The position numbers and the translations under genes are program-made. The notes beneath the pieces were generated by a model. It saw nothing but the letters and a program-made list of their open reading frames with translations. It had not been told where the DNA came from and did not search any database. This document shows, one piece after another, positions 1-54,483 of a stretch of 54,483 nt of DNA; the first letter of the stretch is position 1, and each line of letters opens with the position of its first letter. Origin of the DNA: Planctomycetaceae bacterium (GTDB lineage Bacteria; Planctomycetota; Planctomycetia; Pirellulales; PALSA-1355); NCBI GenBank assembly GCA_003153375.1, contig PLYM01000059.1, forward strand, positions 30,187-84,669. The letters are read 5' to 3'.

Positions 1-363
1 ATCAGCTACATCCACGCCGAGGGCTATCCGGCGGCCGAGATGAAGCACGGTCCGATCGCACTGGTTGACGAGCACACGCCGAGCGTGATCATCATTCCGC
101 GGGGATTTGTCTACGACAAGGTGATGTCGAACCTGGAAGAGATCAAAGCCCGCGGCGGACCGGTGATTGCCATCGTTTGCGAGGGCGACACTCGCGTGGC
201 CGGCGTGGCCGACGACGTGATCGAAGTGCCGCACGTCGAGGACTTCATCCAGCCGATCGTCACGATCATACCGCTGCAATTGCTGGCCTATCACATCGCG
301 GTGCTGCGCGGCTGCGACGTCGACAAGCCGCGCAACCTGGCCAAGAGCGTCACCGTCGAATAG
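1..363 (+). CDS. glmS: Glucosamine-fructose-6-phosphate aminotransferase (isomerizing), C-terminal part
   Basis: This is the last 120 residues of GlmS, the enzyme that makes glucosamine-6-phosphate from fructose-6-phosphate and glutamine for peptidoglycan and lipopolysaccharide precursors. The gene is cut by the window start and is open from base 1. The visible part is the second SIS sugar-isomerase domain. It contains the family stretch [19 protein letters not shown], which lines the active site, and ends in the typical [10 protein letters not shown] tail. That tail places the catalytic lysine just before a terminal V-E pair, as in GlmS proteins generally. The N-terminal glutaminase domain must lie outside the window. 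A phosphohexomutase that may be the next enzyme of the pathway lies 23 kb away at 23295, so the two are not in one operon. Confidence 0.95.
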
Positions 364-430
364 AACGCGACGAATAGGACGCGACGAATGGCACGCGGCG
401 CGTAGAGCGCGGCGAGTTGTCAGCCAGGGC

Positions 431-712
431 CTATCGCAACAGCAAGACCGCTCCGGCAATGGCGGCGGCAATCAAAAAGGCGATCGCGGCGCAGCCACGC
501 GTCGAAACCTCGACCTTCACGCGCGGCGGCGCGGTAAATCGCTCGGGCATTTCGGCCCGCAACCGCGTCTCGAGAGCTTCGATGAAATCCTTCGCTTCCT
601 TGAGGCCCGAACCCGTGCAGGTGCGATAGATCTTGATCGCCTCGATGAATCGTCCCGCGAATAGAGCCTGGTTAATCGCGTCGATCTTTTCTTGCGACAA
701 CTCGGAGTCCAT
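431..712 (-). CDS. Small membrane protein with ribosomal L7/L12 C-terminal-like domain
   Basis: A 93-residue protein. Residues 1-60 resemble the C-terminal domain of ribosomal protein L7/L12: the segment GRFIEAIKIYRTCTGSGLKE matches the pattern in which a helix is followed by G-(S/L)-GLKEAK. A single hydrophobic helix of about 20 residues ends the protein, so it is probably a small tail-anchored membrane protein. I chose the ATG at 712 because GGGGAGA lies 5 bases upstream; an open frame extends further back to 832 but has no such site. Planctomycetes often encode stand-alone L7/L12-like proteins whose role is unknown. It is convergent with glmS and lies beside the tRNA, outside the integrated element. 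The fold assignment is from motif similarity only. Confidence 0.75.
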   Translation of the reverse strand: MDSELSQEKIDAINQALFAGRFIEAIKIYRTCTGSGLKEAKDFIEALETRLRAEMPERFTAPPRVKVEVSTRGCAAIAFLIAAAIAGAVLLLR

Positions 713-850
713 CGATATCTCCCCTGACCCGGCGAACGCAGGGACTACAGGTTGCCTAGCATCTGTCGGAAGCGCCATTATGCCTGGCACGCCCCAGGGC
801 TCCAACCGCTGTCCGCCCACACGAGGAGCCACTATATTTGAATCGAGCGC

Positions 851-2216
<1,366 letters not shown>

Positions 2217-2217
2217 G

Positions 2218-2451
2218 TTATCTGCCTTTTGCTTTGCCAGTCGTGCGCTTCACGACAATTTCCAGTTTCAAATACTCGCCAAGTCGGTCCAAGGCGTCCA
2301 TCGAAAGCGTTCGACGCCCGTTGTAGAACTTCGCCAACGCGCTTTCGTCGATGCCGGTTTCCTTGGCGATGCGGTATCGCGTGTGACCGGATTCGTCGAT
2401 TGCCCGGCGTAGCTGGTCGGTTAGTTGGTCGCTCAATCTATGCGTATTCAT
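2218..2451 (-). CDS. XRE-family helix-turn-helix protein
   Basis: A 77-residue DNA-binding protein with one Cro/CI-type helix-turn-helix at about residues 20-62. The pattern TRYRIAKETGIDESALAKF gives the two helices, followed by LSMDALDRLGEYLKLEI, a common end of the fold. Its stop lies one base before the integrase ATG, so the two are likely co-transcribed. By position and family it is a candidate regulator of integration or excision, like the Cro/CI or Stl-type regulators of phages and satellites. Which operator it binds cannot be seen. Confidence 0.88.
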   Translation of the reverse strand: MNTHRLSDQLTDQLRRAIDESGHTRYRIAKETGIDESALAKFYNGRRTLSMDALDRLGEYLKLEIVVKRTTGKAKGR

Positions 2452-2490
2452 TTCCCCGACCTTAGTCAGTGCTGGCTATTTTGTCCAGCA

Positions 2491-2679
2491 TCATCCTGTG
2501 GCTTTGCTCCTCTCAAGGTAGGCCCGCAGGTCGACCGGATCATATCGCACCGCGCGACCGATCCGAACACAGGGTAGCTCCCCGCGTTTGTTTAGGTTGT
2601 AGATCGTCATCTCACTCACGCGCAGAAGCTTGGCGGTTTCGCCGCCCGTCAACAGAGGTTCGGAAATTGCAGCGACCAT
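2491..2679 (-). CDS. AlpA/excisionase-like MerR-type HTH protein
   Basis: A 62-residue HTH_17 (AlpA/excisionase) protein. It contains LTGGETAKLLRVSEMTIYNL, then KRGELPCVRIGRAVRYDPVDL, the usual winged helix-turn-helix that reads 'column' sites near att or activates the integrase. The ATG at 2679 is preferred because GGAG lies 9 bases upstream; an ATG five codons earlier (2694) has no such site. It lies 39 bases upstream of the XRE gene in the same direction. In phage satellites AlpA is the usual activator of the int-xis or replication module, and that role is inferred here. Confidence 0.88.
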   Translation of the reverse strand: MVAAISEPLLTGGETAKLLRVSEMTIYNLNKRGELPCVRIGRAVRYDPVDLRAYLERSKATG

Positions 2680-2809
2680 TTGTGAGGTCTCCATATATGT
2701 TCTCGGAACCAGCGTGGCCCGATTCGGGAAAAGAAACGAAGGGACCAGAGAGAAGCCTGGCTACGGAACCAGCGCGGCGGGGGCTGCCCGCCGGCCGGTC
2801 CGCAGCAAC

Positions 2810-3283
2810 TTAGGCAAGCAAGCCTTCCCATTTGGAGCCTGCCACGTCAATTTCTGGCGAGACCTGAACCCGAGTCCGGCTGCTTGGCGTTAAGCCAAGT
2901 TCTACAGCGTATGCCCTCATCTGGCGCAGGCTTTCGTTTGCAACACTGAGCCACGGGGACACCTGGAGGCAGCCTGCTGGGGTCCGAACAACTGCGCCCC
3001 CTTCCTGGACGTTCCTTTCGGCATCCGCCCAGCGGCTGAAAGTGGCGGCATACGCCGCGAGAGCGGCCGTATCCAAGTCAGTCAAGACTCGCAGCCGGAA
3101 GAGCTGCGGGGCAAGACGGTCAAATTCTGCCCTGGCTTCGTCGCTCAAGTGCGACGGGGCCTCGGGCACAGCAGGATCAGGCTTGGGCTCGGCTCCGTTG
3201 ATGCGGTCGGCGCGAGCGGTCCCTTGGAGGATTTTGATTGCAGTTGGTAGGGGTTTTCGTCCGTTCATAGGTCGTTCATCCAA
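2810..3283 (-). CDS. Phage terminase small subunit, P27 family
   Basis: A 157-residue protein matching the P27-type small terminase pattern. It has an N-terminal KPLPTAIKILQGTARADR box, a proline-rich stretch (PDPAVPEAPSHLSDEA), the helical core LTDLDTAALAAYAATFSRWA, and the end ELGLTPSSRTRVQV. Small terminases recognise pac/cos sites and bring a large terminase to the DNA. No large terminase is present in the window, so this copy can act only with a partner from another phage, or it is a relic. In phage satellites an orphan TerS redirects a helper phage's packaging. The start could also be the ATG at 3268. Confidence 0.88.
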   Translation of the reverse strand: MDERPMNGRKPLPTAIKILQGTARADRINGAEPKPDPAVPEAPSHLSDEARAEFDRLAPQLFRLRVLTDLDTAALAAYAATFSRWADAERNVQEGGAVVRTPAGCLQVSPWLSVANESLRQMRAYAVELGLTPSSRTRVQVSPEIDVAGSKWEGLLA

Positions 3284-3581
3284 GATTGGTGGAAATCAAA
3301 CAGTTCGCGGTTCAGGCCGTTTCGGCTGCTCCGCATAATCGCCCCTCAGAACTAGGTGGCGAGTTTCGTTTGCCGGGCGCTCGGCTCAAAGATGGGCCTA
3401 AGCCCGGTCAGATCGAGGTCGTTCACCCCCTCGACCTTGATTTTGGCAAACCGCGCGAGCGTTGCCAGGACGGTCTTGGGCGCGCGTTTCCATAAAAAGA
3501 AGGGGGGCTACCCCGGCCATCCTCTCAGAGAACCGAGGCAGGCGGTGCTGCGTTTTTGCCATGCAGACGAAGGAGTGACGA
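3284..3581 (-). other. Gap before the small terminase; possible decayed short frame
   Basis: About 300 bases with no convincing gene. On the minus strand, one frame between about 3497 and 3351 reads a protein-like stretch (KTVLATLARFAKIKVEGVND, ending ARQTKLAT), but it has no start codon. The neighbouring frame supplies an ATG at about 3520 after GAGG and then leaves this frame. This could be a small gene with a frameshift or just chance. Confidence 0.3.
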
Positions 3582-3674
3582 GTGAAGGGTGTGAAGCCAT
3601 TTTCAGGTTTCCCCCCTATATGAATACATATAGAGAAAGAAACCGGAAATGGCTTCACATCCTTCACCCTTCAC
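3582..3674. other. Large imperfect inverted repeat with AT-rich centre; candidate replication origin
   Basis: The arms are 3582-3610 (gtgaagggtgtgaagccatt and onward) and 3639-3674. They are complementary apart from a 6-7 base insertion and one or two mismatches. GTGAAGG-type direct repeats lie within each arm. The centre is AT-rich and contains the palindrome tatatg-aata-catata at 3618-3633. The right arm overlaps the stop codon of the primase-helicase gene. Origins of P4- and SaPI-type replication modules consist of iterons flanking an AT-rich stretch beside the replication gene, so this is a good origin candidate. Function is inferred. Confidence 0.55.
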
Positions 3675-6139
3675 GCGGCTACGGCCAAGGAAAGACCGCG
3701 CCAGCTGCTTTTTCCCTTTTCCGGCCCAGCCGTAACTCGCTCATTCGTAAAACCGCGATCTCGCAACAGGCTGGCGAACTTTCTCGCGGTCATATCCCAA
3801 TCGCCAGTATGCCCCTTGTATGCCTTCAAAAGCTCGGTGGCACCGCTTGTTTCGTTTGCCTTTTGTTGGCAGCAAGATTCCAGAAACTCCGCCATAGAGT
3901 CCTCAGCAGCCTTGTATCGAGCAGTGGCGATTCTGACCGACTCAGGGTAGTTCAAGCCGGTACGTTGCCATTCCATGCAACCGTCGACCATCCAACGCAA
4001 GATACCGGAATACTCGGCCCGCAGCTTGTCCGGCAGCTCCAAATCGGCCTCTAACTCCGGTGGCCCGGTCTCGCCCTTGTCCTTTTGCCAGAAGCGTTTT
4101 CCGAACAACACAAGGCAGACTCGCCGCCAAGTGCCAGGGTCAGTGCTCTTAATCCTCGGCTTGTGGTTGGTCGAAATGACTAGCTTGTGCGTTGGATCGA
4201 ATTCCCAGTAGTTCTCGTGCATTCCCCGCGCAGTAATCCGGTCCGGGCTGGCCATTTCTTTTAGGTCGGCATCATCTAGCTCGCGATCCTCGCCGGTCTC
4301 ATTGATGACTGCCAATCGCTTGCCAAACACCGTCGTTTTAACGGTCGGATGTTCGCTGCCGCCGCCCTTGCTCAGGATCAGGTTAGCTGGCGCACGAACA
4401 CCGTAGTCACCGAGGATTTCCAACAAAGCCTGGACAAAGGTGCTTTTGCCGTTCGCCCCAAGACCGTGGAAAAAGACGACTGCTTGTTCGCGCGTGTGAC
4501 CGGTCAGGAAGTACCCCGCGAGTCGTTGGATGAAGCCAATTAACTCGTGGTCGCCGCCAAATACCTTGTCGAGAAAACTCTGCCAAGTCGGGCACTCGGC
4601 CTCTGGGATGTATGGCACGGGTGCGAGCTTGGTCAAATAATCGTCGCGTCGGTGCTCCCGTAGCCGGCCGGTCCGAAGGTCCAGCGTGCCGTTGGCGACG
4701 TTCAAGGCGAAGGCGTCCTTGTCGAATTGCTCGGGACAGACTGCGATTCCCGGCTCACTGCGGGCCAAACTGACGATATTTCGGATGCTGCTTGCGCTAT
4801 TTGTAGCGCGGACAAAGCCATAAACCGCCTGCGTTTCGCGATCCCCGGAGAGGAATTCGCTCCACAATCCATCGGCATAAGCTTTGACAAGGCCGTCAAT
4901 TGAACGACGGTCGTCAACTTTCCAACGTTGCTCGTCCCAAACAAGCCACTTACTCCAAGGGTCGCACCAGCGGATAACGTCTCCGAATTGACCGACAAAG
5001 CGGCGGGCGTTTGCGGCGTCACTTCGGCCCTCGCCGCTCCAAATCGAGGGCAGTGCAGCGCTGCCCCGCGTAGCATTTCTCTCGGCGTCCCGAATGCGTT
5101 TCAGAATCTGGTCGTCGGACCATTGCCCGGGAAATGGCTTCGACTCGGCTGCTTTGCGAATCGCGGCAACCGCGTCCGTGTCGTTCAGGTCATGTTCCAC
5201 AGCGCTGCACGCATAGGCGTACAGGCGTTTAGAACCGTCCTCCTGGTCTTCCATGCGTTTCCGCAACATCGCGGCAACAGCTTTTGAAATGGTCCCTGGC
5301 GCTGTCGCCACGGGCACCGTCTTGGCTTGTGGCTTGACGGAATTGAGAATTCGTTGAACGACGATCTCAGGAAGCTCCGCCGCCTCGCAATCATCAAACG
5401 ACACCTCCCACTCCCGGCGCGTGCCGTCTGGATTCTCACTGGGAGGAATAACGCTTTGGACCTGCTTGCCGCCGGCCCCAATCCGAATGCCCAGTTTCTT
5501 GAAGTTCAAAATCCCCACTTCGAGAGCGGTCAGGCGGGCATCGCCTTTGAAGATATAGTGTTTGCCGCGCGGGCTGGCGAAGCACGGCGTTCGCGGAACG
5601 TCGCAGCCCTCAAATAACTCGCGGAAAACTTCCTCTTGCTCGGCGTCGTCGGCCTCAATGTCAATCAGGCGTCCGTCGAAAATGAGGCCCAGATTGTGGT
5701 CAGAGTGCTCGGCAAAATGGGCCTTCAAGGCTTCCGGGTCCCGCCATCGGGTTCCGCCCCAGTCAATGCCCACGGGTTTTTTGCCGTTACATGGAACCAC
5801 CGGGCGGCCGGCGTCGAGATGTGTATTCTTAGTTGGTCGCGTTTCGCAGTCGAACCACTGGCAAGTCCACCGTGGACACTCCGGCCGTTTGCCGAAAGGG
5901 GCTTTTACGGTGTCGACCTGATAATCGTGGACGACGATCGAGCGATAGTCAACGAAATGGACGTGACGGCCGACGACAGCCGGCTCACGGCGAAAGAGCG
6001 GAATAAAGTTCTGGAAATAAGGCGGCTGTTTCCCGAAGCTTTCGCTGGTGCTTGGTTCAGAAAAGGCCCGACGGTCCCGCTGAACCAACCGACCGCGAGG
6101 TAGCTCCCCAGAGCCCGCTCTACCTCGGCTTCCGACCAA
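3671..6139 (-). CDS. Primase-polymerase / D5-type SF3 helicase (replication protein)
   Basis: The replication protein of the element, up to 822 residues. It contains a bifunctional primase/polymerase domain (about 107-290) with the metal-binding motif LIDIEADD near 160 and FASPRGKHYIF. A D5-N region follows (about 395-530), then an SF3 helicase with Walker A GLGANGKST near 560, INETGEDRELDDADLKE as the acidic motif, and the sensor stretch THKLVISTNHKPRI. Proteins of this build start and unwind replication of P4-like and PICI elements. The N-terminus is uncertain: the open frame begins at a TTG (6139) that overlaps the previous gene by 20 bases, has no ribosome binding site, and the first 100 residues look unlike the family. 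The true start may be internal, or the region may be frameshifted. Confidence 0.9.
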   Translation of the reverse strand: MVGSRGRAGSGELPRGRLVQRDRRAFSEPSTSESFGKQPPYFQNFIPLFRREPAVVGRHVHFVDYRSIVVHDYQVDTVKAPFGKRPECPRWTCQWFDCETRPTKNTHLDAGRPVVPCNGKKPVGIDWGGTRWRDPEALKAHFAEHSDHNLGLIFDGRLIDIEADDAEQEEVFRELFEGCDVPRTPCFASPRGKHYIFKGDARLTALEVGILNFKKLGIRIGAGGKQVQSVIPPSENPDGTRREWEVSFDDCEAAELPEIVVQRILNSVKPQAKTVPVATAPGTISKAVAAMLRKRMEDQEDGSKRLYAYACSAVEHDLNDTDAVAAIRKAAESKPFPGQWSDDQILKRIRDAERNATRGSAALPSIWSGEGRSDAANARRFVGQFGDVIRWCDPWSKWLVWDEQRWKVDDRRSIDGLVKAYADGLWSEFLSGDRETQAVYGFVRATNSASSIRNIVSLARSEPGIAVCPEQFDKDAFALNVANGTLDLRTGRLREHRRDDYLTKLAPVPYIPEAECPTWQSFLDKVFGGDHELIGFIQRLAGYFLTGHTREQAVVFFHGLGANGKSTFVQALLEILGDYGVRAPANLILSKGGGSEHPTVKTTVFGKRLAVINETGEDRELDDADLKEMASPDRITARGMHENYWEFDPTHKLVISTNHKPRIKSTDPGTWRRVCLVLFGKRFWQKDKGETGPPELEADLELPDKLRAEYSGILRWMVDGCMEWQRTGLNYPESVRIATARYKAAEDSMAEFLESCCQQKANETSGATELLKAYKGHTGDWDMTARKFASLLRDRGFTNERVTAGPEKGKSSWRGLSLAVAA

Positions 6140-6347
6140 CCTGATGCCGGCAACTTTCGTAGTGCAGCTCGACGGTCAATTCGTGCATGGCATCGCGGGC
6201 CTTGGCCACCAGCTTGAGCGATTGATCGTCGCGCAGAAAGCCCACCTTTTCCATGCGGCGGTGCAGCCGATTCAAGTAGCCCAGCATGGGCCGTAGTTTC
6301 TCCGCGAGGGCGCTGGCCTGCTCGGCGGTTAGTTGACGGCGGGGCAT
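6120..6347 (-). CDS. Small protein of unknown function in the element
   Basis: A 75-residue basic, mostly helical protein starting PRRQLTAEQASALAEKLRPM and ending with a short Cys-His containing stretch (HYESCRHQVGRKPR). I recall similar short proteins in planctomycete mobile elements, but I cannot assign a function. It is the first gene of the minus-strand replication module and its end overlaps the longest possible primase frame. The ATG at 6347 removes 12 low-complexity residues of a longer frame that opens at 6383. The ribosome binding site is weak. Confidence 0.55.
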   Translation of the reverse strand: MPRRQLTAEQASALAEKLRPMLGYLNRLHRRMEKVGFLRDDQSLKLVAKARDAMHELTVELHYESCRHQVGRKPR

Positions 6348-6460
6348 GGCCGTAGTGCAGGCCTGGCCACATCGGCGCGCCAATTGCCTTGTTGTTGCTT
6401 CGCCGGTCGTCTATTCTTTGACTGACTGGGCTACTGTAATCACTAAAGGCGGGAACGCTA

Positions 6461-7486
6461 ATGCGGTTAACAATTCGGAATCTCCCTCGCAACGCCGCGC
6501 TGGCGTTGTTGGCCTTGCTGCTGGCGTTCACCGCCGATGCTCGGGCGGTCACGATGGCATGGTCATCAGTCGGCAATCCTAGCAATGCGCCCGATCCAGC
6601 GACCGGCTCGCTATACGGTGCTGTTGGCTACGCTTTCAGCATTGGCACTTATGACGTGACGAACAGTCAGTACGCCGAGTTTCTCAACGCCAAAGATTCC
6701 ACGGGCACGAATACACTCGGACTTTGGAACTTCTTGATGTCCCAGGTTGACCGAGGATTTGGTCTCAGCGTCGGCGGGATTGAATTCATATCCGGCAATC
6801 CGGACGGCGAGAAATATCAGGTTGACGGAGGCTTCGAGCAATTTCCGGTGAGCCGGACCAACTGGTTTGACGCGATTCGCTTCGCCAACTGGATGAACAA
6901 CGGCCAAGGTAGCGGCTCTACCGAGACGGGTGCCTATACGATCTTGGGTGGCACGCCTACTCCGTCCCAAGCCAATAGCATCACTCGGAACCTGGGGGCA
7001 ACGATTGTAATTCCCAGCGAAAACGAGTGGTATAAGGCAGCCTACTTTAACCCTGCCACCAATTCGTTTTTCCAGTACCCGACCAGCGGCAACAGCGTGC
7101 CCATCGCAAGTCCTCCGACTACTCTGGCGAACCACGTGAACGCTTCCGGAGGGAGTCTAGGCCATATCACTGACGTGGGCGCATATGCGGGAACAACGAG
7201 CCCATCTGGTGCGTTCGACATGGGCGGCAACGTCGATCAGTGGAACGACACTTTAGTTGGTGGCTCGCTTCGTGGCTTCCGCGGAGGTTCGTTCGTTGAA
7301 CTGGTTTCCGATATGCGATCCTCATTCCGTCAAATCTCTGACCCAGCCAACCAACAGCTCTCAGGAGGCTTCCGCGTAGCTAACATCCCGACAGGTTATG
7401 TCCCTGAACCCAGCAGCCTCATTCTCGCCGGCCTCGGCATCGTCGGCTTGCTAGCTTTGAGTTGGCGACGACGGAAAATCGCCTAG
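6461..7486 (+). CDS. PEP-CTERM protein with SUMF1/FGE-like domain
   Basis: A 341-residue secreted protein. A signal peptide (about 1-29) is followed by a formylglycine-generating-enzyme-like (SUMF1) domain, recognisable by GTYDVTNSQYAEFLNA, PVSRTNWFDAIRFANWMN, VIPSENEWYKAAYF, GAFDMGGNVDQW and GGFRVAN. A PEP-CTERM sorting signal follows (from about 314): VPEPSSL, a hydrophobic helix, then WRRRK. The protein contains no cysteine at all, so it cannot do the cysteine-based chemistry of true FGE and is probably a binding or structural relative. PEP-CTERM proteins need an exosortase, which is not encoded in this window. The start ATG has aaaggcggga upstream. The gene is cargo of the element and diverges from the replication module. 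Confidence 0.9.
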   Translation: MRLTIRNLPRNAALALLALLLAFTADARAVTMAWSSVGNPSNAPDPATGSLYGAVGYAFSIGTYDVTNSQYAEFLNAKDSTGTNTLGLWNFLMSQVDRGFGLSVGGIEFISGNPDGEKYQVDGGFEQFPVSRTNWFDAIRFANWMNNGQGSGSTETGAYTILGGTPTPSQANSITRNLGATIVIPSENEWYKAAYFNPATNSFFQYPTSGNSVPIASPPTTLANHVNASGGSLGHITDVGAYAGTTSPSGAFDMGGNVDQWNDTLVGGSLRGFRGGSFVELVSDMRSSFRQISDPANQQLSGGFRVANIPTGYVPEPSSLILAGLGIVGLLALSWRRRKIA

Positions 7487-7504
7487 CCAATCAAACTGAG
7501 AATG

Positions 7505-7640
7505 CAGCAAACGCCCCACGATCACCGCCGCCTGCGACGGAAGAGCAAGGCACCGGCCCCCCATCGCCAGCAGCGCCCAGGTCGAGGGCTCGGGAAGGCC
7601 TCGCACCGGCGAATCCGCTAGCCGCCTCTGAGCGCGGACC
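7505..7640 (-). pseudogene. Relic of a PEP-CTERM gene 3' end, frameshifted
   Basis: The minus strand reads VRGLPEPSTWALLAM. After a run of six G (7557-7562) the sequence continues correctly only if one G is removed, giving GALLFRRRRR and a TGA. This is the canonical PEP-CTERM tail: PEP box, hydrophobic helix, arginine cluster, stop. Upstream the frame is closed within about 25 codons, so only the tail remains. It lies tail-to-tail with the intact PEP-CTERM gene. The one-base excess in a G run could also be a sequencing error, but the missing body of the gene supports a relic. Confidence 0.65.
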
Positions 7641-8138
7641 GCGACAATTCTGAAGGCGGGCTAGTGCCAAAATGGGCCCATAAATGACACGGCGCCAAGA
7701 ACGACGACTTTCCGGGACCGCCGATCCCCACAGCCGTCCGTCACCGCTGGTCGTAATCCGAGAGGTCGTCTTCGCCGAGCAGCCTCACACATGCCCCGTC
7801 CTCTCGTCGTCAGCTCGGGTTGAAAAAGAGAATGCGAGTGCTCGCGCTCCCCAGGCTGAGCGGCTGGAGAGAGTCGCGCGACCAGCATGAATGTTGAAAT
7901 AGATAAACCACAAAGCTTAACTGCGTGCCAGATGAATAGGAATTATGGGAATCATGGATTGTATATATCGGTGTCGCTAATTTTACGCAGCATTGACAGA
8001 TTCCCATGTCCGCCTAGAATGCCGTCCGCACGATTCAATTTCAACAAGCGGGATGAAATAAGAGTTAGGGGTTGAATGAGCTGACTTTGCGGGCCGAGGT
8101 AAAGCATCACACAGGACCAATACAAAAGGATGACACCG
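7641..8138. other. Non-coding stretch upstream of the beta-helix protein gene
   Basis: About 500 bases with no convincing gene. The part from about 7885 to 8030 is clearly more AT-rich than its surroundings and probably holds the promoter of the gene at 8139. Short frames on both strands lack ribosome binding sites. Confidence 0.4.
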
Positions 8139-10577
8139 ATGTTTGGATTGAACCGTAAAGCGTCCAAGAAAAGGCTCCCAGCCGTCAAACGAATATTACC
8201 GATGCGGTTTCACCCGAGACTCGAAGATTTGGAAGACCGGCGGCTGCTCGCGGTGCTGGCCGTGACCACGACGCTCGATGAATTCCAGCCGGCCGTTGTC
8301 ACGCTCGCGCACCGTTTCGGCACCGACGGCAAGCTTTCGCTCCGCGAAGCGATTTATCTGGCCAATCTCAATCCGGGCCCCGATATCGTCAGCGTGCCCA
8401 CCGGAACGTACAAGATCACCATCGCGGGCGACGGCGAAGATGCCGACGCGACAGGTGACTTTGACGTCCTCGATAACCTCACGATCCAGGCCTCTTCGTC
8501 CAGCGCAAAGCCGATCATTGACGGCAACGGGCTGGATCGGGTGTTCAACATTCCCTCCAGTCACAACGGAATCAGCCTGACGCTGAGCGGACTGACCGTC
8601 ACCGGCGGCATTGCCGAAAGGGCCGGCGGCGACGCCGGCAATGGTGGCGGCGTCGACGCCGAGAGCACTGGCAACAAGCTGACTTTCACCAATACGACCA
8701 TCACCGGCAATATTGCCACGAGCCCCGGCAGCGGAGAAGGTGGCGGAGTTTACAATCTGGCCGGCGACATCGTGCTCAACGGCAGCCACGTCGATAACAA
8801 CCATGCGGCCGCCAACGTAAGCGGAGACGGGGGTGGAATCTACCTGGCGGGTGGGCCGGCGGTCCTCAGCATCACCAACAAGAGCACCGTCAACAATAAC
8901 TCGGCATACAACTCTGGTGGCGGGATCGAGGATCTATCCACGAACGCTTTCACGGTCACCGATAGCCAAGTCAACAACAATCACGCCGGGACCGGTGGTG
9001 GTGGCGCGCTCGTCAATTCGCAGATGATCACCATCACCAACAGCTCATTCACTGGAAATACGTCCGGCGGAGACGGCGCTGGCTTGGACGACGACTTCGG
9101 CGGGACGGGAGGCGTCATCACGCTCACCAAGGCCACGTTCTCGACCAACAGCGCCGTGGGCGATGGTGGTGGCATGGAGGCCGATGACTCGCAAGTGATC
9201 ATCTCCGGTAGCACCTTCTCCGGCAATACCGCAGGCGGAAGCGGCGGCGGCATCTTTAATGCGGCGACCGTCTCCGTGACCAACAGTTCCTTCACCACTA
9301 ACACCGCGACCGGCGGAAATGGCGGCGGCATCGTGCAGGGCCTCGCGGGTGATATCACCATCCAATGCAGCACCTTCACCGGAAATTCAGCTCCGAATGC
9401 CGGTATCGACGCCCAGGGAGGCGCCATCTTTGCCGCCAATTCAATGGGCACTAACCTCATTGACGTCGAGAATAGCACCTTGAAGCAAAACAGTGCGGCC
9501 AGCGACGGCGGCGCGATCTACGCCAACGGCAACAAAGTTGTGGTCAACAAGAGCACCTTCGACCATAACACCGCGACCCAGGGCGAAGGAGGCGCGATCG
9601 ACGACGCGCTCGGCGGAATCGTGGTCACCGATAGCTCCTTCACCAACAACACCTCCAAGGCCGATGGCGGCGGCTTTAGCGCCGATGGTGGCGACGTCAG
9701 CGTGACGCGCGGCATCATCTCGGGCAACATCGCCACCAACGGCATGGGAGGCGGCTTCGCCGCCGGGCAGTCGAACACTGGCATCGTGAGCGTCATTGAC
9801 AGCACGATTTGCAACAACACGGCCGGCGGCAACGGCGGCGGCTTCACCGCCGACGGCGCCACGTTGACGATGACCGGCAGCACGGTCAGCAACAACCGCT
9901 CCGGCTCCGAGGGCGGCGGCATCTACATCGTGACCACCGGTGTCAGCCCCGCGACCCCCACGCCGCTGAACTTTACGCCTGGTTCGCTGATCAGCAACTC
10001 GACGATCGGCGCCAACGGCGCACGGCTCAACGGTGGCGGCATCTACTTCAACGGCGGTGGCGACCTGAGCGATCTGAACCTCTACAACGTCACGATTGCT
10101 TTCAATGCCTCCGCCAACGGTGGCGGCGTGTATCACGACACCGTCGGCACGGTCTACGTGGGGAACACGTTGATCGCCGAGAACACCGCCACCAACGGCC
10201 CGGATGTTTTCGGTGCCTTTACCGAGCGTACCAGCGGCGGTTTCGGCGGCTTCAATCTGATCGGAGCCTTGGACGGCAACGCATCCGGCTTCGCCGACGG
10301 CGTGAACGGCGACCAGGTGGGAACCATTGCCACGCCGATCGATCCCAAGCTGGGACCGTTGCAGAACAACGGCGGGTTGACGCAGACCTATGCCCTGTTG
10401 GCCGGCAGCCCGGCGATCGACAAGGCCCTCAACTCGCAGGCCCCGCTTACCGACCAGCGCGGGGTCTCTCGGCCGCAGCCGGCGGGTGGAACGGCCGATA
10501 TCGGAGCCTACGAATATCAGGCCCCGGTTGTCAAAAAGCCGACGCCGTCGCCCCCGAAGAAGGGCGGCTGGTGGTAA
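8139..10577 (+). CDS. Planctomycete extracellular beta-helix protein (CSLREA / choice-of-anchor Q type)
   Basis: An 812-residue secreted protein. The basic N-terminus runs into the Planctomycete-extracellular motif LEDLEDRRLLAV (residues 28-39; Pfam PF07595 type). A KLSLREAI motif (CSLREA-like) near 65-72 follows, then a long right-handed beta-helix built of repeats with GGG(I/F) turns and TxSxFxxNT strands. The end, PQPAGGTADIGAYEYQ, is the choice-of-anchor Q signature, followed by a proline-lysine tail ending GGWW. Such proteins are thought to be exported surface or matrix proteins. The ATG at 8139 is chosen over 8130 because aaaagg is 9 bases before it, and the paralogous relic at 10735 keeps the same spacing. 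It is host-like cargo inside the element. Confidence 0.9.
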   Translation: MFGLNRKASKKRLPAVKRILPMRFHPRLEDLEDRRLLAVLAVTTTLDEFQPAVVTLAHRFGTDGKLSLREAIYLANLNPGPDIVSVPTGTYKITIAGDGEDADATGDFDVLDNLTIQASSSSAKPIIDGNGLDRVFNIPSSHNGISLTLSGLTVTGGIAERAGGDAGNGGGVDAESTGNKLTFTNTTITGNIATSPGSGEGGGVYNLAGDIVLNGSHVDNNHAAANVSGDGGGIYLAGGPAVLSITNKSTVNNNSAYNSGGGIEDLSTNAFTVTDSQVNNNHAGTGGGGALVNSQMITITNSSFTGNTSGGDGAGLDDDFGGTGGVITLTKATFSTNSAVGDGGGMEADDSQVIISGSTFSGNTAGGSGGGIFNAATVSVTNSSFTTNTATGGNGGGIVQGLAGDITIQCSTFTGNSAPNAGIDAQGGAIFAANSMGTNLIDVENSTLKQNSAASDGGAIYANGNKVVVNKSTFDHNTATQGEGGAIDDALGGIVVTDSSFTNNTSKADGGGFSADGGDVSVTRGIISGNIATNGMGGGFAAGQSNTGIVSVIDSTICNNTAGGNGGGFTADGATLTMTGSTVSNNRSGSEGGGIYIVTTGVSPATPTPLNFTPGSLISNSTIGANGARLNGGGIYFNGGGDLSDLNLYNVTIAFNASANGGGVYHDTVGTVYVGNTLIAENTATNGPDVFGAFTERTSGGFGGFNLIGALDGNASGFADGVNGDQVGTIATPIDPKLGPLQNNGGLTQTYALLAGSPAIDKALNSQAPLTDQRGVSRPQPAGGTADIGAYEYQAPVVKKPTPSPPKKGGWW

Positions 10578-10639
10578 TCGTCGAGTGAGATTCGCAGCCA
10601 GCGGCTCCACTGCCGGCTGACGAGTCGTAATCAATCCGA

Positions 10640-10682
10640 CAGCTCGCCCCCAAGCTCGGGCAATGGGGCGAGCTGTTTTTGT
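10640..10682 (+). terminator. Intrinsic terminator of the beta-helix protein gene
   Basis: A perfect 11-bp stem (cagctcgcccc at 10640-10650 with ggggcgagctg at 10665-10675) is followed directly by five T and TGTT. It lies about 60 bases after the stop codon at 10577. Confidence 0.88.
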
Positions 10683-10721
10683 TCTCCTGCGGCGACAGCA
10701 TTCCTCTACCCAGTCAGCACA

Positions 10722-10847
10722 AAAGGATGACACCGTGTTCGGATCGAGTCGCAAAGCATAAAGAAAGAAACGCCCCCCGCCCAAAAGGAACGCTGCCGAT
10801 GCGATTCAGCCCGGGCGTCGAAATGCTGGAAGACCGGCGGCACAGTT
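10722..10847 (+). pseudogene. 5' fragment of a second Planctomycete-extracellular gene
   Basis: A decayed copy of the start of the gene at 8139. The leader aaaaggatgacacc is repeated, followed by GTG TTC GGA in place of ATG TTT GGA, the basic stretch and, after a frameshift, CCGATGCGATTCAGCCCGGG leading to the codons for LEDRR. An in-frame TAA interrupts it at the ninth codon and similarity stops at about 10847, right after the export motif. Only the targeting segment is left. This suggests a tandem paralogue was deleted, or that the export-signal cassette was duplicated. Confidence 0.8.
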
Positions 10848-11152
10848 GACCCCCGGTGAATGCCCCGACACTCCTATTTGAGTGATTCGATAAAGAGAAT
10901 TCAATCCGACGTTCGCCAACCGGGGGCTGTCGCACAATTGGTTCCTTTTCTTTGAGCGATATCCAGTTCCGCGCGTGGATCAACGACGCTCGGCAATTCC
11001 GGTCCGATATTCTCATCTCGCAATTCAAAGTCCCGAGAAGCCGTCAACTTGGGAACCGCCGCGATTGCGAGGGCACGACACCAATCGGCGCCAGCATCGC
11101 GCGGCGAACGGGCTCAGGCAGCGAGGGCCAAGCGGCGACGATTCGGCAGCCG
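10848..11152. other. Non-coding stretch with an integrase-tail-like relic
   Basis: No complete gene. On the minus strand 11086-11144 reads RIVAAWPSLPEPVRRAML, matching the tail motif in the excised-form integrase; it has no start and the frame soon drifts. The rest shows nothing I can assign. Confidence 0.5.
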
Positions 11153-11344
11153 TTATTCAGTCGCAGCGAGGTGCCGTGGCGCTCGCCGCAGGATCATCTT
11201 GATCTTGGCGAGTTCCTTGCACAGACGAACCTGGAGCGAAATGCTAAACGAGGGCTCGATCCGACTGGCGGCTACGGCGTCGAGTTGACGCACTAGCTCT
11301 TGCGCTCGTTTTTCAAGTGCCTCGCGTTCGTGGATACCCAGCAT
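11153..11344 (-). CDS. Small hypothetical protein, helical
   Basis: A 63-residue protein beginning LGIHEREALEKRAQELVRQL, likely helical and possibly coiled-coil, with a basic second half (CKELAKIKMILRRAPRHL). No family is recognised. The ATG at 11344 is chosen, with a GTG three codons earlier (11353) possible; no strong ribosome binding site is seen. It ends just before the tail-motif relic, which is in the +1 frame, so an older, longer protein may have been cut by a frameshift. It is cargo or debris of the element. Confidence 0.45.
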   Translation of the reverse strand: MLGIHEREALEKRAQELVRQLDAVAASRIEPSFSISLQVRLCKELAKIKMILRRAPRHLAATE

Positions 11345-11429
11345 GGCAAACACCTAGAAGGTCATAGGACCGCAGAGCGCAGTCTATCACCATTGGGGCA
11401 GTTCGGGCGTAGGCCGAATGGCATAAAAC

Positions 11430-11456
11430 GAAAAGACCCGCCCTAGACAGGGCGGG
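11430..11456 (-). terminator. Intrinsic terminator after the TIGR03000 gene
   Basis: On the minus strand cccgccct pairs with agggcggg (11437-11444 with 11449-11456) around a four-base loop and is followed by TCTTTTCG. It lies about 185 bases beyond the stop at 11641. Confidence 0.7.
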
Positions 11457-11640
11457 CTGCAAAGTGGCCGGCGGCTGCCCACTAGGAACGCCGGGGTCAC
11501 CCGCAGACATTTAATCAACGAATGAATCGCCGAACCGACATGCCGGTTCGCGCAATACCGGGGCAGCGAATTAGAGCGGGAGAGCGCCCGAATCAGCCGG
11601 GCAAGCCGCTAGAATCCGTGTTGTCGCGCACTCCTGGCGA

Positions 11641-12537
11641 TTAGATGGACTGCGACCGCACGCCAGGCTTTGGCCATGCGCGAAGAACTGTCCGACCTGC
11701 CTGCAATTTGCTCCAGCAGAACACGACGAGGGACGCACCGCCGAGTGACAGCATCATAAGCCAAATCGAGGAATTGCCACGACGATTGAGCGAAATCGGC
11801 TCGGCACGGCGTTCCGCACTTTCCTGCCCGCTGCCCTCACCCGAGACGGTTTGTTCCCCAACTTGTTGCTCGCCGTTCTTCTCGATGACGGCCTGCTTGA
11901 CCTCGTCGCACGGAGTCGACTGGACCGTCGGTACATATTCGCACAGCAAGCCATTGGACTTGGCCCCGTCACCGGACAAACGCCTGCTGGTAGCGACGGT
12001 TTGAGCCTGTGCTTCGCCGTGGCTGAAGTCGAGGTTGGCCGATTGGCCGGCTGTCAGTTGGACCGTTTTGCTTTCCGATATAACCATGCAGTCGCGAACG
12101 CGCTCGACACGCACCGTGTAGTTGTAGTGCAATCCACTCTGTAGATTGCGGGAGAAGAACTGACGATTCTCGCCCCGGCTTGGCGTTGGAAGGTCGTTGA
12201 CGAATACCTTGGCGTCGGCTGGAACTTTAACGGCCAGCAAGGCGTCGCTGCGCAGGGGGCCGTATGTTGGATGATAAGTTTCCTCTGGTGCCGGTGGCGC
12301 AGCCGGAGCCGGATCAGCGGGAGCATTAAATGGATTACCGATGGCCGGTGCCGCCGGGGCCGGAGTCGTCCCGCTGCTTCCGCCGCTAGAACCCCAACCC
12401 CCGCTGGAGCCGTTGGAGCCCCAACCGCCGCCACTCGAACCGCTGCGATGGCGTAAACCGGCATGGGCCGCTTGAACTTCGAGGAGACCGCTCACGACGG
12501 CGAGCACCGAGAGGGTCTTTAAAATAGTTCGCAACAT
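11641..12537 (-). CDS. TIGR03000-domain membrane protein
   Basis: A 298-residue protein with a signal peptide (about 1-26), a Gly/Ser-rich then Pro/Ala-rich linker (about 27-95), and a TIGR03000 domain (about 98-170) marked by LAVKVPADAKVFVNDLPTPS and QFFSRNLQSGLHYNYTVRVE. A long polar stretch follows, then a C-terminal membrane helix (about 254-276) and a basic tail. TIGR03000 is a planctomycete-expanded domain of unknown role, probably beta-sandwich-like and extracytoplasmic. The start at 12537 is preferred because it gives a clean signal peptide; ATGs at 12552 and 12594 are possible. It lies in the cargo half of the element. Confidence 0.85.
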   Translation of the reverse strand: MLRTILKTLSVLAVVSGLLEVQAAHAGLRHRSGSSGGGWGSNGSSGGWGSSGGSSGTTPAPAAPAIGNPFNAPADPAPAAPPAPEETYHPTYGPLRSDALLAVKVPADAKVFVNDLPTPSRGENRQFFSRNLQSGLHYNYTVRVERVRDCMVISESKTVQLTAGQSANLDFSHGEAQAQTVATSRRLSGDGAKSNGLLCEYVPTVQSTPCDEVKQAVIEKNGEQQVGEQTVSGEGSGQESAERRAEPISLNRRGNSSIWLMMLSLGGASLVVFCWSKLQAGRTVLRAWPKPGVRSQSI

Positions 12538-12876
12538 CGACTCGGTTCCCATAGGTCTGATCTTTAGTCCGTCCCTCCCATCCATCGGATTCAAAACTCA
12601 CTGGTTTTCGTCAATATGCGCAATATCGAGCTGAAAAACCGTCGTCGGCGCGCACGGTGCCGAAGAACGGCGTTATCCGATCAGCGGGACTCTTGGTCCG
12701 GCAAACCGGGCCCTAGCTGAGTGACGCGACCATCGCCAATGTGCTCGGGTAGCGAGGGGCCAAACGGCAATGATCAGCGCAACTAAAAACCCGCTCCGAC
12801 CCCAGGAGAGATCAGAGCGGGCGAGCAGTCCATTAGATCGTAGTATCGGCGCAACTAATAACCCGCTCCAGCGGGG
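12538..12876. other. Non-coding stretch with repeat copies and a tail-motif relic
   Basis: It holds a frameshifted minus-strand relic of the integrase-tail motif (about 12733-12778: IIAVWP, then SLPEHIGDG after one extra C). It also holds two near-identical 23-mers, 12774-12796 and 12846-12868 (cagcgcaactaaaaacccgc and its variant), the first of which is part of a terminator. Confidence 0.5.
12785..12821 (-). terminator. Intrinsic terminator after the 12877 gene
   Basis: On the minus strand CCCGCTC (12821-12815) pairs with GAGCGGG (12796-12790), followed by five T (12789-12785). It lies some 55 bases after the stop of the preceding minus-strand gene. Confidence 0.65.
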
Positions 12877-13290
12877 TCAGCGGGCCTGATCGAGAATGCC
12901 GATTGTGCCGGTTATACGAGCTGGGCGATTCAGCGACCGCTCTGACATCCCAAACAGCATGTTTGCCGAGTCGCCGTCACGGCGATAACGGAACCCGCAA
13001 TGAATCGCGGCGGCGATAAAGACGCCATTCGAGACGTATTCGCCGATTTGCAGCTCAACTGTGTGTTTTAGGCCGTAGCTCGTGCGGTGGCGATTCATTG
13101 TCTTGGCGGGCTCTATGGTTGCGAGCCACTCGCAGACCTTCGTACAGATGGCCGAGGATTCGAGAAGCTGCTCTTGTTTTTGGCGTAGTTTTTCTTGGTA
13201 GTCTTCGCCTGGGCTCTCATACAGCCCAACTCCGAAATAGGTTAGTTGTGGAACGCGGTCGATAACCGCAAGAATATCTTCGCGATTCAT
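12877..13290 (-). CDS. Hypothetical protein of planctomycete mobile elements
   Basis: A 137-residue protein starting NREDILAVIDRVPQLTYFGV. It has a helical middle and a distinctive core SYGLKHTVELQIGEYVSNGV, then FIAAAIHCGFRYRR. I recall this core (SYGLKH, YVSNGxFIAAAIxxGF) from planctomycete mobile-element proteins but know no function. The ATG at 13290 is chosen; the frame is open back to a GTG at 13371 that overlaps the stop of the tail-motif relic just upstream. It is the last full gene before the right end of the element. Confidence 0.6.
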   Translation of the reverse strand: MNREDILAVIDRVPQLTYFGVGLYESPGEDYQEKLRQKQEQLLESSAICTKVCEWLATIEPAKTMNRHRTSYGLKHTVELQIGEYVSNGVFIAAAIHCGFRYRRDGDSANMLFGMSERSLNRPARITGTIGILDQAR

Positions 13291-13370
13291 TTTCAAGTCC
13301 GATGTAGTTGGGCACAGGAAACAAGGGGTATCTCGACGCCGTGCCGCACGTCGAGCTGAAGAAGTGGTCA

Positions 13371-13481
13371 CTGGATTAGGGCAAGCATGGCTCGGCGGAT
13401 GGGCTCTGGAAGCGAGGGCCAGGCGGCGGCGATCCTACGGCCTTCTGGCCTAGCGGAAGCGCTCAAGCGGGCACACGAGCC
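13371..13481 (-). pseudogene. Relic of an integrase-type C-terminal tail
   Basis: The minus strand reads GRRIAAAWPSLPEPIRRAML, followed by ALIQ and a stop. It is open for only about 37 codons and lacks a start. The motif is the same as in the excised-form integrase tail and in two further relics at about 11086-11144 and 12733-12778. It is best explained as the remaining end of an earlier gene, possibly an older integrase whose element was replaced. Confidence 0.5.
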
Positions 13482-13559
13482 CGGCTAGGGCCCTTCGGCG
13501 AGGCCGGCGGTCACGGGGCACCCTAAGAGCCCCCCAGAGCCGGGCCGCGCGCGATGGCG

Positions 13560-13727
13560 CTATCCGATTAATGCCAAGATTGCCTTTCGGATTCTCTTGG
13601 GCAGCTTGCCCCATGCGGCGATAATCTTGGCTAAAGCGGGGTCAAGCGCGTCGGATTGCGCGTCACTGTTTTCCTCCCGTCCTGTTTCCTTCGCGTTTTC
13701 CGCTATAGTGCGAGTCCTACCGGGCCT
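13560..13727 (-). other. Displaced integrase C-terminal tail (used in the excised form)
   Basis: From the right att core the minus strand reads RPGRTRT and then about 48 residues ending in AKIIAAWGKLPKRIRKAIL and a few more residues before a stop. The att core codons are in the same frame as in the integrase (AGG CCC GGT AGG ACT CGN). When the two att copies recombine, this segment becomes the 3' end of the integrase gene, replacing the YDQGIMSPLL tail. As placed now the frame opens to a possible start at 13826 in host DNA, but no ribosome binding site supports an 88-residue protein. The AAWxxLPxxIRxAILAL pattern is one I associate with planctomycete integrase ends. Confidence 0.7.
13646..13664 (+). 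repeat. 12-mer, candidate integrase arm-type site (right arm)
   Basis: One complete and one partial copy of gcgcgtcggatt, 46 bases before the right att core. Together with the base before it, the 20-mer agcgcgtcggattgcgcgtc is identical to 1025-1044. The reading frame is different in the two places, so the match is not due to protein conservation. Confidence 0.5.
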
Positions 13728-13728
13728 A
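13711..13728 (+). repeat. attR core (copy of tRNA 3' end)
   Basis: Exact second copy of the 18-bp core at 907-924. No tRNA body precedes it (the base before differs, and no T stem or anticodon arm can be drawn), so this is the displaced end of the target left at the far side of the element. Confidence 0.9.
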
Positions 13729-13872
13729 CTTGAGACGGGTGGCGATTTTCCAATTTGCATGCTCCGCGACTGTGGCGGAGAATTGTAGAGAATTGGCCGC
13801 CAATCGTGGATTGGCGGAGCAAGCACTGATTTAACAGTGGTTCATCTGCGAGCCGTTCGAGTCGCCGTCATC

Positions 13873-14880
13873 ATGAAGCGCCGCCGATTTTCGCTGTTCC
13901 TCGTCGCGCTCGTTCTGGCATCTGCTGCCGCCACGGTGGTCGGCGAGGAAAGATCACCGCGGTTCGTCCTGGAATGGGGGCAACGCGGAGCGGCGCCGGG
14001 GGAGTTCGATTTTCCGATTGGCATCGCCCTCAACCGCGACGACGTGGTGATGGTCACCGATTTTACGAATGCCCGGGTGCAGTCGTTCTCCACCGAGGGC
14101 AAGTTCTTGTCGGCGTTCTCCGTGGCGCCATTTCCGGGCGGAATTGCGCTCGATAAGGATGGCAATGTGTACGTCGCCCACTCGGGCATCCCGCCGTCGC
14201 GCTTCGACGAGCCGCGAAAGCGCGACAAGATCGCGGTTCATGAGCCCACGGGCAAGCTGTTGCGCGAGTGGGGGCGATTTGGCACTGGCGATGGCGAGTT
14301 TGACATGCCGGGTGGAATCGTGATTCGCGATGACCGGGTCTACGTTGCCGATCAGTGCAACCGGCGCATTCAAGTGTTCGACCGCCAGGGAAAGTTTCTG
14401 ACCAAGTGGGGACGCAAGGGATTTGAGCCCGGCGAGTTTGGCGGCAATCCGCATCCCAAGGCGTTTTTCGCGGGCCCCACGTTCCTGGCTTGCGACCGGC
14501 AAGGCAATATCTACACCACCGAGGCTCCGCTGTGCCGAGTGCAAAAATTCACTCCCGACGGCTCCTTCCTGTTGACCTGGGGCGGCAATGAGATTGCCCC
14601 CGGCAAATTCGGCGGCTATTTCACGGCATTTGGCCAAGGGAACATGCGAGGGCCGACCGGAATTTGTTTCGATGCCCAAGGACGGTTGTGGGCCAACTCG
14701 ATCGGCGGGCGGATCCAACAGTTTTCCGACTCGGGAGAATACCTGTCGGGTTTCGGCGAAGAGGGAGCAAAGCCCGGCCAATTCTACGCGCCGCACGGGC
14801 TGGCGATCGACAGCCGAGGGTGCTTGTACATCGTCGATGCCTTCAATCATCGAATTCAGAAATTCGACGTGGCACCCTGA
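13873..14880 (+). CDS. Secreted NHL-repeat protein
   Basis: A 335-residue protein with a signal peptide (KRRRFSLFLVALVLASAAAT) and about six NHL/beta-propeller repeats. Recurring units follow the patterns GEFDFPIGIALN, VYVADQCNRRIQVFD, NIYTTEAPLCRVQKF and GCLYIVDAFNHRIQKFD, separated by WGxxGxxPGEF blades. NHL propellers usually bind proteins, peptides or ligands outside the cell; nothing suggests a catalytic role here. ATG at 13873 is chosen because it starts the signal peptide; the frame is open to 13837. It converges with the exporter gene that ends at 14962. Confidence 0.88.
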   Translation: MKRRRFSLFLVALVLASAAATVVGEERSPRFVLEWGQRGAAPGEFDFPIGIALNRDDVVMVTDFTNARVQSFSTEGKFLSAFSVAPFPGGIALDKDGNVYVAHSGIPPSRFDEPRKRDKIAVHEPTGKLLREWGRFGTGDGEFDMPGGIVIRDDRVYVADQCNRRIQVFDRQGKFLTKWGRKGFEPGEFGGNPHPKAFFAGPTFLACDRQGNIYTTEAPLCRVQKFTPDGSFLLTWGGNEIAPGKFGGYFTAFGQGNMRGPTGICFDAQGRLWANSIGGRIQQFSDSGEYLSGFGEEGAKPGQFYAPHGLAIDSRGCLYIVDAFNHRIQKFDVAP

Positions 14881-14961
14881 AAGGCCGCAGCCAGCGCCGG
14901 CAAGAAACCAGAACGGTTCAACCGCTGGCCATTCAGATGCCCGCAACTCCAGCGACGGTGC

Positions 14962-17409
14962 TCACCACCAGACTTCGGTGCGCAGCAAGTGGAGCATGCG
15001 TTTGAGGACAAACTGGCCCACGGGCACCGAATCGCAGTAAATGCGGGCGTAGCCGCCCATGCCGCTACGAAGCTGGTCGTTCGGTTCGCGGACCGTGGCA
15101 TAGACCTTGAACGTGTTCTGCAGCTCACCGGTCTCGCCGCGCGAGGCCACGCGAATGACGTCGGCCTGAAAGATGTCGAAGGGAATGGCCCTGGCCTTCA
15201 AGTAGACGACCTGTCCGGTCCGGATCGGGGCGGCTTCCTGATCGGGCACGGTGATCTCGACTTCGAGGGCCGTTTGATCTTCGACCTCGCAGATCAGTTC
15301 GCCTTGCTGGAAATACTGACCGATCTTTTGCTTCAGCCGGGGCGTGATCATGACTCCGGTCAACGGCGTGACGAGCGGCAGTTTTTCCTGCAAGCTCTTC
15401 AGATAATCGAGCTCGACTTGCAGGCGGGCCAATAGGGCCTCGGCGGCGGCGATTTCCTCGGGCCGATTGCCAATCTCCATCAGCTTGAGCTTGGATTTCT
15501 CCTCGGCCAATTCGCGCTCCCGAGTGCCCAGTATCGCTTCCGCGTCCAGCGTGCCCAGCGATTTGAGCGACGCTTTATCCGCCCGGGTCTGCGCGCACTT
15601 GGCGTTACAGATCTCATAGTCACGCTTCTTGTCGCCGTACTCCTGCGGGCTGATGGTCTTGGACTTCATCAGGCTCTCGGAGCGGGCCAAGACCGCGGCC
15701 GCCTGGGCTCGCTCGGCCTCGTTTTGGGCCAGCGTTTGATCCAGCCGAATCAGTTGCTGCTCGAACGACTGGCGACGGTGGACTAGGTCTTGAGCGGACG
15801 TCTTGCGCCATTGCTCAGCACGTTCGACGCGATTGCGCTGTTCGCTGAGAATCTCCGAGCGCGAGCCAAGTCGCAGCACGTTCAGTTTGGCTTGCCCTTC
15901 GTGTACCTCGGCTTCTTTTTGCTCGACCTTGCTTTGCAGATCGGGCACGGCCATCCGAGCGACGAGCGTGCCGGCCTTGACCTCCTGACCCTCTTCAAAG
16001 TTAACGTCGTGCAGGAAACCCGAGACCTCGGCGCGAATCTCGTGCCGCTTGGTGGGCTTGATTTCGAAGACGCCGTTGGCCCGATCCGACATGGGAATGA
16101 GCGTCAACGCCGCAATGGTGCCGAAAATGAGGCTCAACCAAATGGCGGCCCGCAGATGTTTCTTCAGCAGCAGTACGATCCCGGTTTCTCCGGTAAACAC
16201 GTCGCGAAACAACGTGTTCCCGACCAGCATCGCCAACGGCACGACCATCCCCACGCCCAGGCCTCCCAGATGCTTGGCCCAAAACTTTCCCATCCACCAG
16301 AACATCAGGCAGACGATCACGATCGAGAACGTCCAACTGCACATCCCATAGAAGAACAGGAACTTGGGATGCGAGGGCCGCTTGGGCCGCGGACCACCCC
16401 ATAATACCGCGCGGAGATGCGACATCCAATGAAAGTAAGCGGTCTGCGAGAGATTGGGGATCTCGAGATAGTCTCCCAACAGGTAATACCCGTCCAGCTT
16501 AATGACCGGGTTCAGATTAAACAGGCTGCGGAGGCCGGTAACCGAGAGCACGACCGTGGACAGGTAGCTCAGCAGGCTATCTTGGTAGGCAATGCGCCAA
16601 ACGAAGATCGCCAGCGACCACAGGCACAAATCGCAATAAGCTCCCGCGGCCGTGATCCACAGTCGTTTCGACTTTTCCTTGATCAGCCAAGCATCGGAGA
16701 CATTGCAATAAAATCCGGGCATCAGATAGAGGGCCAAGAAGCCCACTTCATGCACTTCGCCCCCGTGGCGCTTACAGGTCAGACCGTGGGCGAATTCGTG
16801 AAACGTCGTCACGGTCAGCACGGTAATGGCCGCGAAAAACAGCGTCTCCCAGCGGAGCGAGTTCTTGAACGAATCGACGATGGCGCCGTTGTTGGTCCAA
16901 AAGACCACCTGGGCCACCAGGAAGAAGCTGAACGAGACCGCCAGAAAGGTCGACGTCCAAACCCACCACAATTTCGGGCAGAGGAAGTTGAACAGGCGAT
17001 CGGGATCGAACAGTTTCTTGCGCCAAAAGAACAGACTTTGCTGCGACGTTTTCGGAACGACGTTCCGGGGCCGAGGCTTGGCGGGCTGCCCGGCGGGGCG
17101 CACGCCATCGGGCCAATCGATCTCGGGCAGCGCCTCGGGGGCCAACAGGCCCTGCGAGTCGGCGACCATCAAGAACCCGCTCAGATCGTCGGGCGAAAAG
17201 GGCTCGCCAAAGCGTGTGGCGAACTCCCGGCAAATATCCTCGCTGGTCTGTTGACCATCGAGCCGCAACAAGAGAAATGACTCATGTTGCCCAAGCTGGA
17301 AATAGCGTTCCGTCTCGGGATCCTTGACAACGTGACGCCCCTCTTCTCCCAGCGGTCGGATAAGAAGCTCGGGACGGCGCGGTCGCGGAATAGTTACGGT
17401 TGCCGACAT
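14962..17409 (-). CDS. PqqD-like / M50 metalloprotease / HlyD fusion (peptide protease-exporter)
   Basis: An 815-residue membrane protein of fused parts. Residues about 20-95 resemble a PqqD/RRE-like peptide-binding domain (YFQLGQHESFLLLRLDGQQT). Next is an M50 site-2-type zinc protease with several membrane helices: HEFAH at 204-208, GGEVHEVGFLALYLMPGFYC, and the third ligand region NLNPVIKLDGYYLLGD near 305. The last 370 residues are a HlyD-type adaptor: a lipoyl-like half (SGFLHDVNFEEGQEVKAG), a long coiled coil (about 490-660) and a beta-barrel end. Such fusions (compare YydH-type peptide zinc metalloproteases plus HlyD) are expected to cut and export peptides. The 54-residue peptide gene directly upstream is the likely substrate. 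ATG at 17409 is preferred; a TTG at 17427 is possible. Confidence 0.9.
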   Translation of the reverse strand: MSATVTIPRPRRPELLIRPLGEEGRHVVKDPETERYFQLGQHESFLLLRLDGQQTSEDICREFATRFGEPFSPDDLSGFLMVADSQGLLAPEALPEIDWPDGVRPAGQPAKPRPRNVVPKTSQQSLFFWRKKLFDPDRLFNFLCPKLWWVWTSTFLAVSFSFFLVAQVVFWTNNGAIVDSFKNSLRWETLFFAAITVLTVTTFHEFAHGLTCKRHGGEVHEVGFLALYLMPGFYCNVSDAWLIKEKSKRLWITAAGAYCDLCLWSLAIFVWRIAYQDSLLSYLSTVVLSVTGLRSLFNLNPVIKLDGYYLLGDYLEIPNLSQTAYFHWMSHLRAVLWGGPRPKRPSHPKFLFFYGMCSWTFSIVIVCLMFWWMGKFWAKHLGGLGVGMVVPLAMLVGNTLFRDVFTGETGIVLLLKKHLRAAIWLSLIFGTIAALTLIPMSDRANGVFEIKPTKRHEIRAEVSGFLHDVNFEEGQEVKAGTLVARMAVPDLQSKVEQKEAEVHEGQAKLNVLRLGSRSEILSEQRNRVERAEQWRKTSAQDLVHRRQSFEQQLIRLDQTLAQNEAERAQAAAVLARSESLMKSKTISPQEYGDKKRDYEICNAKCAQTRADKASLKSLGTLDAEAILGTRERELAEEKSKLKLMEIGNRPEEIAAAEALLARLQVELDYLKSLQEKLPLVTPLTGVMITPRLKQKIGQYFQQGELICEVEDQTALEVEITVPDQEAAPIRTGQVVYLKARAIPFDIFQADVIRVASRGETGELQNTFKVYATVREPNDQLRSGMGGYARIYCDSVPVGQFVLKRMLHLLRTEVWW

Positions 17410-17442
17410 GATTTTGACCAGCAACAACGAGGCCGATCATAA

Positions 17443-17481
17443 AAGCACCCCAGGCCAAGATCCGAAAATCCTGGCCTGGGG
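17443..17481 (-). terminator. Hairpin attenuator between peptide and exporter genes
   Basis: A perfect 10-bp stem (ccccaggcca at 17448-17457 with tggcctgggg at 17472-17481). On the minus strand it is followed by TGCTTTTATG. The T tract is short, so it is probably leaky. This arrangement (precursor, leaky terminator, exporter) is common where the peptide must be made in excess. Confidence 0.65.
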
Positions 17482-17524
17482 GTTATTGGAAGAGAGTCTA
17501 GCGTTATTCCCTCGTTCGCAGCAA

Positions 17525-17689
17525 TTAGTGCGACAGGCTGATCGTGGTACCGCCAGCGCTCGAGACAGCCGACAGCGAGTAGCCGAAGAGCGAGTAGCTG
17601 TAGTTAATGTGGATCTTCGGGATGAAGTAGCTGTAGCTGAACGGCGCAATCCGGTCTTCCAACTGATCAATCTTGAAACGGTTTTCCAT
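17525..17689 (-). CDS. 54-residue LEDRIAP-motif peptide, candidate precursor of a secreted/RiPP-like peptide
   Basis: A 54-residue protein with a very good ribosome binding site (GGAGG, 8 bases before ATG at 17689). The N-terminal part FKIDQLEDRIAP (5-16) resembles the LExRIAP motif I know from short planctomycete proteins and would serve as leader or recognition site. The rest (17-54) is rich in Ser, Tyr and other aromatics, with alternating polar and hydrophobic residues (FSYSYF, NYSYSLFGYSLS), then AVSSAGGTTISLSH. There is no cysteine and no membrane helix. It sits 115 bases upstream of a PqqD-like/M50/HlyD exporter with an attenuator between. No modifying enzyme (radical SAM, YcaO, LanM) is visible nearby, so it may be simply cut and exported. 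Confidence 0.75.
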   Translation of the reverse strand: MENRFKIDQLEDRIAPFSYSYFIPKIHINYSYSLFGYSLSAVSSAGGTTISLSH

Positions 17690-17778
17690 CGCGGACACCT
17701 CCACCTAACAACAGGGAAACGGAGTAAACTCCAAAACCAGAAATCCTAGAAACCCCTGGAATTTGGAACAGTGACGCC

Positions 17779-17806
17779 ATTCTATCGGCTGTAAAAACAA
17801 ATGCAA
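17779..17806 (-). promoter_or_regulatory. Candidate sigma-70-type promoter of the peptide/exporter genes
   Basis: On the minus strand TTGCAT (17806-17801), a 16-base spacer and TAGAAT (17784-17779) lie about 90 bases upstream of the peptide start, in an AT-rich stretch. The match is good for a GC-rich genome, but planctomycete promoters are poorly defined. Confidence 0.4.
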
Positions 17807-18131
17807 GCGAAATTATCTGATTAAGCCCACTTTAGTCCTGGAACCATTGCCCCCTACAGAGTCATGGGTTGCGTCAGTTGGACCCCATCAAGATTGTCGG
17901 ACCGCCGGCCCCACCATCGCCACAGAAGTGTGCCGCTCAGTAGCAAGATTTGAGGTTTTTTGGCGCAAAAATCGCGCCAGCTAGCAAGCTGTATTCTCCA
18001 CCGGCGCATTAACTTATGACAACTGGTGAAGCTTGCTCGATGGGGCTATCGCGGCGGCCTTGCGACCGTCTTGCGCCGTCGCTACAGTACCGCGTATTTT
18101 TCCACGTCTTACGGGCCCCTTCGGCTCAGCG
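17807..18131. other. Divergent intergenic region between peptide and porin genes
   Basis: No gene. It contains an inverted repeat tggcgc-aaaaatc-gcgcca at about 17960-17978, 150 bases before the porin start, which could be an operator. Nothing else was recognised. Confidence 0.35.
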
Positions 18132-19679
18132 ATGCGTTGCCGCGCATGCCTGTCGATCGCAATGCGCCTAGGACTTCTCGTCCTCTGGGCTGGGCTGACG
18201 ATCCGCCTATCGGTCCCCCTTGCGGCGCAAGAGCAGCCACTCGGGGAGCCATCCGGCAAGCCAACCGTGGCCGCCGAGGAGCAGCCGATCTCGCGACTTC
18301 CGCCGACCGATGTGACCATCGCCTCGCGGCCTGACAGGCCGGCCGAGGCGCGAGCGGACGACACGGGCGCCAATGCCTCGAGTCGCAATTCGTGGTGGAG
18401 TCCGTGGTTCGGCCCAGGTGATTCGCCCGAAGCTGAAGGCGCCAGCGATTGGCAGGAATGGACGGTTCACGGCCAGACCACGATCATCACGGATCGTCAT
18501 GGCCCGTTTCGTTCGCCCTACATCGGTCCACATAGCTTGTTGCCGATTTACGAGGTGCCCACGTCACAGACCTCAACGCTGTTTTTGGGGCGGCGCCTGT
18601 GGGACGACGCCGCGATCTACTTCAATCCTGAAGTCGCCGGCGGCCGCGGCTTCAGCAGCGTGAACGGTATCGCCGGGTTCCCCAATGCCGAAATCACACG
18701 CGTCGGCAAGCCCCAGCCGACGCCTTACATCGCTCGCCTCTTTGTGGCCCAGACATTCGGCTTCGGCGGCGAGCAGGAGAAGGTGCTCGATAGTGCCAAC
18801 AACATCGCCGGCTATCGCGACATATCGCGGATCACGGTGCGCGTCGGCAAGTTTGCCGCCACCGACGACATCGACGACAACTACTACAGCCACGATGGGC
18901 GGACCCAGTTCTGGAATTGGGCGCTGGTCTGGAACGGCGCTTGGGACTATCCGGCCGACGTGCGCGGCTATACCTGGGGCGGCCTGATCGACTTCAACCA
19001 GAAGGACTGGGCCTTGCGCTATGGCCTGTTCGCCGAGCCGAAGGTCGCCAACGGAGCCGATCTCGACCCCCGCTTCAGCCAGGCCCACGGCCAAATCATC
19101 GAACTGGAAAACCGGTTTAATTTTTACGATCGCCCGGGCATCCTGCGATCGATGGCGTATCTGAATCGGGCTGACATGGGCAGTTACGCGGCTGCCACGA
19201 ACGACCCCGCATTCGGACTCGACATCGCGCTGACGCGGCGCTACTCGTACAAGTACGGTTTCGGCATCGGCTGGGAGCAGCAATGGACTGACGACCTCGG
19301 CATGCTGCTGCGGGCGGGCTGGAGCGACGGCCATAACGAAACCTGGGCTTTCACGCCCATCGATCGCACGATTGCCTTGGCGTTCGTGCGCAAGGGAACC
19401 AAGTGGGATCGGCCGCGGGATACGGTCGGGCTGGCCACGGTCTGGAACGGAATCGCCGCCGTGCACCGCAACTACCTGGCCGCCGGCGGGCTCGACTTCA
19501 ACATCGGCGATGGGCAATTGAGCTACGCTTGGGAAAACATCTACGAGACATACTATCGCTACCAGATCAAGAACAACATCTGGGTGCAGGGCGACCTGCA
19601 ATACGTGATCAATCCGGCCTATAACAGCGCCCGCGGCCCGGTATTCGTGCAGGGCATCGGCGTGCACGCCGAGTTTTGA
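18132..19679 (+). CDS. OprB-type carbohydrate-selective porin
   Basis: A 515-residue outer-membrane protein of the OprB family (PF04966). It has an N-terminal signal (RLGLLVLWAGLTIRLSVPLA), a low-complexity linker, then a beta-barrel region with the family stretches NPEVAGGRGFSSVNGIAGFP, YIARLFVAQTFGFGGE, KFAATDDIDDN and WNWALVWNGAWDYPADVRGY, ending in a terminal F (HAEF) as outer-membrane barrels do. OprB porins pass sugars across the outer membrane. The start is uncertain among ATG 18132, ATG 18162 and an upstream frame open to 18033; 18162 gives the tidiest signal peptide. It converges with uvrC. Confidence 0.9.
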   Translation: MRCRACLSIAMRLGLLVLWAGLTIRLSVPLAAQEQPLGEPSGKPTVAAEEQPISRLPPTDVTIASRPDRPAEARADDTGANASSRNSWWSPWFGPGDSPEAEGASDWQEWTVHGQTTIITDRHGPFRSPYIGPHSLLPIYEVPTSQTSTLFLGRRLWDDAAIYFNPEVAGGRGFSSVNGIAGFPNAEITRVGKPQPTPYIARLFVAQTFGFGGEQEKVLDSANNIAGYRDISRITVRVGKFAATDDIDDNYYSHDGRTQFWNWALVWNGAWDYPADVRGYTWGGLIDFNQKDWALRYGLFAEPKVANGADLDPRFSQAHGQIIELENRFNFYDRPGILRSMAYLNRADMGSYAAATNDPAFGLDIALTRRYSYKYGFGIGWEQQWTDDLGMLLRAGWSDGHNETWAFTPIDRTIALAFVRKGTKWDRPRDTVGLATVWNGIAAVHRNYLAAGGLDFNIGDGQLSYAWENIYETYYRYQIKNNIWVQGDLQYVINPAYNSARGPVFVQGIGVHAEF

Positions 19680-19705
19680 GGCCACGTGAGATCGCGCTGG
19701 TGCCG

Positions 19706-21088
19706 CTACTCGCCCAGCATGGACTTGCGGCGCAGAATGTGGTGATAGTGCTGGGCGAAGCGGTGGGCCTCATCGCGCACGTATTGCAGCAATCGCAAGG
19801 CGTAGGAATGACGGCTCAGCCGCAAGGGCTCTTCCTGGCCCATGACGAACACTTCTTCTTCGCGCTTGGCTAGCGAGATGACCGTCGGGGGCTCAATTCC
19901 CAATTCGGCGAAGGTGCCTAGCGCGGCCCCGAGCTGGCCCTTGCCGCCGTCGATCAGCAACAGGTCGGGAAACATCTGCGACTCATCCTGCAGCCGCTGA
20001 AAACGCCGGCCAATGATCTCGCGGATGCTGGCGTAGTCGTCGACCCCATGGACATCGCGAATCTTGAAGCGGCGATAATTCGGCTTGAACGGCAGGCCGT
20101 CGATGAATTGCACCAGGCTGGCCACGGTCTCGCCGCCGCCAAGATGGGCAATGTCGACGCCTTCGATCGTGCGCGGCTGAGCGGCCAGCTTGAGCACTTT
20201 TTGCAAGCCGGCCAGCCCCTTCTTGGGATCGACGTAGAACACCTCGGGCTGCACGTGGGTGTCGAGTTCGCCGCGCTCGTCGAGGGTCTCGATCATGTGG
20301 ATCTCGTCGCGCAGGCGGGCTGCCTTTTCGAAGCGCAGCTCGGCGGCGGCCGCACGCATTTCGTCTTTCATCTCGCCGAGCAGCTTTTTCTTGTTTCCTT
20401 CCAGGAACATCCGCAGCCGATGGATGTCGCGGCGATAGTCCTCCTTGGAAATCCGCAGGTTGCACGGCGCCGAGCACTGATCGATCGACGCCAACAGGCA
20501 GGGCCGATACCAGCGCCACTTCTCTTCGCTTTCATCGATGTCCAGCGAACAGGTGCGAAACTTGAAAATCTTCTGCAACACCTGCATCGCGCCCCGCAAG
20601 CTGCCGGCGCTGGCAAACGGACCGTAGAGCTTCGTGCCCCGCTCCTGGGGCTGCCGGGTGAACTCGACCCGAGGATAGTCCTCGCGCGTCGTGATCTCGA
20701 GATAGGGGAACGTCTTGTCGTCTTTCAAGTCCTGGTTGAACTTGGGTTGCACGTCCTTGATCAGCCGGGCTTCAACCAACAGCGCGTCGACTTCGCTTTC
20801 GGCCTCGATCAAATCGATGTCGGCAATCTCTCGCACCAGGTCGGCCGTGCGGCGGTCCTCGGCCGCAGCCTTGAGAAAGTAGCTGCCGGCGCGGGCCCGC
20901 AGGTTCTTGGCCTTGCCGACGTAGATCACGCGGCCGGCCGAGTCCTTCATCAAGTACACGCCCGGCGTTTGCGGAAACTCGCGCACCTTGGCGGCGGCGC
21001 GGCGCAAACTGAGCGGGCAGTTGCTGTCGAGTTCGGCCGCGAAGTCACCCTGCGGCAGATCGGGAATTTTGTCGATTTCGTCCGGCAT
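19706..21088 (-). CDS. uvrC: Excinuclease ABC subunit C, short form
   Basis: UvrC makes the dual incisions in nucleotide excision repair with UvrA and UvrB. This 460-residue copy has the GIY-YIG nuclease domain (GVYLMKDSAGRVIYVGKAKN, about 42-65), the cysteine-containing middle (CSLDIDESEEKW, DQCSAPCN), a UVR motif (about 225-260) and the RNase H-like nuclease with GVDIAHLGGGETVAS and LLLIDGGKGQLGAAL. It ends right after RDEAHRFAQHYHHILRRK, so the C-terminal helix-hairpin-helix pair present in the usual 600-residue UvrC is missing. The stop looks genuine, as no HhH-like frame follows in the 27 bases before the convergent porin gene ends. The start is ATG at 21088. Confidence 0.95.
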   Translation of the reverse strand: MPDEIDKIPDLPQGDFAAELDSNCPLSLRRAAAKVREFPQTPGVYLMKDSAGRVIYVGKAKNLRARAGSYFLKAAAEDRRTADLVREIADIDLIEAESEVDALLVEARLIKDVQPKFNQDLKDDKTFPYLEITTREDYPRVEFTRQPQERGTKLYGPFASAGSLRGAMQVLQKIFKFRTCSLDIDESEEKWRWYRPCLLASIDQCSAPCNLRISKEDYRRDIHRLRMFLEGNKKKLLGEMKDEMRAAAAELRFEKAARLRDEIHMIETLDERGELDTHVQPEVFYVDPKKGLAGLQKVLKLAAQPRTIEGVDIAHLGGGETVASLVQFIDGLPFKPNYRRFKIRDVHGVDDYASIREIIGRRFQRLQDESQMFPDLLLIDGGKGQLGAALGTFAELGIEPPTVISLAKREEEVFVMGQEEPLRLSRHSYALRLLQYVRDEAHRFAQHYHHILRRKSMLGE

Positions 21089-21241
21089 GCAATTTCGCTG
21101 AAAGGTAGCATCCCTTTGGACAGACGCCGGTCACTTTTCGCCCGCGGCGCGACCGGGGCACGAGCACACGCCCAAGTCCATTGTAGTACGCTGGTGTCGC
21201 CAGGCAGAGCCGAGATGCTAGCACGGCCGACGAGCGGAAGC

Positions 21242-23068
21242 TCAAGCCGTTTTGGCAAACGTGGATAAATCGCGGCCGAGCGCTTCGAGCCGGGCCGTAT
21301 GCTCGGCTTTGGTGTCTTCCAGATCGGCCAATTGTTCGGCCGGCTCGTAGGTGAACATGTAGAACTTCACCTTGGGCTCCGTGCCCGAGGGACGCACAGC
21401 GACGTAGGTGCCCTCGGCTGCCAGGTCGATCATCACCATGTCTCCACGCGGACCATCGAAAGCTTTCGGTTGACCGTCCGGCGTCAGTTCGACCAGATTC
21501 TGATAGTCGCGCACGCGTTTCACCGCAAGCCCGGCCAGGTGCCGAGGCGAATCACCGCGAAAGCGAGCCATCAGGGCCGCCATCTGCCGCATGCCATCGG
21601 AACCCGGCATCACGACCGAAATCTGGGACTCGGCATGGTAGCCATATTGCCAGTAGAGTGCGTCGAGTTTGTCGTGCAGCGACTGACCCGCGACTTTGAC
21701 CTGCGCCGCCAATTCTGCCAACAGCATCGCCGCGACGGCCGCGTCCTTGTCGCGGGCGTAGGTGCCGGCCAGATAGCCGTGCGACTCCTCGGCGCCGAAA
21801 ACAAACCCCGCGGGCCCCGCCTCGTCGATCGCGCCGCCGATATATTTGAATCCGACCTGTAGATTGCCGAGCATTCGAACCCCATAGGCATCGGCGATTC
21901 TTCGAACCAACTCAGTCGTCACCAGCGTCTTGACGACATAGTGATCGCGCGTCAGCCGGCCCGATTTCTTCCAGCGATCCAGCAGGTACTCGGTCAGCAA
22001 TCCGCCGATCTGATTGCCGGTCATCGTGCCCCAGGGACTGCCGGGCTTGATGCTGCGCGGCGCGGCCAGGCCGATACGATCGCAATCAGGATCGCTGGCC
22101 AGGATCAGATCGGCGCCCACCTGCTTGCCGCGCTCGATGATGGCATCGAACACCGCTTTGTTCTCGGGATTCGCGACATGGCCAGGCACGTTCGGAAAAT
22201 CGCCGTCGGCCTTGGCGTGCGGCCCGAACAATTCGACGTCCGTAAAGCCCGCCGCCGCCAATGCGGGCAAGACGGCCGACGCGCCCACACCGTGCAAGGG
22301 CGAATAGATGACCTTCAACTCGCGGGGTCCGGCGAAGCTTTGACCTTGGACGGCCGCAATGTAGGCGGTGTCGACCTCCTCCTGGCACAGCACGACCTTG
22401 CCGGCGGCAAGCGCTTCTGCAAACGGGACGCGACGAATCGTGGTGGTCGACATCACGCAATCGATCACCCCCTGGTCGTGTGGCGGCAGCAGCTGCCCAC
22501 CGGTAGACCAGTAGGCCTTCACGGCGTTGTCGCTGGGCGGGTTGTGACTGGCCGTGACCATGATGCCACATGAACACTGCTTGAATCGCACCGCGAACGA
22601 CAATTCCGGCGTGCTGCGATAGCCATCAAGAAAGAACACGTGATAGCCGGCGGCGACCATCACCTCGGCGCACAATTCGGCAAAGTGCCGGGAGCGGTGC
22701 CGGGTATCGTAGGCAATCGCACAGGCCAAGGGCACGCCGGTGGCGACCCGTTTCACATAGTCGGCCAACCCCTGGGCACTCTCGCCGATCGTGCGATCGT
22801 TGATGGCGTTCGATCCGATGGGATACATGGTTCCGCGCCGGCCACCGGTGCCGAACGGGATGATGGTCCAGAACACATCGTCCAGCTGCTTCCAACGCCC
22901 CTCGGCGATGTGTCGGACGACTTCGGGGGCATATTCGGCGTAGTGGGGTTCCTGGAGCCAGACGCGAATATTGGCCACGGCCCCAAGGGTGAGCAGGCGT
23001 TCACGTTCGGCCTTCGCAAGTTGCTCGATGGCCGCGGCGGTGTCCAATGGGGCGAGAGTGTCAGCCAT
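21242..23068 (-). CDS. Phospho-sugar mutase (phosphoglucomutase/phosphomannomutase type)
   Basis: A 608-residue alpha-D-phosphohexomutase of the long PgcA/PGM2-like type, interconverting hexose 1- and 6-phosphates. All four family sites are present: the phosphoserine loop TASHNPPSDNAVKAYW (about 172), the magnesium site DPDCDRIG, the sugar-binding loop GAEESHGYL, and the phosphate-binding RPSGTEPKVKF near the end. The GTGGRRG near residue 73 is the N-terminal phosphate loop. The substrate is probably glucose phosphate but mannose or ribose phosphate cannot be excluded. It is transcribed divergently from another mutase of the same superfamily. Confidence 0.92.
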   Translation of the reverse strand: MADTLAPLDTAAAIEQLAKAERERLLTLGAVANIRVWLQEPHYAEYAPEVVRHIAEGRWKQLDDVFWTIIPFGTGGRRGTMYPIGSNAINDRTIGESAQGLADYVKRVATGVPLACAIAYDTRHRSRHFAELCAEVMVAAGYHVFFLDGYRSTPELSFAVRFKQCSCGIMVTASHNPPSDNAVKAYWSTGGQLLPPHDQGVIDCVMSTTTIRRVPFAEALAAGKVVLCQEEVDTAYIAAVQGQSFAGPRELKVIYSPLHGVGASAVLPALAAAGFTDVELFGPHAKADGDFPNVPGHVANPENKAVFDAIIERGKQVGADLILASDPDCDRIGLAAPRSIKPGSPWGTMTGNQIGGLLTEYLLDRWKKSGRLTRDHYVVKTLVTTELVRRIADAYGVRMLGNLQVGFKYIGGAIDEAGPAGFVFGAEESHGYLAGTYARDKDAAVAAMLLAELAAQVKVAGQSLHDKLDALYWQYGYHAESQISVVMPGSDGMRQMAALMARFRGDSPRHLAGLAVKRVRDYQNLVELTPDGQPKAFDGPRGDMVMIDLAAEGTYVAVRPSGTEPKVKFYMFTYEPAEQLADLEDTKAEHTARLEALGRDLSTFAKTA

Positions 23069-23294
23069 CTGGCAAAGGCTCCGAGAGAATCAGGGGGGTC
23101 GCGGCGCCGTTCGACCGGCGATGCTGCGACAATTGTGCCCGATTTGCTCAATTGGTCAAAGGGCCCCGCGGGTCAGAGTCATCCGCCAACGCGGGCTTCG
23201 AACACGGCAACCGGGCGGGCCAACGCAATCGCCAAAACCGTGGTAAAATCTCTTGCCAGTCAGGGCCGCCGCTTCCAATCCGAGGGAATTTCCA

Positions 23295-24638
23295 TTGAGT
23301 CAGCCGATCATCAGTGTCTCCGGACTGCGAGGAATCGTAGGCGACAGCCTGACACCAGAAATCGCGATTCGCTATGCCTGTGCCCTGGCGGCCGAGCTGC
23401 CGGCCGGCCTGCTGGTTGTGACGCGCGATGGGCGGGCGACGGGGCCTATGCTGGCCTCGGCGATCTTTGCGGGCCTGACCGCCGTGGGTCGCGAGGTCAT
23501 CGATGCCGACGTCGCGGCCACGCCGACCACGGGCATCCTGGTGCGGCAATTTCGCGCGGCCGGCGGCATCCAGATCTCGGCCAGCCACAATCCGGCGCAA
23601 TACAACGGAATTAAGCTCTTTTCCGCCGAGGGACGGGTGATTCCCGAGGCGGCCGGCGCGCAGGTGACGATCCGCTATGAGCAGGGAACGCCGGCCTGGG
23701 TATCGCACGAGCGGATCGGCCGCGTCGAGCGGTGCGACGACACCATCGGCCAGCATTGGTCGCTGATTGCCAAGACGGTCGACGTCGACCGTATCCGCCA
23801 GCGGCGTTTCAAAGTGCTGTTGGATGCCAACCATGGAGCGGGGGGCTTGCTGGGGCGCACGCTGCTGACCGAATTGGGCTGCTCGATCACGTTGCTGGGC
23901 GAAACGCCCGATGGCCAATTTGAGCACACGCCCGAGCCAACGGCCGAAAACCTGACCGGCATCCTCTCGGCGGTGTCGCAGACCGGCTCGGACATCGGCT
24001 TCTGCCAGGATCCGGATGCCGACCGGCTGGCAGTGATCGACGAAGCCGGCCGTTATCTGGGCGAGGAATACACCCTGGCGATGTGCGTCGAGCAGCGGCT
24101 ACGGCGCGAACCCGGGCCGGTGGTGACCAATTGCTCGACCAGCCGCATGACCCAGGATCTGGCGGCGCAATTCGGCGTGCCCTATTTCACGTCGGCCGTC
24201 GGCGAGGCTAACGTGGTCGACATGATGCTCAAGCAGGGGGCCGTGCTGGGAGGCGAGGGTAACGGCGGCGTGATCGACCCGCGCGTGGGGCTGGTGCGCG
24301 ATAGTTTTGTCGGCATGGCGATGCTGTTGGACGCCATGGCCGAGCGGCGGATGAAAATTAGCGACCTGGCCGACGCCTTGCCCCGCTATGAGATCGTGAA
24401 GACGAAGATCACGATCGCCCACGAGCAAATTCCCCGGGCGCTGGCGGCCGTGGCCGAACATTTTCGCGAGGCCAAGGCAGACCGTCGCGACGGCGTGCGG
24501 CTCGATTGGCCCGACAAATGGCTGCTCGTGCGCGCCAGCAACACGGAGCCCATCGTGCGGGCGATTGCCGAAGCGCCCACCGCAGCCGAGGCCGAGCGGC
24601 TGTGCAGCGAGGCCCAGCGGGCCATGGACCGTGCTTGA
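23295..24638 (+). CDS. Phosphohexomutase, probably phosphoglucosamine mutase
   Basis: A 447-residue mutase with the loop SASHNPAQYNGIK (serine near 95), magnesium site DPDADRLAV, sugar loop GGEGNGGVID and phosphate loop RASNTEPI. The GEGNGG loop is like that of archaeal-type phosphoglucosamine mutases rather than the GEQSGH of Escherichia coli GlmM, so conversion of glucosamine-6- to -1-phosphate is the best guess; phosphomannomutase is possible. No ATG is available near the domain start; the TTG at 23295 has gaggga 8 bases upstream and starts SQPIISVSGLRGIVG. A TTG at 23253 is the upstream limit. Confidence 0.85.
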   Translation: MSQPIISVSGLRGIVGDSLTPEIAIRYACALAAELPAGLLVVTRDGRATGPMLASAIFAGLTAVGREVIDADVAATPTTGILVRQFRAAGGIQISASHNPAQYNGIKLFSAEGRVIPEAAGAQVTIRYEQGTPAWVSHERIGRVERCDDTIGQHWSLIAKTVDVDRIRQRRFKVLLDANHGAGGLLGRTLLTELGCSITLLGETPDGQFEHTPEPTAENLTGILSAVSQTGSDIGFCQDPDADRLAVIDEAGRYLGEEYTLAMCVEQRLRREPGPVVTNCSTSRMTQDLAAQFGVPYFTSAVGEANVVDMMLKQGAVLGGEGNGGVIDPRVGLVRDSFVGMAMLLDAMAERRMKISDLADALPRYEIVKTKITIAHEQIPRALAAVAEHFREAKADRRDGVRLDWPDKWLLVRASNTEPIVRAIAEAPTAAEAERLCSEAQRAMDRA

Positions 24639-24834
24639 GAAATGTAAATTTGACAAGCGGAGGAATCGAGGTAGTGTTTCCTTTAGCCAATCAGTCGCTC
24701 ACACCCCTCTAGGCCTACTCTTCCTGGTGGAGACGGGGGCAGACTGAACTCCTCAAACCGTCATTTCTTAGTTCGCTGTGATTCCGCGGTATTGAGCCTG
24801 GCGGCGTGCTGCCATTCTCTGGCGGCCCGTTCCA
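24639..24834. other. Leader region upstream of the riboswitch
   Basis: No gene seen; probably holds the promoter of the riboswitch-pilin transcript. No convincing -35/-10 pair was identified. Confidence 0.35.
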
Positions 24835-24925
24835 CCATCCTCGAAAAGGCAAACCGGTCGTAAGGCCGGGACGCAAAGCCAAGGGCCGATCGTGCGTTTG
24901 CGGTCGGTAGCCGGTTGTCGAATGG
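24835..24925 (+). promoter_or_regulatory. Cyclic-di-GMP-I (GEMM-I) riboswitch
   Basis: The aptamer core matches the GEMM-I pattern closely: GGCAAACC (24848 on), a GUAA-type tetraloop hairpin (ccggtc-gtaa-ggccgg), GGGACGCAAAGCC (24868-24880), the second hairpin with GGGCC, then GGTAGCCGGTTGTCGAATGG closing P1 with CCAT at 24835. In Vc2 the same elements form the c-di-GMP pocket. It lies about 95 bases before a Flp pilin gene. A gcgccc-gat-gggcgc hairpin at about 24948-24962 could be part of the expression platform; it lacks a T tract, so control may act on translation. Confidence 0.92.
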
Positions 24926-25018
24926 TTCGGTGGTTTCGTACGTCGGCGCGCCCGATGGGCGCAGTGCGAAGTGTCTCCTCGCGCATGGCGTGCGAAATCC
25001 ATTAATGAGGAGTTCCAA

Positions 25019-25192
25019 ATGGTCCTGCTCAAATACGTCCGGAGGTTTCTCGAGTCCGAGGATGGCCCCACGGCCGTCGAATACGCCGTGATGCTGGCCC
25101 TGATCATCGTCGTGTGCTTGCTCGCCATCCAGCAGGTTGGCACCAGTACGAGCACGGTCTTCAGCAACACCGCCAATTCTCTGGGCACCTAA
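25019..25192 (+). CDS. Flp-family type IVb pilin
   Basis: A 57-residue prepilin. A short basic leader (VLLKYVRRFLESEDG) is followed by the processing site G|PTAVEYAVMLALIIVVCLL, with glutamate at +5 and a hydrophobic helix, and a short Ser/Thr-rich tail. TadV-type peptidases cut after the glycine, and Flp pili serve surface adhesion. ATG at 25019 has GAGGAG 8 bases upstream. No other tad genes are in the window, so the secretion machinery must lie elsewhere. The c-di-GMP riboswitch upstream implies that pilin production follows the sessile/motile signal. Confidence 0.93.
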   Translation: MVLLKYVRRFLESEDGPTAVEYAVMLALIIVVCLLAIQQVGTSTSTVFSNTANSLGT

Positions 25193-25301
25193 GTGACCGC
25201 CCGGCGGCAAAAGAGAGTCGCGAAAATGGCTGCCCGCTGCGCTGGCGGGGGAACTGGGTCCTAAATCCCTCGCTAGCGCGCCGGTGCCGGCTCTTGGCAA
25301 C

Positions 25302-26582
25302 TCAATCGCGTGCGATGCGGTCCTTACCGACCCACTTCCGCAGCACCTCGGGCACCAGCACCGATCCATCGGCTTGCTGATAGTTCTCCAACACGGCAAT
25401 CAGCGCGCGGCTGATCGCGATGGCCGTGCCGTTCAGGGTGTGTACGAAGGCGGTCCCCTTCTCGCCGGTGCGATAGCGAATGGCCAGGCGACGGGCCTGA
25501 TAATCGGTGCAATTCGACGTGCTGGTCACCTCGCCATATTCGCCCTTCTCACCCCGACCGGGCATCCACGCTTCGAGATCGAATTTCCGATAGGCAGGCC
25601 CGCCCAAATCACCCGTGGCCGTGTCGACCACGCGATAGGCGATGCCCAGTCCGTCAAAGATTTGGCATTCCAGGTCGCAGAAATAGTTCAGCATGTCCTC
25701 GCTGCCGTCGGGCAGCGTGAAGGCGAACATTTCGACCTTGGTGAATTGGTGTACGCGGTAGAGTCCACGGGCCGCGCGTCCGCCCGAGCCGGCTTCCGTG
25801 CGATAACAGTGGCTGATGCCGCACAGTTTGATCGGCAGTGCCGCGGGATCAAGAATCTCGCCCGACAGCAGGCCGCCGAGCGTAATCTCGGCCGTGGCCA
25901 CCAGGCTCAAATCGCTGTCGGCGATGCTATAGATCTGTGTCTCGGGGCCGCGCGGTATGTAACCCGTGCCGTGCAGGATTTCGTTCCGCGCCAGGTCGGG
26001 GGTAATCGTGGGCGTGAACCCCTCGCGCATCAGCACGTCGAGCGCATAGCGCTGCAGCGCCAATTCCAGCAGCACGGCTTCGTTCTTCAAGAAGTAGAAC
26101 CCGTGACCGGCCACTTTGGCTCCGCCCTCGAAATCCATCAGGCCCAACCGCTCGCCGAGTTCGACGTGATCGAGCGGCTTGAAATCAAAGTGGGGCGGTG
26201 CGTGCTGGCCGTGACGCAGCTCGAGGTTCGACCCGTCGTCGGCGCCGACCGGAGCCTCGGGATGCGACATGTTCGGAATCGTGCGCAGGATCGCGTCCGA
26301 TTCGCTCATCAGCCGATCCAGCTCGGCCTGGGCCGCCACGGTCTTTTCTCGCAGCTCGCGGCCTTCGTTCTTGCGGGCTTCGCGCTCGGCCGCATCCTTG
26401 GCCTTGCCGATCGACTTGCTGACTTCGTTGGCCTTGCGATTCAATTCGTCGACTTCAACTTGGGCCGCCTTGCGCTGGCCCTCGAGCGCGACGAATCGCC
26501 GCACGTCGGCCTGCGACCCGCGGCGCTGGCAGTTCTGTTCCACCGCGTCAGCATGTTCGACGACAAATCGGCGATCGAGCAT
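25302..26582 (-). CDS. serS: Serine-tRNA ligase
   Basis: A 426-residue class II aminoacyl-tRNA synthetase. The N-terminal long coiled-coil arm (LEGQRKAAQVEVDELNRKAN and onward) binds the variable arm of tRNA-Ser. The catalytic part has motif 2 (CYRTEAGSGGRAARGLYRVH then QFTKVEMF) and motif 3 (NGTAIAISRALIAVLENYQ) and ends GSVLVPEVLRKWVG, as usual. ATG at 26582 starts LDRRFVVEHADAV with aaggaaag upstream. It converges with the pilin transcript. Confidence 0.97.
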   Translation of the reverse strand: MLDRRFVVEHADAVEQNCQRRGSQADVRRFVALEGQRKAAQVEVDELNRKANEVSKSIGKAKDAAEREARKNEGRELREKTVAAQAELDRLMSESDAILRTIPNMSHPEAPVGADDGSNLELRHGQHAPPHFDFKPLDHVELGERLGLMDFEGGAKVAGHGFYFLKNEAVLLELALQRYALDVLMREGFTPTITPDLARNEILHGTGYIPRGPETQIYSIADSDLSLVATAEITLGGLLSGEILDPAALPIKLCGISHCYRTEAGSGGRAARGLYRVHQFTKVEMFAFTLPDGSEDMLNYFCDLECQIFDGLGIAYRVVDTATGDLGGPAYRKFDLEAWMPGRGEKGEYGEVTSTSNCTDYQARRLAIRYRTGEKGTAFVHTLNGTAIAISRALIAVLENYQQADGSVLVPEVLRKWVGKDRIARD

Positions 26583-26652
26583 AACGACTCTTTCCTTTTC
26601 GTTCACTCACGCTGAGCGGGTCCCCAGCCAGCTGTCGGTCCCGCCTTGCGCC

Positions 26653-28026
26653 TTAGCTTTTCTTGATTTGACTCAACTCGTGCCACAAGTGGGCGCTGGC
26701 CTTGATGCCGCGATGAAAATCGGCCAGGCAAAACTTCTCGTTCGGGCTGTGCGTGTTGTCATCATCCAGCCCCCAACCCAGCAGCAGCGTATCGACTCCC
26801 AGCAGATCGTGAAAGGCGGCCACGACCGGGATCGAGCCCCCTTCGCGCATGAAGACCGGAACGCGGCCAAAGCCGGCTTCGATCGCCCGCTGGGCGGCGG
26901 CGACATACGGACTGTCGAGCGGCACCACGATGCCCGGGGCACCGTGAAAGTCGATCAACTCCAGCGTGATTCCCGGCGGGCACAACGCGCGGAGGCGCTG
27001 TTCGAGCGCGGCCGAAATCTTCTTGGGGTCCTGCCGGGGCACCAGCCGAAAACTGAATTTGGCTGTGGCCCGCGCGGGCAGCACGGTCTTGGCGCCCTCG
27101 CCCTGATAGCCGCTGGTCAAACCGCTAATGTCGAACGTGGGGCGAGCCCAACGGCGCTCGAGCGTGGTGAACCCTTCTTCGCCGGCCAGCGCGGCCACTT
27201 CCAACTTGCGCATGAACTCGGCCTCGTCGAACGGCAAGCGGCCGAAAGCCTCGCGCTCGCGCGCCGTGAGCGGTTCGACGTCATCGTAAAAGCCCGGTAT
27301 CTGCACTTGGCCACGTTCGTTCACAAGTGCCGACAGCATCGCGCACAGGGCATTGGCCGGATTCGCCACGCCGCCGCCGAACGTCCCCGAGTGCAAATCC
27401 TGTTTGGGACCCGCCAAGCGCAGCTCATAGTAGGCGATGCCGCGCAGGCCATAGGTGATTGCAGGCAGGCCGGCGGCAAACTGCGAGTTGTCGCTGATCA
27501 CGACGCAATCGCAGGCCAGCCGCTCGGTGTTGGCGGCGATGAAGGGCTCGAGATTCTGGCTGCCGACCTCTTCCTCGCCTTCGATGACGAACTTGAGTTG
27601 CACCGGCAGTCGGCCCGCCGTGCGAATCCAGGCTTCGGCGGCCTTGATGTGGGTGAACATCTGCCCCTTGTCGTCGGTGGCGCCGCGGGCATAGAGATTG
27701 CCGCCGCGCACCGTGGGCTCAAACGGGGGCGACGTCCATTGATCCAGCGGATCGGGCGGCTGCACGTCGTAATGGCCGTAGACCAGCACCGTGGGAGCGC
27801 CCGGCACCGGGGCCGACGTTGCCAGCACGATCGGATTGCCGGCCGTTTCGGCCAACTCAACGTCCAGCTTCAGGGCGCGAAACTGATCGGCCACCCACTG
27901 GGCCGCCCGCCGCACGTCGCCGCGGTGGGCACTATCGGCGCTGATGCTGGCAATGCGCAGCAGGTCGCACAATTCGCTTTCGAAGCGGCCGCTGTGCTGC
28001 TCCAGGTAGGCGTCGAGGTCGGGCAT
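26653..28026 (-). CDS. M20-family dipeptidase
   Basis: A 457-residue zinc peptidase of the M20 family (carnosinase/PepV-like, cytosolic). Motifs include VLVYGHYDVQPPDPLDQW (first metal His), ARGATDDKGQMFTHIKA (bridging Asp), VIEGEEEVGSQNL (catalytic Glu pair), ISDNSQFAAGLPAITYGLRG, the dimerisation domain with QDLHSGTFGGGVANP, and HSPNEKFCLADF with the last metal His. It should cleave dipeptides or similar acyl-amino acids. ATG at 28026 is chosen; the GTG at 28032 is possible. No signal peptide. Confidence 0.93.
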   Translation of the reverse strand: MPDLDAYLEQHSGRFESELCDLLRIASISADSAHRGDVRRAAQWVADQFRALKLDVELAETAGNPIVLATSAPVPGAPTVLVYGHYDVQPPDPLDQWTSPPFEPTVRGGNLYARGATDDKGQMFTHIKAAEAWIRTAGRLPVQLKFVIEGEEEVGSQNLEPFIAANTERLACDCVVISDNSQFAAGLPAITYGLRGIAYYELRLAGPKQDLHSGTFGGGVANPANALCAMLSALVNERGQVQIPGFYDDVEPLTAREREAFGRLPFDEAEFMRKLEVAALAGEEGFTTLERRWARPTFDISGLTSGYQGEGAKTVLPARATAKFSFRLVPRQDPKKISAALEQRLRALCPPGITLELIDFHGAPGIVVPLDSPYVAAAQRAIEAGFGRVPVFMREGGSIPVVAAFHDLLGVDTLLLGWGLDDDNTHSPNEKFCLADFHRGIKASAHLWHELSQIKKS

Positions 28027-28189
28027 GGGCACGGGTATGGATCAGAGGAAATTGGGGGCGCCGCGACCTGCTTCAATCCGGCCGAAAAGCCGGGGGAGCT
28101 CGCGACGCTCGCCTGATTCGTGGGTCTGCAATATAATGGCTCGGGGCCGGTTCGGCTATCGCGGGGCATCATTTCAAACGAGGTGCGGC

Positions 28190-28549
28190 ATGGCAGAAGA
28201 GTTTCGGGAAAGTGTTGCCGAACCTGTCGAACAGGCCGTCTTGGAAAAGCGAGAGCGCACCGAAAAGAAGCCCAAGCGCCAGCCCCGTTACAACGTCATT
28301 CTCTGGGACGATCAGGACCACTCGTTCGAGTATGTGATCCTGATGATGCGGCAATTGTTTCACCACCCGGTGGAGAAGGGCTATCAGATCGCCCAGGAAG
28401 TGAACAATCGGGGTCGAGCTATCGTGCTGACGACGACCAAGGAGCACGCCGAACTGAAGCGCGACCAGATTCACGGCTATGGCAAGGACGCCGAGATTCG
28501 CAACTGCAAGGGCTCGATGTCGGCCAGCATCGAACCGCTCGCGGATTAG
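28190..28549 (+). CDS. clpS: ATP-dependent Clp protease adaptor ClpS
   Basis: A 119-residue ClpS, the N-degron adaptor that delivers substrates to ClpA/ClpC. After a charged, unstructured tail of about 30 residues the fold begins with PRYNVILWDDQDHSFEYVI (binding-pocket Asn/Asp), then MMRQLFHHP, KGYQIAQEVNNRGRAIV and LTTTKEHAELKRDQI. ATG at 28190 has aggtg 4-9 bases upstream. It is followed after 10 bases by mtaB in the same direction, so they probably share a transcript. Confidence 0.95.
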   Translation: MAEEFRESVAEPVEQAVLEKRERTEKKPKRQPRYNVILWDDQDHSFEYVILMMRQLFHHPVEKGYQIAQEVNNRGRAIVLTTTKEHAELKRDQIHGYGKDAEIRNCKGSMSASIEPLAD

Positions 28550-28559
28550 GGGCCGCCCG

Positions 28560-29864
28560 ATGGCGACTCTCAAGACCGTCACGCTCGGTTGCAAGGTCAA
28601 CCAGTACGAAACCGAGTTCGTGCGACAATCGCTGGTCACGGCCGGCTATCGCGACGCCAGCGACGACGAGCCGGCCGACCTCTGCGTCGTCAATACGTGT
28701 ACAGTCACGGCCGAGGGCGATTCCAAAAGCCGGCAGGTCATTCGCCAATTGGCCCGTCGCAATCCGGGCACGCGCATCGTCGTCATGGGTTGCTATGCGA
28801 CCCGTGCTCCACAGGAAGTGGCCGTGTTGCCCTCGGTCGTCGAGGTCGTGACCGACAAACGCGAGCTGCCCGATCTGCTGGGGCGTTTCGGCGTGATCGA
28901 CGTGCCCAGCGGAATCTCGACCTTTGGCGGTCGGCAACGAGCGTTCGTCAAAGTGCAAGATGGCTGCCTGCTCCGTTGCAGCTTCTGCATCATTCCCACG
29001 GTACGACCGCACCTGGCGAGCCGGCCAGCCGAGCACATCGTCGATGAAGTGCGGCGGCTAATCGACAATGGCTACCGCGAGATCGTGCTGACGGGCATCC
29101 ATCTGGGCCACTACGGAGTGGAATGGAACCGCGGCCGCGCGAAGTGCGACTGGCTGCGGCTCTCACACCTGGTCGAACGCCTTTCCGCACTGCCAGGAGA
29201 GTTTCGCATTCGGTTGAGCAGCATCGAAGCCACCGAGGTGACGCGCGAGTTGATCTCGGTCATGAAGGACTTTCCGGCGCGCGTCTGTCCGCACTTGCAC
29301 ATTTCCATGCAGAGCGGCTCGGACAACATCCTGCGCCGCATGCGCCGCCGCTGGGGCAGCCAGCGGTTTATCGATCGTTGCCGGGCGGTGTGCGATGCCC
29401 TCGATCGGCCGGCCCTGACGACCGACGTGATTGTCGGCTTTCCGGGCGAGACTGACGATGACTTTGCGGCGACCTGCCGCGTGAGCGAAACCGTCGGATT
29501 TTCAAAGATTCACGTGTTCCCCTTTAGCGCTCGCCGCACGACGCCGGCCGCCACGATGTCCAATCAGGTCGATCCCACGGTCAAGGCCGAACGGTGCCGG
29601 CAGTTGACCGCATTGGAAGACCGACTGAGAGAGCGGTATTTCGCCGGTCTGGTCGGCCGCGAACTTGTGGTGCTCGTCGAGGGGCCGGGGCGCCGGGCGG
29701 GCCACGTGATGGGAACCGCCTGTCGGTATGCCACGGTCGAACTGCCGGGCAACGTCGGCGAACTGCCGGACCAGGCCAATGATGTAAAGCAATTCGTGCG
29801 TGTCATCGCCGGCCGGTCTTCTGGTGGCATTCTCCTGGCAGAGCGTTTGCCGAACTCGACTTAG
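28560..29864 (+). CDS. mtaB: tRNA (t6A37) methylthiotransferase MtaB
   Basis: A 434-residue radical-SAM methylthiotransferase that converts t6A37 to ms2t6A37 in tRNA. The UPF0004 domain has its three cluster cysteines at 11, 47 and 78 (LGCKVNQYE, VVNTCTVT, VMGCYA). The radical SAM triad is CLLRCSFC (136, 140, 143). HISMQSGSDNILRRMRR and TDVIVGFPGETDDDF are typical, and a TRAM-like end follows. The LGCKVNQ start marks MtaB rather than MiaB or RimO. ATG at 28560 follows aggggc. Confidence 0.93.
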   Translation: MATLKTVTLGCKVNQYETEFVRQSLVTAGYRDASDDEPADLCVVNTCTVTAEGDSKSRQVIRQLARRNPGTRIVVMGCYATRAPQEVAVLPSVVEVVTDKRELPDLLGRFGVIDVPSGISTFGGRQRAFVKVQDGCLLRCSFCIIPTVRPHLASRPAEHIVDEVRRLIDNGYREIVLTGIHLGHYGVEWNRGRAKCDWLRLSHLVERLSALPGEFRIRLSSIEATEVTRELISVMKDFPARVCPHLHISMQSGSDNILRRMRRRWGSQRFIDRCRAVCDALDRPALTTDVIVGFPGETDDDFAATCRVSETVGFSKIHVFPFSARRTTPAATMSNQVDPTVKAERCRQLTALEDRLRERYFAGLVGRELVVLVEGPGRRAGHVMGTACRYATVELPGNVGELPDQANDVKQFVRVIAGRSSGGILLAERLPNST

Positions 29865-30070
29865 AGCGCGGGCGGCCGACTGCTATCAAGCACCTGCCGC
29901 GGTGCAAATTCCGTCTGGCCCGGCTGGCGGCCCTTTGCTACACTCTGCCCCTCACATCTCGTGCAGCCGCGCGAACTGTCGCGGCCGGTCGATTGCTTTT
30001 CACGTCACGCTTTTTCATTCGAAAAAACAGTCAGCAGATCGTCTGCGCCTTCACATTGGCAGGGAGAAGT

Positions 30071-31213
30071 ATGATCGCCAGAAGTCTTTCATGGCTCGCT
30101 CTCGGTGCGCTCGCAGCCATGGTCGGATCGCAATCCGCGGTCGCGGCTCCGCCCTGGAGCAAGATGGTGTTGTTCAAACACCTCGAAGCGAAGGAGGGCG
30201 AGATGTATTCGCTCACCGATCAGAACGGGCCCTGGATGATCATGGCCGCCTCGTTTTCCGGCGAAGGAGCCGAAGAACAGGCTCGCTCGCTGATCTACGA
30301 GCTGCGCAAGCAATATAAGTTGCCGGCCTACTCCTATCAGAAGAAGTTCGAATTCTCCAAGCCGGTCCGCGGCATCGGCCTCGATCCGCAGGGAGAACAG
30401 CCCCTGATGCGCTATCAGCGCTCCAAGGACTTCACCGAGATCGCGGTGCTTGTCGGCGATTTTCCCACCGTCGACGATCCCGAAGCCCAGAAAGTGCTGC
30501 GGCGATTGAAATCGGCCCAGCCCAAGTCCCTGTCCGTGGAAGCCGGCAAGAGCACCAACCAGTCGCTGGCCGGTTTTCGCCATTTGCAAAAACAGGTGCT
30601 CGAAACGCTGCTGCCCGAGGACAGCGAAGAGTTGAAACGCGGCCCGATGGCCAGCGCCTTCGTGGCCACCAATCCGATTCTGCCGAACGAATACTTCGTG
30701 CCCAAGGGCATCGACAGTTTTGTCGTCGAGATGAACAAGGGCGTGCCGCATAGCCTGCTGGATTGTCCGGAACGCTACACCGTCAAGGTGGCCACATTCA
30801 CGGGCCATTCGGTGATCCTGGATCAGAAACGCATGGACGCGATCGATAAGGGGCAAATGCCCAAGAGCTATCTGGAGGACGCGGCCAAAAGCGCCCATGT
30901 GCTGACCGAGGCGCTGCGCAAGAAGGGGTATCAGGCTTATGAGTTTCACGATCGCGGGCAGAGCATGGTGACCGTCGGCAGCTTTGGCTCGGTGGGCACG
31001 CGGCGAGACGATGGCAAGATCGAAATCAATCCGGCGGTACACACCATCATGCGCACGTTCGGAGCCGAGACCACGGTAACGCCGGGCAAAGCCCCGGAAG
31101 TGGGCAAGCAAAAGAAGCTGGCTGGCATTCCCTTCGACGTGCAACCCGTGCCCGTGGAAGTGCCACGCCGCACACTGAGCAGCACCTATAGCCGCACGGC
31201 CAACCTCCCATAG
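30071..31213 (+). CDS. Secreted protein of unknown function with SPOR-like repeats
   Basis: A 380-residue protein with a signal peptide (ARSLSWLALGALAAMVGSQS). Two regions look alike: PWMIMAASFSGEGAEEQARS with LIYELRKQYKLPAYSYQKKF near the N-terminus, and YTVKVATFTGHSVILDQK with LTEALRKKGYQAYEFHDRG and VTVGSF near the C-terminus. Such units (beta strand, helix with L..LR..G..AY, beta strand) resemble SPOR domains, which bind denuded peptidoglycan, but the match is loose. ATG at 30071 has agggaga just upstream. Similar proteins appear planctomycete-specific to me. Confidence 0.8.
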   Translation: MIARSLSWLALGALAAMVGSQSAVAAPPWSKMVLFKHLEAKEGEMYSLTDQNGPWMIMAASFSGEGAEEQARSLIYELRKQYKLPAYSYQKKFEFSKPVRGIGLDPQGEQPLMRYQRSKDFTEIAVLVGDFPTVDDPEAQKVLRRLKSAQPKSLSVEAGKSTNQSLAGFRHLQKQVLETLLPEDSEELKRGPMASAFVATNPILPNEYFVPKGIDSFVVEMNKGVPHSLLDCPERYTVKVATFTGHSVILDQKRMDAIDKGQMPKSYLEDAAKSAHVLTEALRKKGYQAYEFHDRGQSMVTVGSFGSVGTRRDDGKIEINPAVHTIMRTFGAETTVTPGKAPEVGKQKKLAGIPFDVQPVPVEVPRRTLSSTYSRTANLP

Positions 31214-31284
31214 CCGTCGGCGGCGCGACCGATTACAACTGACGGGCGATTTGGCCTGTTGCTTCAGTTGATCGGGATCCGGAT

Positions 31285-31920
31285 ATGTCGGCCACACTGC
31301 TCGTGCTGGGCACCAAGAATCGCAAGAAGGCCGAAGAGCTGGTCGATTTGCTCGCGCTGCCCGGCGTGCGCGTGGCCACGCTGGCCGATTTTCCGCCGGT
31401 GCCGGACGTCGACGAAACCGGCGACACCTTCGCGGCCAACGCGGCACTCAAGGCAATCGGTTATGCGCGGGCCGTGGGTGCCTGGGTGCTGGGCGAAGAT
31501 AGCGGCATCGTGGTCGATGCGCTGAAGGGCGCACCAGGCGTCTATTCGGCCCGCTATTCCGGTCCAGCCGCGACCGACCACTCGAACAACGACAAGTTGT
31601 TGGCCGAGTTGGCTCATACGCCGCTCGAAAAACGCACCGCTCATTATGTATGCCGTTTGGCGCTCGCCGATCCCACGGGCACCGTGCGCGTCGAAAGTGG
31701 CGGCAAGTGCCAGGGCCGCATCCGGTTCGAGCCGCGCGGCACGACCGGGTTTGGTTACGATCCGCTGTTCGAGATCGTCGAATACCATCGCACGTTTGCC
31801 GAACTGGGCCCACAGATCAAGCACGTCCTCAGCCATCGGGCCCGTGCCGTCGAAGCAATACTGCCCGAATTGACGGCCCTTTTGCACGAGCAGGTCGCCC
31901 ACAGCGGTTCCCCGGATTAA
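31285..31920 (+). CDS. rdgB: XTP/dITP diphosphatase (RdgB/HAM1 family)
   Basis: A 211-residue house-cleaning pyrophosphatase that hydrolyses dITP, XTP and ITP to the monophosphates. Motifs: LVLGTKNRKKAEEL (nucleotide loop), DVDETGDTFAANAALKA, GEDSGIVVDALKGAPGVYSA (metal and base site), GFGYDPLFEI and SHRARA. ATG at 31285. It is followed 54 bases later by a secreted amidohydrolase in the same direction. Confidence 0.95.
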   Translation: MSATLLVLGTKNRKKAEELVDLLALPGVRVATLADFPPVPDVDETGDTFAANAALKAIGYARAVGAWVLGEDSGIVVDALKGAPGVYSARYSGPAATDHSNNDKLLAELAHTPLEKRTAHYVCRLALADPTGTVRVESGGKCQGRIRFEPRGTTGFGYDPLFEIVEYHRTFAELGPQIKHVLSHRARAVEAILPELTALLHEQVAHSGSPD

Positions 31921-31973
31921 GATGGCGGCTGGCCCTGGCCCGCTTTCCTGTTGATCCCTCCCGAGGCGGCTCC

Positions 31974-33281
31974 ATGTTTCGCTGCATGCTTGTGACGCTG
32001 ACCGTGGCTTCGATGATTGTGCTTCCGACCGCGGCGGCTGACACGCCGGCCGAGTGGGCCAAAGAGCACGTGGGCGAGCTGATCGAAGTCTATCGCGAGT
32101 TCCATCGCCATCCGGAACTGTCGTCGCAAGAGGAGCAGACCGCCGCCCGGCTGGCCGCCCTGTGGAAAAAGGCTGGCGTCGAGGTACACACCGGCGTCGG
32201 CGGGCACGGCATCGTGGGGTTCATCAAGAACGGCCCCGGACCGACGCTGATGCTGCGAACGGATTTGGATGCCCTGCCGGTCGTCGAAAACACGGGCCTG
32301 GTCTATGCATCGCAGGAAAAGGTCAAGACCAAGGACGGCACGACCACCGGCGTGATGCACGCCTGCGGCCACGACATTCACATGACCAACCTGGTGGGAG
32401 TGGCCCAGTATCTGGCGAGCCACAAGTCGCAATGGTCGGGCACCGTGATGCTCATCGGCCAGCCGGCGGAAGAGCGTGGCGAAGGCGCGCAGCGAATGCT
32501 CGAAGACGGGCTGTTCACGCGGTTTGCCAAGCCGGACATGGCCGTGGCACTGCACGTGGATGGCACTCTGGAAACCGGCAAGATCGGTGTTCGGCCCGGC
32601 TTTTCGCTGGCCAACGTCGACAGCGTGGACATCACTTTGAACGGCCGCGGCGGGCACGGAGCGGCGCCTCACACGACAGTCGACCCGATCGTGATGGCGG
32701 CGCAACTAATCGTATCTCTGCAAACGCTGGTCAGCCGCGAGACCAATCCCGTGGAGCCGGCCGTGGTGACGGTCGGATCGATCCACGGCGGCACCAAGCA
32801 CAACGTGATACCCGACACCTGCAAACTGCAACTGACCGTGCGGAGCTACTCCGACGCGGTCCGCGAGCGGCTGCTCGAGGGCATTCGCCGCAAAGCCAAC
32901 GCCGTGGCCGAGGGGGCCGGGGCCCCCAAGCCGACGATCCAGGTGCTGGATGAAACCACGCCCGCACTGTTCAACGACGAGAAGCTCGTGGCCCGGCTGC
33001 TGCCGGTCTTCCGCAAGGCGCTGGGCGAGGCGAACGTTGTGCCTTCAGAACCTTCGATGGGGGGCGAGGATTTTAGCCGCTACGGGCGAGCCGGCGTGCC
33101 GATTTGCATGTTCCGGGTTGGCTCGGTCGAACCGCAGCGGCTGGCCGGCATGAAGCGTGGCGGCCAGGAGCCCCCTTCGCTGCACTCGGCCGTGTACTAT
33201 CCCGATGCCGAGCAAACCCTGGTCACCGGCATCACGGCCACCACGGCCGCCGTGCTCGACCTGCTGAGCAAGGCGAAATGA
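31974..33281 (+). CDS. Secreted M20D amidohydrolase
   Basis: A 435-residue zinc amidohydrolase of the M20D branch (hippurate hydrolase, IAA-amino acid hydrolase and N-acyl amino acid deacetylase relatives). A signal peptide (CMLVTLTVASMIVLPTAAA) directs export. Motifs: EFHRHPELSSQE, MLRTDLDALPV, HACGHDIHMTNLVG, GQPAEERGEGAQRML (catalytic Glu), NGRGGHGAAPHTTVDP and SMGGEDFSRYGRAGVP. The substrate is likely an N-acyl amino acid or hippurate-like compound. ATG at 31974 follows gaggcggc. The stop overlaps the next gene's ATG (ATGA). Confidence 0.92.
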   Translation: MFRCMLVTLTVASMIVLPTAAADTPAEWAKEHVGELIEVYREFHRHPELSSQEEQTAARLAALWKKAGVEVHTGVGGHGIVGFIKNGPGPTLMLRTDLDALPVVENTGLVYASQEKVKTKDGTTTGVMHACGHDIHMTNLVGVAQYLASHKSQWSGTVMLIGQPAEERGEGAQRMLEDGLFTRFAKPDMAVALHVDGTLETGKIGVRPGFSLANVDSVDITLNGRGGHGAAPHTTVDPIVMAAQLIVSLQTLVSRETNPVEPAVVTVGSIHGGTKHNVIPDTCKLQLTVRSYSDAVRERLLEGIRRKANAVAEGAGAPKPTIQVLDETTPALFNDEKLVARLLPVFRKALGEANVVPSEPSMGGEDFSRYGRAGVPICMFRVGSVEPQRLAGMKRGGQEPPSLHSAVYYPDAEQTLVTGITATTAAVLDLLSKAK

Positions 33282-33658
33282 GTTCGACCGCGAAAACCGC
33301 TTCGCCGTTTAGCCGGCAGTCGAACCTGCTGTGGCTGCTGGTCTATGCGATTGCCATGATCGGCGTCGTGACGCTCGTGCTCTACATGCGGGCCGCCACG
33401 CTCCGCGATCTGGACACGCCCGAAGCCCGGGCCGAGTGGCAAGCCTGGCGCGAAGCGCCGCCGAATTCGGACACGACCGGCCCTGTGCGTCGCAAACCGC
33501 CTTCGGCAACCGAGCCGCCCGCGCTGGTCTTGATGCGCGACCATTTTGCCGTGGTAATGTCCGGCGCCGTGATCTTTAGCTCGCTGTTGTTTGCGGCCAT
33601 CATGATCGCGGCCCGCGGGGCCTTGTCGCGGGACGCGACCCTGAAAACGAAGACATAA
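33278..33658 (+). CDS. Hypothetical two-helix membrane protein
   Basis: A 126-residue protein with two membrane helices (about 17-37, LLWLLVYAIAMIGVVTLVLY, and about 92-112, AVVMSGAVIFSSLLFAAIMI) joined by a charged, proline-rich loop. No family is recognised. It overlaps the amidohydrolase stop by four bases (ATGA), so it is translated in coupling with it. Confidence 0.75.
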   Translation: MSSTAKTASPFSRQSNLLWLLVYAIAMIGVVTLVLYMRAATLRDLDTPEARAEWQAWREAPPNSDTTGPVRRKPPSATEPPALVLMRDHFAVVMSGAVIFSSLLFAAIMIAARGALSRDATLKTKT

Positions 33659-33694
33659 CCCGCGTGCATCCGCGGCCTGCAGCACTTCGTCACG

Positions 33695-34981
<1,287 letters not shown>

Positions 34982-35058
34982 AATCGACAATCCTTGTTCA
35001 GGTCGTGCTGGCGTCTGGCTTGCAGTCTCGTCGAAAGCGCGGCCGATCTTCTGGCGCT

Positions 35059-35799
35059 CTATCGCCACATGTCGTCGCCGGCGAACGGATGGCCCGCGCC
35101 GCCCAGCTTGGGTTTGGGCAGCGCCTTGAGCGCCTGTTCGGCCAGCCGCAGATCCTCGCGCGTGGCGATCTTCATGTTGATCGGCGAGCCCCGCACGACC
35201 GTCACCGCGTGGCCGATGCGCTCGACCAGTTGGGCATCGTCGGTGGCCGAAAACCCGTCGCGCTTGGCGTGGGCCTCGAGCAGCAACTGGCGCGCGAAAA
35301 CCTGCGGCGTTTGGGCTTCCCACAGTCGATCCCGGGGCACGGTCTCTTCGATCGTGTGGTCGGCGGACACCCGCTTGAGCGTGCCGGCCACGGGAATGGC
35401 CAGGATCGCGGCCCCCGATTTTTCGGCCGCCTCGAAGACCTTGGTGATCCACTCGTCGGCCAGGCAAGGCCGCGCCGCGTCGTGAATGCAAACGAAGTCG
35501 ATGTCGCTGTGTACCCGGGCCAGGGCCTTGGCAACGCTCTCGGCCCGCTCCGAGCCCCCCTCGACGACGTCGATGCCCAGGATCGTGGTATTGGCCCCGA
35601 ATTTGAACTGGAAGTGCTCGCGGTCCTCGGGCGAGATCACGATGATCGTTTGCTTGACGTCGGGACGGCTGCAAAAGCGTTCGGCCGAGTGCAGCCAGAC
35701 CGGTTTGTTCGCCAGCGGAGCAAACGGCTTTTTGTAATTCTTATCGTGAAACCGGCTGCTCGCGCCAGCCGCCGGCAAAATGACCGCGAACTTTCCCAC
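35059..35799 (-). CDS. ispD: 2-C-methyl-D-erythritol 4-phosphate cytidylyltransferase
   Basis: A 246-residue IspD, the third step of the MEP isoprenoid pathway (CTP plus methylerythritol phosphate). The nucleotide loop AVILPAAGASSRF and basic residues of KNYKKPFAPLANKPV start the protein; GGSERAESVAKAL, DFVCIHDAARPCL and AIPVAGTLKRV follow. The family ending GSPINMKIATREDLRLAE is present. GTG at 35799 is preferred because GAGGG lies 8 bases upstream; a TTG at 35805 is too close to it. Confidence 0.92.
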   Translation of the reverse strand: MGKFAVILPAAGASSRFHDKNYKKPFAPLANKPVWLHSAERFCSRPDVKQTIIVISPEDREHFQFKFGANTTILGIDVVEGGSERAESVAKALARVHSDIDFVCIHDAARPCLADEWITKVFEAAEKSGAAILAIPVAGTLKRVSADHTIEETVPRDRLWEAQTPQVFARQLLLEAHAKRDGFSATDDAQLVERIGHAVTVVRGSPINMKIATREDLRLAEQALKALPKPKLGGAGHPFAGDDMWR

Positions 35800-35855
35800 C
35801 GTCAACGCCCTCGCCGCAAACCTTCATCCCCGCGTGCAATGTCAGCCGCATTGTA

Positions 35856-35887
35856 AAGGATGAGGGATGAAGGATGAAGGATGAAAA
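35856..35887 (+). repeat. Degenerate tandem repeat (ggatgaa) upstream of ispD
   Basis: About four tandem copies of a heptamer ggatga(a/g) at roughly 35857-35885. It lies in the probable 5' region of ispD. No function is visible. Confidence 0.7.
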
Positions 35888-35949
35888 GGACCACGGACAA
35901 GAGGCGCTCATTTCCCGGCCAATTCACCCCTGAGCCTTGATAGATCAAC

Positions 35950-35987
35950 AAAAAGGCCACGGCACATCCCGAGGGACGTGCCGTGGC
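35950..35987 (-). terminator. Strong intrinsic terminator, minus strand
   Basis: A long hairpin: gccacggcac at 35956-35965 pairs with gtgccgtggc at 35978-35987, with the pairing extended inward except for one mismatch. On the minus strand it is followed by CTTTTTGTTG. It would end transcription from the small minus-strand genes at 36062-36543. Confidence 0.8.
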
Positions 35988-36061
35988 TCGTATAATCAAA
36001 CCTCTAGCCCATGCGACGGAGGAGTCGCTGCGAGAAGGACGAGACCAGACTGTGCTAAGCA

Positions 36062-36190
36062 CTAGCCGTTGAATTGGTCCGGCCCACGCAAATTATTAGG
36101 TCCTCCCGACGGATTGTAGGCTATTGAGGTTTGAAGTTCGGCATTATCGGGCCCGGTTGGCAGGCCCGCAATTCGGTTCGCAAGTAACAT
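36062..36190 (-). CDS. Putative 42-residue peptide
   Basis: A short open frame: ATG at 36190, then LLANRIAGLPTGPDNAELQT and SIAYNPSGGPNNLRGPDQFN, ending G and TAG. It is Gly/Pro/Asn-rich and has no membrane helix or cysteine. The ribosome binding site is weak, so coding is not certain. It lies directly upstream of a strong terminator, which supports a short transcript. No family is recognised. Confidence 0.35.
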   Translation of the reverse strand: MLLANRIAGLPTGPDNAELQTSIAYNPSGGPNNLRGPDQFNG

Positions 36191-36336
36191 CGGCACTTTT
36201 GCCGCCCTGGTTCGGCAGAAATTCCCGCCAAACCACGGCTGAACGCAATTATAGCTCGCCAGCGGCCAAAAGCGGCAAAAAAACGCCCCAGAATTCCCAT
36301 GCCATTGGCGGGTCGAAAAATTGTTTTTCGACTTCT

Positions 36337-36543
36337 TTAGCGCGGATGCGAGCGGGCCAACTCACGGCTGGCTCCTACCGAATCGTCTTCCTGTTCGGCC
36401 TGCAATCGATCTTGCTCGCTCCACAAGAAGACGTCGACCGCCTCCTCGAGCTTCTCAAGCGATTCGTAATGGCCGGTGGTAATCAGGCGTTTCAATTGGG
36501 CGATTTTCGCCTCGCGTGCGGCAGCTTCGGCAGAACGAGTCAT
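36337..36543 (-). CDS. Small protein resembling the C-terminal half of FlgM-type anti-sigma factors
   Basis: A 68-residue charged helical protein: TRSAEAAAREAKIAQLKRLI then TTGHYESLEKLEEAVDVFL. The pattern 'KIAxLKxxIxxGxYxxxxKLxxAVxxFL' is similar to the sigma-binding part of FlgM, but no flagellar genes are near, so the link is weak. ATG at 36543 has aaaggtga upstream; the frame is open to 36645. Confidence 0.6.
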   Translation of the reverse strand: MTRSAEAAAREAKIAQLKRLITTGHYESLEKLEEAVDVFLWSEQDRLQAEQEDDSVGASRELARSHPR

Positions 36544-36721
36544 TGTGTCACCTTTGGGCTCGTGCGGACCTAAGTCGCGCTTCCGATCGTTTCGCACTGT
36601 ATTATCGCGAGCTGTGCGATTACGAACATATCCATCGGTCACCATGCTAGCAAATCGACGCCGAAAAGAAATCTGCCACCCCCGCAGTGCGCGGATTTAT
36701 GGCCGGTCGTGCCCAACAAGC
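36544..36721. other. Intergenic region between minus-strand genes
   Basis: No gene; probably the promoter of the 36543 gene. Nothing further was recognised. Confidence 0.3.
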
Positions 36722-36764
36722 AAAAAACCCTACCGCGAAAGAAAGCCCTTTCGCGGCAGGGTTT
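36722..36764 (-). terminator. Intrinsic terminator after the DUF1080 gene
   Basis: A 17-bp stem with one mismatch (aaaccctaccgcgaaag at 36725-36741 with ctttcgcggcagggttt at 36748-36764). On the minus strand it is followed by six T. It lies 46 bases beyond the stop at 36811. Confidence 0.9.
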
Positions 36765-36810
36765 AACGATTATCGGCTGTGGATAAATTGTCGATTGCGC
36801 GGACGGGCAA

Positions 36811-37791
36811 TCACGATTTTTTTTCCACCACCCAAATATTGCGATACGTCACCCGATTGCCATGCGCCTGAAGTTGGAACGGCCCCTTGCCGGGGAACTC
36901 CTTGGGCGCGCCACCGGGTGTCAGGTTCGGCAGCTCGAAGTCGTCGAAAATCGTCACGCCATTGTGCTTGATCGTCACCCGGGCGTTCTTGGTCTTGGTT
37001 TCGCCGTCGAAACGCGCGGCGGTGAAATCGATGTCATAGGTTTGCCAAGAGAGCGGAGGCAGGCACATGTTGACCGACGGCTGGCGAATCGAATAGAAGC
37101 CGCCGCACTCGTTGTTCGCGCCCTCGAGCCCGAACGAATCGAGCACCTGCAATTCGTAGCGGTCCTGCAAGTAGACGCCGCTATTGCCCCGGGCCTGGCC
37201 GCGGGCCTTGGGCACGAAGGGGGTGCGGAATTCGATGTGCAGCGTGAAGTCCTGGAAGTCGTCCTTCGTGCGCGTGCCAGCCAACAGCAAATCGCCCTCG
37301 ACAAGTTTGCCGCCGACCCATTGGTCCGCATTCTTGCCGTCGAACAGCACCTTGGCCCCTTCGGGCGGCTTGGCGCCGAGGGTGGGACTCTTGCGTTCGG
37401 CCTTGGCCAGCGTGCCGATCGAGTTGCCCGTCGGATCGTAGACCGTGATCTTGCCGTCGGCCAGCTTGGCGCTGCCGTTGTCGCCGCTAAAGGTTACGGT
37501 GCCATCCTCGAGCTTGCCATCGACTCCCAATTGCATTTCACCGCGCTGCCAACCGTCGCCCGGCAGGCCGCCAATGAAGAACTCGGCGCGGAACTTACCA
37601 TCGCCTAACGCAATGACCTGCGCGGCCAGCGTAATCTCATCTTCCAGCTTGAGCTGGCCTTTGTATTCGCCTTGAATCGCGAAGTCAGGACCCGCCTTGG
37701 CCGGATCGGTGAATGCTTCGTCCTCGGCCGCCTGGGCACTCGCGAGCCCAACCAGGCCCATGGCCAGACACAGGAACAAACGCCGTAACAT
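36811..37791 (-). CDS. DUF1080 (3-keto-disaccharide hydrolase-like) secreted protein
   Basis: A 326-residue protein with a signal peptide (LRRLFLCLAMGLVGLASAQA). A first domain (about 20-145) of unknown type is followed by the DUF1080/LamG-like domain (about 150-326): GAKVLFDGKNADQWVGG, DFTLHIEFRTPFVPKARG, GNSGVYLQDRYELQVLDSFG, YDIDFTAARFDGE and the end VTYRNIWVVEKK. Some members hydrolyse 3-keto-glycosides, and most planctomycete copies are uncharacterised. ATG at 37791 has GAGGAG 8 bases upstream. Confidence 0.93.
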   Translation of the reverse strand: MLRRLFLCLAMGLVGLASAQAAEDEAFTDPAKAGPDFAIQGEYKGQLKLEDEITLAAQVIALGDGKFRAEFFIGGLPGDGWQRGEMQLGVDGKLEDGTVTFSGDNGSAKLADGKITVYDPTGNSIGTLAKAERKSPTLGAKPPEGAKVLFDGKNADQWVGGKLVEGDLLLAGTRTKDDFQDFTLHIEFRTPFVPKARGQARGNSGVYLQDRYELQVLDSFGLEGANNECGGFYSIRQPSVNMCLPPLSWQTYDIDFTAARFDGETKTKNARVTIKHNGVTIFDDFELPNLTPGGAPKEFPGKGPFQLQAHGNRVTYRNIWVVEKKS

Positions 37792-38040
37792 GGTTGAATC
37801 TCCTCGGATGGACGCGGTGGTGTTGAGCGGCTGGAAAGGAGCATTCTGACTGGGGCGACCGCTAGTCGCAAGCGTTTTTGGGCTCGCAACGGCGCAAAGC
37901 GGCGGAATCGCCGCCCATTTCGGCATTCCGGCGGGCCGGGGCTCAGACCGAGCTTGGCCTATCGCCCAGTGCGCAAGTCCATCGCCCCAGAGCACCGCGG
38001 ACGGGGCGACAACGGGAACCAGGCTCGCCCGGCGTTGCGA

Positions 38041-39528
38041 TTATGCAAACAGCTTCGTCACGGCTTCCGCCTTGACCAGCTCGCGGGGCTGATTGAGGTG
38101 GTTGTAGACGATCGTGGCCGGGTTGATGCCCATGGCATGATAGATCGTGGCCAACAGCTCGATCGGATGCACGGGCGTTTCCAGCGGGGCCGAGGCCGTG
38201 GCGTCGCTCTTGCCATAGACGAACCCCCGGCGGATGCCGCCGCCGGCGATGCAAGCCGTGTAGCAGTAGGGCCAGTGATCGCGACCGTCGTCGTTGTTCG
38301 AGTTGCCCGAGGTGCTGACGCCGCGCTGGGGGCTGCGGCCGAACTCGCCAACGGCCAACACCAGGGTCTCGTCCAGCAGGCCGCGCTCGTCCAAATCGCC
38401 GATCAACGCCGACAAGCCCGAGTCGAGCATCGGAGCCGATTGGTTGCGCATGCGAGCCGACAGGCCGGTGTGCACGTCCCACGAGTGATTGTCGGAATTG
38501 GCCACTTTGGGCCACACGACTTCCACGACCCGCGTGCCAGCCTCGACCAGGCGGCGGGCCAAGAGGCAGCTTTGTCCAAACGTGTTGCGGCCGTAACGAT
38601 CGCGCGTGGCATCCGACTCTTGTGCCAGGCTGAACGCATCGCGGGCACGGCCCGAAATGATCAGTCCCAGGGCCTTGTCGTAGTATTCGTTGAGGTCGTA
38701 CTTGGCGACGGCCTTGTCAACGTCGGGCATGCCCTTGTTGATCACGTCGCGCAGCCGGGCGCGCCGTTCGAGCCGCGATGAGGTGACCTCGGGACGCAGG
38801 TTCAGGTCGTCGACCGAGATGCGCTCCATCTTGTTCATATCCATATCGTCGCCCGACGGATACAGATAGTAAGGATCGTAGGCCCGGCCGAGGAAGCCAG
38901 CCGTGCCGCCCTTGCCTACCACGCCGCTCTCCTGCAACGGACGCGGCAGCATGACAAACGGCAGCATCGGCACCGTCGGCGGCTTGATGCGGATGATGTT
39001 CGAGCCAAACGTCGGAAAGTCCTTCGGGCTCGGCGGCTCGAGCTGCCCCGACGGGCTGACCTTGTCGGTCGTATAGCCGGTGTGAATCTGATAGATCGCG
39101 GCCGTGTGATTGAACAATCCGACCGGCGTGTAGCTGACCGAGCGGATCATCGTCATCTTGTCATTCACCTGAGCCAGCTTCGGCAGCAGCTCGGTGAAAT
39201 TGACGCCCGGCAACTTGGTGGGAATCTGCTTGTAGACGCTGCGCACATTGTCGGGCACGTTGTCCTTCGGATCCCACAAGTCCAAGTGGCTTGGTCCACC
39301 TTGCAGGTAGACCATGATCACGCTCTTGGCTTTGTTCCAACCGGGCCCGCTGCCCGTGGTCGCGGCGGCACCCACGTTGGTGACAGCACGTGCTTGCTGC
39401 AACTCGAGAATTTGAGCGAGGCTCATTCCCAGGAAGGCCGACCCGCCGACGCGCAACAAATCCCGCCTGGTCAAACCCAAGCCGGGGTCGCACACATCCT
39501 TACCGAGCTGTCCTGGGATCCTCAACAT
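38041..39528 (-). CDS. DUF1501 family protein (Tat-exported, sulfatase-like fold)
   Basis: A 495-residue planctomycete-typical DUF1501 protein. The twin-arginine signal [20 protein letters not shown] lies at 19-38. [79 protein letters not shown] and [17 protein letters not shown] are the family blocks, with Asp/His metal-site candidates similar to alkaline phosphatase/sulfatase folds. Biochemical function is unknown; such genes usually pair with a DUF1553/DUF1549 gene, which is absent here. ATG at 39528 has GGAGGA upstream. Confidence 0.93.
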
Positions 39529-39802
39529 GGTCGCATTCCTCCGGTGGAAATTCCGAACCAAAATCGCTGGCGGGCGCCTTGCTAAAGCGCCGAAATCAAG
39601 CCGTGGCAGTTCGCCCGGAAGCACACATGCGCAGCAGCCATCTGCCGCCGGTAGAACACCGGTGGCAGTATACCGACGCCTGCGGCTAAATGTCAACCAA
39701 CGTTGATGCGATCGGGCCTTACGCAAGCCCCCAAATGCACACGCCCACGGCTAACGTGGGCATGGCACCAGGATTATCAAGGTTTACCGCGGCGGACCGG
39801 GG

Positions 39803-41749
39803 TTACTTGTTCTCGTAGGGCATCATGATCTCGCCCGCGTCGATGCCGGCGATGGACTTGAAACCGCCGTCGGCGATTTGTTCGCCGAGCTTGGTGACCG
39901 TCTTGAAATAGCGGTCGCTGGGCTGCTTGCCCGTGATCTTGCGGGTCAGATCCTGGCAGATCACGTCGCCGGCGGCCCGCACCACTTCGTCATTCTGTCG
40001 GGCGGCATACAAGGCCGTGCACAGGATGGTGACGGCATCTTGCAGCTTCTGCGACAGGTCGGACATGCGGCACTGGCGATCGGCGAGGCCCAACTGGTGC
40101 TTCATCATCGTGCCCGAGATCTCGCGCGGCGAGCTCTGCAGGTACGAAACGGCAAAATCGGCGTGGCGCCGCAAGGCTTCGGGCATCTGCGGCAGTTGCG
40201 TGCGGGGCTTCGGCCGCAGGCGTTCGCCGGCCATCCACTTGGCGTAGGGCAACGCGACCTTGCGCAGCGCCCACAAGTGAGCCGGGTTGGCCATGTTCGG
40301 CTTCTTGAGTCCGGCGGCTTGTAGGGCCTTGCCCACCGGCTCGAAGAATTGCACGCCGTGCTGCTTGACCAGCGACTTGAAGAAGGCCATGGCCAGCATT
40401 TCGCCTTCGCCTTCATAAATGCAGGGGGCGAGATATTCGTGTACGTTGTCGCCAAACATGTGGCCGTGCAAGAACGAGCGGCCGCCGTGCGTCTTCATCA
40501 GCAATTCGATGGCCGCTTCCTTCTGCGATTCGCTGCCAAAGATCTTGCCGATGACGCACTCCATTTCGCCGCGATAGCCTTCGTCGATCAGGCCGCCACC
40601 CCATTGGACCAGTGAGTCGCAAGCCACGATCAGACCGGCCAGCCGTCCCAGGCGACGTTGCACCAACTCGCGACCCGCGATCGGCGCGCCGTAGGTTTTG
40701 CGATACTTGGCCCAGGGAATCATGCTGGCCATCATCAACCGCATCATGCCGGCGGCATTGGCGCACAGCGAAATGCGGCCCAGATTCAGGCCGTGGTAGG
40801 CAATCGTCAAACCGTCGCCCTGCTTGGGCACCAACAAGTTGGCGGCCGGCACGCGGAGGTTCTTGAAGAGGATGCCCTGGTTATAGGTGTGCTTGAGGGC
40901 CCACAGGCCGTACTTGCGCAGCTGGAACTGCTCGTTTTCCTGATCGGGCAGATCGACAATCAGCACCGCCGGTCGCTTTTCGATCAGGCAGACCAGGCCC
41001 ACGGTGCGGCCGGGCACGACGTTGGTGATGAACAGTTTTTCGCCGTTGACCACGTAGCTGTCGCCATCCTTTTCAGCCCTGGTACGCAGGGCCGTCAGGT
41101 CCGAACCGGCCGCGGGCTCGGTCAGGGCGAAGGCCGACAGCCGCTTGCCGCTGGCCAATTGCGGCAGGAACCGCTCCTTTTGCTCAGCACTGCCGAAGGT
41201 GCGGACCGGATCGACGGCGCCGATGCAGCCGTGGACCGAAGCCAAACCGGCGACGGTCGCGTCGACCATGGCCATCTTGGTCAGGAAGCTGGCGAAGGCG
41301 GCGAACGGCGAACCCGATCCGCCATGCTGCTTGTCGACCAGCAAACCCCAGTAACCGGCTCCACCCAAGTCGTCGAGCACGTTCTGCGGCACCTTCTTGT
41401 TGGCATCCATGTGGGTGCCGGCCTTGACGTGCCTGCGCATCACTTCCAGAGAGTCATTCATCACCCGCTGCACGTCCGGCGGAGTCTGCGGCTCCTTGCT
41501 CTGGAATAGCTCGACCGGCGCTCCACGATCCCAAATGGCGCGATGCACGGGGCTATTGACGGTCTGAAAGCGCGTGGCGAACAACTGCTCGACCTGATCG
41601 TCGGCCTTATCGACCGCTCCCATGCGGCGTGCTTCGTCGTCGCTCTTGCCCCCCAGCTTGAGCGCCGTTTCGGCGAAAGAGGCTTTATTATCGTCGTGGC
41701 CGTTCGAGCCGGCTCCCGTGCGTGGTTCGCTTTTGGTTTGCGGGTTCAT
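39803..41749 (-). CDS. Acyl-CoA dehydrogenase
   Basis: A 648-residue flavin enzyme, longer than the usual 380-600. After a polar N-terminal extension (about 1-80) come the alpha-helical domain, the beta domain with FALTEPAAGSDLTALRTRAE and GEKLFITN (flavin/substrate contacts), the C-terminal helical domain with YRKTYGAPIAGRELVQRRLG, and the catalytic glutamate region IYEGEGEMLAMAF near 443. A further C-terminal extension follows, as in FadE- or VLCAD-like enzymes. It performs the first beta-oxidation step. It is the last gene of a minus-strand cluster with the acyl-CoA ligase, thiolase and FadB-like genes. Confidence 0.93.
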   Translation of the reverse strand: MNPQTKSEPRTGAGSNGHDDNKASFAETALKLGGKSDDEARRMGAVDKADDQVEQLFATRFQTVNSPVHRAIWDRGAPVELFQSKEPQTPPDVQRVMNDSLEVMRRHVKAGTHMDANKKVPQNVLDDLGGAGYWGLLVDKQHGGSGSPFAAFASFLTKMAMVDATVAGLASVHGCIGAVDPVRTFGSAEQKERFLPQLASGKRLSAFALTEPAAGSDLTALRTRAEKDGDSYVVNGEKLFITNVVPGRTVGLVCLIEKRPAVLIVDLPDQENEQFQLRKYGLWALKHTYNQGILFKNLRVPAANLLVPKQGDGLTIAYHGLNLGRISLCANAAGMMRLMMASMIPWAKYRKTYGAPIAGRELVQRRLGRLAGLIVACDSLVQWGGGLIDEGYRGEMECVIGKIFGSESQKEAAIELLMKTHGGRSFLHGHMFGDNVHEYLAPCIYEGEGEMLAMAFFKSLVKQHGVQFFEPVGKALQAAGLKKPNMANPAHLWALRKVALPYAKWMAGERLRPKPRTQLPQMPEALRRHADFAVSYLQSSPREISGTMMKHQLGLADRQCRMSDLSQKLQDAVTILCTALYAARQNDEVVRAAGDVICQDLTRKITGKQPSDRYFKTVTKLGEQIADGGFKSIAGIDAGEIMMPYENK

Positions 41750-41882
41750 GGGTTACTCGCGGATTAAAGGCAGTTAGAGTGAATGTCCGGTATGGTGAAG
41801 GCGAAGCGAGCGAGTCGCCACGGCCTTTTGTTCAGTCTGGCCCGTTACTCGTTGTGTGCGCTGTTACTCGTGTTACAGGTTG
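41750..41882 (-). other. Spacer with degenerate repeats of the ligase stop region
   Basis: Several imperfect copies of acaacgagtaac (minus strand) lie between the ligase stop and the dehydrogenase start (for example near 41750-41759, 41846-41860 and 41866-41896). The ligase's own last codons, AAC GAG TAG, form one of the units. Confidence 0.45.
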
Positions 41883-43556
41883 CTACTCGTTGTACATGGC
41901 CTTGATTTCGGCGGCGAAGTTCTTCATCACCATATTGCGCCGCAATTTGAGGGTGGGCGTCATTTCATCGGTCTCCATCGTAAACCCTCGCGGCACCAAT
42001 GTGAACTTGCGCACCTGCTCGGCGTGCGAAACATCGGCCAGCCGGGCCGCGATGTGCTCGGTGTAAATCTCGTGAACCCGGGGACTGGCAAGGGCTTCGG
42101 CCGGAGAGAAAACCGGGATTTGCTGGCGAATGATCTCAGCCCGCAAGCCATCAGGATTGGGCACGATGAGCGCCGTGAGGAAGTTTTTGGCGTCGCCCAC
42201 GATCACGGCCTGGGCGATCAACGGATCCTCGGTTAGCAGCCCTTCCAGATATCCGGGCACGATGTTCTTGCCGCCGGCCGTGACGATGATCTCCTTCTTG
42301 CGACCCGTGATCCGCAAAAAGCCGTCTTCCAGGCAACCCAGGTCGCCGGTGTGCAGCCAGCCGTCTTGAATCGTCGCGGCTGTGTCTTCTGGCAAATTCC
42401 AGTAGCCTGCCATCACGTGGGGGCCGCGGGTGAGGATCTCTCCGTCCTCGGCAATCTTCACTTCGATGCCGTTGATCGGACGCCCCACAGTGCCCAGCCG
42501 ATGATGCTCGAACGTGCCGGTGCTGATCACCGGTGAGCTTTCGGTCAGGCCATAGCCTTGCACCAACAGGATGCCGCTCTTGGTGAAGAAGTCCGCCACG
42601 CCATCGGGCAAAGCGGCGCCGCCGCCGCAACACATTTTCATGCGGCCGCCCAGCAGTGCCTGGAGCGCCCCGGGCTTGTCGGCCAGGCCCTGCTCCTTGC
42701 AATAGCGATGGACCTTGTCGAAAAAGTAGGGGACGCCGTTCAGGTGCGTCGGCTTCAGGGCCTGGCAGTCGGCGATGATCGTCTCGCGGCTTTGCGCCAG
42801 CGCCAACTCGCCGCCACCGGCGACCCACATGTAATAGTCCGACGTGCGGGCAAAGCTGTGCGACAGCGGCAACCACGAGAGCCGCCGGTCGCCCGGTTCG
42901 ACCGAAAATGCTTCGAGCACCGCGTGGCAATTCGACGTCAGGTTCCGTTGCGTGAGCATCACGCCCTTCGGCTCGCCGGTCGTGCCCGAGGTATAGAGAA
43001 TCGTGGCCAGGTCCGTGGGCTTCGTTTCCTCGAGCGCGCGCTGCTCGAGCGCCTTGCCGTCGGCCTCGGTGACCGTGGCTTCGATCTCCGAGAGCTGCCT
43101 TACCGCGTGCTCGCCGATTTTCTCGGGGCACGGATCGAACGACACGTATTGAATGTCGCTCGCCAGTTCGCCGGCGACGCGCACGAGCTTTTGCGCCTGC
43201 TCGGAACCGGAGACCACGACGACCTTCGCGCCGCTATTGGTGATTTGATAGGCGATCTGCGGGCCGGTGAGCGTGCTGTGTACCGCCACGTCGATGCCGC
43301 GGGCAATTTGAATCGCCAGATCGAGAACGATCCACTCGTAGCGGTTCTCCGAGACCTGGATCACGCGGTCGCCGGGCTTGACGCCCAGGCTGGCCAGGGC
43401 GGCCGCCATTCGCCGCGCGTCGGTGGCAATCTGATTCCAGGAATAAACGACCCATTGATCGCCGATTTTGACGTGCAATGCCGGCTGATCGCCGTCGGCC
43501 GCGACGCGGCGGCGATACATGGCGACGATCGTATCATTCAACTTGTCAACGGCCAT
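41883..43556 (-). CDS. Long-chain acyl-CoA synthetase (AMP-forming)
   Basis: A 557-residue ANL-superfamily ligase that activates fatty acids with ATP and CoA. Signatures: P-loop YTSGTTGEPKGVMLTQRN, WLPLSHSFARTSDYYM, VQGYGLTESSPVIS, GWLHTGDLGCLEDGFLRITG and RKKEIIVTAGGKNIVP. The late lysine region (TPTLKLRRNMVMKNF) is present. It is closest to the FadD15-like long-chain group. ATG at 43556; the frame is open to 43628. It is part of the beta-oxidation cluster. Confidence 0.93.
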   Translation of the reverse strand: MAVDKLNDTIVAMYRRRVAADGDQPALHVKIGDQWVVYSWNQIATDARRMAAALASLGVKPGDRVIQVSENRYEWIVLDLAIQIARGIDVAVHSTLTGPQIAYQITNSGAKVVVVSGSEQAQKLVRVAGELASDIQYVSFDPCPEKIGEHAVRQLSEIEATVTEADGKALEQRALEETKPTDLATILYTSGTTGEPKGVMLTQRNLTSNCHAVLEAFSVEPGDRRLSWLPLSHSFARTSDYYMWVAGGGELALAQSRETIIADCQALKPTHLNGVPYFFDKVHRYCKEQGLADKPGALQALLGGRMKMCCGGGAALPDGVADFFTKSGILLVQGYGLTESSPVISTGTFEHHRLGTVGRPINGIEVKIAEDGEILTRGPHVMAGYWNLPEDTAATIQDGWLHTGDLGCLEDGFLRITGRKKEIIVTAGGKNIVPGYLEGLLTEDPLIAQAVIVGDAKNFLTALIVPNPDGLRAEIIRQQIPVFSPAEALASPRVHEIYTEHIAARLADVSHAEQVRKFTLVPRGFTMETDEMTPTLKLRRNMVMKNFAAEIKAMYNE

Positions 43557-43757
43557 GGGCAACTCGGGGCGCGAAAGGAAAAATCCGGCGGGAGAGGTGG
43601 GAAAAACCCGCCGCAACCAAGATACCATCGAGCGCAGAGCGATGGTAGCGTCGCGCGACCCCTGGAAACAAAGTTTTTTCGCTGTCGCGACTGTACCTCG
43701 GCACGAGGCCTCGCCACGGGCTTGCCCCCCCCGGACGACGACGCCCGCGGCCGCGCG

Positions 43758-44915
43758 TTAAACCCGCTCGAAAATCGTGGCGATTCCCTGGCCGACGCCG
43801 ATGCACATCGTGGCCAAGCCGGTCTTCGCGCCCCGGTCGATCATCGTGTTGACGAGCGTCGTGGTGATCCGCGCGCCGCTGGCTCCTAGCGGGTGACCGA
43901 TGGCGATCGAACCGCCACGAACGTTGACGCGATCCTGATCGAGCGACAGCATCCGCATGCAAGCGATCGCCTGCGAGGCAAAAGCCTCGTTGAGTTCGAT
44001 CAAGTCAATGTCGGATAGCTTCATGCCGGCTCGCTTGAGCGCCTTTTTCGTGGCCGGCACGGGACCAGTGCCCATCACCGACGGATCGACGCCGACGACC
44101 GCCGTGGCCACGATCCGCACCAGCGGCTTGAGGCCCAGCGATTTGGCTTTTTCTTCCGACATGACGAGCAGCGCCGCGGCGCCATCGTTGAGCGGCGAGC
44201 TGTTGCCCGCGGTCACCGTGCCCATGCCGGGCATGAAGGCGGGCTTGAGCCCTGCGAGACTTTCCATCGAGGCATCGGCGCGCACGCACTGATCGATCTC
44301 GACCAGGATTCGCTTGCCCGCTTCGTCGCGGCCCCAAACCGGCGTGATCTCGCGCTTGAACTCGCCCTTAGCATGCGCGGCGGCTGCCAAATGATGACTG
44401 CGCACGGCAAACTGGTCTTGCTCCTCGCGGGAGATGCCTTGAGTTTGCGCCAGAAATTCGGCGGTCACGCCCATCGCCAGCGCGCCCTTCGACGTGCGAT
44501 GAAAGAGCTTGGGATTGAGGTTGATGCCGGCATCCATGGGAATGTGCTGCATGTGCTCCAGCCCGCCGACGATCTGCACGTCTTCGAAGCCGGCCATGAT
44601 CGCGTGCGCGGCCTGATTGATCGCCTGCAAGGCCGAGCCGCAAAGGCGATTGACCGTCGTGCCGCCGGTGTGGGTCGGCAGGCCAGCCATCAAGCCCACA
44701 ACGCGGGCCGCGTTGAGCCCTTGCTCGCCCTGCTGCTGGGTATTGCCCATCACGACGTCTTCAATCTCTTCCGGATTGATTCCGCTGCGGGCCACCAGTT
44801 GTTCGACGACTTGCACCGCCAGGTCGTCGGCCCGCACCTCGCGGTAGACGCCCTTGTCCTTGTTCGCCCGTCCAATCGGCGTGCGAATGCAATCCACGAT
44901 CACGGCGCGTTTCAT
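43758..44915 (-). CDS. fadA: Acetyl-CoA C-acyltransferase (3-ketoacyl-CoA thiolase)
   Basis: A 385-residue thiolase that cleaves 3-ketoacyl-CoA with CoA. The nucleophile Cys 92 is in [16 protein letters not shown], the His is in [18 protein letters not shown] is the oxyanion region, and the second cysteine is in [24 protein letters not shown] is typical. The gene lies between the FadB-like and ligase genes and forms, with FadB, the usual two-subunit oxidation complex. Confidence 0.95.
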
Positions 44916-45078
44916 CGAACGGAGTCCTTTGGAAGAAGGCTGAAAACTATCGGCTCTAGGATTCTTGGCGAAAGTGTCTTGTTGGTCGAGGCTAGAAGCG
45001 TTGAAGGGGCTGAGGGAGTCGACGATCGATTCTTCCGTCGTGGTCCTTCAGCCTGCGGCCTTTGGTCTTCAGCCTATT
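44916..45078. other. Spacer with ctt cagcct repeats
   Basis: It holds direct and inverted copies of cttcagcct (near 44935, 45046 and 45068) that can pair into a hairpin between fadB and fadA. No gene. Confidence 0.35.
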
Positions 45079-47226
45079 CTACGCATAGAACTTGCGGCCA
45101 GTCTTGGCCATTTCCAGGAGCATGGGTGTCGGCCGAGCTCGGAGGCCCAGGCTTTCCAGGGGTTTGAGCATCTCGACGATCTTGGCCGGGCCCAACGTGT
45201 CGGCCCAGTAGAGCAGACCGCCTTTGAAGGGCGGAAAGCCCGTGCCGAAGATCAGCCCCAGATCGACGTCACGCGGGTCGCGGACAATCTTGGCTTCGAG
45301 AATTCGCGTGGCTTCCAGCACCATCGGCAGAAACATGCGGGCGATGATCTGCTCGCTGCTGAACTTCTCCTGCTTGCGGGCACAGCTCTTGATGATTTCA
45401 CCCGCCGCCGGATCGGGCGTGCCGCGGCCGCTCTTGTCCTTATAGGCAAAGAACCCGGCTCCGCTCTTCTGACCCAGCCGGCCGGCCTTGACCATGGCCG
45501 ACAGAATCTGCTGCGCGCCACCGGCCACTCGATCCGGGAAGGCCTCGCTCATGACGCGCCCCGCATAGAGGGCCGTGTCGAGACCCACGACGTCGTACAG
45601 GGTGATCGGTCCCATCGGCATGCCGAATTCTTTGACAGCCCGCTCGATCGACTTGATCTCCGCTCCGTCGCAGAGCATTTCCAACGACTCGCTCATGTAA
45701 GGACCGAGCAAACGATTGACCAGGAAGCCCGGGCCGTCGTTGACCACGATCGGCGATTTGCCAATGTTCTTGGCATAGGCCACGGCCGCCGCCACGGTTT
45801 CGTCGCTGGTCTTGGCACCGCGGATGACTTCGACCAGCGGCATCTTGCGCACCGGGTTGAAGAAGTGAATGCCGCAGAACCGCTCGGGCCGTTGGAGACC
45901 CTCGGCCAATTTCGTGATTGGAATCGTCGAAGTGTTCGAAGCCAGGATCGCGTCCTTGGACAACTGCGATTCCAGCCGGGCATAGAGCGCCTTCTTGGCC
46001 TCGGGATTCTCGATGATGGCCTCGATCACCAGGTCGCAGGGAGCCATCTCGGCGTCGACCGTGGCCGGATTGATCATGCCGGCGAACTTAACGGCCTTCG
46101 CAGCATCGGGCCCACGCTTCTCCTTGTCGTAGGAAACGTCTTCCAGAATCTTCTGCATTCCGGCCGAGATCGCCGCGGGCACGGCATCGTTGAGCACGAC
46201 GTTCAAGTTACGCTTCAGCGAGGCGGCCGCGATGCCCTGTCCCATGATGCCGGCGCCGACGATGGCCACCGACTTGATCGGCTTGGGCGTAATGTCGCGG
46301 CGCTCGATGCCGGTGTCCTTCTTGTTGCGATCGGTCAGGAAGAAGATGTTGATCAGCGCCTTGTTCACGGGGCCGCCGAACAGAGCGGCCATGCCCTTGG
46401 CTTCCTCCTCGCCGGCTGCGTTCGCATCGACGCCCGCGGTGCCCAGCATCAACTCGAGTGCGGCGGCCGGGGCCGGGTATTGCCCGCCCGTCTGGCCCTG
46501 AATCATGGCCGAGGCCGTGGCGCCCAAAAAGCCGAGCTCGGTGTCGCTGATGTCGATCGGCTGATCCCACTGCAAGCGATCTCGCTTCCACTCCCCCGAC
46601 TTTTGCTCGGCGCGAATCACGGCGATCGCGGCGGGCAACAACTGAGCCGTGGGCACGAGATCGGAAATCAGCCCCATTGCGGCGGCGGCCTTGGCGTCGA
46701 TTGATTCGCCGCTGGTGATCATTTCGATGGCGTTCGAAAGCCCCACGACCCGCGGCGCGCGGACCGTGCCGCCCCAGCCGGGCAGCAAGCCCAACTTCAC
46801 CTCGGGAAAGCCATACATGGCCTTCGAGTCGTTCGACATGATGCGGCGATCGCACCACAGCGACAATTCGGCCCCGCCACCGACGCACTGCCCTTCGATG
46901 GCCGCCAAGGTGACAAACGGCATCTTTGACAGTCGCTGAAAGAGCTTGCGTCCGCGATTGCACATCTCGACGATCTGGGCCTTGGGGGCGTTGATGTTCT
47001 CGAGGAATTCGCGAATATCGGCGCCGACGATGAACACTCCCGGCTTGCCCGAGCGAATCACCAGGCCGGCCAGGTCGCTGCGCTTCTCAAGATCGTTGAG
47101 GTGCTTTTCCAGCTCTTCGAGCACGGCTCGCGACAACACGTTGGCGCTGCCGCGTGGGTCGGCCAGCGTGAGCACCGCGATATCCGAGTCCTCAACGCTG
47201 AGTTTCATATAGGGCGCGTCGGCCAT
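45079..47226 (-). CDS. fadB: Fatty acid oxidation complex alpha subunit (enoyl-CoA hydratase / 3-hydroxyacyl-CoA dehydrogenase)
   Basis: A 715-residue bifunctional enzyme. Residues 1-190 form the crotonase domain, with the oxyanion region EGQCVGGGAELSLWCDRRIM and EVKLGLLPGWGGTVR. From about 318 the NAD-binding domain VAIVGAGIMGQGIAAASLKR starts, with the catalytic region FCGIHFFNPVRKMPLVEVIR and the C-terminal 3HCDH domains (DGPGFLVNRLLGPYMSE). It converts enoyl-CoA to 3-ketoacyl-CoA for the thiolase. ATG at 47226 has aaggtg 8 bases upstream. First gene of the minus-strand beta-oxidation cluster; the promoter is probably in 47227-47579. Confidence 0.95.
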   Translation of the reverse strand: MADAPYMKLSVEDSDIAVLTLADPRGSANVLSRAVLEELEKHLNDLEKRSDLAGLVIRSGKPGVFIVGADIREFLENINAPKAQIVEMCNRGRKLFQRLSKMPFVTLAAIEGQCVGGGAELSLWCDRRIMSNDSKAMYGFPEVKLGLLPGWGGTVRAPRVVGLSNAIEMITSGESIDAKAAAAMGLISDLVPTAQLLPAAIAVIRAEQKSGEWKRDRLQWDQPIDISDTELGFLGATASAMIQGQTGGQYPAPAAALELMLGTAGVDANAAGEEEAKGMAALFGGPVNKALINIFFLTDRNKKDTGIERRDITPKPIKSVAIVGAGIMGQGIAAASLKRNLNVVLNDAVPAAISAGMQKILEDVSYDKEKRGPDAAKAVKFAGMINPATVDAEMAPCDLVIEAIIENPEAKKALYARLESQLSKDAILASNTSTIPITKLAEGLQRPERFCGIHFFNPVRKMPLVEVIRGAKTSDETVAAAVAYAKNIGKSPIVVNDGPGFLVNRLLGPYMSESLEMLCDGAEIKSIERAVKEFGMPMGPITLYDVVGLDTALYAGRVMSEAFPDRVAGGAQQILSAMVKAGRLGQKSGAGFFAYKDKSGRGTPDPAAGEIIKSCARKQEKFSSEQIIARMFLPMVLEATRILEAKIVRDPRDVDLGLIFGTGFPPFKGGLLYWADTLGPAKIVEMLKPLESLGLRARPTPMLLEMAKTGRKFYA

Positions 47227-47579
47227 GTTCGGTTCACCTTTTTTCGATCGGCAGGATGACTAACTCGAAGCGGTCAGGCGAGGGACGAGTCGCGGTCCCT
47301 CTAGTTGACCGGCAAAATCACGAACCCGAAAGGCGGACGAGGGCAGTCCGCTGTGCCCTCGCCCGCGCTTCGGGTTGATGGTGAGCGCGATCCAGCGATC
47401 GAGCGCCCACAATGCATATTGATACCGCCCGCCCGACTGCCCCACAAGGGCCGAGCGGGCGGGGTGTGGCCGCCGCACCGGGCGAGGTTTGACAATCCCT
47501 CGCCGAGCGCTATTCTGATGACGAAGGGCCGCGAACGGGCCTGCCGATAAAACCTAACAAAAGCCGTGAGAAACTGGTT
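47227..47579. other. Divergent intergenic region with two large hairpins
   Basis: Outer stem aacccgaa/ttcgggtt (47323-47330 with 47369-47376) encloses two mutually exclusive stems (gcggac/gtccgc and cgagggc/gccctcg). A second hairpin ccgcccgc/gcgggcgg lies at 47425-47462. The aacccgaag-gcgagggc type sequence recalls dispersed palindromic repeats of planctomycete genomes. No protein gene seen. Confidence 0.45.
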
Positions 47580-48014
47580 ATGGCCACGTCTCCTGGTCCA
47601 CGTACGCTTCGCATCAGTCGCCGCGCCATCCTGGCCTTCGCGTTGGCGCTCGTGCTGGCTCCGGGCGCCGGCCCGTTGCTGGCTGCCGAACCCAAGCCGT
47701 CGGTGACCTTGGTCGTCGACTATGGCGACGGAGCCTCGATTCATTTCAACGACCTGAAATGGACGGCCGGCATGACCGCTTTCGACGCCCTGGTGGCGGC
47801 GCGAGCCCATCGCCATGGCATTACCTTCGCCCAGAAGGGAACGGGCCGCTCGACGCTGGTCACCAAGATTGGCGACCTGGCCAATGAGGGCAGCGGCAAG
47901 AACTGGCTGTATTCCGTCAACGCCAAGCCGGGCGAAGAGAGTGCGGCGGTGCACGAGATCAAGGCGGGTGACGTTGTCTTGTGGAGATTCCAGCTATACG
48001 ACTACAATCCCTGA
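47580..48014 (+). CDS. DUF4430 (transcobalamin-like) secreted protein
   Basis: A 144-residue protein. An arginine-rich signal (LRISRRAILAFALALVLAPG) is followed by a DUF4430-type domain. VTLVVDYGDGASIHFNDLKW then TAGMTAFDALVAARAHRHGI, GKNWLYSVNAKPG and IKAGDVVLWRFQLYDYNP fit the C-terminal beta-domain of transcobalamins. Members are often associated with cobalamin or surface-binding functions, but no cobalamin motif or riboswitch is seen, so the ligand is unknown. It is followed at 48097 by an integral-membrane DUF6580-like gene; the two may form an uptake pair. Confidence 0.85.
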   Translation: MATSPGPRTLRISRRAILAFALALVLAPGAGPLLAAEPKPSVTLVVDYGDGASIHFNDLKWTAGMTAFDALVAARAHRHGITFAQKGTGRSTLVTKIGDLANEGSGKNWLYSVNAKPGEESAAVHEIKAGDVVLWRFQLYDYNP

Positions 48015-48096
48015 TGCGAGACCGCGATGCTGGCACTTTCGAGAGTGCCCTGATCAGGCACGGTCCGAATCATCGAGCCCAGCAGGAGCGGACGAC

Positions 48097-48642
48097 GTGA
48101 AAAGCGAGCAAGTGAAGCGAGCTGTTGTGTTTTGTGCGCTGGTGGCCCTGGCCGTGGCGGTGCGGCTGATCAGCGAGACGCCCAACTTCAATGCCGTTAC
48201 CGCGGCGGCCCTTTTTGCCGGCTTCTACTTTCGCAGTCGCGTCACCGCGATTTGCGTGCCGCTGGCGGCCATGATGCTCAGCGACCTTTTTCTGGGCGGA
48301 TATGAAAAACACGTGATGGTGGCGGTCTACGGATCGATGTTGATCCCGATTGCCTGGCGTTCGATGCTGCGTGCCGAATTGAGCGTGGCTCGCGTCGGGC
48401 TGGGCGCGCTGGCCTCGTCGCTGGCTTTCTATGTGCTTACCAATGGCGCCGTTTGGTATGCCTGGTATCCGCACAGCGCGACGGAGTTCGTGCACTGCTA
48501 CGCCGTGGCCCTGCCGTTCTTCGCCAACGGTCTGGCGGGCGACGCGTTGTTCACCACGGCCTTCTTTGGAAGTTACGCCCTGATCGCATGGGCGAAGACG
48601 ATCAGCGTGCCGGCTGCAAGCACTGCGGCTAGCGTGGCCTGA
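48097..48642 (+). CDS. DUF6580-like integral membrane protein (ECF-S-like)
   Basis: A 181-residue protein with about five hydrophobic helices: AVVFCALVALAVAVRLI, TAAALFAGFYFRSRV, VPLAAMMLSDLFLGGYEKHV, LGALASSLAFYVLTNGAVWY and FFANGLAGDALFTTAFFGSY. NFNAVTAAALFAGFYF and MLSDLFLG are the family signature of DUF6580, which resembles substrate-binding (S) components of ECF transporters. No ECF ATPase or T-component is nearby. GTG at 48097 has GGAG 8 bases upstream. Partner of the DUF4430 gene. Confidence 0.85.
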   Translation: MKSEQVKRAVVFCALVALAVAVRLISETPNFNAVTAAALFAGFYFRSRVTAICVPLAAMMLSDLFLGGYEKHVMVAVYGSMLIPIAWRSMLRAELSVARVGLGALASSLAFYVLTNGAVWYAWYPHSATEFVHCYAVALPFFANGLAGDALFTTAFFGSYALIAWAKTISVPAASTAASVA

Positions 48643-48654
48643 ACGCGAGTGCGG

Positions 48655-49956
48655 CTACTGCTTGACCGCTTGTTTGCCCGCCGCGGCGGCCGCGACCGGT
48701 GCGGCCTGAGCTGGGGCTTGGGCGACCAGGCTGCTTTCCAGATCCGCTAACTTGGCGTTGATCTCGGTGACTTCGGCATCGACGAGCGTGTCGGTGTCTG
48801 AGCTTTCGCACTCCGTCTGCATGGCTTTGACTTTGCCATACAAGTTGCCGATGAACTTCTGCGCCGGGGCGCCGGCCGTGGCAGCGGTCAGGCCGCTTTT
48901 AGAGTCGCCGCCCACCAGGGCTTCCTTGGCCGTGAGCAAGGCCAACAGCAGGATGCGGCGCGACGGAGGACGATTGGCTGCTTTCGCCGAGTCAAGTTCC
49001 TGCTTACACACGTCGACGGCCTCGTGTCCCACGGCGTTGGCAAGTTTCTGCAAGTCAATCTTCGTGGCCGGCGGAATCTTCAACTGGCCGATGAACAGGG
49101 CCATTTCACATCGCAACGTGGGCCGCATTTTGGGATCGGCGGCGGCTTTCTCCAGCGCCTTGACCACGCTGTTTTCGGGGCCCGGGTTGCCGATGTGGGC
49201 GAGAATCTGGCCGGCGTTGCGACGCATGAATTGGTGAACTTCGGCATCGCGACCAGCCGGCGGATCGGCTTGATTGATCAGCGCCACCAACGCGTCGATC
49301 ACTTTCTTTGCACTGTCGGCCGGAACGGCGCCCGCGGCGGCATAGCGTTCAATGCCCACCATGGCTGCCGCCTTGAGATGGTCCTTCGATTTGGGGGACG
49401 TCATCGTACCCAACAAATACGGAAACGGCTTGGCCCAGGGCTTCGGCTTGCCAGACTGATCGAATTCGTTGAGCTCGCCCATCATCAACATGGCGTTGAC
49501 CTTGATGGCCGCGTCATGGCTGGGATACGGCGCGCCGAAGGCGATATCCTTGCACTTCGTCAGGACCAAATCATTCAAATGCACGTACGCCGTGCCGCTC
49601 TTGTCGAGCAAGAGATAGTTTCTCAGGTCTTTCCGCAATCGCGGCAAATCGTCGAGGCTGTAGCGATGCGGTGCCCGCAGTTGAGGCCAAGGGTTGGTGA
49701 ACTGCTCGAACAGGAAATTGTTGAAGTAGTTGTCGAACAACTCCTGATCGGCCGGATCGATTTTGCCCGCACGCAGGATGCCCTTGATGTCATTCGACTT
49801 GCCCGGCAGTTCCATGTCGATCGGCTTGGCGACGCGGGCCGCGGCCTTGGGCGCGGGGGCAGCCCCCATTGACAACGACGAGGCAAATGCAATCGCCAGC
49901 GCGAGCATGCAGATAGTGCAAAAGCGCTCGTTGCGCGATGTTCCGGGACCGGTCAA
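48655..49956 (-). CDS. Secreted protein of unknown function, helical-repeat type
   Basis: A 433-residue protein with a signal peptide (TICMLALAIAFASSLSMGAA). Mostly helical, with segments such as AAMVGIERYAAAGAVPADSA and MRRNAGQILAHIGNPGP that resemble HEAT-like repeats, and an Ala/Pro-rich tail with QAPAQAAPVAAAAAGKQ. No family is recognised; planctomycetes have several such secreted helical proteins. The start is uncertain: the TTG at 49956 has GAAGAGG 9 bases upstream; the frame is open to 50058 (ATG 50031, TTG 50058), and ATG 49908 starts inside the signal. It converges with the DUF6580 gene. Confidence 0.75.
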   Translation of the reverse strand: MTGPGTSRNERFCTICMLALAIAFASSLSMGAAPAPKAAARVAKPIDMELPGKSNDIKGILRAGKIDPADQELFDNYFNNFLFEQFTNPWPQLRAPHRYSLDDLPRLRKDLRNYLLLDKSGTAYVHLNDLVLTKCKDIAFGAPYPSHDAAIKVNAMLMMGELNEFDQSGKPKPWAKPFPYLLGTMTSPKSKDHLKAAAMVGIERYAAAGAVPADSAKKVIDALVALINQADPPAGRDAEVHQFMRRNAGQILAHIGNPGPENSVVKALEKAAADPKMRPTLRCEMALFIGQLKIPPATKIDLQKLANAVGHEAVDVCKQELDSAKAANRPPSRRILLLALLTAKEALVGGDSKSGLTAATAGAPAQKFIGNLYGKVKAMQTECESSDTDTLVDAEVTEINAKLADLESSLVAQAPAQAAPVAAAAAGKQAVKQ

Positions 49957-50226
49957 GCTGTTCACCCTCTTCGAACCGCCCAAACCCTGGTGAAAAGCGA
50001 CCTTGCCCGCACGCAAGCCCAATCGTCGCATGGGTTTGATAGAATTGCCTACGTCCAAGTTAACACCCCCTGCTAGAATCTGTCAAGTTTGGCCCAAAAA
50101 CCTTGGAAACCGCGCGCGACCGCATCATTCTTTTCGGCCAAAGAAGTGACGTTGAAGCGGGAACGTTGAGTCCCAGCTGGCAGGTTTTCACGATTGTAAC
50201 GAACGACCGGCAGGCGCGGAGTATCC

Positions 50227-51192
50227 ATGACGTTGCTCTACTACGATCCGCTGTTCCTCGAGCACCACACCGGGCACCATCATCCGGAGTGTCCCGAGCG
50301 GCTGATGCACGTCATGCGGCATCTGGAGCGCACTGGACTCGACCGCCGCTGCCAACGGCCCTCGTGGCACAGCGTATCGAACGCGGAGCTGACGGCGGTG
50401 CATGACGCGGCCTACGTGTCTCAAGTCGAGGCCTTTGCCCGGCGAGGCGGGGGATCCTTGGAAGAAGATACCGTTTGTAGCGAGAAATCCTACGACGTGG
50501 CTCGCAGCGCCGCCGGAGCGGTCTGCGACGCCGTCCAACGCGTGGTGCGCGGCGAGGATACGAATGCTCTGTGCCTGGTGCGGCCGCCGGGACATCACGC
50601 CCTGGCCAACGCGGCGATGGGGTTTTGCCTATTCTCCAACGTGGCCCTGGGCGCCCGCTCGGCGCTGGATTCACTGGACTTGAATCGGGTGTTGGTCGTC
50701 GATTGGGACGTCCATCACGGCAATGGCACCCAGGCCATCTTCTGGGAGGAGCCGCGCGTCGGGTTCCTGTCGATTCACCGCTGGCCGTTTTATCCGGGCA
50801 CCGGCCGCGCTGAAGAAACTGGCACCGGACAGGCGCTGGGGACCAAACTGAACATGCCGGTCGAATACGGCACGCCTCCCGCCGTTTTCCGCGCCCGTTT
50901 CCGCTTGGGCCTGGAACAACTGGCTGCCCGGATCAAGCCCGAGCTGATCTTGATTAGCGCCGGTTTTGACGCCCATCGCGACGACCCGATTGGTTCGCTC
51001 GACCTGGAAACGGAGGATTTTGGGCTGCTGACCACCGACGTCCTCGAAGTGGCCGCAACTTACGCCGCCGGCAAAGTCGTCAGCGTGCTGGAGGGGGGCT
51101 ATAACGCCCCAATCCTGGCCGGCTGCGTGGCTTTGCACCTGAGCGAGCTGCTGCCCAGATCGGTTAACTCCGCCCCGGCGGCCGGCCCCTAG
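50227..51192 (+). CDS. Histone deacetylase family protein
   Basis: A 321-residue arginase/deacetylase-fold enzyme (class II HDAC, HDAH/AcuC-like). The active site is intact: RPPGHHALANAAMGFCLFSN, VVDWDVHHGNGTQAIFW, ISAGFDAHRDDPIGSL and VSVLEGGYN. The zinc ligands are the Asp and His in DVHHGN and the Asp in GFDAH. The substrate is likely an acetylated amine or lysine in protein, or a polyamine. ATG at 50227 follows ggcgcggagtatcc, a weak site. Divergent from the 49956 gene. Confidence 0.93.
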   Translation: MTLLYYDPLFLEHHTGHHHPECPERLMHVMRHLERTGLDRRCQRPSWHSVSNAELTAVHDAAYVSQVEAFARRGGGSLEEDTVCSEKSYDVARSAAGAVCDAVQRVVRGEDTNALCLVRPPGHHALANAAMGFCLFSNVALGARSALDSLDLNRVLVVDWDVHHGNGTQAIFWEEPRVGFLSIHRWPFYPGTGRAEETGTGQALGTKLNMPVEYGTPPAVFRARFRLGLEQLAARIKPELILISAGFDAHRDDPIGSLDLETEDFGLLTTDVLEVAATYAAGKVVSVLEGGYNAPILAGCVALHLSELLPRSVNSAPAAGP

Positions 51193-51495
51193 ACGGTCCT
51201 CGCGTTCGCTGGGCGGTAAGTCCTTTCTTGCCATGCATGCGTGTTGTTCCGATTGCAACGCCCATGCCGCATGCGCGCAACCAACCGCAAGAATCGTTGG
51301 TTCCGACTGTGGCGCGCCGCGCCATGTCGCGCATGCACGTTGTGACGGATTGCACGTGCGGGTCGTGCGGCCGCCGTAGGTTCGCAGCGGATTTTCTTGG
51401 GGCGCTCGGCGCGCACGGACGATCGCTGAAATAACGAAAGCGCCCCACAACGGAACCAAGGCGCATGACACGTTCCAAGCAGTCACGGATGAGCG
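51193..51495. other. Intergenic stretch before the TPR gene
   Basis: About 300 bases with many gcatgc-type short palindromes (51231-51350), no convincing gene. A plus-strand frame starting at 51228 contains DCTCGSCG but no ribosome binding site. Confidence 0.4.
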
Positions 51496-53118
51496 ATGGA
51501 TCGTAACACTTTTGCCGCTTGCGCTGTCTTTGCACTGCCGCTGAGCATTTTGAGCGTTGGCTGCGACGCTGCCCCGGGCAGCAGCAGCCGTTCCGCTCGC
51601 TCCGCGGCGCCGGCCGTGCTGGCCGAGTTGGACCACCTGCCTGCCGGCGGCCGCCACCGCCACGCTGACAGCCGCTTCGCCCAGGCGACGCAGTTGATCG
51701 ATGAGGATTCGGTGGTCCCCGCCCCGCAACAGGCCAACGACGGGGCGATCGCCCGGCCCGGTGAATTGCGCCGCGTGCCAGTTCAATTACCGGTCGAACC
51801 ACTCGATGCTCCTGCGGCGCCCGAGCCCGAGGGAGCGGCTGCCGGCACTCCGCCGACAAACGCACCATCGGCGACACTGAGCGTGCCGATGGGCGAAGTC
51901 GACGCCCGAATCGTGTTTCCCAGCGGTGAAGTCGAAATGTCGGCTCCGCAACCAACCGACGGTGCCGCTGTGTCACAGCCAGCCGTACCGTCGGTGACGA
52001 CGCGCGTCGAGCCGCCGGTCGTAACGACCGCGCCCGCGCCGCAGATGAGCGCAGTCATTCAGGCACCAGCGCCCGTGCAAGCTCCGCGGCAGGCCCCGAT
52101 AGCCGCGGCGCCCGTCGTTTCCGAACCCGCGTCCTCGGCTCCGGTCACGGACCGGCGGGCCCTGATGCCCTGGGCCAACGCCGTGCGGCACACGCCCGAG
52201 ATGAACGCCGTCTCGCGGCAAGCTCACGGCCGCGTGCAACATGGCTTTCGGCTGGCCGAACGTGGCGCCCTGTATTTGGCAAGGGCCGAATTCATCGCGG
52301 CCTTACAAGTGCTCACGCAAGCCAGCGACACCGAACAAAACACCCGGCTCTATACGCAGGCCTTGGCCAACGGCCTGATCGCGCTCAAGGAATCGAGCGA
52401 CTTCGTCCGCGCCACGGGCGGCACGTCGCAGGCCGACGTGCCCAAGCTCGTGGCCAGCCATCGCACGGTCGTCTTTAAAAACTCGTCGCCCGCCAGCGTC
52501 AACCCGATGCAGGCGGCGCAGCGTTATTACTCCTATGCCCAGGAACAACTGGCCGCGGCCGCCGCGCAAGAGCCGAGCGGGTCGATGGCCTTGTTCGGTT
52601 TGGCCAAGGTGGCCATTGCTTCGGCGGGCAACGACAAATCACAGCAATTCGAGCACGCCGCGCAAGCCATGACGCTGTTTCAGGCCGCCTTGATTGCCGA
52701 GCCGAACAATTTTTTGGCCGCGAATGAGTTGGGCGTGCTGTTGGCCGAGAACGGAAATCTGGTCCGCGCCCGCGATTGGCTGATCCACAGCGTAACGATA
52801 TCGCCGCAAGCGGCCACCTGGCAGAACCTGGCTTCGGTACACGCACGGCTGGGAGAGAAGCAACTGGCCGACCAGGCGTTGGCTCAGGCCACCGCGCTGC
52901 GTCAAGCGAGTCCACCCAGCGGCGTGCCCGCGGTGCAGATGCTGGATCCCGAAACGTTTGCACGCATGGCGCCGGTCTCTGACACGGTGTTGCCAGCGGT
53001 CACGGCGGTCAAACCACCGGCCAAGACCGCATCGGCGCCAGCCCCGGCCCCGGCGCCGACCGTCGAGACCGCACGGAGGGGAATTTCCGACTGGCTCCCT
53101 TGGAATGCCCGTCGTTAA
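51496..53118 (+). CDS. Extracytoplasmic TPR protein in an exopolysaccharide export locus
   Basis: A 540-residue protein. A hydrophobic start ends in LSILSVGC (possible lipidation at Cys 23, though Ser at -3 is not standard). A long Pro/Ala-rich linker (about 60-230) leads to a helical region (about 250-460) with TPR-like pairs: HGFRLAERGALYLARAEFIA, NFLAANELGVLLAENGNLVRA and WQNLASVHARLGEKQLADQA. It ends in another Pro/Ala stretch and GISDWLPWNARR. TPR lipoproteins often scaffold polysaccharide export machines, and the next gene encodes the outer-membrane channel. Confidence 0.82.
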   Translation: MDRNTFAACAVFALPLSILSVGCDAAPGSSSRSARSAAPAVLAELDHLPAGGRHRHADSRFAQATQLIDEDSVVPAPQQANDGAIARPGELRRVPVQLPVEPLDAPAAPEPEGAAAGTPPTNAPSATLSVPMGEVDARIVFPSGEVEMSAPQPTDGAAVSQPAVPSVTTRVEPPVVTTAPAPQMSAVIQAPAPVQAPRQAPIAAAPVVSEPASSAPVTDRRALMPWANAVRHTPEMNAVSRQAHGRVQHGFRLAERGALYLARAEFIAALQVLTQASDTEQNTRLYTQALANGLIALKESSDFVRATGGTSQADVPKLVASHRTVVFKNSSPASVNPMQAAQRYYSYAQEQLAAAAAQEPSGSMALFGLAKVAIASAGNDKSQQFEHAAQAMTLFQAALIAEPNNFLAANELGVLLAENGNLVRARDWLIHSVTISPQAATWQNLASVHARLGEKQLADQALAQATALRQASPPSGVPAVQMLDPETFARMAPVSDTVLPAVTAVKPPAKTASAPAPAPAPTVETARRGISDWLPWNARR

Positions 53119-53139
53119 TCGATCAAGGAAATGGAATTC

Positions 53140-54462
53140 ATGCGACCGAGAACTACAAGTTTGCTCCGCGACGCAGGCCCCACCCAAATGCCGACGTCCA
53201 TCCTGAAGCGACTGCGCCCGAGGGCACTGGCAACGATCTGCGTGATCGGTTTGCTGGGCGGGCTCGGGGTATGCATAGGAGCAGACTGGGGCCGAGAGCC
53301 CGCGCCCCCCCGAGGCACTGCCGCGCGAGACACCGCCAATCGCGCGGCCGTGCCCTCTCAGGACACCGTCGTCGACCAGCAGTTCCTGCTTTGCCAGGCC
53401 TTGAGCCCGGCCGACCCGTGCCCCATTCCGGCCGTCGATTGCAGCCGCGATCCGACGAATTGCGAGTGCGAAAAAATCGGCTGGAAAGGCCTGGGCCCGG
53501 TCGTGGGCTTTCAGGAATATGCCCAGGGTGAATACGTGGGCCGCTCCCGTCTGCCGCACGTTTCCAACTACCGGCTTCGCGTCGACGATCAGTTGAACTT
53601 CGTCTTCCGCGTGACCCGCAACGAAATTCCGGCCCCCTATGAAATCAACGTCGGAGACGAGCTGACCATCGAGTCGGCCACGGACAAGGACCTGCGCCGG
53701 GCGCTGATCGTGCTGCCCGATGGCACGATTACCCTGCCGCTGTTGGGACAGATTCGAGCCGCTCACCTGACGGTGGCGCAATTGCGTGATTCGCTGGATG
53801 AGAATTATCGCAAGTTCTACAAGGTGCCGGCCATAACCGTGACGCCCACCAAGGTCGACACGAAGCTGGAAGACTTACGCTATACGGTCGGCGGCCGCTC
53901 GGGTTTTGGCGGCCAGCAACTGCCCGGCCGCGTGACCCCCGAGGGTACGGTGCAGCTGCCCGCGGTCGGCTCCGTACCCGCGCAGGGCCTGACGCTCGAC
54001 GAATTCAAGCAAGAATTGGCCGAGCGGTTCGCCGAGAAGATCGAAGGCATCGAAGTCATGCCGATCCTGACCGTGCGGGCCCCGCGGTATGTGTACGTGC
54101 TGGGCGAAGTGAAGCTGCCGGGCCGCTATACGCTGGACGCCCCGACCACGGTGATGCAGGCCCTGGCCATGGCCGGCAGTTGGAACAACGGCGGTAACAT
54201 CCACCAGATCGTGGTGTTTCGCCGCGCCGACGATTGGCGATTGATTGCCACGGTGCTGGATCTGCGGGCCGCGTTGCTAGGCCGACGCCCCTGCCCCGGC
54301 GGCGAGATTTGGGTGAGCGACGCCGACCTGATCATCGTTCCCAAGAACAAGATCTTGCGAACCGATAACTTCATCGAACTGATCTTCACCAAAGGTATCT
54401 ACGGAATCATCCCGTTCTCGGGCAGCGTCAGCTTCACGAATCTGACAACGCTCACTCACTAG
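53140..54462 (+). CDS. Polysaccharide export protein (Wza/GumB-like)
   Basis: A 440-residue outer-membrane polysaccharide export protein. An N-terminal membrane segment (ICVIGLLGGLGVCI) is followed by a planctomycete-type region with paired cysteines (PCPIPAVDCSRDPTNCEC). Next come the Poly_export domain (YEINVGDELTIESATDKDLR, VLPDGTITLPLLGQIRAAHL) and SLBB-type repeats (VTPEGTVQLPAVGSVPAQGL, RYVYVLGEVKLPGRYTL, TVMQALAMAGSWNNGG). The Wza family forms the channel for capsule or exopolysaccharide. ATG at 53140 is preferred because aagga lies 9-10 bases upstream; an ATG at 53131 is too close to it. It starts a locus that probably continues beyond the window. Confidence 0.9.
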   Translation: MRPRTTSLLRDAGPTQMPTSILKRLRPRALATICVIGLLGGLGVCIGADWGREPAPPRGTAARDTANRAAVPSQDTVVDQQFLLCQALSPADPCPIPAVDCSRDPTNCECEKIGWKGLGPVVGFQEYAQGEYVGRSRLPHVSNYRLRVDDQLNFVFRVTRNEIPAPYEINVGDELTIESATDKDLRRALIVLPDGTITLPLLGQIRAAHLTVAQLRDSLDENYRKFYKVPAITVTPTKVDTKLEDLRYTVGGRSGFGGQQLPGRVTPEGTVQLPAVGSVPAQGLTLDEFKQELAERFAEKIEGIEVMPILTVRAPRYVYVLGEVKLPGRYTLDAPTTVMQALAMAGSWNNGGNIHQIVVFRRADDWRLIATVLDLRAALLGRRPCPGGEIWVSDADLIIVPKNKILRTDNFIELIFTKGIYGIIPFSGSVSFTNLTTLTH

Positions 54463-54483
54463 TTCTACTGTCTGAAATTATCG

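Follow-up and report, generated by a model that had tools for sequence, protein, structure and literature searches.

The 54-codon frame on the minus strand at positions 17525 to 17689 of the window, the whole 54,483-nucleotide stretch of planctomycete DNA that was analyzed, is, judged by its sequence, a real gene; it belongs to an unnamed peptide family whose small members have the N-terminal motif LE-x-RIAP in common. We consider it fairly probable that its product is a precursor that gives rise to a secreted, leader-cleaved peptide, and that this is handled by the product of the adjoining gene, a PqqD-M50-HlyD fusion protein. LE-x-RIAP peptides accompany this fusion gene in about ten phyla, a distribution that suggests a peptide-secretion system which is widespread and has yet to be described. 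The features of the window that bear on this reading are as follows.

17525..17689, minus strand: leader peptide gene, 54 amino acids, MENRFKIDQLEDRIAPFSYSYFIPKIHINYSYSLFGYSLSAVSSAGGTTISLSH; ATG start, TAA stop
17642..17689, minus strand: leader, residues 1 to 16, MENRFKIDQLEDRIAP; fits the relatives' pattern [FL]-x-[ILVM]-x-x-L-E-x-R-[IV]-[AV]-P
17528..17641, minus strand: core, residues 17 to 54; rich in Ser, Tyr, and Gly, with alternating hydrophobic residues
17698..17702, minus strand: Shine-Dalgarno sequence GGAGG, 8 nt 5' of the ATG
17448..17481, minus strand: intrinsic terminator with a 15-pair stem and a T-rich tail, separating the peptide gene from the fusion gene
14962..17409, minus strand: PqqD-M50-HlyD fusion, 815 amino acids, directly downstream of the peptide gene
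17143..17334, minus strand: PqqD-like domain (residues 26 to 89), candidate leader-binding domain; PF05402, 22.0 bits
16786..16800, minus strand: M50 active-site HEFAH (residues 204 to 208)
15058..16044, minus strand: HlyD-type periplasmic adaptor region (residues 456 to 784)

A preliminary description of this DNA had proposed the frame, a strong ribosome binding site, a plausible promoter, and a leader-like LEDRIAP element. Coordinates, sequence, and stop codon of the frame were all reproduced, as was the GGAGG ahead of its ATG. The promoter was not supported: the sole sigma-70-like site found (18022-17993) lies at the level of shuffled sequence (1 site versus 0.6 expected). The terminator at 17481 to 17448 is absent from that description. 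A tblastn search with the 54-amino-acid protein yielded no direct relatives, and no homologue of the 38-residue core was found. Since the core has no relatives, the status of the gene was judged on the leader. LEDRIAP corresponds to a conserved N-terminal element of short frames beside orthologous fusions, and it is this conservation, together with the use of different synonymous codons for the invariant residues, that places the peptide frame above chance. The window genome contains one LE-x-RIAP peptide.

The fusion directly downstream of the peptide was present as previously described, with the PqqD part falling just below the Pfam cutoff. Its match to PF05402 (PqqD) scored 22.0 bits versus a cutoff of 23.4, covering model positions 2 to 67 of 67 with an E value of 2e-4. 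PF02163 (Peptidase_M50) scored 28.7 versus 27.2, and membership in M50 is backed by HExxH and NPxxxxDG; residues H204, E205, H208, N298, P301, D306, and G307 are invariant among 25 orthologues. The HlyD part matched PF13437 with 49.3 versus a cutoff of 22.2, and PF16576 matched too. Two further PqqD-M50-HlyD genes of approximately 30% identity are carried by the window genome. The arrangement expected of a RiPP locus, a short precursor with a conserved leader adjoining a protein with a PqqD/RRE-like domain, was found, with the PqqD match being marginal.

Co-occurrence of short LExRIAP frames with M50-HlyD genes in other genomes, on which the preliminary description had staked its proposal, was found in planctomycetes and far beyond. 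Within the order, homologues of the fusion were detected in 184 of 196 genomes at E values up to 1e-30. A full-length orthologue was present in 12 of the 196, namely, the window's own and eleven at 33 to 45% identity; the remaining matches were paralogues of approximately 30% identity. Eleven of the 12 genomes with a full-length orthologue carried short leader frames, and for 10 of the 12 orthologues a short F.[IML]..LE[EDP]R[IV][ATV]P frame lay within approximately 1.5 kb. In one genome (G004), the leader frames were located on contigs other than that of the orthologue; the sole orthologue-bearing genome among the 12 in which no leader frame was found was G029. None of the paralogue loci in the order had an adjoining leader frame. 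At locus L067 (14444-17970), a general 740-amino-acid PqqD-M50-HlyD paralogue and a second HlyD gene adjoin the peptide system.

A stringent DNA pattern encoding LE[DE]RIAP matched 24 of the 196 order genomes, compared with 4 genomes for the reversed-pattern control. When read in frame, it formed the N terminus of short frames in six genomes, all six of which carry the orthologue; the hypergeometric chance of drawing 6 of 6 from 12 among 196 is approximately 1e-8, a value that overstates independence because the genomes are related. At the class level, the pattern F.[IML]..LE.R[IV][ATV]P matched 23 of 397 genomes (control, one genome). N-terminal short leader frames were present in 18 of these, each with the orthologue (18/18) and mostly within 2 kb of it; the other five had the motif on large exoproteins and only the 30%-identity paralogue. 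Phylum-wide, the leader pattern is rare.

A profile built from 25 fusion orthologues retrieved 80 loci, spread over many phyla, from GTDB genomes, with phylum labels as given in the sequence record titles. A same-strand leader frame was found within 2.5 kb upstream of the fusion or just downstream at 51 of the 80 loci; two more had tandem 31-amino-acid frames nearby on the opposite strand, bringing the total to 53 of 80. No leader frames away from the fusion were found at these loci. Genomes without a leader frame near the fusion often had one elsewhere in the genome. Deep-branching fusion homologues that lie in a conserved housekeeping gene order (Zixibacteria and one acidobacterial clade) mostly had no such frame, and in a tree of 78 fusion proteins the peptide-less groups formed separate clades, with the window placed within a planctomycete clade. 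In two members of the peptide-less acidobacterial clade (L211, position ~108; L224, position ~5291), a frame with the pattern SI.KAG...FC.....SLEP[RK][VM]NSPAGI was observed upstream of the fusion and may represent another type of precursor.

Among 74 distinct leader frames, L, E, and P were invariant, and R, I, and A were retained in 73, 71, and 66 frames, respectively. Each of the conserved residues was encoded by several synonymous codons, which indicates that selection acts on the peptide. Many of the GTDB loci contain two to four peptides each, and the peptide genes of L177 and L179 are identical. Most cores span 30 to 200 residues, and many are repetitive. Some are nearly unchanged between phyla: GNPGNNNPPLNNTNNPGNEGTGG.VSTG is shared by Gemmataceae, Acidobacteria, Rokubacteria, and Eisenbacteria, and FPPGQFPSGNPAHAPG.SNPN[ED]VPATNP, GYEGQPGNQ, and NHNAVPNGAIPEGPAGN are further cores of this type. 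Terminators were found 3' of 11 of 66 peptide genes versus 1.1 expected in shuffled sequences, an excess that fits a product made in surplus over its exporter. The system is carried by the cultured strains Adhaeretor mobilis HG15A2, Limnoglobus roseus PX52, and Rhodopirellula maiorica SM1.

Several loci depart from this picture in their peptides. L198 (8332-8685) and L203 (7837-8315) contain three to four tandem 31-amino-acid frames, MAKKSTKKVVKLNVERLEKRIAPTRAAIAMG, spaced by approximately 129 nt and located approximately 2.4 kb from the fusion start, each composed of the leader and the eight-residue core TRAAIAMG. In L150 (3776-5139; genome G792), two adjacent leader proteins carry long acidic repeats (VDETP, SEDVPSDDTP) in place of basic ones. 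L163 (4725-5243) and L148 (335-868) encode divergent leader-bearing proteins of 170 to 180 amino acids (LEDRVAPNSLLWQGGLVEVL... and LEERIVPDCLFWQGALLDGV...), which are similar to each other and lie opposite a repeat-core peptide.

Gene neighborhoods of the fusion were inspected for export and modification partners. An outer-membrane efflux protein (PF02321) adjoins the fusion in 25 GTDB loci, mostly in convergent orientation; in the window, an outer-membrane channel gene is not next door. Conserved neighbors included neither an ABC or other transporter ATPase nor an RND or MFS partner, and no radical SAM gene. Two partner families with a [DN]GxHRA motif recurred, neither of which has a Pfam family. 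The smaller, approximately 150 amino acids long with a conserved DG[HN]HRA, immediately precedes the fusion gene in most planctomycete loci and was not found in the window genome. The larger, approximately 340 amino acids long, belongs to a different family with NG[TSN]HRA[YF] and is located directly downstream of the fusion in Verrucomicrobiota, Rokubacteria, Acidobacteriota, Nitrospirota, and others.

Presence of a partner coincided with the composition of the core. Peptide loci with a partner had cores rich in Ser/Thr and Lys/Arg/His in 22 of 27 cases, compared with 1 of 26 loci without a partner, and in that single case the contig ends 200 bases past the fusion. Fisher's test of the association gave P = 4e-9; the loci are phylogenetically clustered, so that the independent events are few, about two or more. 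The pairing of Ser/Thr and Lys/His repeat cores with one of two [DN]GxHRA partner families is new here. In the window, neither a repeat core nor a [DN]GxHRA partner was found, and no candidate modifying enzyme is linked to the peptide.

The small partner of the repeat-core relatives is predicted to adopt a ParB/sulfiredoxin fold. Its structure model (pLDDT 84) aligned with sulfiredoxin (Z score, 5.6), SerK (4.8), and SbnI (4.0); these Z scores are modest, and the list is uniform, consisting almost throughout of ParB/sulfiredoxin superfamily members, including ParB, Noc, and KorB. The top eight Foldseek matches were sulfiredoxins (best E value, 0.027), and a search of a viral library likewise returned ParB/Srx proteins. 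The model of the 340-amino-acid partner was poor (pLDDT 40); its top PDB match by hmmsearch was SerK, a weak match (E = 0.22) in which DGHHR aligned with NGSHR. SerK, SbnI, and sulfiredoxin bind ATP via the ParB/sulfiredoxin fold (PMC12704722).

In the mechanism that we propose, the PqqD-like domain of the fusion would bind the 16-residue leader, its M50 intramembrane metalloprotease would cut the precursor, and the HlyD adaptor would hand the 38-residue core on to an outer-membrane channel of the TolC type. Cleavage of precursors by M50 proteases has precedents in the epipeptide and pearlin systems, and a role in both cutting and export is assumed for EpeP (PMC10885120). In relatives with Ser/Thr-Lys/His repeat cores, the ParB/sulfiredoxin-fold protein probably modifies the core first, perhaps by phosphorylation. 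The window product itself is probably an unmodified, leader-cleaved peptide, since no modifying enzyme is linked to it. Against this mechanism stand the PqqD-like match just below the Pfam cutoff, the lack among conserved neighbors of an ABC, RND, or MFS partner that would supply energy for export, the lack of relatives of the window's core, the occurrence of some leader frames unlinked to the fusion, and the orthologue-bearing genome G029, in which no leader frame was found. A broader version of this scheme is possible but rather doubtful: the peptides would form a multi-phylum LE-x-RIAP class with a dedicated, ABC-free PqqD-M50-HlyD machine for cutting and export, and two separately evolved ParB/sulfiredoxin-fold enzymes would phosphorylate Ser/Thr of basic repeat cores, yielding bacterial silaffin-like phosphopeptides.

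It should be noted that the motif itself may be a wider sorting signal, since N termini of the LE[DEP]R type are also seen on large exoproteins where the genome has no orthologue. In that case, LEDRIAP could be a variant of the N-terminal motif by which planctomycete exoproteins are sorted in general (PF07595-like, LEDRRLLA); the peptides would be small exoproteins that use a common sorting route, with several machines of this type, the fusion among them. In agreement with this, F.IE.LEDR[IV][TV]P N termini are present on large exoproteins (L078, L080, L082, L084, L085, and L239); the same reading is favored by the LEDLEDRRLLA in the window at 8130-10577, the 50 PF07595 matches in the window genome, and the near-universal presence of PqqD-M50-HlyD paralogues of approximately 30% identity across the order. 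However, the window peptide matched no Pfam family at E values up to 1, PF07595 included, short leader frames follow the orthologue and not the paralogue, and LE-x-RIAP peptides also occur outside Planctomycetota. We regard a general sorting signal as an unlikely account of the peptides. With regard to the wider idea that PqqD-M50-HlyD machines might serve every LE[DEP]R exoprotein, PF07595 (E < 0.01) was found at the phylum level in 10 genomes, 5 of which have a PqqD-M50-HlyD homologue versus 26 of 139 others. The frame at 8130-10577 (plus strand) encodes an 815-amino-acid exoprotein whose LEDLEDRRLLA N terminus is PF07595-like (E = 0.09) and which contains Chlamydia PMP-type repeats. A 56-codon frame at 10679-10849 (plus strand) ends just past MRFSPGVEMLEDRRHS and looks like the broken N terminus of another LEDRR exoprotein.

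Two further readings keep the link between peptide and fusion and assign the peptide another role. It might regulate the fusion, with the leader occupying the PqqD-like domain and thereby controlling the M50 protease, and without any secreted product. Close linkage, small size, and the peptide's own terminator would suit such a regulator, but products are the better fit for loci with up to four different peptides, for highly variable cores, long S/K repeats among them, and for the conservation of some cores from phylum to phylum. We consider regulation quite improbable. Still less probable, and in our view very much so, is a precursor of an M50-processed signal (pheromone) whose core is trimmed to a short active peptide. 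M50 proteases do process peptide precursors (PMC10885120), and the tandem frames of L198 and L203 end in an eight-residue core; however, no receptor or response gene was found as a conserved neighbor of the fusion, and the usual length and repetitiveness of the cores also argue against it. The secreted, leader-cleaved peptide is the preferred reading.

No Pfam or NCBIfam model matched the peptides or the two [DN]GxHRA partner families. Literature searches covering the motif, peptide systems built around PqqD-M50-HlyD, and silaffin-like peptides of planctomycetes found nothing relevant. Where "leeriap" turned up in papers, the letters matched by chance. As the peptides are described by none of the library models or papers found, the earlier label of a candidate new RiPP-like system was kept. 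If the preferred reading is right, it provides a function for a large group of PqqD-M50-HlyD proteins that are now annotated by their parts alone and brings to light small secreted peptides that are widespread in phyla with few cultured members and that gene callers and RiPP miners can pass over. The link between the ParB/Srx fold and peptides with Ser-Lys repeats suggests that a fold known from free serine kinases and CTP switches may also serve to modify peptides.

Among known systems, PF07595 proteins (LEDRRLL N termini) share an N-terminal LE[DEP]R signal and are abundant in the window genome; they differ in that the peptide gives no match to the family and that the short RIAP peptides track one PqqD-M50-HlyD orthologue. 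The free serine kinases SerK and SbnI (PMC12704722) resemble the small partner in predicted fold and in a DGxHR-type motif, whereas the small partner lacks a Pfam match and its proposed substrate is a peptide. In the epipeptide system (YydF/EpeX with the M50 protease YydH/EpeP), a short precursor likewise adjoins an M50 intramembrane protease, which is presumed to be responsible for its cleavage and export (PMC10885120). The epipeptide protease model NF058609 (YydH/LiaK) matched the M50 part of the fusion weakly (E = 1.6e-9; score, 37.8 versus a cutoff of 225), and the present system lacks radical SAM epimerase and ABC genes among its conserved neighbors, has PqqD and HlyD in one fused protein, and carries LE-x-RIAP as its leader. 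The daptide HExxH protease (NF041824) has the same PqqD and M50 layout and aligned with fusion residues 21 to 396 (E = 1.2e-54), with a score of 185.9 versus a cutoff of 300; unlike in daptide systems, HlyD is fused here, and no daptide-type modifying genes were seen among the conserved neighbors. The system would work like the cut-and-export part of epipeptide and daptide systems and scores below the membership cutoffs of both.
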